From the NCBI GenBank assembly GCA_025361645.1, contig JANYKI010000110.1:1-33996 (forward strand): a DNA stretch of 33,996 nucleotides, given 5' to 3'. This document shows positions 1 to 33,996 of the stretch, in pieces; within the stretch, counting starts at the first letter, position 1; each line of letters begins with the position of its first letter. Source of the stretch: Methanothrix sp. (GTDB taxonomy: Archaea; Halobacteriota; Methanosarcinia; Methanotrichales; Methanotrichaceae). The translations under genes and the position numbers were made by a program. A model generated the notes under the pieces. That model made no database searches. It was not told where the DNA came from and worked only from the letters and a program-made list of their open reading frames with translations.

Positions 1-108
1 ACACCAAATAGACTGCATTTCTCATTTGGACATGCCACGTCCAAGAATCGCGGTTTTGGACCTCTCTTTCCCATTTGCTACACCCAATGTAGCATATGAT
101 GCGTAGAT

Positions 109-1481
109 CTATTTATAACAACCTATAGTCGGATCACGACCTGGATGTGCGACCAGATTAATTTGCCAAAGTCCGATAGAGTCCTCTTTAGGTAAATTGA
201 GGTTTTCTGCACAAGTGTATTTACTACTTTCAGCACATGCCACGGCATAAGCTACAACCCAAATATCCTCTCCACCATTTGTCGTCCCGCTTGGAAAATT
301 ACTCTTAACCAAGCTTGCCAGTTCAGATTTCGAGACGTATTTACATTGTGCAGTAATAGTGACTGTTAGGATATTTGACCATTCAGAGGTTTCACCTTTG
401 CTGTTGGTAGCCATCGCCTTGACCAGATAAGTCCCGGCTGCGCTCCAGATATGAGAAGCACTCGCAGATTTACCGGAGGCAACTAAACCAGTCGTTTTTT
501 GTGGTTTACCGTCTCCCCAATCAAAAGTGTACTTCACCCGGTTTCCGCTGGGATCGGTTGCTTTAGTGGAGAAAATGTAGGACTTTCCAGCTGTGCCTGA
601 AGTCGAACCTGACGGAATAGATGGTGTATTGGGTGGTGGTATAGGAGTTATGGACACAGCAAATGTGTTTGACCATGCTGAGGCGGCGCCGGCCGTGTTG
701 ATAGCCATTGCTTTGACTAGATAAGTGCCAGCTGCGCTCCAGCTATGAGATGCACTTGCAGCTGTATTGGATCTCACCAAGGCAGTCGTTGTTTGAGGTG
801 TATCGTCTCCCCAATCGAATATGTACTTCATCCTGTAATTATTAGGATCAATTGTCTTAGTTGAGTAAATGTAGGACTTTCCGGCTGTGCCTGAATCTAA
901 ACCGGACGGAACATAAGGCGTAGAGGGAGGGACATCATAAAGAGAAGAGATCTTCCCAGAAATTTTATTGTAATATGCATTTGGAGTCGTAGGATTTGGT
1001 AGATTTCTAACACCATATGCCCTTAGAACTTGATCTACAGCAGTTAGACAATTGTTGTTTGTAACATCATAGCCGCGATTTGGGAAATCTTGCAACCAAG
1101 ACCCAGCACTGATTGGACCGGAAGGATTAACAGGTATTGTTTTGATGCTGTTGTATCTCAGTAACATAAATTCGCGTTTTACTTCTTCAATATTGCTACA
1201 ATCTGCTGTCCATGCTCCATTATTTTCCCCTGCAGGGATATTTAGTGGATTAGGTGCTATTTTAGTGGATTAGGTGCTATATCATTGCCTTCAACTGCTC
1301 CGCAGAGATAATGACCATTCGAATTTAGGAATCCAACGCCGATATGCCCAAAACCAAATGCACTATCTGTTCGAATCGCAACAATAGCAGTTCCGGATAT
1401 TGCTTGCGCATTGCTTATGGTCAAAAGAACCATTAAAATCGATATTGAGCAGCTCATTATTAATAACATGCGTTGATTCAT
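109..1481 (-). pseudogene. Secreted papain-like / PKD / lysozyme-like protein, frameshifted
   Basis: This is one gene split into two reading frames. The first part (1257-1481) encodes a signal peptide starting MNQRMLL and ending near SNAQA, then a segment with GHIGVGF. The second part (109-1167 and the in-frame stretch before it) carries NNNCLTAVDQVL, two tandem PKD domains of about 95 residues (roughly 650-935 and 355-648; each has DWGD and SAAGTYLVKAMA), and a lysozyme-like segment with a Glu (CAESSKY) and GLWQIN. Removing one copy of the 20-bp duplication at 1241-1280 joins the two parts in one frame. The His-then-Cys order suggests a permuted papain-like or NlpC/P60-like fold; that is inference. 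The start at 1481 has GGAG upstream. The earlier ATG at 1523 abuts the TATA box and is unlikely to be transcribed. The lysozyme-like domain stops early at a TAG (109-111), close to the window edge. It could still be expressed by slippage or phase variation. Confidence 0.75.
1241..1280. repeat. Exact 20-bp tandem duplication causing a frameshift
   Basis: The unit tttagtggattaggtgctat occurs twice in direct succession (1241-1260 and 1261-1280) with no mismatch. Because 20 is not a multiple of 3, the second copy shifts the frame inside the secreted PKD gene and brings in a TAG just after NPLK. With a single copy the protein reads DIAPNPL then NIPAGENNGAWTADC in one frame into the downstream part. 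Confidence 0.95.
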
Positions 1482-1521
1482 ATATTCGTCTCCAAGTATT
1501 CCCGATTCTACTAACTCCCCC

Positions 1522-1534
1522 ATGTATAAATATC
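1522..1534 (-). promoter_or_regulatory. TATA box of the secreted PKD gene
   Basis: The minus strand reads gatatttatac, an archaeal TATA-like element. A start of transcription about 25 nt downstream (near 1505) leaves a leader of about 25 nt carrying GGAG before the ATG at 1481. This decides the start against the in-frame ATG at 1523. Confidence 0.5.
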
Positions 1535-2100
1535 TTTACCTGTTGTGTGATTCAATTCGAATGTATCCTACCACAAAATGTTTAACTGTGCTTGACTGAT
1601 ACGACGAAAACGCGGTTATCGAGAAGATACCTTGAACTACTGGCGGGCAAGCTGGTTGGTCACCTCTTCGATTTCTCTTTCGAGCTTCATACAGCGATTT
1701 CGGGCCTGATTGAAGCTGGCTAGAAAAGAAAAAAGGATGGGTGCAAGTTACATGCACTTGAATATAGGACTCAATCATGCTGATATAAGAGGCCAGCACA
1801 ATTTTATAAATATGCTTTCGACATCTTAAGGTATATCGTGTTGCGCGATGGATTCTACAGCACTTTTCCCTGTTTAGTCGATGCGAGTAAATCAATAGCT
1901 GGCAATTGCCGTAAATTCATTCCATAAAGTACGGAATAACCAGGCAGACAAGAGTGATTTGGATCTTGTCAAGAATAAGATGGAAAAAAGATGACATCTT
2001 TGCAGGTTATACATATCTTGCCGTTATATCACGTTTTAGCCTCGGCGAATGCATGTGGTTGTAACCAGGTAATAGGACAATCGATTCAGAAGAGATGGGG
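1535..2100. other. Intergenic region with a possible gene remnant
   Basis: I see no convincing intact gene here. On the minus strand, 1637-1720 reads ASFNQARNRCMKLEREIE then EVTNQLARQ and a stop. This heptad-like, charged sequence resembles the C-terminal tail of a coiled-coil protein, but the frame is closed by TAA about 12 codons upstream and there is no start. A perfect odd palindrome AAAGATG-A-CATCTTT lies at 1987-2001, and a TATA-like tttataaata at 1801-1810. None has a clear partner gene. Confidence 0.4.
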
Positions 2101-2125
2101 AAAAAAGGAGCAAAACCCTTCTTTT
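2101..2125 (-). terminator. Hairpin plus T-run after speA
   Basis: Directly at the speA stop, the minus strand reads AAAAGAAGG, an 8-nt loop, then CCTTTTTTC. This can form a 9-bp stem with one G-U pair whose 3' arm is an oligo-T run, consistent with an archaeal T-tract terminator. Confidence 0.45.
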
Positions 2126-4059
2126 CAGCTCTTGAGTACGCTGCATCCCAACTCATTCTCCTTTCCCTTCACCCCGTTGGGCTTGGTGATGAAGTAGGTA
2201 TAGCCCTTCAGTGTCCGGTTGAGCTGTGCTTCGATCCGCTCCAGCTCTTTCTTAGGGATGCACAAATGCTTGTCCACGCAGCGGTCCATGATCTCCCAGA
2301 TGTAGTCCTTGGTCTCGTAATTGAAGAAGTCCAGGAGCTTCAGGCAGGTGTCGCCCTCCACCTTCTGGCAGATGTACCAGTCGTCGCTGTCAGCCATGAC
2401 ATGCACCTCGTGAGCGCATCCCAGAAGGTTGTGAAAGTCGCCCAGGGTGTCTTGGTAGGCACCAAGCAAGAAAATGCCCAGGTAGTAGTCCTCGTTCTCC
2501 CGAAGGGTGTGCATATCCAGGTATTCCAGGCCCTCGCTGTCCCCGGCATAGCGCTTGATCTCCCCGTCCGAGTCACAGGTGATATCTACAATCCTCCCCC
2601 TCTCGCTGGGCATCTCGTTCAAGCGATGCAGGGGGATGGTGGGAAAGATCTGCTCCACACCCCACATATCCGGCACGGACTGAAAGAGAGAGAAGTTGCC
2701 GATGTACTTCTGACTGACCAGCTTCTTCAGCTCCTGAAACTCATCTGACTCGTCCTCGGCCTGCTTGGCCAGGAATGCCGCCTTCTTGCAGACCATTCCG
2801 AAGAGAGTCTCGCCTTTGGCTCGCTCCTCAAGGCCGATATTGCCCAGGTTGAAGGAGTCATAAAGCTCGTCCCGATACTGCAAGGCGTCGTGATAGTGCT
2901 CCTTGTAGTTGTCGATGTTGATCTCCTTGAAAGCGCTGCACAGATCGTCGATCTGAATGGGATCCTCCTCTTTGGGGGTGCGGAGTAGCGAGTCCTTGAC
3001 ATTCTTTCGACCGATGATCTTGAAGATGAGCAGGCTGTGGTAGGCAGCGATGGCCCTCCCGCTCTCCGAGACGATGGTGGGGCAGGGGACATCCTCGTCA
3101 TCGCAGATCTTTTGCACGGTGTAGACCACATCATTGGCATACTCGCGCAGAGTGTAGTTGGCGCTGGAGGGAGTGGCCGTGTTGGAGCCGTTGTAATCCA
3201 CAGAAAGGCCGCCACCCACGTTCAGGTACTCGATATTGGCCATCTTGCGTACCTTGGCGTAGATACGAGCCGCCTCGTTCATGGCGTTTTTGATGGTCCT
3301 GATATCTGTGATCTGCGAGCCGATGTGAAAGTGAATCATCTTCAGGCTGTCTATGATACCCTTTTCCCGCAGTATCTTCATCAACTCCAAGGCCTCGCTG
3401 GTGGACAGGCCGAACTTGGCCGACTCGCCACCCGACTCCACCCAGCGACCGGAGCCGCGGGCAAAGAGCTTGACCCTCATGCCCACGCGGGGAGTGACGC
3501 CCATCTGCTCGGCATACTTCAGAATATCAAAAATCTCCTCGAAGAGATCGACAACTATTACTATATTATTTACATTATGGATACTCAGAGCCAGGCGCAG
3601 ATAGTCCTCGTCCTTGTAGCCGTTGCAGATGAGGAGCGCCTCTTTGGGCAGGCCCAGGGATAGCGCTGCCAGTAGCTCTGCTTTCGTTCCCACTTCCAGG
3701 CCGATCCCGTGCCGGGCTCCGTATTTGATGATGTACTCGATTACCTCTTTTCTCTGATTGACCTTCATGGGGAAGATGGGCTGATAGGTGCCTTTGTAGG
3801 AGAATTCGGCGATAGAGCCTAAAAATGCGCCTGTGATCTCATTGATCCTATCCTCCAGGATCTGAGGGAAGCGGAGGAGCACGGGAAACTCCAGGTCGCT
3901 GGATTTTTCGATCTCCTTGATGAGGTCCATAACATCCACGAACCTCGCCCGGTCTTTGTTGGGAAATATGATAATATTACCTTTATCATTAACTGAAAAA
4001 TAGCCATTGCCCCAATTCTCTATCCCGTAGTGCTCCAATGAATCTTCAGCTTTCCACAT
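2125..4059 (-). CDS. speA: Biosynthetic arginine decarboxylase (PLP-dependent, SpeA type)
   Basis: The enzyme decarboxylates arginine to agmatine with pyridoxal phosphate, the first step of polyamine synthesis, in the cytoplasm. The 644-aa length is normal for SpeA. The N-terminal half is the alanine-racemase-like barrel: YQPIFPMKVNQ holds the PLP lysine (K99), followed by GIGLEVGTKAEL, MIHFHIGSQ and EYLNVGGGLSVDY. SESGRAIAAYHS and the C-terminal beta domain follow. The ATG at 4059 is chosen because GGAG sits 4 nt before it; an in-frame TTG at 4086 would add nine residues with no ribosome site. A TATA box at 4121-4129 gives it its own promoter downstream of hef. Many archaea make agmatine with an unrelated pyruvoyl enzyme, so this bacterial-type enzyme may have been acquired by transfer. 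Confidence 0.95.
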   Translation of the reverse strand: MWKAEDSLEHYGIENWGNGYFSVNDKGNIIIFPNKDRARFVDVMDLIKEIEKSSDLEFPVLLRFPQILEDRINEITGAFLGSIAEFSYKGTYQPIFPMKVNQRKEVIEYIIKYGARHGIGLEVGTKAELLAALSLGLPKEALLICNGYKDEDYLRLALSIHNVNNIVIVVDLFEEIFDILKYAEQMGVTPRVGMRVKLFARGSGRWVESGGESAKFGLSTSEALELMKILREKGIIDSLKMIHFHIGSQITDIRTIKNAMNEAARIYAKVRKMANIEYLNVGGGLSVDYNGSNTATPSSANYTLREYANDVVYTVQKICDDEDVPCPTIVSESGRAIAAYHSLLIFKIIGRKNVKDSLLRTPKEEDPIQIDDLCSAFKEINIDNYKEHYHDALQYRDELYDSFNLGNIGLEERAKGETLFGMVCKKAAFLAKQAEDESDEFQELKKLVSQKYIGNFSLFQSVPDMWGVEQIFPTIPLHRLNEMPSERGRIVDITCDSDGEIKRYAGDSEGLEYLDMHTLRENEDYYLGIFLLGAYQDTLGDFHNLLGCAHEVHVMADSDDWYICQKVEGDTCLKLLDFFNYETKDYIWEIMDRCVDKHLCIPKKELERIEAQLNRTLKGYTYFITKPNGVKGKENELGCSVLKS

Positions 4060-4118
4060 GTCACTCCGTCTTCTCAATAAAACCAAATCGCATCAAACTT
4101 TTCTAAAGTGCCCTTTTT

Positions 4119-4129
4119 GATATATAAAG
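4119..4129 (-). promoter_or_regulatory. TATA box of speA
   Basis: The minus strand reads ctttatatatca, a near-consensus archaeal TATA box about 62 nt before the speA ATG, predicting a leader of about 35 nt. Confidence 0.6.
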
Positions 4130-4172
4130 CTTCATGCCGATGGGGCTTTGCAAGTTGATGTTGCTTAACTCA

Positions 4173-6512
4173 TTACCCTTTGTAGTCCCCGCCCACCAGC
4201 TCGCGAATGCGCTGTGCGATCTTGGGCCCCACCAGTTCTACCTCTTGCAGCTGCTCAGATGAGGCAGTCATGATCTTCTCGACGGATCCGAAGTGCTTGA
4301 GCAGGTTCTTGGCTACCGTTGGCCCCACGCTGGAAATGGCCGATATCAAGTACTCTTGCTGCTCTTTAAGCGTCCTGGCGGTCTTGTGGCCATGCACCTT
4401 CGGCTCACGCCCCTCTCGCATCTCTCTATGGGCCAGCTGGGCAATAACCGCGACCGTTTCATTCCGGTCTTCCGTGGGAATGATGGGAACGCCATAGTCC
4501 ACAGCCACGGAAATCATTGCTCCGCGAATAGATCCGGCATTCATCTGCGTGGTGTAAAGATCCCTGCCCTCTAAAATCAAAACCGGCCGCTCGTAAGTCC
4601 TGGCCAAATCCGCAATCTGCCGAAATAAGTTTCTCTCTGGATCGATGATAGAAGCCACAAAATCATGTGCCGTTTTGCGTTCGATGGCCACCCGATCACT
4701 GACCACATAGTCCCCCACCTCCAGATTCTTGACGGTGACTTCGAGGCCCAGAGACTCCAGAAGCTTTGCCATCTCTCTCTCCCTTGAGTCCACAAAAATT
4801 TTTGCTGAAATTTTGCCAACTTTTTGCACTTCACTTTCATCCATCTTTGCAAGATGGGCCGGATCCTCTGTTATCTGCAGCTGCCGGGGCAAAAACTCCT
4901 TCTGCATAGATTCCCGAGGCTGATCGCTCAGATCCCGTATCTGCCGGTTCATGTTCTTTTCTTTGCGCTCCGATATCCAGTGATAGGCCTCATCGCGCGT
5001 ACCTTTGGCCATTAATACTACTACTCGGCCAGCTCTTGCCCTGCCGGTCCTGCCTTTGCGCTGAATGCTGCGAATCTCGGAGGGCACCGGCTCATAAAAG
5101 AGAACCAGATCCGTGGCAGGAATATCGATTCCTTCCTCCCCCACCGAGGTGGCAATGAGGACATTGTAGTCGCCTGCCCGAAATTTCTGCAAAATCTCGG
5201 CTTGCTTTTTTTGGCTGAGGCCTTGATCATCATCGCGGCTGGACTGCCCCACGAATCGCACGGCCCGAATGGCGGGCTCATCTTTCAGGAAGGAGAGAAG
5301 AGATGTGGCCGTGTCCCGATAGTTGGTAAAGACCATGATGCGAGACTCTGGCTTCGCAGCAATCTGCTCACGTAGTATTCTCTTTACGGCGGCGGGCTTA
5401 GGATGCTCCACCTCCAGGTTATGCAGGGCATCTACAACCTGCAAGAATCCGGGGTCCTGCATTATCCTGCGGGAAGCTTTGGAACCGCTACGCGAGAGGG
5501 CTTCACCTTCTAGCCTCTGAAAATATCTGGCCAGCGCATCCGGTCCCTGCGTCTCGGCCAGCTCAACGGCATGATGCAATTTGAGAATCTCGGCCATGAG
5601 AGAAATGGCCGCAAATGTAGATTTATTTGCCAGCGTCTTGGCCGAGGACATGAGGGTAGCCTGCAACCCGAGAAGCTCTTTCTTGGAGGACTTGGCATCG
5701 ATTCTGACCGGACTGATGCCTAAAAGGTTCAGATCATCGATTCTGCTTTTTAGCAACTCCTCGATGGCGGATCGGATAAGCAGAAGCTCTTTGGGAACGG
5801 TAAGCTTCACCCACTCGATCTCCCGCTCGTGAACAAATGGGGCGACATCAGGATCATTTTCCGTGCGGGTCTGGATCTTCTCAATGGATAGGTTGGTGCA
5901 TATCTCGGCGATCTTCTCGCTCTGGCTGCCCGGGCTGGCGGTAATCCCCAGGACCAGCGGGCTTTTCGCCTCGCGATGATAGCGATCGGCGATATAAACA
6001 TAAGCATAGCCTCCCACTGCTCGGTGCGCCTCGTCGAATATCACCAGGGATACATCCTTAAGATCGATCCTTCGAGAGAGAAGATCGTTTTCTATCACCT
6101 GTGGAGTGGATACAACGATGCGGCTTTTCCCCCAAGATTCGATCCTTTTTTCCGGAGAATTCTCTCCGGTCATCATGGAGACGAGATCTCTGTCTTTGAG
6201 CACACGCTGCAAGAAAACAGCATGCTGCTCCACCAGTGGCTTGGTAGGAGCCAGGAAAAGAACCCGGCCCTTATCCATTCGAGCCAGCAACACCATGAGT
6301 GCTATGACGGTCTTGCCCAGACCCGTAGGTACTACTATAAGACTGGAGGCCGTGAGAGCCGTGGCGGCCAAATCCAACTGGAAGAGTCGCTTTTCTACGG
6401 TTTGCGGCAACAGATGCGGATGCTCCAGGTAGGAGGACATAACTGATCCAATGCTCTCTTGTTGTATTTGATTCCATTGTATTGGATCTATTGATGCGTA
6501 TTTATTATTCAT
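4173..6512 (-). CDS. hef: Hef: fork-structure helicase-nuclease (FANCM/XPF family)
   Basis: Hef unwinds and cuts stalled or branched replication forks and is a euryarchaeal relative of FANCM and XPF. The 779-aa protein has an SF2 helicase core: Walker A PTGLGKT (62-68), DEAH box (160-163), TGITASPG, and motif VI QRKGRTGRARAGR. It is followed by an XPF-type nuclease domain from about residue 572, with GD at 600-601 and ERKTAHD at 611-617, matching the GDXnERKX3D active site. A tandem helix-hairpin-helix region (about 722-775; SVGPTVAKNLL and LVGPKIAQRI) ends the protein. All catalytic motifs are present, so both activities are expected. The start at 6512 has no clear Shine-Dalgarno; a second Met at residue 25 would remove a variable leader and remains possible. 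Confidence 0.95.
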   Translation of the reverse strand: MNNKYASIDPIQWNQIQQESIGSVMSSYLEHPHLLPQTVEKRLFQLDLAATALTASSLIVVPTGLGKTVIALMVLLARMDKGRVLFLAPTKPLVEQHAVFLQRVLKDRDLVSMMTGENSPEKRIESWGKSRIVVSTPQVIENDLLSRRIDLKDVSLVIFDEAHRAVGGYAYVYIADRYHREAKSPLVLGITASPGSQSEKIAEICTNLSIEKIQTRTENDPDVAPFVHEREIEWVKLTVPKELLLIRSAIEELLKSRIDDLNLLGISPVRIDAKSSKKELLGLQATLMSSAKTLANKSTFAAISLMAEILKLHHAVELAETQGPDALARYFQRLEGEALSRSGSKASRRIMQDPGFLQVVDALHNLEVEHPKPAAVKRILREQIAAKPESRIMVFTNYRDTATSLLSFLKDEPAIRAVRFVGQSSRDDDQGLSQKKQAEILQKFRAGDYNVLIATSVGEEGIDIPATDLVLFYEPVPSEIRSIQRKGRTGRARAGRVVVLMAKGTRDEAYHWISERKEKNMNRQIRDLSDQPRESMQKEFLPRQLQITEDPAHLAKMDESEVQKVGKISAKIFVDSREREMAKLLESLGLEVTVKNLEVGDYVVSDRVAIERKTAHDFVASIIDPERNLFRQIADLARTYERPVLILEGRDLYTTQMNAGSIRGAMISVAVDYGVPIIPTEDRNETVAVIAQLAHREMREGREPKVHGHKTARTLKEQQEYLISAISSVGPTVAKNLLKHFGSVEKIMTASSEQLQEVELVGPKIAQRIRELVGGDYKG

Positions 6513-6611
6513 AGTATATCATATCTACTATACTTGGCACCATATGCTTTTGAGACTCCTTCCAGGGGCTGAAAGGAGGTCGCCCCAATCTAGGCTGTTT
6601 TGAAGGATAAA

Positions 6612-6626
6612 TTTATATAATATAAA
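6612..6626 (+). promoter_or_regulatory. TATA box of the 6714 lipoprotein gene
   Basis: The sequence tttatataatataaa is a strong archaeal TATA element. It places transcription start near 6640-6648 and a leader of about 70 nt before the ATG at 6714. Confidence 0.6.
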
Positions 6627-6644
6627 AGTAAGATATTGATAGAA

Positions 6645-6675
6645 AGCTAAATCTCGCTTATTTGGCGAAATAGCT
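6645..6675 (+). promoter_or_regulatory. Predicted 5'-terminal stem-loop in mRNA leader
   Basis: AGCTA (6645-6649) pairs with TAGCT (6671-6675), and TCGC (6654-6657) with GCGA (6665-6668), forming a two-part stem-loop. It begins about 33 nt after the start of the TATA box, so it would sit at or very near the 5' end of the transcript. Role unknown; it may protect the mRNA. Confidence 0.4.
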
Positions 6676-6713
6676 CAAATTAATCGCTTTAAAAAAAAGG
6701 GGGCGAAAATAAA

Positions 6714-7514
6714 ATGAAGGGAGTAATAGTAATAGTAGTTGTGTTGGCAATTGCCCTTATAGGAGGCTGCAACACCGTGCTAGCTAATCCACCACTGGTG
6801 CCACCAGTTCAGTATGAACAGTTCTGTGAAGCACAAAAAGTGTCTGGAACGGGAATTATCGATGTCAGCACATCGATAATCGACAAAAAGATCGCACTTG
6901 AATACTACAACACCATGGCAGGCGACGGCGACTTGGAGTTGGACTCTGAGCATGCTTACTCTCAGGATGCTGAGAAGCTCATGAGGAATGTAAGCTCAGT
7001 AAACGGCGGCGACAAGTCTGGCCTCAACCTCTACGAGACCACTAAGCTGACTTATGCTGGCGAGACGCCTCTGACCGGCGGCAAGTACCTGCATTCCAAG
7101 GCATTCTACGGCGGCATCGGCGCTGATGTTCAGGAGATGTTCTCTGTAAATGAGATGGAGAAGGATGAAACTGCATTCTTTGCCTCCACGACGCCTTATC
7201 AGCCGATGGCAAATGTCAGCCCGGAGGACTTGATCAAGAGGCTCAAGGAAGCAGGAAGAGACACAGAGGAGGTCGAATATCTCATGACGGCCAGCAATGA
7301 GATCTATGTTCCGTCCCATCTCATTGGTCTCGAGACCAAGAACTCCTTCAATGGTACCTGGGGCACCGATGCCAAGTGGCACAAGATATTCTACAAGGAT
7401 ATCAAGGCCCACGAGATGTTCACAGGAACCTTCGAGGCCGAGAAGACCATAAAGTTCCATGAGAATCCCGTGCCCGACAAAATCCAAGCGCCCTGTGATG
7501 GCATTGACTGCTAG
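6714..7514 (+). CDS. Secreted or lipid-anchored protein of unknown function
   Basis: I do not recognise this 266-aa family. A hydrophobic N-terminus (residues 3-18) is followed by LIGGC, a lipobox-like motif with Cys19; cleavage after VLA at 22-24 is the alternative. The mature part is acidic and rich in Tyr, Asn and Gly, with several N-glycosylation sequons (NVS, NVSS, NGT) and a Cys pair at the extreme C-terminus (APCDGIDC). These features suit an envelope protein. The gene stands alone with a strong TATA box, a structured leader and a G-rich ribosome site (gggggcg). Its body is dominated by GAG, AAG, CTC and ATC codons, suggesting high expression. A T-run (7532-7537) follows the stop. A role in the sheath or cell surface is possible but unproven. 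Confidence 0.7.
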   Translation: MKGVIVIVVVLAIALIGGCNTVLANPPLVPPVQYEQFCEAQKVSGTGIIDVSTSIIDKKIALEYYNTMAGDGDLELDSEHAYSQDAEKLMRNVSSVNGGDKSGLNLYETTKLTYAGETPLTGGKYLHSKAFYGGIGADVQEMFSVNEMEKDETAFFASTTPYQPMANVSPEDLIKRLKEAGRDTEEVEYLMTASNEIYVPSHLIGLETKNSFNGTWGTDAKWHKIFYKDIKAHEMFTGTFEAEKTIKFHENPVPDKIQAPCDGIDC

Positions 7515-7585
7515 GGAAACCTGGCAGCAAACCTCTTTTTTGATCCGCTTATAAAGTTGGATTTCCAGGCTTTTCTAATTGATTG

Positions 7586-7600
7586 AATAATATAAATATA
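7586..7600 (+). promoter_or_regulatory. TATA box of the 7783 secreted-protein gene
   Basis: The sequence aataatataaatata is a TATA-type element. Transcription would start near 7615-7622, leaving a leader of about 160 nt before the ATG at 7783. Confidence 0.5.
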
Positions 7601-7619
7601 ATCCGTCAGCGAATCGCAA

Positions 7620-7656
7620 ATCTCTATAGGCCATCCTCTCGTGGCGATATATAGAT
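7620..7656 (+). promoter_or_regulatory. Predicted 5'-terminal stem-loop in long leader
   Basis: GCCA (7630-7633) pairs with TGGC (7642-7645). After a small asymmetric internal loop, TATA (7625-7628) pairs with TATA (7648-7651). After a C/T mismatch, ATCT (7620-7623) pairs with AGAT (7653-7656). The 12-bp interrupted hairpin begins where transcription is expected to start. Confidence 0.4.
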
Positions 7657-7736
7657 TAGATCCCAATAGATTCGATCCTGAAAGAAGAGGCTCTTAGAAA
7701 GCAAAAGGAATAAATGGTTAAACCTCACGTACCTAA

Positions 7737-7763
7737 AAAAGGGGTCTGATTGAGTACCCTTTT
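7737..7763 (+). promoter_or_regulatory. Hairpin just upstream of the ribosome site
   Basis: AAAAGGG (7737-7743) is the perfect complement of CCCTTTT (7757-7763), with a 13-nt loop. It ends 6 nt before the strong GGAGGT ribosome site (7770-7775) of the next gene, so it could modulate translation. No riboswitch class is recognised. Confidence 0.35.
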
Positions 7764-7782
7764 GAGAAAGGAGGTTCATGAA

Positions 7783-8190
7783 ATGAAGTTGATTCTTACA
7801 TTATTCGTCGTCACGGTTCTTCTGGCAAGCGTTGCCGTCACGGCCAGCGCTGCCGATGTTCTGGATTTGAGCACACTAGGTAAAAAACCGAGCATAGAGG
7901 CGGTTTCTCTGCCCAGGCTATCGCCCACAATGCCGACTATTGCGCCGACCTCTCTGGGAGGCAACCTGAAAAGCAATGTGCTCGATCTCAGCACTCTGGG
8001 AAAGAAAGCACTGCTCAATGTGAGCACGTCCATGATCAAGGGTCCCACTCCGGTTACAGTTACACCCATGTTCGCCATTAAGAATACCAATGTAACCAAC
8101 CAGGCCGGCTCTGTCATTACCCTGCCCCAGGCAATTTCTGCCAACCCCTCCGTCTACACCCCGCCCATTGCCATATTTGGCGGAGCTTAA
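7783..8190 (+). CDS. Small secreted protein with two VLDLSTLGKK repeats
   Basis: This 135-aa protein has a clear signal peptide (MKLILTLFVVTVLL to TASAAD) and then two copies of VLDLSTLGKK, one directly after the signal peptide and one about 40 residues later. The rest is rich in Pro, Thr, Ser and Val with no predicted enzyme motif. The ATG at 7783 is chosen because GGAGGT lies 7 nt before it; an in-frame TTG at 7750 would put 11 charged residues before the signal peptide. The secreted protein at 21995-22447 carries a related ILDLS motif, also near a Lys pair. The family is unknown; a surface or sheath-associated role is inference. Confidence 0.7.
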   Translation: MKLILTLFVVTVLLASVAVTASAADVLDLSTLGKKPSIEAVSLPRLSPTMPTIAPTSLGGNLKSNVLDLSTLGKKALLNVSTSMIKGPTPVTVTPMFAIKNTNVTNQAGSVITLPQAISANPSVYTPPIAIFGGA

Positions 8191-8201
8191 AGAGGAAGAA
8201 A

Positions 8202-8351
8202 ATGAATGTTTCGCTGAAGGTGGATGGAAAAGCTGTCGATTTAAATGCCTTCACCCAGGAGATTATCGGCAATGTGGCAGTATCTATGGCCGAGTCTCTG
8301 CGTGGAGTGGGCCAGGACTGGAAAGGAATTGAGATCAGAATAGATAAGTGA
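8202..8351 (+). CDS. Conserved-looking 49-aa protein
   Basis: A short open frame encodes 49 residues starting MNVSLKVDGKAVDLNAF and ending EIRIDK. It has a ribosome site (GAGG) 7 nt before the ATG and begins 11 nt after the stop of the secreted-protein gene, so the two are probably co-transcribed. The pattern is a short beta-strand pair, an amphipathic helix (TQEIIGNVAVSMAESL) and a final strand, a plausible mini-domain. It has no signal peptide. Function unknown. The good ribosome site, spacing and ordered composition argue for a real gene. Confidence 0.65.
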   Translation: MNVSLKVDGKAVDLNAFTQEIIGNVAVSMAESLRGVGQDWKGIEIRIDK

Positions 8352-8359
8352 TAAATCTC

Positions 8360-8854
8360 TCAATCCTTCTTGCCTTTTTTAAAGACAGATGCGAGATCAA
8401 TAAAATAAGTGCCTTCCTTGACCGCCATAATCAGTTCATCCCTCTCGAATAGAGACGGCAGATTCAACTCGTAGGTGCCAGGTGCGGTTATCTTGACGCT
8501 CTCCAGAGCCTTCTCTTCCGGCTTGCCATCACTTTGAGAGGTATCATCTAACTGATGGTTATCCTCGAGCTTTTTCTTTAAAGGGAGGCAAAGCGATGGA
8601 GAAAGTGTCGCGCCAGGAGTTGATCTTTGCATAGAGAGTTCTATTGCCATCGGCTCTTTTTCCCTTCTCCTGGGCGGTATCCGCACACCCATAGCCCGAT
8701 TTATGATAGGCTTCGGCGGTAGCACCTCTGCCTTCTGATCCTGCTGCTCTTTTTTCACGAACATGAACTTCTTCCAGCCGCAATTGGGGCAGCCCTTCAG
8801 GATATCCTCTCCTAAGTCGAAGACATTGCTACAACGGGCACAGATATGGGGCAT
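8360..8854 (-). CDS. arvC: Zinc-ribbon protein, OapC/ArvC family
   Basis: The 164-aa protein starts with a four-Cys zinc ribbon (C5, C8, C22, C25; CARC and CPNC). A basic, low-complexity linker (about 45-125) and a C-terminal domain of about 35 residues (APGTYELNLPSLFERDELIM) follow. It is the last gene of a tight operon with a DUF2073 protein and an Era-like GTPase; its ATG directly abuts the stop of the DUF2073 gene. That trio is the known archaeal OapABC/ArvABC set. In haloarchaea ArvA is the small GTPase needed for extracellular vesicle formation, with ArvB and ArvC as its partners. The family call rests on the ribbon plus gene order; the molecular role of ArvC is not established. Confidence 0.75.
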   Translation of the reverse strand: MPHICARCSNVFDLGEDILKGCPNCGWKKFMFVKKEQQDQKAEVLPPKPIINRAMGVRIPPRRREKEPMAIELSMQRSTPGATLSPSLCLPLKKKLEDNHQLDDTSQSDGKPEEKALESVKITAPGTYELNLPSLFERDELIMAVKEGTYFIDLASVFKKGKKD

Positions 8855-9223
8855 CTAGTCCCCCACGGAGACCTTGGTGCTGATCTGATATTTGTCTTTC
8901 TCAATGGTGCGTAGCTGGTTGGCAGGGCCGATGACCGTCATCCTGCCCTTCAGAGCTCTGCCAAATATCTTGTCCAAAAACGATCCTTCCTTCTTGGAAG
9001 GGTAGCTCTCTATCTCTATTCCCGAGAACTCGTCCACCCGAATCTCGGTCATGGTCATCTCGATGAGGCGCACCTCCTCATCAGAGGTCAGGCCGCATTC
9101 TAAAACCACAATCTTGCCGTTCTTGACCTTGTCCAGGATGAGCCGAATCTTCTCCATGGAGGTCATTTTCTCCAGCTTCTCCCCGGAAATGAGGTCCATT
9201 TGCACTTCTCTCATCAAGATCAC
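8855..9223 (-). CDS. arvB: DUF2073 protein, OapB/ArvB family
   Basis: This 122-aa cytoplasmic protein has no signal peptide or membrane segment. It contains [20 protein letters not shown] and ends with [18 protein letters not shown], the conserved pattern of the archaeal DUF2073 family. Its start overlaps the stop of the GTPase gene by 4 nt (ATGA), showing translational coupling, and its stop abuts the zinc-ribbon gene. The invariant linkage to an Era-like GTPase points to a partner or regulator of that GTPase. The biochemical activity is unknown. Confidence 0.8.
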
Positions 9224-9858
9224 CCAAAATGAGCTGCTATCGCCTGATAAAGGTTATCTATATTCGATCCTTCCAGGGCGGAGATGGGCACCATGGCATG
9301 CTGAGGGAAAGCTGCCTTAATTCTGGCCGGCGAGGCGTTGGGCAGATCCATCTTATTGGCCACAATGAGGAGGGGAAGCTTCCGGGCTTCCATGTTTCCA
9401 ATCACTACCACATTGACCTGAGTATAAGGATCTTCGGTTGAGTCCATAACTAATAGCACGCCGTCCAAGTCATCCAGCCATTTGATAGCTTCAATGACGC
9501 CTTCCGTGGCTTCCTTGGCCCTCTTCTTAGACTCGACCTCAGAAAGGCCATAGATCATGAACTCCTTGAAATCAACCTTTGTGGCCATGCCTGGTGTATC
9601 GACTATATCCAGCTCGATGCTCGATCCGTTGGCGTTGATCACCACGCCCTCCTTTCTCATGGCCCTGCGAGTCTCATGTGGAATAGGGGAAGCCTCTCCA
9701 AAGCTCTCCCCCTCACTCCAGTCGTGCAGAATCCTGTTGGCCAGTGTAGTCTTTCCGGCATTAGGCGGGCCATAAAGTCCGATCTTGGCCCTCTTTTTTT
9801 TAAATATCCTGTTTATCCAGGTCCCAAGGCTCTCCTTGAGGCTACTGATGATACCCAT
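9220..9858 (-). CDS. arvA: Era-like small GTPase, OapA/ArvA family
   Basis: The 212-aa protein has all the GTPase motifs: G1 GPPNAGKT (30-37), G3 DTPG (87-90), G4 NKMD (168-171) and G5 SAL (193-195). A short amphipathic N-terminal segment ([20 protein letters not shown]) precedes the domain and could touch the membrane; that is inference. It is the first gene of the arvA-arvB-arvC operon, preceded by GAGGT and an AT-rich promoter region. In Haloferax the orthologous GTPase drives extracellular vesicle formation. Its presence here suggests vesicle or membrane-remodelling capacity in a methanogen. Older names link the family to replication origins (Oap), so the cellular role in methanogens is open. 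Confidence 0.8.
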
Positions 9859-9927
9859 GTCTTACCTCAGATATGATAAGCGCATATCTCTACTAATAAT
9901 TTTCCATGGAAAAAATTAAAAAATGCC

Positions 9928-11022
9928 TTAGCCAAAGATTTCCTGGGCCGGGCAATGGCAGACGAATCCCTCGAACTGCCCAGAGCTACGTAGTGCCTTC
10001 CAGGCATCTTTCAGGGAAGAGTCCTTGATATTAGCATAGCTTTCCTGCAAATAGGGACAGGCCCTGACGCTGCCGTCAACTGCCACATGCATCCACCTTC
10101 TCCCAGCCATGCAGCCCAGCAATTGGCCCTCAAAATAGGTATTGGCAAAAAGCCGCGGGCCGCCAGGCGTTGTGTTGATCTTCTTGTAGAGGTCGATGAT
10201 CTTCTCCTTCTCAATCAATGTCAGCTTTTCCTCAGGAGTCCTCGGCATGCCCTCCCAGATGGACAGCTCTTGCACACCCAATTTTGCCGCCAAATCGTAG
10301 AGATCCGAGATCCTGTCCACCTGACCGGCCTTTATATGACAGGACATAGTTACCATCAATCCCGTCTGTAGAGCGATCTGTATGGCTTCTATTGCCTTGG
10401 CATGAGATCCGACTACACCCCTCACCAGGTCGTGCTCCTCGGGATTGGTGCTGTAAACGCCAATGATAAGATTATAAAGCCCGGCTTCTCTGAGCTTGAC
10501 CGCCTTCTCTACGGTCATGTCCAGACCAGGCGTGAAGAGGTTGACTACGGCCTTCTCCGGATCGACGTGCTTTATCAGTTCGTTGATATCCTCTCGCAAA
10601 AGGGGATCGCCTTCGGTAAAGGTGACGATGCAGGTGCCCATATCCAGGGCCTGGTCGATGGTGCGCAAAATGTCCTCGCGAGAGAGCTCTCCCTCGCCCG
10701 CTTTTATCAGGCAGTGATCGCATTTTGCCCCGCAGCGTCTTGTAACCTCGATGGAGAGAGTCTGAGGCACCGGCCGGCCTATCGCTGTCCGTGCTTCATT
10801 GACCAGAAGCCTACGGAAGGGGCCACTGGGAATGGGCGGAAGCCATGTACTGGCAACGATATCCTTCAGCCTGACTTGAGCAGGCTTTTCCTCCGCCAGC
10901 CTCTGGTTTATCATCTTCAAAACCGGCTGGATCATTCGTGCCAGAGCGCCCGATGCCTGCAGGGCTCGAAGATCCCGATCATAGTCCACAGATAGCGCGG
11001 CCGTCTTGATAAGCTGGGTCAT
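9928..11022 (-). CDS. Radical SAM protein with SPASM-like C-terminus
   Basis: The 364-aa protein has the radical-SAM cluster motif CGAKCDHC (C97, C101, C104), followed by the family's TFTEGDPLL segment (glycine-rich SAM-binding region) and a half-barrel. The C-terminus has extra cysteines ([22 protein letters not shown] and CHCPAQ) arranged like a SPASM or twitch auxiliary-cluster domain. Such proteins modify peptides or cofactors, but the substrate cannot be read from this sequence and no precursor peptide is seen beside it. The ATG at 11022 has GGAG 5 nt upstream. The gene is divergent from argG across about 100 bp and is likely monocistronic. Confidence 0.85.
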
Positions 11023-11119
11023 TATGCTCCTACTTTTTCGTGGCAGTTATAGAGTTATCGCTACAGGAAGAGATAAGGTTAAATTGACCTTGCCTCTTGT
11101 ACGAAAGTGGTGTTGCGAA

Positions 11120-12304
11120 GTGTCTGAAGTTGTACTGGCCTATTCCGGCGGCCTGGATACATCTGTTTGTATTCCGCTCCTCAAAGAGCGCTATGGATTT
11201 GATAGAATAGTCACCGTTCTGGTGGATGTCGGCCAGCCGCGCTCAGATATCGAGCGGGGAAACCGCAGAGCAAAGCAGCTGGCGGACGAGCACTACATCA
11301 TAGATGCAAGAGAAGAGTTCGTAAAAGACTACATCTTTCCGCTCATCAAAGCCAACGGCTCTTATGAGGGATATGTTCTGGGAACGGCCATTGCCCGGCC
11401 GCTGATCGCTATCAAAGCAGTCGAGATCGCCAAGCAAAAAGGCATAAAGAACCTGGCGCACGGATGCACCGGTCGCGGCAACGACCAGCTGCGCTTCGAG
11501 GCCATCTTCCGGGCCACAGACTGCCGGGTCATCGCACCCATGCGGGAGCTGGACTTAGCCCGCGAATGGGAGATAGATTATGCACGCGAGCACGGCATTG
11601 AAGTTACCGTAACCCGCGATCGGCCCTGGTCGATAGACGAGAACATCTGGTCTAGGTCCATTGAGGGAGGAAAGCTTGAGGACCCCTACTTCGAGCCGCC
11701 CGAGGAGATCTACGGCTGGACCAAAATGCCGGATGCAAGCAAGAAGGCGCTGGTAGTGGAGATCGGATTTATCCAGGGTGTTCCCGTCTCTTTGGACGGC
11801 GTGCAGATGGGTGGCATTGAGCTGATTGAGAAGCTCAATTTGATGGGCGGCGAGCATGGCGTGGGCAGGACGGATATGGTGGAGGACAGGGTGCTGGGCC
11901 TGAAGGCGCGCGAGAACTATGAGCATCCTGCTGCAACTATTATCCTCACGGCCCATAAGGACCTCGAACGTCTGGTCTTATCCAGGGCTGAGCTTCGTTT
12001 CAAGGTCATGGTGGATGAGGCCTGGTCGGAGCTGGCCTATATGGGCCTGGTGGAGGATCCGCTCTATCCTGATCTGAATGCCTTCCTGGATCAGTCCCAA
12101 AAGAGGGTCAACGGCTCGGTCAAGATGAAGCTCTACTGCGGAAATGCCATTCCCCTAGGCCGCCAATCGCCCGACGCACTCTATGCTCAGGACATGGTCT
12201 CCTTCGACTCCCAGACCTTGAGCCAGAAGGATGCTGAAGGCTTTGCCAAGTACCATGGCTTCCAGGCCAGGCTGCTCAAGAGAAAGGGACTTAAGAGCTC
12301 ATAG
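11120..12304 (+). CDS. argG: Argininosuccinate synthase
   Basis: The enzyme joins citrulline and aspartate with ATP to form argininosuccinate, the penultimate step of arginine synthesis. The N-terminus carries the ATP-pyrophosphatase P-loop YSGGLDTS, followed by [33 protein letters not shown] and the C-terminal tetramerisation region, all typical of ArgG. With the GTG start at 11120 the protein is 394 aa and begins [11 protein letters not shown], matching the family; the upstream open frame would add 38 unrelated residues. A weak GGTG lies before the GTG. Together with speA in this window, the strain both makes arginine and decarboxylates it. Confidence 0.95.
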
Positions 12305-12355
12305 AAAAACTGCAAGGGCAGGATTTATTTGATATCGCGGCCCAATATCGTCAGC

Positions 12356-12745
12356 ATGCCAAGACTCGTGATATCAGAGGATGCTAAATCGGAGGATCTG
12401 GCTGAACTCGCTCTCGCCTTCAATGAGATCGTTCAGCTTCCCGTTACAATGCGCTCTGCGAGATTTCCCGGCGTGCGGGTGGAGAAGGGAAAGGTTCTGG
12501 ATAGTGAATACAGCGGACCTGTCCTGGAAGAGGTTATTCGAACCGGCAAGAGCATTCGTACCACTCCGAAAGAGGGAGCTTATCGAGGTATTTCTGTGTC
12601 TGTGGCCCCCATATTAGTAGAGGGCCGGGCCATCGCCGCCATAGGGGTAGTGGATGTGATAGGCACAATAGATATTCCGGAGGTCTTCGGGGCCTATGGT
12701 GATGTCTTGAAACAGGTTTCAGGTAAGGTGCCAGAGAAGAAATGA
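12356..12745 (+). CDS. DUF2111 methanogen-conserved protein
   Basis: The 129-aa protein resembles the archaeal DUF2111 family, found mainly in methanogens and of unknown function. The C-terminal part, YRGISVSVAPILVEGRAIAA then IGVVDVIGTIDI, looks like a PAS/GAF-type sensory sheet. Charged helices occupy the N-terminus. The ATG at 12356 lies about 28 nt after a TATA-like gatttatttg (12322-12331), which suggests a leaderless transcript; an in-frame TTG at 12329 overlaps that TATA and is unlikely. The stop overlaps the start of the acetyltransferase gene (ATGA), so the two are co-translated. Confidence 0.7.
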   Translation: MPRLVISEDAKSEDLAELALAFNEIVQLPVTMRSARFPGVRVEKGKVLDSEYSGPVLEEVIRTGKSIRTTPKEGAYRGISVSVAPILVEGRAIAAIGVVDVIGTIDIPEVFGAYGDVLKQVSGKVPEKK

Positions 12746-13200
12746 ATGTCCGAAGTGCTGAGCTCAGGGATCTGGCCCAGATCGTGCAGATCGAGGGGCT
12801 CTGTTTCCCGGAGGAGACCGCTTTTCCGCCCAAGATGTTCGCCTACCTGATACGCTATGCAGTGTCTCTGGTGGCCTGTGAGCCGGAGAAGAAAGTATTA
12901 GGCTTCATCATGGGATATACCAGTGGAAAGGCAGGTGCCGTCTATACCCTGGACGTCCATCCCGGTTACCGCAGGAAAGGCATCGGCAGCAATCTCCTCC
13001 AGTCTTTAGGGGAGACCTTGGCACAACACGGTGCCCAGGCGATCCGACTTGAGGCCGCTTTAGATAAGCCGGGGGCAGTAGAGCTTTACAGAAAAGCTGG
13101 CTACCAGGAGAGGGAGCTGGTCAGAAACTATTATGGTCGAGGCAATCATGCCGTGCGGATGTGGAAAAATTTGGATGTGTGCTTATGCTTAACGACATAG
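12742..13200 (+). CDS. GNAT N-acetyltransferase, RimI-like
   Basis: The 152-aa protein is a single GNAT domain. The acetyl-CoA binding motif A is VHPGYRRKGIGSNLL, preceded by the beta-4 strand GAVYTLDV and followed by LEAALDKPGAVELYRKAGY, typical of RimI/Ard1 N-terminal protein acetyltransferases. The NYYGRGNHAVRMW ending also fits that group. The start overlaps the DUF2111 stop by 4 nt. The 3' end overlaps the next gene by about 15-40 nt, depending on that gene's start. The natural substrate is not known; N-terminal alanine or serine acetylation is the default family expectation. Confidence 0.85.
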   Translation: MNVRSAELRDLAQIVQIEGLCFPEETAFPPKMFAYLIRYAVSLVACEPEKKVLGFIMGYTSGKAGAVYTLDVHPGYRRKGIGSNLLQSLGETLAQHGAQAIRLEAALDKPGAVELYRKAGYQERELVRNYYGRGNHAVRMWKNLDVCLCLTT

Positions 13201-14069
13201 CCCGGATGAGAAGCGGCGATATGGAGGCAGAGCTTTCTGCCAAGGTAGATAAGCTGATAGACGAGTTCATGGCCATAGTTGACGCGAAGACCATGGAGAG
13301 ACATTTGCAGAGGGGCATTGCCAGAAGTCAGCTCCCCAGTAGCATGGTAGTCATCCTGGACAAAAATAGCCTCTCCATTCTGGCGCAGTTTCGGATAGAG
13401 AATCGGATCGCCAGCTATTTTTATAAACCTGATATCGCTCTGACGCCCCAGCAGGCGGCCAATAGCGCCCAATGGGAGTTCGGCTTCGCAGATGCATTTA
13501 TCATCCAGATTCCGGCAAACCTGATAGAGCAAAGCACCTCGGATCGGCATGCTGCTTTGCAAATAGTCGCCTCTGAGCATATCGACTCGGAGTTCCTAAG
13601 GCTGGAAAAGATGCTCAGCCTCATGCGCACCCGTCCTATATTTGGACAGGCAGGCGAGCCGGTAGGCGCAAGGACGCTCCTTCTGCTCCTGCCCCAGGAT
13701 GCGAACCTGCGAGGAAATGAAGAAACCATTCTAAATGCGAGCCGGGCCAACAACCTGCCTATTATTGAGGCAGAAGACATCAGGGGCGGTAGATCTGCGG
13801 TACGTGAGATGTGGCATTCACTCAATCACGCGGCAGTGATCATTGCCGATCTCACGGGACCTGACAGCGGGGTGATGTATGGCCTGGGCATTGCTCATAC
13901 CCTGGGAAAAGAGACAATTCTTATTCACCCGCAAGGCTCAAAATACCTGACGGATATTCCCAGAACATACAGAATAGAGTACGAGGAAAGCGATACAGGC
14001 AGGGCAAAACTGGAAGAGCAGCTTTCCCGTAAGCTTTGCACCATGCTGGCGCCTGCTGTGAAAGATTAG
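13161..14069 (+). CDS. Nucleoside 2-deoxyribosyltransferase-like protein
   Basis: The 302-aa protein has a C-terminal domain (about 165-290) with AAVIIADLTGPDSGVMYGLG then IAHTLGKETILI, the pattern of the nucleoside 2-deoxyribosyltransferase/TIR-like fold. The N-terminal half (1-160) is unrecognised and helical, with a short conserved-looking WEFGFADAFIIQIP. True deoxyribosyltransferases salvage nucleosides, but relatives also act as NAD-consuming or signal-sensing domains, so the activity is open. The frame can start at GTG 13161 or ATG 13185; both overlap the acetyltransferase gene, showing close coupling. I list the longer form, and neither has a clear ribosome site. Confidence 0.65.
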   Translation: MEKFGCVLMLNDIARMRSGDMEAELSAKVDKLIDEFMAIVDAKTMERHLQRGIARSQLPSSMVVILDKNSLSILAQFRIENRIASYFYKPDIALTPQQAANSAQWEFGFADAFIIQIPANLIEQSTSDRHAALQIVASEHIDSEFLRLEKMLSLMRTRPIFGQAGEPVGARTLLLLLPQDANLRGNEETILNASRANNLPIIEAEDIRGGRSAVREMWHSLNHAAVIIADLTGPDSGVMYGLGIAHTLGKETILIHPQGSKYLTDIPRTYRIEYEESDTGRAKLEEQLSRKLCTMLAPAVKD

Positions 14070-14077
14070 GCCAAAGC

Positions 14078-14087
14078 CATATATATG
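14078..14087 (+). promoter_or_regulatory. TATA box of the inositol-phosphate synthase gene
   Basis: The sequence catatatatg lies just after the stop of the upstream gene and about 80 nt before the TTG start at 14162, giving a leader of about 50-55 nt. Confidence 0.5.
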
Positions 14088-14161
14088 TCCTGTATTTATA
14101 CGAAGCTGCGACTCCGAATTCAGGTCTCCGAGCTTCATTTGACCCAGGAGGGGAAAAGAGG

Positions 14162-15301
14162 TTGAAAAAGATAAGGTTGGCAATCGCGGGCTTGGGAAAC
14201 TGCGCAAGTTCCCTGATTCAGGGGATCGAATATTATAAACATACGGATGAGAACGAATGCATCGGACTTATGCATTATGATGTATGTGGTTACAGAGCTG
14301 GCGATATCGATGTGGTAGCGGCCTTCGACATAGATGTGCGAAAGGTGGGAAAAGACGTAGGCCAGGCCATATTTGCGCCACCCAACTGCACCAAGGTTTT
14401 CTATCCTGATGTTCCCCGCAAAAACGTCGAGGTCAAGATGGGGCCGGTTTTAGACGGCGTTGCTCCTCATATGCTTAATTATCCTGAGGACAAGAGATTC
14501 GTCGTAGCTGATGACAAGCCTTGCGACGTGAGAAGCGAGCTGGTAGAGAGCCGCGCTGATGTGCTGGTAAATTATATGCCGGTCGGATCGGAAGAGGCCA
14601 CGCGCTTTTATGCACAAGCTGCCTTAGATGCAGGTGTCGGCTTTGTTAACTGCATGCCGGTCTTCATCGCCTCCAACCCAACGTGGGCCAAAAAGTTCCA
14701 GGAGGCAGGTGTTCCAATTGTTGGCGACGACATAAAATCTCAGATCGGTGCCACCATTGTGCATCGCGCTCTCACCCAGCTCTTCAAAGACAGAGCCTGC
14801 GTTCTGGACAGAACCTACCAGCTCAACATTGGCGGGAATACCGATTTCCTGAATATGCTCAATCGGGAGAGGCTGAAATCCAAGAAGATCAGCAAGACGG
14901 AAGCTGTGCAGTCTATTCTGGATGTGCCCCTGAACGATGATGATATACACATCGGCCCATCCGACTATGTGCCCTGGCAAAAAGACAACAAGGTCTGCTT
15001 CCTGAGAATGGAAGGCAGGGTCTTTGGAGATGTGCCCATTAATCTCGAGCTGCGTCTCTCCGTGGAGGACTCGCCCAACAGCGCAGGAAGCTCCATTGAT
15101 GCGATAAGAATCTGCAAGCTGGCCAAAGACAGAAAGATGGGAGGGCCACTTCTGGCCATATCCGCTTACACTATGAAGCATCCGCCGGTGCAGTATCCCG
15201 ATGACGTGGCAAAAGAGATGGTAGACAAATTCATCCTGGGAGAAGCAGACGAGCTGGAAAATGCCAAAGCGTGCTGGCCGCAGGCTGTTATGGTTAAATA
15301 A
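14162..15301 (+). CDS. ino1: myo-Inositol-1-phosphate synthase
   Basis: The enzyme converts glucose-6-phosphate to L-myo-inositol-1-phosphate with NAD, supplying inositol for archaeal phospholipid head groups or solutes. The 379-aa length fits the shorter prokaryotic form. The N-terminal NAD-binding motif is GLGNCASSLIQG, followed by VVAAFDIDVRKVGKD. The catalytic region has VNCMPVFIASNPTWAKKF, GDDIKSQIGATI and NIGGNTDFLNM, all hallmarks of the family. The TTG at 14162 is chosen because GGAGGGG lies 10 nt before it and the protein then begins directly with the Rossmann strand. The cupin gene follows without a gap and is probably in the same operon. Confidence 0.92.
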   Translation: MKKIRLAIAGLGNCASSLIQGIEYYKHTDENECIGLMHYDVCGYRAGDIDVVAAFDIDVRKVGKDVGQAIFAPPNCTKVFYPDVPRKNVEVKMGPVLDGVAPHMLNYPEDKRFVVADDKPCDVRSELVESRADVLVNYMPVGSEEATRFYAQAALDAGVGFVNCMPVFIASNPTWAKKFQEAGVPIVGDDIKSQIGATIVHRALTQLFKDRACVLDRTYQLNIGGNTDFLNMLNRERLKSKKISKTEAVQSILDVPLNDDDIHIGPSDYVPWQKDNKVCFLRMEGRVFGDVPINLELRLSVEDSPNSAGSSIDAIRICKLAKDRKMGGPLLAISAYTMKHPPVQYPDDVAKEMVDKFILGEADELENAKACWPQAVMVK

Positions 15302-15688
15302 TTGTTCTTTCAATATGCTGATGCCATACCGGTAGAGATGGCTCCCGGACTGATTCGTCGGACCCTGGTCAGCGGGGAGAAGCTGATGATTTGCCGGTTT
15401 GATCTGGACTATGGTGTAGTAATTCCCAGCCACGCCCATCCCCATGATCAGGCAGGCTACGTTGTCTCAGGAAAGATCCGCATTGCCGTGGATGGCAAGA
15501 GTTGCGATCTGGGACAGAGGGACAGCTACTACGCCCCATCCGGCGCCCTGCACTCTGCTGTAGCTTTGGAGGCATCCGTGGTGGTCGATACATTCAGTCC
15601 GCCCAGAGAAGACTATCGCGCCAACCCTGTCGATGAGGGGCCTACTATCCAAACGATTATTAGTAATGAAATCAATAGGAATCCTTGA
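15302..15688 (+). CDS. Small cupin-domain protein
   Basis: The 128-aa protein is a single cupin barrel. Motif 1, SHAHPHDQAGYVVSGKIRI, provides His, His and a Gln/Glu-position ligand for a metal; motif 2 is APSGALHSAVAL with another His. Such small cupins bind a metal and may be enzymes (isomerase, dioxygenase) or sensors; the substrate cannot be told. The TTG start follows directly on the ino1 stop; an in-frame ATG 12 codons later is possible but would shorten the first strand. Its place behind ino1 hints at a sugar-phosphate link, which is inference. Confidence 0.75.
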   Translation: MFFQYADAIPVEMAPGLIRRTLVSGEKLMICRFDLDYGVVIPSHAHPHDQAGYVVSGKIRIAVDGKSCDLGQRDSYYAPSGALHSAVALEASVVVDTFSPPREDYRANPVDEGPTIQTIISNEINRNP

Positions 15689-15695
15689 CTCCCCC

Positions 15696-17177
15696 ATGGA
15701 TCCTATCAAGAAATTAATGCATAAAGCCCGGCAAAGCTTCTTTATCTTTGGCTTGGCCAGCCTTCTCTGGTTTATCTTCCGGACAGGCAGCAAGCCCACC
15801 CGCATGATCTACCCTTGCCAGCAGGCCTCAGTAGCCAGCGGGGGCCTTTGGCTCGCAACCTACGTTCTGCCTTTCCTCGTGGTCGTCCGCTCGCCAGGGA
15901 CAGCTGCGAGAGGCAAAGGCCTGATCCTGGTCGGCTTTCTGCTGCTCCTGCTCTTCACTTTATTCGTCATGGGCGGTCCATTTAACATCACGGGTTTGGC
16001 GAAGGTGTCGGGAGACGAAGCGACTTTAGCCGGCAAGGGAGATAGTATCATGATCAACCTTTCCCCAATGCGCTCGCAATTCCCGGAGCCCTCCGACATC
16101 TTTGCGGTAACCGGCACCACAGGAAACGATGATGCCGTGACGAGATTGATCGCGCTGATGCAGAGCCACGGCCTGCCCTTCTATGCCCAAAACGACTCTC
16201 TTGGCATCATCGGCAAGAATGACGTGGTAATAATCAAGGTCAACAGCCAGTGGGATGAAAGGGGAGGCACCAATTCCGATCTGGTCAAAGCACTCGTCCA
16301 GGCCATCCTGGATCATCCCCAGGGCTTTGCCGGCGAGGTGGTCATTGCCGACAATGGCCAGGGTCAGTACGGCTCGACGGGCCAGGGAGGCAGCCTGAGC
16401 TATGCTCGAAACAACGCAAAAGACAAAGCCCAATCCATGCAGGTGGTGGCTGACTCCTTCCCGGATCAAAAGGTATCGACCTATCTCTGGGATACGATTA
16501 CCAATAAGAAGGTCGGTGAATATGCAAAGGGTGATATGGCCGACGGCTACATCCTATCCGGTCCGCCTGATGAACAGACTAAAATAGCCGTCACCTACCC
16601 CAAGTTCCAGACCAAATACGGTACTTACATCAGTTTTAAGCTGGGCGTCTGGGATGCCGCCAATGGAAGCTACAACTCCCAGCGGCTCAAGGTGTTAAAC
16701 GTTCCCGTACTCAAAACACACGCAATCTACGGTGTAACGGCCTGCGTCAAGCACTACATGGGAGTGGGCTCCGATATGCAGAGCCGGGAGGCAGGCGGCA
16801 GGGCTCATAATTCTGTAGGCACGGGGGGCATGGGAACAGAGATGGCCCAGACACGATTCCCCGACCTGAACATCCTGGATGCCATCTGGATTAACGCCCA
16901 TCCCGGAGATGGGCCCAGCACCTCGTATGAGCAAGCCAGCCATACGGGCATAATCGCCGCCAGCATCGATCCCGCGGCCCTGGACTATTGGGCTGCTAAA
17001 AATATCCTCATGCCTACTGCCAGAGAAAAGGGCTATGATGATCTAGAGTCCCTGGATCCGGATAACATCTCGCCCGGCTCTTTTGGTGATTGGCTTAGGC
17101 TTTCCCTGGCCGAGATACAAAAAGCAGGGCACAGGGCCACGATGAGTGATAAGAGCATGAATGTCTATTTGGCCTGA
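15696..17177 (+). CDS. Membrane-anchored DUF362 protein
   Basis: The protein of about 493 aa has three hydrophobic N-terminal segments (SFFIFGLASLLWFIF, LWLATYVLPFLVVV, LILVGFLLLLLFTLFV). A large DUF362 domain follows, with NDVVIIKVNSQWDERGGTNS, VVIADNGQGQYGS, VPVLKTHAIYGVTACVKHYM and NILDAIWINAHPGDGPS. DUF362 is a widespread family of unknown activity, often beside ferredoxins and possibly iron-sulfur linked. Here no CxxC cluster motif is present. The start at 15696 lies 8 nt after the cupin stop; an in-frame ATG at 15669 would overlap the cupin gene. The domain probably faces outside, given three membrane spans, but the topology is not certain. Confidence 0.8.
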   Translation: MDPIKKLMHKARQSFFIFGLASLLWFIFRTGSKPTRMIYPCQQASVASGGLWLATYVLPFLVVVRSPGTAARGKGLILVGFLLLLLFTLFVMGGPFNITGLAKVSGDEATLAGKGDSIMINLSPMRSQFPEPSDIFAVTGTTGNDDAVTRLIALMQSHGLPFYAQNDSLGIIGKNDVVIIKVNSQWDERGGTNSDLVKALVQAILDHPQGFAGEVVIADNGQGQYGSTGQGGSLSYARNNAKDKAQSMQVVADSFPDQKVSTYLWDTITNKKVGEYAKGDMADGYILSGPPDEQTKIAVTYPKFQTKYGTYISFKLGVWDAANGSYNSQRLKVLNVPVLKTHAIYGVTACVKHYMGVGSDMQSREAGGRAHNSVGTGGMGTEMAQTRFPDLNILDAIWINAHPGDGPSTSYEQASHTGIIAASIDPAALDYWAAKNILMPTAREKGYDDLESLDPDNISPGSFGDWLRLSLAEIQKAGHRATMSDKSMNVYLA

Positions 17178-17214
17178 GAGAAAGAGAATGGGGTCGTGGA
17201 AAAAATTGTATCAT

Positions 17215-17643
17215 CTATGAATCCAAAACAACCTCAAAGCCTTCTCTTTGCCACTGTTCGATCCCTTTGGTTAAATTATACAGCTCCATGAATCCTAATG
17301 AAATCATCAGCATCACAGCTCGCGCCGATCTAATGCCTGTGCGGCAGTAAAGCAGGTAAGCATTATTGCGATTCAGCTTTCTTATCTGGTCGCTAAAGGA
17401 GGCCGACTTAAAATCCAGGTTGATCGAGCCGTCCAGGTGGCCGGCATTGTATTCCTGCGGGGTTCTTACGTCCAGGATCACCAGACACTTCGCATCCGGT
17501 GAAATGTCCTGAGACTGAATAACTGAAAATCGCCGTACAAGGTCCCGGCATTCCGCGGGACATAGCTGTTTGACGATGCATTCTTCTGCATCGGCAGGAT
17601 GCTCCGCGTTTGTAGGGGTAGTATGCTCCAATTTTTCGGACAT
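17215..17643 (-). CDS. Rhodanese-domain protein
   Basis: The 142-aa protein is a single rhodanese domain after a polar N-terminus of about 45 residues. It has CLVILDVRTPQEYNAGHLDG and the active-site loop CRTGIRSA with Cys100, the residue that carries a persulfide. Such proteins move sulfane sulfur or act in sulfur trafficking and stress. It begins 3 nt after the stop of the M24 peptidase gene, with GGAG touching its ATG, so the two are co-transcribed. The N-terminal part has three extra cysteines (C22, C28, C32) of unknown role. Confidence 0.88.
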   Translation of the reverse strand: MSEKLEHTTPTNAEHPADAEECIVKQLCPAECRDLVRRFSVIQSQDISPDAKCLVILDVRTPQEYNAGHLDGSINLDFKSASFSDQIRKLNRNNAYLLYCRTGIRSARAVMLMISLGFMELYNLTKGIEQWQREGFEVVLDS

Positions 17644-17646
17644 CTC

Positions 17647-18822
17647 CTACACCCGCCAGATCTCCCTGGGGAGAAGGGTCAGCCTCTCCGGCCCATTGGA
17701 TCCGACGAGGAAGGTGTCCTCAATTCCCACCACGCCTTCCCCAGGATAGATCATCTTCGGCTCTACGGCAATGGTCATATTCTCCACAATTTCATGGTCC
17801 ACAGGACCTATCACCGGATACTCATCTATCTGCAGCCCCACCCCGTGTCCCACAAATCCGGCTTTGCTGCCAGGGGGGCCACCCAGGAAATCCTGATAGC
17901 CCATTCTCGCCCCTTCCGTCTCAGAGAGGTTCCAGATATCGCGGCTCAACTTGCCGGGATGAAGCTCGCTGGCAATGACTTCTTCGATTTGCAGGGCGGC
18001 CTGGTGCGCCTCCTCCAATTTTGACGGCAGCTTTCCTAAGGAGAATATGCGCGTCTCATCGGCGATGTAGCCGTTGTAGCATCCGGCATAGTCCACCAGC
18101 ACAGGCTCATTGCGCCTGATCCTGGCAAATCCCGGCCCCTGGGCAAAAAAAAGGGACATGCCCTTTCCCCCCGTGGGAGAGGATACGCTGCTTGGTATTG
18201 CGGCACCTGCGCCGGCCATGAGATGGCCCATGGGAAGAGCCTGATTAAACCTCCTAAATGCCACCTTGCCCTGATGGCCCAGGAGCCTCATGGTACTTTC
18301 TACCTCAACGGCAAGATCTATCTCCCGCATGCCTTCTCGAAGGTGGTCCGCAACCGTTGCTATTCCCTTATCCAAAATCCGGGCCGCCTCGCGAATGAGC
18401 CGGATCTCAAAATCGGACTTCACAGAGCGAATGTGCTTGATATTCAGAGAGATATCGGAAAATTGGACATCCTCACCTAAAGCCTTTGCCAGCCGGGCAT
18501 AATTATTGTAAGGAAGCACATCCGTTTCCAGGCCGATTCTCGCGCCGGCAGGTAGATCCAGATCTGTTTTGAGGGATTTAAGGCTCTTTTGCGGCTGCAC
18601 GGGGAGAGGCGATTCCTGCCTGGCCCTCTCCAGGCTCTTTTTGATCATGAGGGTTGGCAGACCGTCCCTGGGAATGTAGATCAGACCATCTTGAGCTGTG
18701 CCCGAGAAATAGCCGAGATCAGTGGATTCAAACAATATGGCACCGGTCATCTCGCCCATCCGGTCTTGCAGCCTCTTTATCCTGGCATCGATCTCCGAAC
18801 GCGGATGCAAAACATACTCCAT
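17647..18822 (-). CDS. Xaa-Pro peptidase, M24 family
   Basis: The 391-aa protein has an N-terminal creatinase-like domain (about 10-135) and a C-terminal pita-bread peptidase domain. The five metal ligands are in place: D244 (LVDYAG), D255 (IADETR), H326 (GHGVGL), E354 (VEPK) and E368 (GIEDT). Together they indicate an active dinuclear metallopeptidase cleaving Xaa-Pro bonds or a related aminopeptidase. It is cytoplasmic, with no signal peptide. The ATG at 18822 has GGTGG upstream. The gene sits between an HD hydrolase gene and a rhodanese gene, all on one strand. Confidence 0.88.
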   Translation of the reverse strand: MEYVLHPRSEIDARIKRLQDRMGEMTGAILFESTDLGYFSGTAQDGLIYIPRDGLPTLMIKKSLERARQESPLPVQPQKSLKSLKTDLDLPAGARIGLETDVLPYNNYARLAKALGEDVQFSDISLNIKHIRSVKSDFEIRLIREAARILDKGIATVADHLREGMREIDLAVEVESTMRLLGHQGKVAFRRFNQALPMGHLMAGAGAAIPSSVSSPTGGKGMSLFFAQGPGFARIRRNEPVLVDYAGCYNGYIADETRIFSLGKLPSKLEEAHQAALQIEEVIASELHPGKLSRDIWNLSETEGARMGYQDFLGGPPGSKAGFVGHGVGLQIDEYPVIGPVDHEIVENMTIAVEPKMIYPGEGVVGIEDTFLVGSNGPERLTLLPREIWRV

Positions 18823-18856
18823 TCATTCCACCTTTTTCTTAGATTCAAAACAATTT

Positions 18857-19504
18857 TTATAATTTAGTACCGATCTCTTCTTCCAGGTCCCGGAGGTATC
18901 TTCTCAAAACCGCTGTCCTTCCTGCCGCAAGCTTTTTTCCGCTCTTTGTATGCATGCCAAATTCCAGTTTGAGGAGCTTTTTGTAGAAATGATCCAAATT
19001 CCATTTCGTGTCGTCCGGTTCTCTGGCCCGGCAGAAGGGATCATCAGGAGAATAGAGCTCTCTTCCCAAAGTTCCTCCCGTGAGAAATACCCGGGCAATT
19101 CCAATGGCTCCAATGGCATCCAGCCGATCGGCATCCTGAAGTATCCTGGCCTCCAGAGTAACCGGAACAATTTTCCCGGAAAAGCGGTGCACATCGACGG
19201 CATAGAGCACCTTCTCTCTTGCTTCCTCTTCCAGCCCGATCGACTCCAGGAAAGCCTCCACTGCCCTTTTGCCCTGGCCCTCGGACTCTCCTTGCTTCGA
19301 GGTGTGCTTTTTTTCCGATCCCACATCATGCAACAGTACGGCTAGCAGCAGCACCTGCATATCTGCGCCTTCTTCCCGGCCAATGATCCTGGCAGTTTTG
19401 TAAACTCGAGAGATGTGCGAGAAATCATGGGCGGGATCGGCTCCCCGGTACATGGGCCGGATCTCGTTCATCCAGGATTCGGGTTCAAATTCATGAGAGA
19501 CCAT
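18857..19504 (-). CDS. HD-domain phosphohydrolase
   Basis: The 215-aa protein is an HD-superfamily metal hydrolase. It has the first His in HDFSH (H30), the HD pair at H59-D60 (AVLLHDVGSEKKH) and the distal Asp in ILQDADRLDAIGAIGIARVF, matching the YfbR/YedJ-type group that acts on nucleotides or related phosphates. The ATG at 19504 is chosen over an in-frame TTG 24 nt upstream, which lies in an AT-rich, TATA-like stretch. It is followed by the M24 peptidase gene with a 34-nt gap. The exact substrate is unknown. Confidence 0.85.
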   Translation of the reverse strand: MVSHEFEPESWMNEIRPMYRGADPAHDFSHISRVYKTARIIGREEGADMQVLLLAVLLHDVGSEKKHTSKQGESEGQGKRAVEAFLESIGLEEEAREKVLYAVDVHRFSGKIVPVTLEARILQDADRLDAIGAIGIARVFLTGGTLGRELYSPDDPFCRAREPDDTKWNLDHFYKKLLKLEFGMHTKSGKKLAAGRTAVLRRYLRDLEEEIGTKL

Positions 19505-19543
19505 CAAGATTGTTATAAATATCTTCAAATATCTTCTTTTGCA

Positions 19544-20212
19544 TCAGCAATAGCTGGAGGCCCTCTGCCCGAGGTTCGCCAGCCGGGATAGGAAAGAGCC
19601 CATCCCTATTCTACGGAAACGGGCCTCACCCCCCAAATCCTCTGCCTTCCTGGCACTCCTGCGCTCCAGAACCAGGAGGACCAGGCAGCCCACAATGCAG
19701 AGCAGCCCGGCCAGCATGAAGGTGATGGAAAAGCCCATCTGGCTAGCCACTGCTGCGCCTGCCGCGCCCGTGGCCGCGGTCCCCATGCCTGTAGAAGTGT
19801 GGTAAATGGACCACTGGAAGCTTTCCCTGCCTCGGTCAAGATTCACGGACCACAGGCCAAGCCAGGTGGGGTAGGCCAGGCCGCTGCCCAATCCATAAAC
19901 CACCTCTGCCAGGTAAATCTGATAGATGCTGTTTGCCGAGAGGTATATTATGGGAACGCTGGCCATGAGCAGCGTTCCCAAGATCAGCCACCTCTCTTTG
20001 CCGGCATGACTGTCCACATAATGCCCAAAGGGCAATTGCACCAACGACTTGGTGAGCATGAAGAGGGCGCTCGCCATGCCTGCAGTCACCATCGTCCCTC
20101 CTGTCACGCCACCATCGTTGATGTAAATGGCCAGTATGGGCTGGATCAGCCCAAATCCTGTCAGGACGAATATGTCCGAGAGCAGGAGCAGTTTCATTGT
20201 GCGATTCATCAT
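19544..20212 (-). CDS. Half-size MFS transporter-like membrane protein
   Basis: The 222-aa protein has about six transmembrane segments and starts like the first half of a major-facilitator permease (IFVLTGFGLIQPILAIYIND), with a loop-2/3 pattern GHYVDSHAGKERWL. A normal MFS protein has about 400 residues and 12 spans; here the second half is absent and the protein ends in a basic, soluble tail (RRSARKAEDL to SSYC). A ribosome site GGAGGT lies 8 nt before the ATG. It could be a truncated permease or a natural half-transporter working as a dimer. Only 39 nt separate it from the HD gene, with no remnant of the missing half. Confidence 0.75.
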   Translation of the reverse strand: MMNRTMKLLLLSDIFVLTGFGLIQPILAIYINDGGVTGGTMVTAGMASALFMLTKSLVQLPFGHYVDSHAGKERWLILGTLLMASVPIIYLSANSIYQIYLAEVVYGLGSGLAYPTWLGLWSVNLDRGRESFQWSIYHTSTGMGTAATGAAGAAVASQMGFSITFMLAGLLCIVGCLVLLVLERRSARKAEDLGGEARFRRIGMGSFLSRLANLGQRASSYC

Positions 20213-20538
20213 AGCGAGTCACCTCCGAATTTCATAATATTTTATTTATAATACTGTTTGACGAAAATATCAATAATACGAATTCGCATATTGAAAGGAT
20301 TGTCAAAGGCCAAAGCTAGAAAAATGTCCGTTCTAAACCAGATTTTAGAGTGATGCAGTAGACAGTAATGCTTAGCTTCATTAACTACTTGTTGGGTTGA
20401 GAGTCTATATAAACCTATCTGTGGCGAGACTATGCTAATCAGTATCATGCGATGCTTCCCACAGACGACCCAAAATGACGTAAAGAAAACCGAAAAGCAC
20501 CGTAACAATTGCGCACGGATAAGACATAAATATGAATC
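20213..20538. other. Intergenic region with a strong TATA box and hairpin
   Basis: No protein gene is supported. A strong plus-strand TATA (ctatataaacc, about 20405-20415) is followed by CTGTGG (about 20420) and its complement CCACAG (about 20460), a possible stem-loop at the start of a transcript. This could be a leader of about 100 nt for the small gene at 20539 or a separate small RNA. A second TATA-like cataaata at 20525-20532 could serve a leaderless start. Confidence 0.4.
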
Positions 20539-20805
20539 TTGGCAATAGACAAAATTGTGTACAAACAGATAGAACAGGCTCTGGAGAAGATCGACCCTTC
20601 CAGCAAGCCGAATCAAGAGAAGATCAAAGCCATCTTAAAAAGATATGCGATGAACGAGATCGACCTTGACGAGGCTTACTACGATCTCTTAGAGGATGGG
20701 CTGATCCCCATGCCCCAAAGGTGCGGCATGTCCGCCAAGATTCCCGTCACAGAAGAGGACGAGAAAAGGCTCAAAGAGAAGATTAAAACCGCGCTTCTGG
20801 ATTAA
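20539..20805 (+). CDS. Small acidic/basic helical protein of unknown function
   Basis: The 88-aa protein is mostly helical: IEQALEKIDPSSKPNQEKIK, then LDEAYYDLLEDGLIPMPQRC, then a charged C-terminal helix. It has no signal peptide or membrane segment and no family is recognised. The listed start is TTG; an in-frame GTG at 20557 is 26-30 nt after a TATA-like element and would make a leaderless 82-aa form. The regular helical pattern and coherent codon use favour a real gene. It is followed by 155 nt holding a GTA-repeat tract before the M50 protease gene. Confidence 0.55.
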   Translation: MAIDKIVYKQIEQALEKIDPSSKPNQEKIKAILKRYAMNEIDLDEAYYDLLEDGLIPMPQRCGMSAKIPVTEEDEKRLKEKIKTALLD

Positions 20806-20960
20806 GCCGGACACTGCATTTTTCAGGCAAGTAGGCAAGTAGAAAAAAAGGCTGATGATCTGTATTGATGGTAGTAGTAGTAGTAGGTTATCTAATTCAT
20901 GGATAGCCCATACTATTTGCATCAACAAAGAGATATAGTCGGCACGTACAACCATTTTGC

Positions 20961-21611
20961 ATGAGCATTTTTGGCCGCATCAGTTCCATCGAGCTGAGGG
21001 ATCTGCTTTTATCGCTGGTAGCTCTGGTTGTTGCCTTTTCTGTGCTGATGAACGGGAAGAGAATTCCCGGTTTGGAGACGATCCTCATCATCACGGTGGG
21101 CGTAGGCACAGGCTTTTTGCTGCACGAGATGGCACATAAGTTCGTAGCACTGCACTTTGGTTACTGGGCTGAGTACAGGGCCAACCGGATGGGGCTTATT
21201 ATCGCCGTAGCCGCGTCCTTCGCAGGATTCATCTTCGCTGCACCGGGAGCAGTTATGATTAGCAAGCCCGCTGCTACGCAGGAATTCTATATGCAGGATT
21301 CCTTCGGCCAGGAGGAGCTGAGGCAAGAGATAAAAAAGGAGACTCTCTGGATATCCCTGGCCGGGCCCATGACCAACATCGTCTTAACTGCATTCTTCTT
21401 TCTCGCACTATTGTTCGCGCCATCCAGCAGCACAGCCGCTGTGGCAGCTAACTTCGCCTTATTTATCAACCTCACCTTAGCGGCCTTCAACTTGCTTCCC
21501 TTCGGCCCCCTGGACGGCAAGAAGATCTTTGACAGCAACCGCACAGTGTGGCTGCTGGTGGGCTTGCCTACAATTCTGCTGGCGCTGCCGGTCTATTTTG
21601 GCATGATATGA
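20961..21611 (+). CDS. Site-2-type membrane metalloprotease, M50 family
   Basis: The 216-aa protein is an intramembrane zinc protease with about six membrane spans. The zinc site is HEMAH (H55, E56, H59), and the third ligand is in NLLPFGPLDGKK (D185), the two hallmarks of site-2 protease relatives. No PDZ domain is present, so it is the compact archaeal form. Members cleave membrane-bound proteins; the target here is unknown. A TATA-like gagatatag about 28 nt upstream of the ATG suggests a leaderless mRNA. A 76-aa protein gene follows after 64 nt. Confidence 0.88.
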   Translation: MSIFGRISSIELRDLLLSLVALVVAFSVLMNGKRIPGLETILIITVGVGTGFLLHEMAHKFVALHFGYWAEYRANRMGLIIAVAASFAGFIFAAPGAVMISKPAATQEFYMQDSFGQEELRQEIKKETLWISLAGPMTNIVLTAFFFLALLFAPSSSTAAVAANFALFINLTLAAFNLLPFGPLDGKKIFDSNRTVWLLVGLPTILLALPVYFGMI

Positions 21612-21675
21612 TTCTTGAGGAGCAACTATATTTATTTCCTGAACAGCAAAGGATGGCAAGGGATGTGAAAGACAG

Positions 21676-21906
21676 ATGTCTAAAGAAGAAACCATGGAAG
21701 AGATAGCGGAGACGCTTGCCTCCATCAACGACAGCCTGGAAGGAATCAATGCAGAGCTTGAGGATATCTGCATGTCGAGCAAGATGCTGATATTCTTCAA
21801 GATGATTGAACTGAGGCCAGAGATGAAGGAGAAGCTCGGGCCTTTGATCGATGACCTGGCTGAGTCTATGGATTTGGGCATGGGTGAAGAACCAGAAAAG
21901 GAATGA
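21676..21906 (+). CDS. Small acidic helical protein of unknown function
   Basis: The 76-aa protein is strongly acidic and predicted all-helical, with a coiled-coil-like first half (EEIAETLASINDSLEGINAE) and a Met-rich middle (CMSSKMLIFFKMIE). It has no signal peptide and no recognised family. It lies 64 nt after the M50 protease gene on the same strand and just before a strong terminator hairpin, so it is likely the last gene of that unit. A role as a partner of the protease is conceivable but only by position. Confidence 0.6.
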   Translation: MSKEETMEEIAETLASINDSLEGINAELEDICMSSKMLIFFKMIELRPEMKEKLGPLIDDLAESMDLGMGEEPEKE

Positions 21907-21910
21907 ATGC

Positions 21911-21956
21911 AAAAGGCGGACCTTGGGGGAAAGGCCGCCTTTTATAAAAATTTTTT
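21911..21956 (+). terminator. Strong stem-loop with T-runs
   Basis: AAAAGGCGG (21911-21919) pairs perfectly with CCGCCTTTT (21935-21943). CCTT and AAGG extend the stem past one bulged A, leaving a 6-nt G-rich loop. TTTT and further T-runs follow. It ends the 21676 gene and lies 39 nt from the end of the convergent secreted-protein gene. Confidence 0.7.
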
Positions 21957-21994
21957 AAATCTTTTTTGCTGTTAGGTACCAAGGAGAAGAGTAG

Positions 21995-22447
21995 CTAACT
22001 GCACCCTCCGCATCCGCCTCCTCCGCCTGCCGTCGAGGTTGTGCTGCCCCTCGACCCGGAGATGGGATACATGATGTTCGTGTATCCGGCCAGGTTCTTG
22101 TTTGTCCTATCTTTGGAATAACCGGATAGATCAAGAATCTTTTTTCCGGAAGACTGGGAAGTGCCGGCGCAGGGCACCACAATTGATGGGCTGACCAGAG
22201 AAGAATTATCCATTGAGGTACCATTAATCGAGCTGTTATTCAATGAAGAGTTGTTTGTTGGTACCTGAATGGCCTGAGAGCCGCCCAGGGCCTGTACGGC
22301 TTTTCCGCTGGAGGCAGAAGAAGCCGCCAGATTGAGATCCCCCATATACACCATTCCTCCGCCCGGTGACCACTGGGCTGAGGCATTAAAGGCCAGGGCA
22401 ATGAACATGACACCCAGAGCCAAGGCCGCATATTTTGCAGATAACAT
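21995..22447 (-). CDS. Small secreted protein with ILDLS motif and Gly/Cys tail
   Basis: The 150-aa protein has a signal peptide (MLSAKYAALALGVMFIALAF to NASAQ), then a Ser/Asn-rich region with at least four N-glycosylation sequons (NSS, NSS, NGT, NSS). A segment GKKILDLSGYSKDRTNKNLA follows, and then a striking tail of glycines with two cysteines (GGGGGCGGCS). The ILDLS motif with nearby Lys-Lys resembles the VLDLSTLGKK repeats in the secreted protein at 7783-8190. The tail could anchor or cross-link the protein at the surface; this is inference. A TATA box (22468-22479) sits about 25 nt before the ATG, implying a nearly leaderless mRNA. It lies directly downstream of the CODH/ACS operon terminator. 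Confidence 0.7.
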   Translation of the reverse strand: MLSAKYAALALGVMFIALAFNASAQWSPGGGMVYMGDLNLAASSASSGKAVQALGGSQAIQVPTNNSSLNNSSINGTSMDNSSLVSPSIVVPCAGTSQSSGKKILDLSGYSKDRTNKNLAGYTNIMYPISGSRGSTTSTAGGGGGCGGCS

Positions 22448-22466
22448 AAGTATTGATTCCCCTAGA

Positions 22467-22480
22467 TAAAATATATTCCA
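22467..22480 (-). promoter_or_regulatory. TATA box of the 21995-22447 gene
   Basis: The minus strand reads gaatatatttta about 21-32 nt before the ATG at 22447, predicting transcription from very near the start codon. Confidence 0.5.
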
Positions 22481-22494
22481 ATTCTAACGATGCT

Positions 22495-22534
22495 CTTAAA
22501 AAATAAGGGTTATGTGCCCGCAGGGAGCACATAA
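22495..22534 (-). terminator. Terminator of the CODH/ACS operon
   Basis: On the minus strand after the cdhE stop, TTATGTGC (22527-22534) and GCACATAA (22510-22517) form an 8-bp perfect stem. CCCTTATTTTTT follows at once, a hairpin plus T-run ending the operon. Confidence 0.7.
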
Positions 22535-22543
22535 TCTACGGCT

Positions 22544-23959
22544 TTACTTCTTGGGTGGCCAGAAATCCTTCATCCAGCCGATGATGCGTCCGGAGTCTTC
22601 TGGGCCGACCATGATCTTGGTCTTGCCTGCGAAGAGGTCCTCCAGCTCGCCGGAGAACTTGGCAGCCATTCCGGGCAGAACCATTGCAGGATACTTCTGG
22701 TCCTCCCACTTGAAGGCAGCCTCGTTGAAGGAATCCAGGATCTTGGTCGGGCTCAACTGGCCGCCGGCCACAGACGCCTGCACGCCGATTCCGTCGGTAT
22801 TGATGGCGATGATGTAGGCATCGATACCATTGGAGGCGATATCCGACTCTACTGTGTAGTAGGTCAGAGCAAAGTTCGTGGTCAAGAAGACCGGGGACTC
22901 AGGCCCTGGCTTGCCAACCTTGTAGATGCCGGGCTTGACCTGCACGGGCGTCCTCGGATCGGTGTAGATGTTGAAGCGCAGATGCATATCCGGCATCATG
23001 CTGTGAGCCTCAAGCGAGTGCTTGATCATGATGGCTCCGCCGCGGATGACGAAGGCAGCGGTGAGTACAGACTCCCAGTACGCTGCGCGTACCGGATCAT
23101 CAGTGGTCAGCCAGGCGTTGATGGGCAGCACCATGACTGGATAGGCGATATCCCTCTGAGCCTCTTCCACTGCCGCTCTGCGCAGATTGATGAAGTTGAG
23201 CAGGGTCTGCTGCAGCAATTTGCCGTTGGGTGCAGTTCCTGGGTCTAAGATGAGATCGGTGAGGCCCATGCCGGCAAAGGTGACGGCCATGGACTTCAAG
23301 CCATCCAGATCGAAGGGCACGCTGAGGGTCACTGGCACCTTATAGTCAAAGGCGAGCTGTGCGACCTCCTTCCAGTTGTCCTTGTTGGCGGCGTAGATGA
23401 GGGGATTGGCCTTGGCGGCGACCTCAAGTCCGGCCTTAAGGACATTGGGATTAAAGGAGCAGAGGATGAGCGGGAAGTCCGAATTGGCCATGACCGTCTT
23501 GACACAGGCGGCGAACTTAGCCGGGTCATCACTTACGGAACGTACCGCAATCATCTCTACGTTCTGCCACTTGCCGATGTAGAACTTGCGCCAGGTAGAG
23601 ATCTTCTTGACGCGCTCTACAAGCTTTGCCTCATCCATGTTGTCGGCTACATCGTAGGCAAATGGTGGCTTGTTGAAGAAGGTCATCTGGTGGCGGTACA
23701 TGATGTCCTCGCCGCCAACCTTGACCTGCTTTTCTCCGACGCCAATGTATATCATCTTAAGCTCAGGAGCGACGATGCTCCTCAGAGTCTCAAGCTTTTT
23801 GGCGTACTTCTTCTCATCTACCAGTGGAGTGCACTCCTCTACCTTCCTGGTCCTGGATATCAGGCCAGCGGCATAGGCCATGCAGGTCTCCTCTCCGCAC
23901 TTCTTACAGTTGGTCTGTGGAAGCTGCTTGTAAAGGTTAAGCGGGCTAGTTTCCTTCAT
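22544..23959 (-). CDS. cdhE: CODH/ACS gamma subunit (corrinoid iron-sulfur protein, large)
   Basis: CdhE binds the corrinoid together with CdhD and carries the methyl group between tetrahydrosarcinapterin and the acetyl-CoA-forming site. The 471-aa length is normal. The N-terminus has the four Cys that hold a low-potential 4Fe-4S cluster used to re-reduce the corrinoid (C18, C21, C26, C43: CKKCGEETC, then ECTPL). A TIM-barrel domain and a C-terminal corrinoid-binding domain (GVQASVAGGQLSPTKILDSF) follow. It is the last gene of the cdh operon, 6 nt after the cdhD stop. In acetate-users the complex runs in the direction of acetyl-CoA cleavage. Confidence 0.95.
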   Translation of the reverse strand: MKETSPLNLYKQLPQTNCKKCGEETCMAYAAGLISRTRKVEECTPLVDEKKYAKKLETLRSIVAPELKMIYIGVGEKQVKVGGEDIMYRHQMTFFNKPPFAYDVADNMDEAKLVERVKKISTWRKFYIGKWQNVEMIAVRSVSDDPAKFAACVKTVMANSDFPLILCSFNPNVLKAGLEVAAKANPLIYAANKDNWKEVAQLAFDYKVPVTLSVPFDLDGLKSMAVTFAGMGLTDLILDPGTAPNGKLLQQTLLNFINLRRAAVEEAQRDIAYPVMVLPINAWLTTDDPVRAAYWESVLTAAFVIRGGAIMIKHSLEAHSMMPDMHLRFNIYTDPRTPVQVKPGIYKVGKPGPESPVFLTTNFALTYYTVESDIASNGIDAYIIAINTDGIGVQASVAGGQLSPTKILDSFNEAAFKWEDQKYPAMVLPGMAAKFSGELEDLFAGKTKIMVGPEDSGRIIGWMKDFWPPKK

Positions 23960-23965
23960 TGTCTC

Positions 23966-25318
23966 TCACACCCCCATCTTGAGCCAGGCGGCAGTATCGG
24001 GCGTCTTAGCCTCAATTCTTCCCATCAGGGACTGAGTGATCTCATGCACATAGGCAACAGCCGTTGGATGCATCATCATGAAGATGTCCACACCGGCCAT
24101 AGCCAGAGAATATCCTGTCAAAATCTCCCAGATTGGGCCTCTAAGCATGCGGTCTCCCCAGTCGGAGTCGTCCTTGTTGGGTGAGCGGACCATCCAGGAC
24201 TCTCTGACACCCCAGGCGTTGGTGGTGCCGGAGGACATGGGGAAAGTCAGCTCTTCGTCGCCCTTTAGAGCGCCGAGGCGAATTCTCTCCATGTTGGAGT
24301 AGGCGAAGTCCAGGCCGTAAGCGAGCGCGGCTGTGGTTGGATCCATGACGATGGACTCGCGGGGAACGCCGGCGACCTTCATGAGCTTCCGATTCAGCTC
24401 CTTCTGAGAGTTAATCTCAAGCTGTGTCCAGGCGAGGCACACATGTCCGTTGTCCACACAGGCCTTGCCTATCTTCTCCCAATCCATGTTCAGGTTGGCG
24501 GAGGCGATGAGGACGCGCTCGCCCTGGGCAGCCTCTGCCGCCTTGGAGAGCACTATTGGGTCCTTGGTGGGGTTGCCGGATCCGCCGATACAGATTGGCA
24601 CATCCACAGCTTGAAGAACCTCTTCCACCGTCTTGACAGCCTCTTGAGCAGAGGTGTCCTTGAGGAGCGGATCAGTGCTGATCAGGTGAACGGTGACCAT
24701 GTCGGCGCCGTACTTCTTGACGGCCTTCTTGGCCCACTCGCCTGGAGAGTTGATGACGTCCTCATAGTGCACCTTGACGGCCTTGGCCATGCCGATGGGC
24801 ATGTCGAAGACGTCCATGGTGATCTTGGGGGCATGAGGCATGGCTGCATCCGGGAAGAAAGGCATAGCCTTCTCGCCGCCCAGCTTGACCACATGACCAC
24901 GGCTTCCGCCGTTCGCTTTGGTAGCGCCCAGTGTGACTTCCTGAATGGTGTTCCTCCAGGTCTTGTCAACGCCGACGGCAAACTTGGCGCTCGCCAAGGT
25001 TGATGCCACCCTAAAGGCCGGCACAGCCGCAGCCAGAGCAGCCAGATCCTTAGGAGCCGGAGAAATTGCCTGCGCGATAGCTACCGGCTGGAGCAGATTC
25101 TCTACGGGATAGCCTACCGCCTTGGCGAAGTTCATAAGCTGCATGGCGATCTTGGCCGCCTCTTGTCCGAAATAGTATGCAAACAGGGGGCCTACGCCGC
25201 CAGCACCTACATCTATTTCTATCTCTACATCACCCTCGATCTTTAATCCCTCGAGGGATTGAACATTCATTTCTGCTAATGTCTTATTAAGGTCAGATAA
25301 AGAGATCTTCTCTGCCAT
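23966..25318 (-). CDS. cdhD: CODH/ACS delta subunit (corrinoid protein, small)
   Basis: CdhD is the partner of CdhE in the corrinoid methyl-transfer module. The 450-aa protein has a family-typical N-terminal segment ([20 protein letters not shown]) and then a TIM-barrel with [34 protein letters not shown] and [20 protein letters not shown], all conserved in CdhD and in its bacterial counterpart AcsD. GAGGGTGA precedes the ATG. It sits between cooC (11-nt gap) and cdhE (6-nt gap), so the three are translated from one mRNA. Confidence 0.95.
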
Positions 25319-25329
25319 TCAAATCACCC

Positions 25330-26091
25330 TCACAGGCCCAGTTTCCCGACGATCTGCGTCATTTCTTGTACTGCAGGCGATTCATCGGGAAGGCCCATCA
25401 ATGGATCTCCCACTAAATCGAATTTGGCTAAGCTTTCATCATAGGGGATAGTGCCGATAACCAACAGGTCGATGCCTTTAGCATTCTCAAGAACCTTATC
25501 CTTGCTTCCCGCGGTGACCTTGTTGACGATCACATAGAGATTTTTATACTGTAGCTCAATCTCGCGGGCAGTGTCACGAATGCGCTCGCCCGTGGTAAGC
25601 CCTCTTCTGGACTCGTCCGTCACAACGATTAGATCGTCGAGGTCGGGAATGGTCTTCCTGCTGAAATGCTCCAGGCCCGCCGGCGTGTCAATGATGATCA
25701 GATCGTAGTTGGCCGTGGTCTTATCCATAACGGCACGCAGAAGATTGTTGACAAAACAGTAACATCCAGATCCTTCCGGCTTACCCATGACAAGAAGATC
25801 ATAGCCCTCCTCCTCCAAGAGAATCTCGAAGAGCTTGGCCTCAAGAAGCGCCTGCTTGTCAGTATCCGGTGAAGCTGTGAACCGGGACTGCTGCACGAAC
25901 TCCCTCATGTCGCCAATGGTCTTTCCCGCCTTTGCGCCCAGCGCATCAGCCAGGTTGGCGTCAGGATCCGCATCGATTGCAAGTATTCGGTATTTTTTTC
26001 CGGAATTCTTTACAAGGTATCTAATAAGCATCGCGGTCACGGCTGTCTTGCCGGTGCCGCCCTTACCGGTTACCGCTATTACTTTCCCCAA
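25330..26091 (-). CDS. cooC: CooC/AcsF-type nickel-insertion ATPase
   Basis: The 253-aa protein is a MinD-type ATPase with the deviant Walker A GKGGTGKT (9-16), the switch segment DADPDANLADALG, and the CxC motif CYC (C110, C112) that binds nickel in CooC dimers. It matures the Ni-Fe-S C-cluster of CdhA or the A-cluster of CdhC. Translation starts at TTG 26091, preceded by AGGAAGG, 13 nt after the 56-aa gene. Its place between cdhC and cdhD matches the usual archaeal order, apart from the two inserted mini-genes. Confidence 0.93.
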   Translation of the reverse strand: MGKVIAVTGKGGTGKTAVTAMLIRYLVKNSGKKYRILAIDADPDANLADALGAKAGKTIGDMREFVQQSRFTASPDTDKQALLEAKLFEILLEEEGYDLLVMGKPEGSGCYCFVNNLLRAVMDKTTANYDLIIIDTPAGLEHFSRKTIPDLDDLIVVTDESRRGLTTGERIRDTAREIELQYKNLYVIVNKVTAGSKDKVLENAKGIDLLVIGTIPYDESLAKFDLVGDPLMGLPDESPAVQEMTQIVGKLGL

Positions 26092-26104
26092 TGTCTAGCC
26101 TTCC

Positions 26105-26275
26105 TTATTTTTTCCTTATGATAACTTCCGCTACGTGGATGGATGCGCCTCTAAGCTCAATGGTCATTCCACCCGATGATGATGCTGGCATAGCGAAAGC
26201 CGGAGCTGCTGCGCCTGCTGCCGCAGGTGCGGCCGCGACTGGAGCGTCTTCTTTTTTCTTAAGCTTAAGCTGCAT
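26105..26275 (-). CDS. 56-aa Ala/Pro-hinged protein in the CODH/ACS operon, copy 2
   Basis: This short gene encodes 56 residues. It begins MQLKLKKKED, continues with an Ala/Pro/Gly hinge (APVAAAPAAAGAAAPAFAMP), then a Ser stretch, and ends in GGMTIELRGASIHVAEVII then RKK. It is a clear paralogue of the 57-aa protein just upstream: the same MQLKLK start, the same GAAAPAF hinge end, and the same GG-xxxx-L-xx-A-x-I-xxx-x-V tail. A ribosome site (GAGGGAG) lies 5-6 nt before the ATG, and cooC begins 13 nt after the stop. No known family is recognised. The flexible hinge plus short beta tail resemble swinging linkers of carrier domains; a docking or tethering role in CODH/ACS is inference. Confidence 0.8.
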   Translation of the reverse strand: MQLKLKKKEDAPVAAAPAAAGAAAPAFAMPASSSGGMTIELRGASIHVAEVIIRKK

Positions 26276-26356
26276 AATATCTCCCTCACTTTAAACTAAA
26301 ACGATAGCATTCGCCTCGCAAAATCTGCCTCTCCCAAAAAAGGGAATAGGCAGACT

Positions 26357-26530
26357 CTACTTAGCGAGTACTACCTTGTCTATGCTGATCTTGGCATCCT
26401 TGAGTATCAGCTTAATGCCGCCGGTGCTGCCGGACATGGAAAAAGCTGGTGCTGCTGCCCCTGCTGCTGCAGCCGGTGCGGCTGCTGGAGCCGCGGCGGC
26501 CGGTGTCTTTGGCTTGAGTTTTAACTGCAT
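26357..26530 (-). CDS. 57-aa Ala/Pro-hinged protein in the CODH/ACS operon, copy 1
   Basis: The gene encodes 57 residues, MQLKLKPKTP, then an Ala/Pro hinge of about 20 residues ending GAAAPAFSM, a short SGST turn, and the tail GGIKLILKDAKISIDKVVL then AK. A strong ribosome site (GAGGGTGA) lies 7 nt before the ATG. It starts 43 nt after the cdhC stop and is 81 nt upstream of its paralogue. The tail alternates hydrophobic and polar residues as a two-strand beta hairpin would. The two copies share the ends but differ in the hinge sequence, which suggests selection on design. From memory, Methanosarcina CdhC ends in an Ala/Pro/Met-rich extension; these may be a detached counterpart, which is unverified. 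Confidence 0.8.
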   Translation of the reverse strand: MQLKLKPKTPAAAAPAAAPAAAAGAAAPAFSMSGSTGGIKLILKDAKISIDKVVLAK

Positions 26531-26573
26531 AGATTTTCACCCTCTTTGATATTTACTCATTCGCGAATTTAGC

Positions 26574-27980
26574 TCACTCGAGAACGCCATCAGCCTGCAG
26601 AGCCTCGACGACCTGCATGAACTGGTTTTCGGTGAGAGCCATCTCGGACTTGACGGTATCAATGTTGATGTCTCCGCCCGTCTTCTCGATATAGGCCAGG
26701 ACCTTCGCCTTGATCTCATCGGAAATATCTTCCAGAACCCAGCCTTCGGTGATCTTCTTGCCGTCCACTTTCCTGGTGACGCCGTTAACAACGGGGTGAT
26801 CGACCTTGAGCAGGAAGGCCTTGAGGGCGGTGAGATCCTTGGCATCGTCCTCGGTGGCGATCTTGGCCATCATGTCCTCATCGATGCCTGCCTTTACTCT
26901 CTCCTTGAGGCCCTTGGACATCCAGGCGATCCTTCTCCAGCCGCCGTCGGCCTGAAGGAACTTGGGGGAGAAGTAGTATAGAATGCCCATTCCCAGGAAT
27001 CCTACAATCTGCTTGCCGCCGCCCGTCTGGCCTGCCATGGTGGAGAAGGGAAGGCCGTTGGGGGTTGCGCCCTTGAAGTCGCGGTCGGCTAGACCAATGC
27101 CGTCAACCTCGGGCATGTAGAAGCCGATGGTCTCGAAGCAGCCACAGGAGGTGTGGGGTGCATCGAAGAATGTGTACAGCTTCATCATGCTGTACTCGCC
27201 ACCGGACCTCTTGGCGGCCATCTCGTTGATGGCTTCATACTCGCCGGTAACAGCGTCAATTGCCGTTCCCTTGGGTATGGGGAACTGGGGGCCCTCTGGG
27301 TCTACCTTGGCGGCAGCGCGTCCATCGAACCAGGTGATAGCTCCGCACAGGGATGGCCTGTCCGGGGTGACCACACAGGCGCTGGTGGGGGCGAAGGCCT
27401 GGCACAGTGTGCAGCCGTAGAAGACATCTACGTCCTCATCGTGCAGTCCCTTGGCGCGCTCGTCACGTGTCTTGTAGACGGCCATGGCCTTAGCCAGCTC
27501 TTCCTTGACCTTGGCGGGGTCGGTGATAATGGTGATCTCCATCTTCTCGATGAAGGGCATCTCGGCCTTGTACAGATCGATGATGGGAGTAAAGATCTCT
27601 TTCCAGGAGGTTACACCCTTCTTGGCCAAGCTCTTGCCGACTCTCATCCAGATATCGTATCTCTGGTTGAGATGCATGAGACCGCTGATGTAGGAAAGCA
27701 GGGCGTGGTTGCGCCTCTCGATGATGGACTCCAGATCCTTCTCGATCTTTTCGCCGCCGACCTTGAATATCATGCCGAAGGGAATGGTGGAGCCTTCCTT
27801 GATATCCTTGAGCTCAGGACCGATGACAGTAACCCTTCCATCCTGTATTTCATCCATGGGTGCCGACAGGGACAGCTCGAATCCGTCTGCCTTGGGGCCG
27901 CCCAACTCTACCCATAGATCGTCCTTTCTGATTCTCTCGCCCTCATACATAGGGGATATATCCAACTTTATGTCTGCCAT
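26574..27980 (-). CDS. cdhC: CODH/ACS beta subunit (acetyl-CoA synthase, A-cluster)
   Basis: CdhC makes and breaks the acetyl C-C and thioester bonds at the A-cluster, a 4Fe-4S cube bridged to two nickels. The 468-aa protein carries C190, C193, C202 and C212 (GCTLC, SAC, SLCG) and the CGC motif C279-G-C281 that binds the distal nickel. The C-terminal 75 residues form a helical region (WVLEDISDEIKAKVLAYIEK). GAGGTG precedes the ATG. It follows cdhB and precedes the two small Ala-rich genes. It lacks the bacterial AcsB N-terminal CO-channel domain, as expected for the archaeal form. Confidence 0.96.
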   Translation of the reverse strand: MADIKLDISPMYEGERIRKDDLWVELGGPKADGFELSLSAPMDEIQDGRVTVIGPELKDIKEGSTIPFGMIFKVGGEKIEKDLESIIERRNHALLSYISGLMHLNQRYDIWMRVGKSLAKKGVTSWKEIFTPIIDLYKAEMPFIEKMEITIITDPAKVKEELAKAMAVYKTRDERAKGLHDEDVDVFYGCTLCQAFAPTSACVVTPDRPSLCGAITWFDGRAAAKVDPEGPQFPIPKGTAIDAVTGEYEAINEMAAKRSGGEYSMMKLYTFFDAPHTSCGCFETIGFYMPEVDGIGLADRDFKGATPNGLPFSTMAGQTGGGKQIVGFLGMGILYYFSPKFLQADGGWRRIAWMSKGLKERVKAGIDEDMMAKIATEDDAKDLTALKAFLLKVDHPVVNGVTRKVDGKKITEGWVLEDISDEIKAKVLAYIEKTGGDINIDTVKSEMALTENQFMQVVEALQADGVLE

Positions 27981-28013
27981 TAATACACCTCTTCTGTTTT
28001 AATGAGATGAACT

Positions 28014-28577
28014 TTATTTCTGCATTGCTGCGATTACTTCGTCCACGGCGGCGTGATAGTCGTCGGGGGTGAAGGCCATGTTGCCAAAGGTCATATTCGC
28101 ATTGACGTGGTAGTACCGGTCAACGGATATGCGCTTGATGTCCCGGTTGAAGTTCTTCAATGTGGAGAACATGGCGTTGGCGAATTTGTAGAAGATGCCC
28201 ATAAAGATAACGGCATCGTACTGTCCCTGTCCATCCAAGCCCTTCCAGTCGGGGAAGCGCAGGTAGTTGGTCAGGGGGTGCAGGCCTATCTGGTAAACGT
28301 TCTCCAGGTAGCCTCTGTCTACAAAGCCCTTCACGGAATGCGCCGTGGCGGCGATGGGAATGCCCATCTTGCCCATCTCGATCATCTTATCGAACATGAT
28401 GGGGTCGTCAAAAAGCTCTGCCCCCACAACGAGCAGTGGCCTCTTGGCCTTCTTGATTATAGCGCCCATAACCTTTGGCATGTAGCACTTGGCCATCTCC
28501 GGCCCGGGAATCTGGGCCATCTCAAAGGGAATGGGGTTCCTGGTGGTGTCAATGCCCTTCTTAACTTCTGCTGCCAT
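28014..28577 (-). CDS. cdhB: CODH/ACS epsilon subunit
   Basis: CdhB forms the alpha2-epsilon2 carbon monoxide dehydrogenase with CdhA; its exact role is unsettled, possibly FAD-linked electron transfer. The 187-aa length is normal. It has a Rossmann-like fold with RPLLVVGAELFDDP and AATAHSVKGFVDRG, conserved in the family. GGAGGAG precedes the ATG at 28577, 19 nt after the cdhA stop, and cdhC follows after 33 nt. Confidence 0.95.
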   Translation of the reverse strand: MAAEVKKGIDTTRNPIPFEMAQIPGPEMAKCYMPKVMGAIIKKAKRPLLVVGAELFDDPIMFDKMIEMGKMGIPIAATAHSVKGFVDRGYLENVYQIGLHPLTNYLRFPDWKGLDGQGQYDAVIFMGIFYKFANAMFSTLKNFNRDIKRISVDRYYHVNANMTFGNMAFTPDDYHAAVDEVIAAMQK

Positions 28578-28596
28578 TTTTATCTCCTCCTTGCCC

Positions 28597-31014
28597 TCAC
28601 TTCTTGGTCCTGATCTTGCGCGGGAGATTGGTCGGGTCGAAGCTCACATCAGCGGGCCGCAGCGGTCCGGTGAGAATCTTCTTGGCCTTCCAGTCGATCG
28701 TCCAGCCGTGCTTTGACTCCAGCTCCTTCATCATCATTTCCTTGTATGTGATGGGGAGATCTTTGGCGTCGCGGACATAGATATGCCAGTCGTCAGGCAG
28801 CTTGCCGCAGTACTTCATGGATATGTCGCAGTAGTGCGTCAGCTTGATCGATCTGCCGATACTGTTATCTGAAGGCCGCAGGCAGAGCTTGGCCATCTCA
28901 ACCATTGCCTCTTCCTTGGTCTCGGCAATGTAGAGCATCGCCTCAGGTGCGGGCTCGATCTGCTGCATTTTGCCGTCGCGAGCATCGATGACCATCCAGT
29001 CTTCTGGCTTGTCCGCCCTGCCGATGAAAGAGCGGCGGTACATGACAGAGTGAGGCTGAACGACCACGGGAATGCCTAACCGGTTGCAGCCAGTAGCGAT
29101 GGCAGCAGCCTTCTGAGAGTATGCTCCCCAGGCCACGCCGCAGGCACCAACTTTGTTCAGGATGTAGTCGGCGATATCGTCGAAGTTGCCCCTGTGGTTT
29201 CTGTGGGCGAATATGGTGGCCACCTTGATGGCAGCGTCGCCGATATTGGCATTGGAGACGCACGAGCCGGTGTTGCAGATGTTGCGACCGTCAAAGCCGC
29301 CGGGATACTGCTCCCAGATAGTCTTGCCATCTACATCGGTGTAGAGGGACATATCCATAGCCATGCATCCAGAAGTGACAACGATGTAGCCGCGGTCTAC
29401 GAACTCCTTGGCCATGTCGTAGGCTTCCTTGGTACCATTAGGATAGTTGCTGCATCCGACCAGAGCTATGACTCCGGGAATGGTGCCAAGCACAATTGGT
29501 GCTCCGACAGACCTGATCTCAGTGTCTCGGGCAGGCCCGCGTCCGGATCTCATCTTGAACTTCTGATCCTTGACAACCTGACGGTTGGCATACTCGAATA
29601 GGTCCAGGATGTTTATGCCCTGTGGGCAGACCTGCTCGCACCTGCCGCATCCTACGCAAATCTCGTAAGTGTTGGAGAATGTGGTCATGTCGCCCTTTAC
29701 TGCATCCCCAATGAGCTTGCTGATCCTTATGTGGGGCGGGCAGACGAAGGCGCAATCGTTGCAGGTTGTGCACTTCTTGATGCCTTCCTGGAACTGCGCC
29801 TCTGTGATCAGGTTCTGGATATGAGCCTCAGCACGCTTGGGCTTAACGGCAATGGCTGTCCTTATGCCCACAATTCCTGCTTTGACGGGATCGAGAATGG
29901 CAACGCCTGGAACCCTGAAGCTCACCAGGTCATCCACTATGGCATCAACAGAATCGTTGGTCCTGTCCACCAGTCCCAGCATGATCTTGTCCGTAGTAGC
30001 AATTACGGGAATCTTGCGCTTTTTAGAATCTTCAAGTACATCGCACCAGACGCACTGCTCATCTACCATGACGCAGTCCATGACGCCGGAGCGGACCATC
30101 TTTCTCCACCAGCCGATAGCGCCAGCTACCTTAGGCTTCATGCCTATGCCGGCGGGAACCTTGGCTTCGCCCTTGCCCAGACCAATTCTGTTCAGGTCAT
30201 GAGCTGTGCAGCAGACGCCGCCTATGTCCACCTTGTCCCAGAGACCGTTCTCTTCTGCATAGATCATGGCCTCGGCACCTGCTGCCAGGTTGTGGCCGTA
30301 AGCGATGAGAACACCCTTGCTCTGGTCCAGAGTACCCATGCCGATCTCAATGATGGGGGCATCAGCTGCGCCACGGGGCATGTTGTAAGCCACAATCTGC
30401 AACATGTCGCAGATCTCCATGCCCAGCAAGTCCAACATACCGGCATGCAGAGCTTTGGACTCGAAGTCGATGTATGCGCTCTCTTGACCGGTGTGGGTAG
30501 CTGCCAGAAGCTGCACGACCCCTTCTTCAAGGTAATAGAGTCCTTCGTTGAAGTCCTTGAAGCTCTTGGGCTTGGTGCCCATGATGGTCTGGTACAGGGG
30601 AGAGTCTACCAGGATCTCGTCGCCCATGTCGAACTTCATGTCACCGAACTTGTCCATGCACCAGTGATAGAGATGCCTGCCGTGGGCGGAGTGAGCACAG
30701 GTGCCCATCAAGCATGCTATTAAAACAATCTTGCCGCAAGCTCCGGCCTGATCAATGCCGCAGGCTCCGCGCTTGTTTCCGGTAAGGTCGCATGGACCAT
30801 AGGTACAAAGAGTGCATGTATCGTCTGCCGGGGCGTACATGATCTTGTATCTGTTAGCGATCATATGATCCCAGGATCGGAGCGTTGCCACACCGGGCTT
30901 GGGATGTGGTCCCATCTCCTGGTCCCACTCATCCGCTTCCTTAACGACAGCCCCTATGTTGATCTGGACGTTCTTCATGTCCTCAACCGAAAAGCTGCCC
31001 TCTCTTGTTGCCAT
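28597..31014 (-). CDS. cdhA: CODH/ACS alpha subunit (carbon monoxide dehydrogenase, C-cluster)
   Basis: CdhA oxidises CO to CO2 at the nickel-iron C-cluster and feeds electrons to ferredoxin. The 805-aa protein has an N-terminal set of Cys for the B/D clusters (CTLCTYGPCDLTGNKRGACG). Two ferredoxin-type 4Fe-4S motifs mark the archaeal alpha subunit (CTTCNDCAFVCP and CVGCGRCEQVCP). C-cluster ligands lie in the C-terminal half, including ALVGCSNYPN, VTSGCMAMDM, NTGSCVSN and GACGVAWGAY. GGAGG lies 9 nt before the ATG at 31014. It is the first gene of the operon, with a TATA box at 31095-31103 and a leader of about 60 nt. Confidence 0.96.
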   Translation of the reverse strand: MATREGSFSVEDMKNVQINIGAVVKEADEWDQEMGPHPKPGVATLRSWDHMIANRYKIMYAPADDTCTLCTYGPCDLTGNKRGACGIDQAGACGKIVLIACLMGTCAHSAHGRHLYHWCMDKFGDMKFDMGDEILVDSPLYQTIMGTKPKSFKDFNEGLYYLEEGVVQLLAATHTGQESAYIDFESKALHAGMLDLLGMEICDMLQIVAYNMPRGAADAPIIEIGMGTLDQSKGVLIAYGHNLAAGAEAMIYAEENGLWDKVDIGGVCCTAHDLNRIGLGKGEAKVPAGIGMKPKVAGAIGWWRKMVRSGVMDCVMVDEQCVWCDVLEDSKKRKIPVIATTDKIMLGLVDRTNDSVDAIVDDLVSFRVPGVAILDPVKAGIVGIRTAIAVKPKRAEAHIQNLITEAQFQEGIKKCTTCNDCAFVCPPHIRISKLIGDAVKGDMTTFSNTYEICVGCGRCEQVCPQGINILDLFEYANRQVVKDQKFKMRSGRGPARDTEIRSVGAPIVLGTIPGVIALVGCSNYPNGTKEAYDMAKEFVDRGYIVVTSGCMAMDMSLYTDVDGKTIWEQYPGGFDGRNICNTGSCVSNANIGDAAIKVATIFAHRNHRGNFDDIADYILNKVGACGVAWGAYSQKAAAIATGCNRLGIPVVVQPHSVMYRRSFIGRADKPEDWMVIDARDGKMQQIEPAPEAMLYIAETKEEAMVEMAKLCLRPSDNSIGRSIKLTHYCDISMKYCGKLPDDWHIYVRDAKDLPITYKEMMMKELESKHGWTIDWKAKKILTGPLRPADVSFDPTNLPRKIRTKK

Positions 31015-31093
31015 CGGAATCTTAGCCTCCTCTTCCTTTGATATATGCCGCTTGAGTTCGCATAGAGTAGATAAAACACTTTCGGATACCTAG

Positions 31094-31104
31094 TAATATA
31101 AAAT
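31094..31104 (-). promoter_or_regulatory. TATA box of the CODH/ACS operon
   Basis: The minus strand reads ttttatattac about 80-90 nt before the cdhA ATG, the only good TATA element in the cdhA leader. A divergent plus-strand TATA (attattatatac, 31134-31145) lies 30 bp away and would serve the cobamide genes. Confidence 0.5.
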
Positions 31105-31133
31105 TCTTGAAATCGCCGATAGTTTCATAGTAG

Positions 31134-31145
31134 TATTATTATATA
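31134..31145 (+). promoter_or_regulatory. TATA box of the cobamide gene cluster
   Basis: The plus strand reads attattatatac, a TATA-like element back to back with the CODH/ACS promoter. Transcription near 31165-31170 would precede every possible start of the cobD-like gene. Confidence 0.4.
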
Positions 31146-31278
31146 CTGATCAACAGCACATGGTGATGCTACCCTATCACGATCGTTAATGGAAGATTTT
31201 CTGCCCACAAGCTTGAAATGCCTTCCCATAAGAAGTCCTGGCAAATCCATGATAAACCGGATACGGAAGAGCTTTGCC

Positions 31279-32343
31279 ATGGCCGGCGCGTGCCAGCACG
31301 GAGGCCTTGTACAAGAGGCGGCATCGATCCTGGGAGCAGAGCCCTTAGACTTCTCCGCCAACATCAATCCACTGGGCTCACCGCCCCTCAAGGAATTGTT
31401 TTTAGAAGAGCTGGAGCATATCGGCCACTATCCGGACAATAGCTACTGCAACTTTCGTCGCGCCGCCGCAAAATTTGTAAATGTAGATATGGGATGCATC
31501 GTGCCCGGCAACGGCTCCTCGGAGTTGATCCGGCTCTTTGCCGAATGCTGCTTTGAGGAGGGCGACATCGGCCTTGTGCCCACGCCCTCCTTTGGCGAGT
31601 ACACCAACCAGTCCCTTCTGGCCGGAGCGACGATCAAGCGGGTGAACATCGGCGAAGACGGCCTGCCGCTTCTGGCAAAGGGCGATCTTGCCGCGGCCAA
31701 GCTGCTCTTCCTTTGTAACCCCAACAATCCCACGGGTAGATTGCTCTCGGCGAAGCAGGTCATCGATCTGGCCGATAGATGCGAGGAGAGAGAGACTTTT
31801 CTGCTGGTGGATGAGGCCTTCATTGAGCTTTCCGAGCCAGAGGAGAGCGTGGCAACCCAGGCCCCACACAGAGAGTTTCTCTTCGTCATGAGGTCGCTGA
31901 CCAAGTCCTTTGGCGTGCCGGGCCTGCGCCTGGGTTTTGGGGTGACCAATGCCAGGCTTGCCGGTATTTTGAATCTGGCCAGAATTCCCTGGTCCATAGG
32001 CTCGCTCGCCGCGGCCGCTGCCACCTACCTTTTGGGCTGCGAGGAGCATTTGGTGCAAAGCCGCCAGGTCATAAAAGAGGAGCTGGCCTGGCTGGAGGCT
32101 GCCCTGCAAGGTTTGGGCCTGCGGCCCCTGCCAAGCCGCGTCAACTTCATTCTGGTGAATATCGAGCCCTCCGGCCTTACCTCCGATGTCCTGGCGAAGA
32201 AGACCATGGCGAAGGGGGTTCTGGTGCGAGACTGCCAATCCTTTGGCCTAGGCAAAAGCTACATCCGAGTAGCAGTGCGTAGCCGCTCTGAGAACGAGCG
32301 GCTGATAACCGCCCTGGAGAGATCACTCAAATGCAGCGACTGA
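31279..32343 (+). CDS. cobD: L-threonine-O-3-phosphate decarboxylase-like aminotransferase
   Basis: This PLP enzyme of the histidinol-phosphate aminotransferase fold most likely makes (R)-1-amino-2-propanol phosphate for the cobamide side arm. It has HGG near the N-terminus, FSANINPLG, PGNGSSELI, CNPNNPTGR, VDEAFIELSEP and the PLP lysine in SLTKSFGVPGLRLGFG. The opening HGG with NINPLG is typical of CobD rather than HisC. ATG 31279 is chosen because the family starts just before HGG, giving 354 aa; in-frame ATGs at 31249 and 31189 are alternatives and no ribosome site decides. It overlaps the next gene by 13 nt and leads the cobamide cluster. Confidence 0.85.
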   Translation: MAGACQHGGLVQEAASILGAEPLDFSANINPLGSPPLKELFLEELEHIGHYPDNSYCNFRRAAAKFVNVDMGCIVPGNGSSELIRLFAECCFEEGDIGLVPTPSFGEYTNQSLLAGATIKRVNIGEDGLPLLAKGDLAAAKLLFLCNPNNPTGRLLSAKQVIDLADRCEERETFLLVDEAFIELSEPEESVATQAPHREFLFVMRSLTKSFGVPGLRLGFGVTNARLAGILNLARIPWSIGSLAAAAATYLLGCEEHLVQSRQVIKEELAWLEAALQGLGLRPLPSRVNFILVNIEPSGLTSDVLAKKTMAKGVLVRDCQSFGLGKSYIRVAVRSRSENERLITALERSLKCSD

Positions 32344-32573
32344 ATTGCGAGAGATTTCCCTGCCACTCCCTGGAACAGGACTGCACCCTCTGCTTTTGCC
32401 CCTTTTATCCCTGCCGGGACAAAAGAACAGGCGGTAAAGAGCAGGGCGGAAGCTGGTGCTGCGACTCCTGTCAAATCATCCACCGCCCCGAGGTGGCTGC
32501 AACAGTCCTGGACGCACTCATGAAGGGCGAGGCTGTGGACGCGGTCTGGAAGAAGCTGGAGGCGCATCTGTGA
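32331..32573 (+). CDS. Small Cys-rich protein of cobamide clusters
   Basis: The 80-aa protein has nine cysteines in a compact N-terminal domain (C6, C11, C18, C21, C23, C28, C43, C44, C47). It resembles the cysteine-rich small domain (PF04071-like) that accompanies or is fused to cobamide-synthesis enzymes, probably as a metal-binding module. A short helix (RPEVAATVLDALMKGEAVDA) ends it. The gene overlaps cobD at its start by 13 nt and cbiB at its end by 4 nt, so translation of all three is coupled. Its exact function is unknown. Confidence 0.75.
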   Translation: MQRLNCERFPCHSLEQDCTLCFCPFYPCRDKRTGGKEQGGSWCCDSCQIIHRPEVAATVLDALMKGEAVDAVWKKLEAHL

Positions 32574-33520
32574 TAGAAAGCCTGGCCGTATTTCTCCTGG
32601 CTGCGGCCTTTGACATCCTCTTAGGCGAGCCGCCCGCAAGAGTTCATCCCGTGGTCTGGATTGGGAAATTGATCGCCTTCCTGCGCACCAGGGCCAGGCC
32701 CAACCGGGCGAGCGGAATTGCTCTGGCCCTAGTAGTAATAGTAGTAACCGTTCTTTCCGGCCACCTGGCTGTGAAAGCGGCAGGATTTGTTCCACTATTG
32801 CCATTGCTCATCTCCGCCTACCTATTCAAGTCCACCTTCGCGATTCGTTGTCTTCTGCAGGTCTCCCGGGACATCGGGCAGATGATCGACAGGGACATGG
32901 ACGAGGCCAAGTCGATGCTGCCTGCCCTGGTGGGCCGCGATACCAGCTCGCTCACCAAAAGTCAGGCCAGCTCGGCGGTGATAGAGTCGCTCTCCGAGAA
33001 CTATGTGGACTCCATCCTCTCGCCCATATTTTACTATCTGGCTCTAGCGCCCCTGGGCTATGGCCTGGAAGCCGCGTTGGCATTCAAGGCCATCAGCACC
33101 ATGGACTCCATGATCGGCTACAAGACCCGAGGTCTCAAGGAGATTGGCTTCGCGGGGGCGAAGCTCGATGATCTGGCCAACTACATTCCCGCCCGCCTAT
33201 CCATTATTCTTATCGCCCTGGCCCGGCCCGCCAGGGGAGGCGCGGCTCTTCGGGCTGCTTTCCGCTATCATCGCGCCACCCCCAGCCCCAACTCCGGCTG
33301 GCCCATGGCGGCTCTAGCCGGCGCTCTCAATATCCGCCTGGAGAAACCCGGCTACTATGTACTGGTGGAGGAAGGAATGCAGCCACAGACCTCGGATGTG
33401 CCGCGCGCCCTGCATCTTATGCAGACGGCAATCGCACTTACCTTAGCCGTGGCATTATTGGTACTGTTCTCCTGGACCATAGGATCATGGACCATCGTCT
33501 CATGGCCTATTAAATTGTAA
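32570..33520 (+). CDS. cbiB: Adenosylcobinamide-phosphate synthase
   Basis: CbiB is the membrane enzyme that attaches aminopropanol phosphate to adenosylcobyric acid. The 316-aa protein has several membrane spans and family motifs: DILLGEPPARVHPVVWIGKL, LVGRDTSSLTKSQASSAVIE, SLSENYVDSILSPIFYYLA and MDSMIGYKTRGLKEIGFAGAK. The start is GTG 32570, overlapping the stop of the Cys-rich gene (GTGA), with GGAGG 8 nt upstream; the longer frame adds 38 unrelated residues. With the cobD-like gene it covers consecutive steps of one pathway, beside the operon of a corrinoid-dependent complex. Confidence 0.93.
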   Translation: MIESLAVFLLAAAFDILLGEPPARVHPVVWIGKLIAFLRTRARPNRASGIALALVVIVVTVLSGHLAVKAAGFVPLLPLLISAYLFKSTFAIRCLLQVSRDIGQMIDRDMDEAKSMLPALVGRDTSSLTKSQASSAVIESLSENYVDSILSPIFYYLALAPLGYGLEAALAFKAISTMDSMIGYKTRGLKEIGFAGAKLDDLANYIPARLSIILIALARPARGGAALRAAFRYHRATPSPNSGWPMAALAGALNIRLEKPGYYVLVEEGMQPQTSDVPRALHLMQTAIALTLAVALLVLFSWTIGSWTIVSWPIKL

Positions 33521-33580
33521 TTCGAATTAGGAATAATCATATAATCGCAGTACATCGTAGTGTCTCGTTGTAGGAGGAAC

Positions 33581-33921
33581 ATGGCCGGAAACACCGAAAT
33601 AGTCCAAGAACCGATTGAAATGGTTAGTTCTTGTTCGGAATGCAGTTCGAAGATTACTGCAAAGGAAGACACGAAAAATAAAGATCCGATTGCGAATTGC
33701 CTATTGAGATTATGTGCTATCATAAATGGAACTTGGAATGATATTCTGGCATCGATTCAGTCAATATCATTCTTGAGAGAAACTGCATTATATATTGATT
33801 GTACTATTCTTGCGATCTGGAAGCGCAAAAAAACCGGCGGAAACAAAAAAAATCACTAAGTTCTGTCCTGAGTGAAATTATTGCAAGCGCTGAAATCTGC
33901 CCAGAGTGTGGCATAATGTAA
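33581..33921 (+). pseudogene. Decayed zinc-ribbon protein gene
   Basis: An ATG with a strong GGAGGA site opens a frame with an N-terminal CSEC pair, and it stops after GGNKKNH at 33861. Just past a run of eight A (33845-33852), a shifted frame reads KKITKFCPE and then TGA. A third frame reads SEIIASAEICPECGIM to a TAA at 33921. Together these look like a C-terminal zinc ribbon of the form KFCPECG-SEI-AEICPECG that lost about 8 nt after CPE and slipped in the A-run. The net shift is one base. It may be a pseudogene or a sequencing error. The intact part (92 aa) could still be made. The rest of the protein is unrecognised. Confidence 0.6.
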
Positions 33922-33996
33922 GGTTATATGGTTCCTCGCTATTTCGAGGGGGTAATATAATAATCGAGTCCTCTGTGAGTCCTCCGTGCGCTCTGT

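Follow-up and report, generated by a model that had tools for sequence, protein, structure and literature searches.

A gene for a secreted protein at the start of the stretch of DNA analysed here is likely an accessory pseudogene, truncated by an IS and broken by a real, probably recent, frameshifting tandem duplication. That stretch, referred to as the window herein, is the whole of contig C6 (33,996 bp) from a Methanothrix sp. genome of 2.43 Mb in 141 contigs, with a completeness of 97.25% and a contamination of 0.85%. The window carries CO dehydrogenase/acetyl-CoA synthase (CODH/ACS) genes (Pfam CdhD and Prismane/CODH matches), and the host was therefore taken to be a methanogenic archaeon. 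The GC content at positions 142-1481 is 0.433, versus 0.521 for the whole window. Coordinates of the features are collected in Table 1.

Table 1. Features of the interrupted gene and the adjoining element in the window.
Feature	Position	Strand	Description
N-terminal fragment	1257..1481	-	ATG at 1481, 74 aa, TAG at 1257-1259; hydrophobic signal-like and 'GHIGVGF' stretches
C-terminal open frame	109..1269	-	386 codons plus stop TAG at 109-111; two PKD domains, partial SLT_3
20-bp unit, first copy	1241..1260	.	Contains the TAG (1257-1259) that closes the N-terminal frame
20-bp unit, second identical copy	1261..1280	.	Contains 1270-1272, the last stop upstream of the C-terminal frame
IS1-type element end	1..141	-	Terminal 141 bp of a 1173-bp element, identical to C112:29050-29190; terminal sequence GGTCGTGAT...

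An earlier, sequence-only reading of this DNA had described two identical, adjacent 20-bp copies at 1241-1280. This description was borne out by Tandem Repeats Finder, which gave a period of 20, 2.0 copies and a 100% match, and the identity of the copies fits the recent event that had been proposed. The array is exactly 40 bp long and the flanking bases on neither side extend the repeat, which suggests that the duplication formed without a visible pre-existing short repeat across it. The 20-mer is present twice in the entire MAG, both times inside the array, and is absent from the genome_contigs collection. A single match in the viral_contigs collection (L068) was rejected as a chance word, as the surrounding sequence is unrelated and a tblastn search with both gene pieces returned nothing there. 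We also weighed the possibility that the repeat originated from excision of an IS leaving a 20-bp target duplication; target duplications of this length are unusual, and the sequence gives nothing bearing on this route.

The array is the sole exact tandem duplication with a unit of at least 12 bp in the window (periods up to 400), and ten mononucleotide shuffles of the window yielded none with units of 12-120 bp. As a yardstick, we used a further 45,708 bases from this genome, which hold no exact duplication with a unit of at least 12 bp, and 116,060 bases in 15 loci of other genomes of the genus, which hold one, of 24 bp. Such duplications are uncommon, yet not unique to the window. The 24-bp duplication lies near the same locus in another genome of the genus (L055:1488-1535). 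Within the window, imperfect GCT-rich tandem repeats of 15 and 18 bp adjoin the CODH/ACS genes (26445-26500), and 2.5 copies of a 15-bp unit at 33468-33505, close to the 3' end of an ORF (32456-33520), repeat residues such as SWTI.

On the minus strand, GGAG lies upstream of the ATG that opens the N-terminal fragment, and a signal peptide in this 74-codon piece was judged by eye. The first usable start of the C-terminal frame is the ATG at 1167, and its nearest upstream stop is at 1270-1272. Since the inner stops of both frames fall within the array and the phase offset between them is 2, equal to 20 mod 3, the arrangement is as expected from a 20-bp duplication within one gene. As in a pseudogene, one coding frame is interrupted and its parts now lie in two frames. 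From 112 to 1269 the frame stays open over 386 codons, and no further change that breaks it was seen; the decay may therefore be recent, or the gene only partly out of use. The sequence-only reading had held that removing one copy restores a continuous frame through signal peptide, papain-like, PKD and lysozyme-like parts. This stands in so far as the duplication explains the phase shift and the PKD and SLT_3 domains were matched, while the papain-like part was left unconfirmed and the lysozyme-like part proved incomplete.

Pfam domains are confined to the downstream frame, where two PKD stretches (E = 4e-16) and an SLT_3 lysozyme-like domain (E = 1.5e-7; window 127-261, minus strand) were found; the upstream piece had no match in Pfam. 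With the N- and C-terminal pieces queried separately, Pfam, NCBIfam, PHROG and PDB lent the papain-like label no support at usable E-values. A GHxG stretch upstream of the array and an NNC stretch downstream of it were noted by eye, and this order is presumably that of permuted NlpC/P60-like enzymes, which we take as a lead only. A single-sequence fold of the C-terminal piece had a mean pLDDT of 35.2, too poor for use. SLT_3 occurs in one of the 392 genomes of the phylum, namely the window's own, which suggests that this methanogen acquired the lysozyme-like domain laterally.

The window contig begins inside an IS1-type element, a feature absent from the earlier reading. Window positions 1-141 are identical to the final 141 bases of contig C112, on which the element is complete, with a length of 1173 bp and two ORFs that overlap. 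Its IS1 transposase domain lies in ORF2 (DDE_Tnp_IS1, PF03400; 42.9 bits versus a cut-off of 24.1) and covers profile positions 84-125 of 131. The ends of the element form the imperfect terminal inverted repeats GGTCGTGAATCTCTAATAGG and GGTCGTGATCCGACTATAGG; an automated repeat search reported no pair of at least 12 bp. The gene reads into the element, such that codons 377-386, the last 10 of the downstream piece, and the stop belong to the element, and the match to SLT_3 ends at profile position 58 of 89, three residues beyond the element boundary (position 60 in a second search). As the stop and final codons derive from the element and SLT_3 is incomplete, the gene is truncated as well as frameshifted. 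It appears to have been cut at window position 141 by the IS end, as judged from one contig end, and a search of the same genome for the rest of SLT_3 did not find it.

Contig C80 ends with 140 bases from the opposite end of the element. When the left flanks on C112 and C80 were compared with the right flank at window position 142, no target-site duplication was matched, which suggests that the other side of the insertion is missing from the assembly or rearranged; a strain mixture or a rearrangement is possible. The complete copy on C112 (L015:1-1515) interrupts a long ORF resembling a PAS-domain sensor (domain assigned by eye), which ends at the element boundary.

Searches for relatives of the gene returned the window's own genome only. 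DNA and protein searches for one-copy relatives covered 26 genomes of the genus, 50 of the order and 392 of the phylum with this result, and the N-terminal half of the gene (the 109-aa part downstream of the array) had no relative in the 25 other genus genomes, 49 other order genomes or 391 other phylum genomes. The 74-aa piece likewise had none among the other genus genomes, and the downstream piece matched no phage or plasmid record. In the viral_contigs and genome_contigs collections, 5 and 44 stretches, respectively, fitted the search pattern, and none was a relative.

We also compared the neighbourhood with 15 arginine decarboxylase loci from 15 of the 25 other genus genomes. Using tblastn with both pieces, the best hit had E = 0.026, with some loci extending little on the side of interest. 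L049, the closest relative as judged by arginine decarboxylase (99%), has no copy of the gene at the corresponding site, where 465 bp separate arginine decarboxylase from a deaminase/acetyltransferase-like gene (names by eye). The genes that follow arginine decarboxylase in this relative sit on contig C23 in the window's genome, and by this synteny C23 is likely the neighbour of the window contig; it starts within a different multi-PKD gene (domains by eye). In another relative (L050), the same place is taken by a TnpB-like ORF together with an exported-looking ORF that is unrelated, both read by eye. The site is an accessory region with surface-type genes and an IS. Farther along the window, two small exported-looking ORFs, at 7750-8190 (+) and 21995-22447 (-), have an LDLS stretch in common; the former had no match in Pfam, and the latter terminates in GGGGGCGGCS.

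These data are best explained by a pseudogene that took two hits. A single replication or repair error would have produced the duplication, recently enough for neither copy to have gained a base change. The exact 20-bp duplication shifts the frame such that translation ends at the TAG within the array after 74 codons. The IS end supplies a foreign tail and stop and leaves SLT_3 incomplete, and its insertion would be a separate hit. Once the gene was out of use, there may have been no selection against either the duplication or the insertion.

It is unlikely, although of the alternatives this is the one to which we give most weight, that the two-copy form is absent from the genome or belongs to a minor strain variant. 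The assembly comprises 141 contigs, two contig ends overlap by exactly 141 bases, and the array is 1.1 kb away from a contig end that falls in a repeat; an exact overlap between contig ends is what a de Bruijn assembler would leave. However, the junction GCTAT-TTTAG is absent from the one-copy sequence, and the repeat and its flanks have no base in common. Judging from how assemblers behave, k-mers of at least 21 across this junction must derive from reads, and an assembly error would accordingly be an unlikely source of the second copy.

The sequence-only reading had also raised the idea of a reversible switch, by which slippage from one copy to the other would alternate the gene between on and off states; we consider this very improbable. 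The protein is of surface type, and slippage could in principle remove one of two identical 20-bp copies that lie side by side. Moreover, bacteria are known to switch surface genes through strand slippage, as described in PMC11868660. Here, however, there are just two units, the unit is long and the flanks show no microhomology, and a one-copy allele was found in none of the collections searched. The IS also appears to have cut the gene at its 3' end, at window position 141, in which case reversal by slippage could not yield a whole lysozyme-like part. Phase-variable SSR loci are recognised by many short units and by one state that gives a complete protein, whereas this gene has two 20-bp units and a 3' end made of IS sequence.

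Taken more broadly, we would give even less credence to conditional expression of the duplicated allele, whether through reversal of the copy number or through -1 slippage at AAA-TAG, which would provide a secreted archaeal protein whose lysozyme-like domain is shortened and which is switched from cell to cell. Slippage on its own, with ribosomes moving back one base on the AAA before TAG (1257-1262) to enter the downstream frame and make a longer protein with seven extra residues, is scarcely credible: the -1 frame after the AAA at 1260-1262 coincides exactly with the downstream open frame, re-pairing of Lys-tRNA on AAAA is conceivable and the stop codon follows immediately, but there are four A only and no recognised slippery heptamer, the resulting protein would again terminate in IS sequence, and no homologue was found that could show conservation.

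The locus thus looks like an ordinary broken gene rather than a genetic switch, and it serves as a warning. Within a surface gene, an exact repeat this striking suggests phase variation, while the contig edge shows truncation by a mobile element. The analysis further documents that a methanogen genome contains a lysozyme-like SLT_3 domain, which was found in none of the other genomes among the 392 searched in the phylum and is apparently being lost.

Among known systems, the element resembles the IS1 family in its DDE_Tnp_IS1 match in ORF2, its two overlapping ORFs and its similar ends, and differs in its length of 1173 bp and in that a target-site duplication was not found. With the SSR phase-variable contingency loci described in PMC11868660, the gene shares a tandem repeat inside a surface-protein reading frame. 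Those loci have a long tract of short units, in contrast to the two 20-bp units here, for which no allele variation was seen and where the 3' end has been lost. A further comparison is with pseudogenes made by short frameshifting tandem duplications, with which the gene shares exact adjacent copies, a unit that is not a multiple of three and a premature stop, and from which it differs in being additionally cut by the end of an IS.

Follow-up and report, generated by a model that had tools for sequence, protein, structure and literature searches.

The window, by which we mean the whole 33,996-nucleotide stretch of Methanothrix sp. DNA that was analysed, carries a cdh operon on its minus strand in the order cdhA, cdhB, cdhC, mini A, mini B, cooC, cdhD, cdhE (Table 1). 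The two short genes that the initial annotation had placed between cdhC and cooC were recovered as open reading frames of 57 and 56 aa, each with the ribosome-binding-type sequence directly upstream that had been claimed for it. Their common plan was also confirmed: both begin with MQLKLK, continue into an Ala/Pro/Gly linker with GAAAPAF, and close with a GG, a tail of alternating hydrophobic residues and a terminal Lys, a resemblance far beyond chance. The CdhC encoded upstream is 97% identical to the CdhC of a Methanothrix sp. A further ORF of 150 aa lies 3' of cdhE (window 21995-22447, minus strand) and showed no Pfam or NCBIfam match.

Table 1. Positions in the window of the cdh genes, the minis and their parts, with the basis of each assignment.
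Feature	Position	Strand	Basis
cdhA (CODH alpha)	28597..31014	(-)	TIGR00314, 1055.7 bits
cdhB (CODH epsilon)	28014..28577	(-)	TIGR00315, 148 bits
cdhC (acetyl-CoA synthase, beta), 468 aa, without fused tail	26574..27980	(-)	NF003379/TIGR00316 and 9c0s_E alignment
Winged-helix-like C-terminal domain of CdhC (~residues 415-468)	26577..26738	(-)	AF2 of relative, Pfam matches in relatives, Foldseek
Ribosome-binding-type sequence of mini A, GAGGGTGA	26537..26544	(-)	Sequence directly 5' of A
Mini A (57 aa), a detached tail of CdhC, type A	26357..26530	(-)	Homology and dN/dS
Mini A N-terminal strand motif MQLKLKPK	26507..26530	(-)	Kept in all split forms
Mini A Ala/Pro/Gly linker with PAFSM motif	26423..26506	(-)	
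Mini A tail module GGIKLILKDAKISIDKVVLA	26363..26422	(-)	Same module as CdhC C-terminus
A-B intergenic stem-loop	26323..26355	(-)	Recurs in relatives
Ribosome-binding-type sequence of mini B, GTGAGGGAG	26281..26289	(-)	Sequence directly 5' of B
Mini B, 56 aa, N-terminal motif and linker plan as in A, tail type B	26105..26275	(-)	
Mini B tail module GGMTIELRGASIHVAEVIIR	26114..26173	(-)	Same type as Archaeoglobaceae micro-gene
cooC-like nickel-insertion ATPase	25330..26091	(-)	P-loop ATPase matches and position in cdh operon
cdhD	23966..25318	(-)	NF003375, 684.5 bits
cdhE	22544..23959	(-)	NF003195, 553.3 bits

The A/B pair recurs at the equivalent site in Methanotrichaceae genomes whose contigs span that site, and the family yielded 31 different A sequences and 29 different B sequences. 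No tail A match was found in three of the 18 Methanotrichaceae genomes searched, one of which is 85% complete (G322) and two of which are drafts (G326 and G327); at locus L113, mini B is broken by an assembly gap. Pooled Nei-Gojobori dN/dS within the genus was 0.135 for A and 0.097 for B, purifying and not near 1. By region, mini A showed 0.078 in the N-terminal motif, 0.27 in the linker and 0.034 in the tail, and mini B 0.023, 0.145 and 0.100, respectively. The minis are coding sequence conserved through the whole of the Methanotrichaceae and under purifying selection. Pfam and NCBIfam scans assigned them to no family of their own and returned only weak matches to the CdhC C-terminus.

The tail of mini A matches the ends of CdhC proteins. 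The module GGIKLxLK[ND]AKIxIDKV (tail A) ends nearly every archaeal CdhC. Mini A matched Methanosarcina thermophila CdhC (9c0s_E, residues 417-466) in a PDB search with E 1.1e-5, and a tail-A profile built from 39 rows matched exactly one PDB sequence, the same M. thermophila CdhC at residues 447-465 (E 1.7e-8). When relatives were searched with mini A, good matches outside the family were CdhC-length frames of 466-492 aa only. Because the match is to the C-terminal end of M. thermophila CdhC, mini A is that tail on its own, and sequence comparison strongly supports homology between the two. The window CdhC matched NF003379/TIGR00316 only to profile positions 416/418 and aligned to residues 1-403 only of 9c0s_E. 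The minis are not covalently part of CdhC, which ends earlier; they are separate ORFs, each with its own start and ribosome site. The suggestion in the initial annotation that the minis replace a C-terminal extension found on CdhC in relatives is directly supported by A, whose tail matches the Methanosarcina extension that the window CdhC lacks.

The C-terminal extension of M. thermophila CdhC, of about 75 aa, has been described as "of unknown function" and was not resolved by cryo-EM (PMC11474084). It was considered flexible and likely to be involved in swinging between CODH and CFeSP, and a truncated beta form and a beta(gamma-delta) subcomplex had been isolated in earlier work (PMC11474084). 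Like this extension (residues 398-472), the minis combine a tail of about 20 aa, a low-complexity flexible linker and a P-A-F-x-M type motif, and are located behind the ACS core. Unlike it, they are separate genes with two tail types and a new N-terminal strand, and Methanothrix CdhC, unlike M. thermophila CdhC, ends in a winged helix. The linker motif P-[AGS]-[FML]-x-[MLV] was enriched over shuffled sequences in both arrangements (fused, 36/84 vs 3.1; split, 23/37 vs 0.2). This motif, shared by fused CdhC linkers and minis (window 26423-26506, for example), is possibly a second anchor.

The winged-helix-like end of CdhC had been missed in the initial annotation. All Methanotrichaceae CdhC examined carry about 68 residues after the core, ending in SEGQFMQVVEALQADGVLE or close variants. 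In Pfam, Methanoliparum CdhC has an HTH_24 match at its end (24.4 bits, cut-off 21.9) and the CdhC of locus L062 (G043) has a MarR_2 match (32 bits, cut-off 27); the window CdhC sequence alone gave no significant Pfam match for a winged helix. The AF2 model of a relative's CdhC end contained helices at 419-432, 438-445 and 449-461 and a strand at 465-468, and Foldseek returned winged helices with probability 0.99-1.00, yet with a best E of only 0.0067. The order of the helices and the short strand resemble those of MarR/HTH_24-type winged helices; unlike these, the CdhC end stops at the wing, belongs to an enzyme subunit and shows no sign of DNA binding. Split-type CdhC chains stop 0-3 residues past the GVLE strand, before the wing, and the wing hairpin is absent from the chain itself. 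The CdhC of L062 joins a winged helix, a long charged linker and tail A in one protein, and is an intermediate architecture.

Distribution was assessed across the phylum, in which 189 of 296 genomes had a TIGR00316 match and 165 had tail A, all of the latter among the 189. Among the matches listed, tail A was confined to CdhC-sized or short frames. No fusion of the tail to other proteins was seen among the strong matches listed for the 296 genomes, which leaves no Rosetta-stone partner. Twenty-four TIGR00316-positive genomes had no tail A, and 17 of these fall with bacterial-type ACS having an A1 domain. In the seven of the 17 that were inspected, this ACS stops at the core (HPALxMxPLI or similar) and lacks a tail; one is a CODH-ACS fusion, and another (G090) has an A1-type ACS plus a CdhC with a tail just below threshold. 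Most of the remaining genomes without tail A either had only partial frames or belonged to a single divergent family. The tail goes with ACDS-type ACS, which has no A1 domain. At locus L212 (G041), one archaeal polypeptide combines a C-terminal portion of CODH with a bacterial-type acetyl-CoA synthase; its frame spans at least 913 aa, and 1378 aa by the genome search.

Stand-alone tail A was found in Methanotrichaceae, in Candidatus Methanoliparum and in one further family (f9), with a winged-helix CdhC. Wherever contig and assembly allow, a winged-helix CdhC without a fused tail has a stand-alone tail A 3' of it, and stand-alone minis A start with M..KLxLKLKKKE or a close variant. In a tree of CdhC cores, from which tail columns were excluded, f9 grouped with fused-tail families in a clade that was separate and supported, so the split arrangement is found on two or more CdhC backgrounds. 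It may have arisen repeatedly, may be ancestral with later re-fusion, or may have been transferred.

Mini B carries a second tail type, with the consensus GGxxLEL[RK]GAxIxIxEVVIK (tail B), which was strong only in Methanotrichaceae and Archaeoglobaceae; the tail-B profile matched no solved structure. Archaeoglobaceae have a CdhC with fused tail A plus a separate gene of 27-36 aa that bears just the B-type tail, with a tail pN/pS of 0.24. Relative to the cdhC stop, this micro-gene mostly starts at -4, -1 or 0, a spacing that suggests translational coupling. The N-terminal strand motif was present in 0/22 of these micro-genes, in keeping with the lack of a winged helix in Archaeoglobaceae CdhC. 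Most Archaeoglobaceae loci carry the gene (L021-L046, L127, L136, L137, L139 and L145, with further cases at L150, L158, L169, L173 and L176); it is very small, conserved and easily missed by annotation.

The minis had been read as products of a duplication. A duplication did occur, but the two minis have different types of tail and B has its counterpart in Archaeoglobaceae; the B tail is therefore probably not a recent copy of the A tail. By position-specific scoring, all Methanotrichaceae B tails (20/20) scored better with the Archaeoglobaceae B model than with the A model; the reverse comparison gave 9/9, and A tails preferred the B model in 0/12. These scores, together with the location of both genes downstream of cdhC, speak against the alternative that A and B are redundant, B having arisen recently by duplication of A and its tail having converged on the B type. 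That alternative would account for the similar N-termini and linkers of A and B in most genomes, and it is also favoured by how well Archaeoglobaceae B tails score with A tails from other lineages (27.4 vs 19.3); on balance we consider it rather doubtful. The closeness of Archaeoglobaceae B to A of other lineages is also what marks the tail modules as cousins.

The minis are thus not an unrelated novelty: they are mostly explained as detached tails accompanied by a matching change of the enzyme's end. Gene fission is the likely origin of the separate tails. As to how they work, we think it probable that the minis are CdhC tails which, once split off, re-dock on the wing-less winged helix by their N-terminal strand and form a flexible tethering arm. 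In most archaea, CdhC comprises catalytic core, flexible linker and tail module of about 20 aa in one chain. In Methanotrichaceae this link is cut and the tail is supplied in trans by A, which has the ordinary CdhC tail type, and by B. By supplying the wing strand that CdhC lacks, the mini N-terminal strand (M..KLxLKLKKKE) would complete the CdhC winged helix; the Ala/Pro linker would act as the flexible arm, and the tail would dock elsewhere on ACDS, either on CODH alpha/epsilon or on corrinoid gamma/delta. So docked, the tail may hold CdhC in the complex while CdhC swings between CODH and the corrinoid protein.

Docking of the strand on the winged helix is what we infer from low-confidence models and from the perfect co-occurrence of the two parts. 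In two Methanotrichaceae loci (L112 and L114), cdhC, a TGA and mini A naturally lie in one frame, and the L112 read-through, with TGA read as W, was folded by AF2 as a single-chain stand-in (139-aa and 534-aa models). In both models the mini KLTL (476-479) formed the next strand after CdhC strand 465-468, where the wing belongs, although joining of the chains favours a hairpin. The docking strand had a pLDDT of ~46-48 in the 139-aa fragment model and ~64-75 in the 534-aa full model. Given this low pLDDT and the hairpin bias of a joined chain, the models lend support to docking but do not demonstrate it. The linker was disordered, with residues 482-515 at pLDDT < 50. A tether between CdhC and the corrinoid or CO-dehydrogenase modules had been among the functions first proposed for the minis; such a role would be compatible with the data.

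A competing explanation sees the minis as free-standing subunits that assemble or regulate ACDS, use the fused-tail site on CODH or the corrinoid protein and are not attached to CdhC, their N-terminal strand having another partner or self-assembling. The free B peptide of Archaeoglobaceae, encoded beside a CdhC with fused tail A, has no docking strand; if it is functional, tails can act untethered to CdhC. Second clusters in the harundinacea-like genus bear on both readings. These clusters (L215 in G190, L216 in G235, L238 in G328 and L234 in G330) have the order cdhA2-cdhB2-[cdhC2]-miniA2-membrane subunit-HdrD-like, the last encoding an HdrD/TfrB-like Fe-S protein. G235 retains cdhC2, which is missing from at least two genomes, G190 and G328. 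In G190, mini A2 is intact beside cdhA2-cdhB2, as free-standing action would allow; this could reflect a CODH-binding role or action in trans. In G328, mini A2 has decayed after loss of the cdhC copy, which counts against a role detached from CdhC, as does the occurrence of the N-terminal strand only where CdhC has a wing-less winged helix. Free-standing subunits therefore seem unlikely to us. An orphan second cdhC, 79% identical, was also seen at L214 (G004, 7345-8757), far from other cdh genes and with no minis nearby. The second-cluster and orphan cases fit action in trans and a partial dependence of mini A on cdhC.

An extension of the docked-tail reading, which we put forward only tentatively, is that A and B are exchangeable tails that compete for one winged helix and steer CdhC to different partners or states (CODH versus the corrinoid protein, for example), as a switchable non-covalent arm. 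Such an arm would recall swinging lipoyl and biotinyl domains in its Ala/Pro-rich linker and in the proposed moving of a catalytic part between sites; unlike those arms, the minis have no carrier domain or invariant modifiable lysine, and the whole ACS module would be moved. A carrier arm of the lipoyl/biotinyl kind was itself considered and rejected, as the module is only about 20 residues long and the lysine of its DAK/NAK motif is not invariant (K, T, N). The proposed completion of the winged helix resembles donor-strand complementation, in which a strand from another chain completes a fold; for the minis this likeness is conjectural. MtrI and MtrR of Methanosarcina mazei are likewise small proteins, and the enzyme on which they act belongs to the core of methanogenesis (PMC12774963, PMC13370731); unlike them, and apart from the unrelated complex that they serve, the minis derive from a subunit's own tail.

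Roughly two-thirds of the methane from methanogens has been attributed to acetate cleavage, in which ACDS is central (PMC11474084). If the exchangeable-tail reading is correct, the enzyme at the centre of methane formation from acetate would possess a swinging arm that can be switched. The detached-tail variant appears to be undescribed in the literature searched: cdh genes go unmentioned in the main text of a survey of Methanosarcina mazei small proteins, and no discussion of two tail sites or states of ACDS was found. The second tail type, present as a 27-36 aa gene in Archaeoglobaceae, suggests two such sites or states. The natural cut makes the role of the fused CdhC tail testable, since a tail that is naturally a separate 57-aa protein can be added, removed, labelled or swapped.

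Two other explanations can be set aside as highly improbable. Shuttling of metal to or from CooC, which the initial annotation had raised, has only the position beside cooC in its favour and conflicts with the origin of the tail in CdhC; a metal carrier was also rejected on the lack of conserved Cys/His ligands, with Cys in 0/31 A and 0/29 B, no His in A and no conserved His in B. A functionless, though translated, remnant of a broken cdhC 3' end would agree with an origin by fission and is contradicted by the strong purifying selection (dN/dS) and by retention in the whole family and two further families.

The region between minis A and B (26276-26356) contains a stem-loop with a U-rich loop, which recurs across the genus with changed stems. 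The whole intergenic region folds at -26.3 kcal/mol in the window; the consensus fold of the hairpin was weak, for which the alignment is partly to blame. The stem-loop may control how much product is made from the genes upstream of it relative to those downstream.
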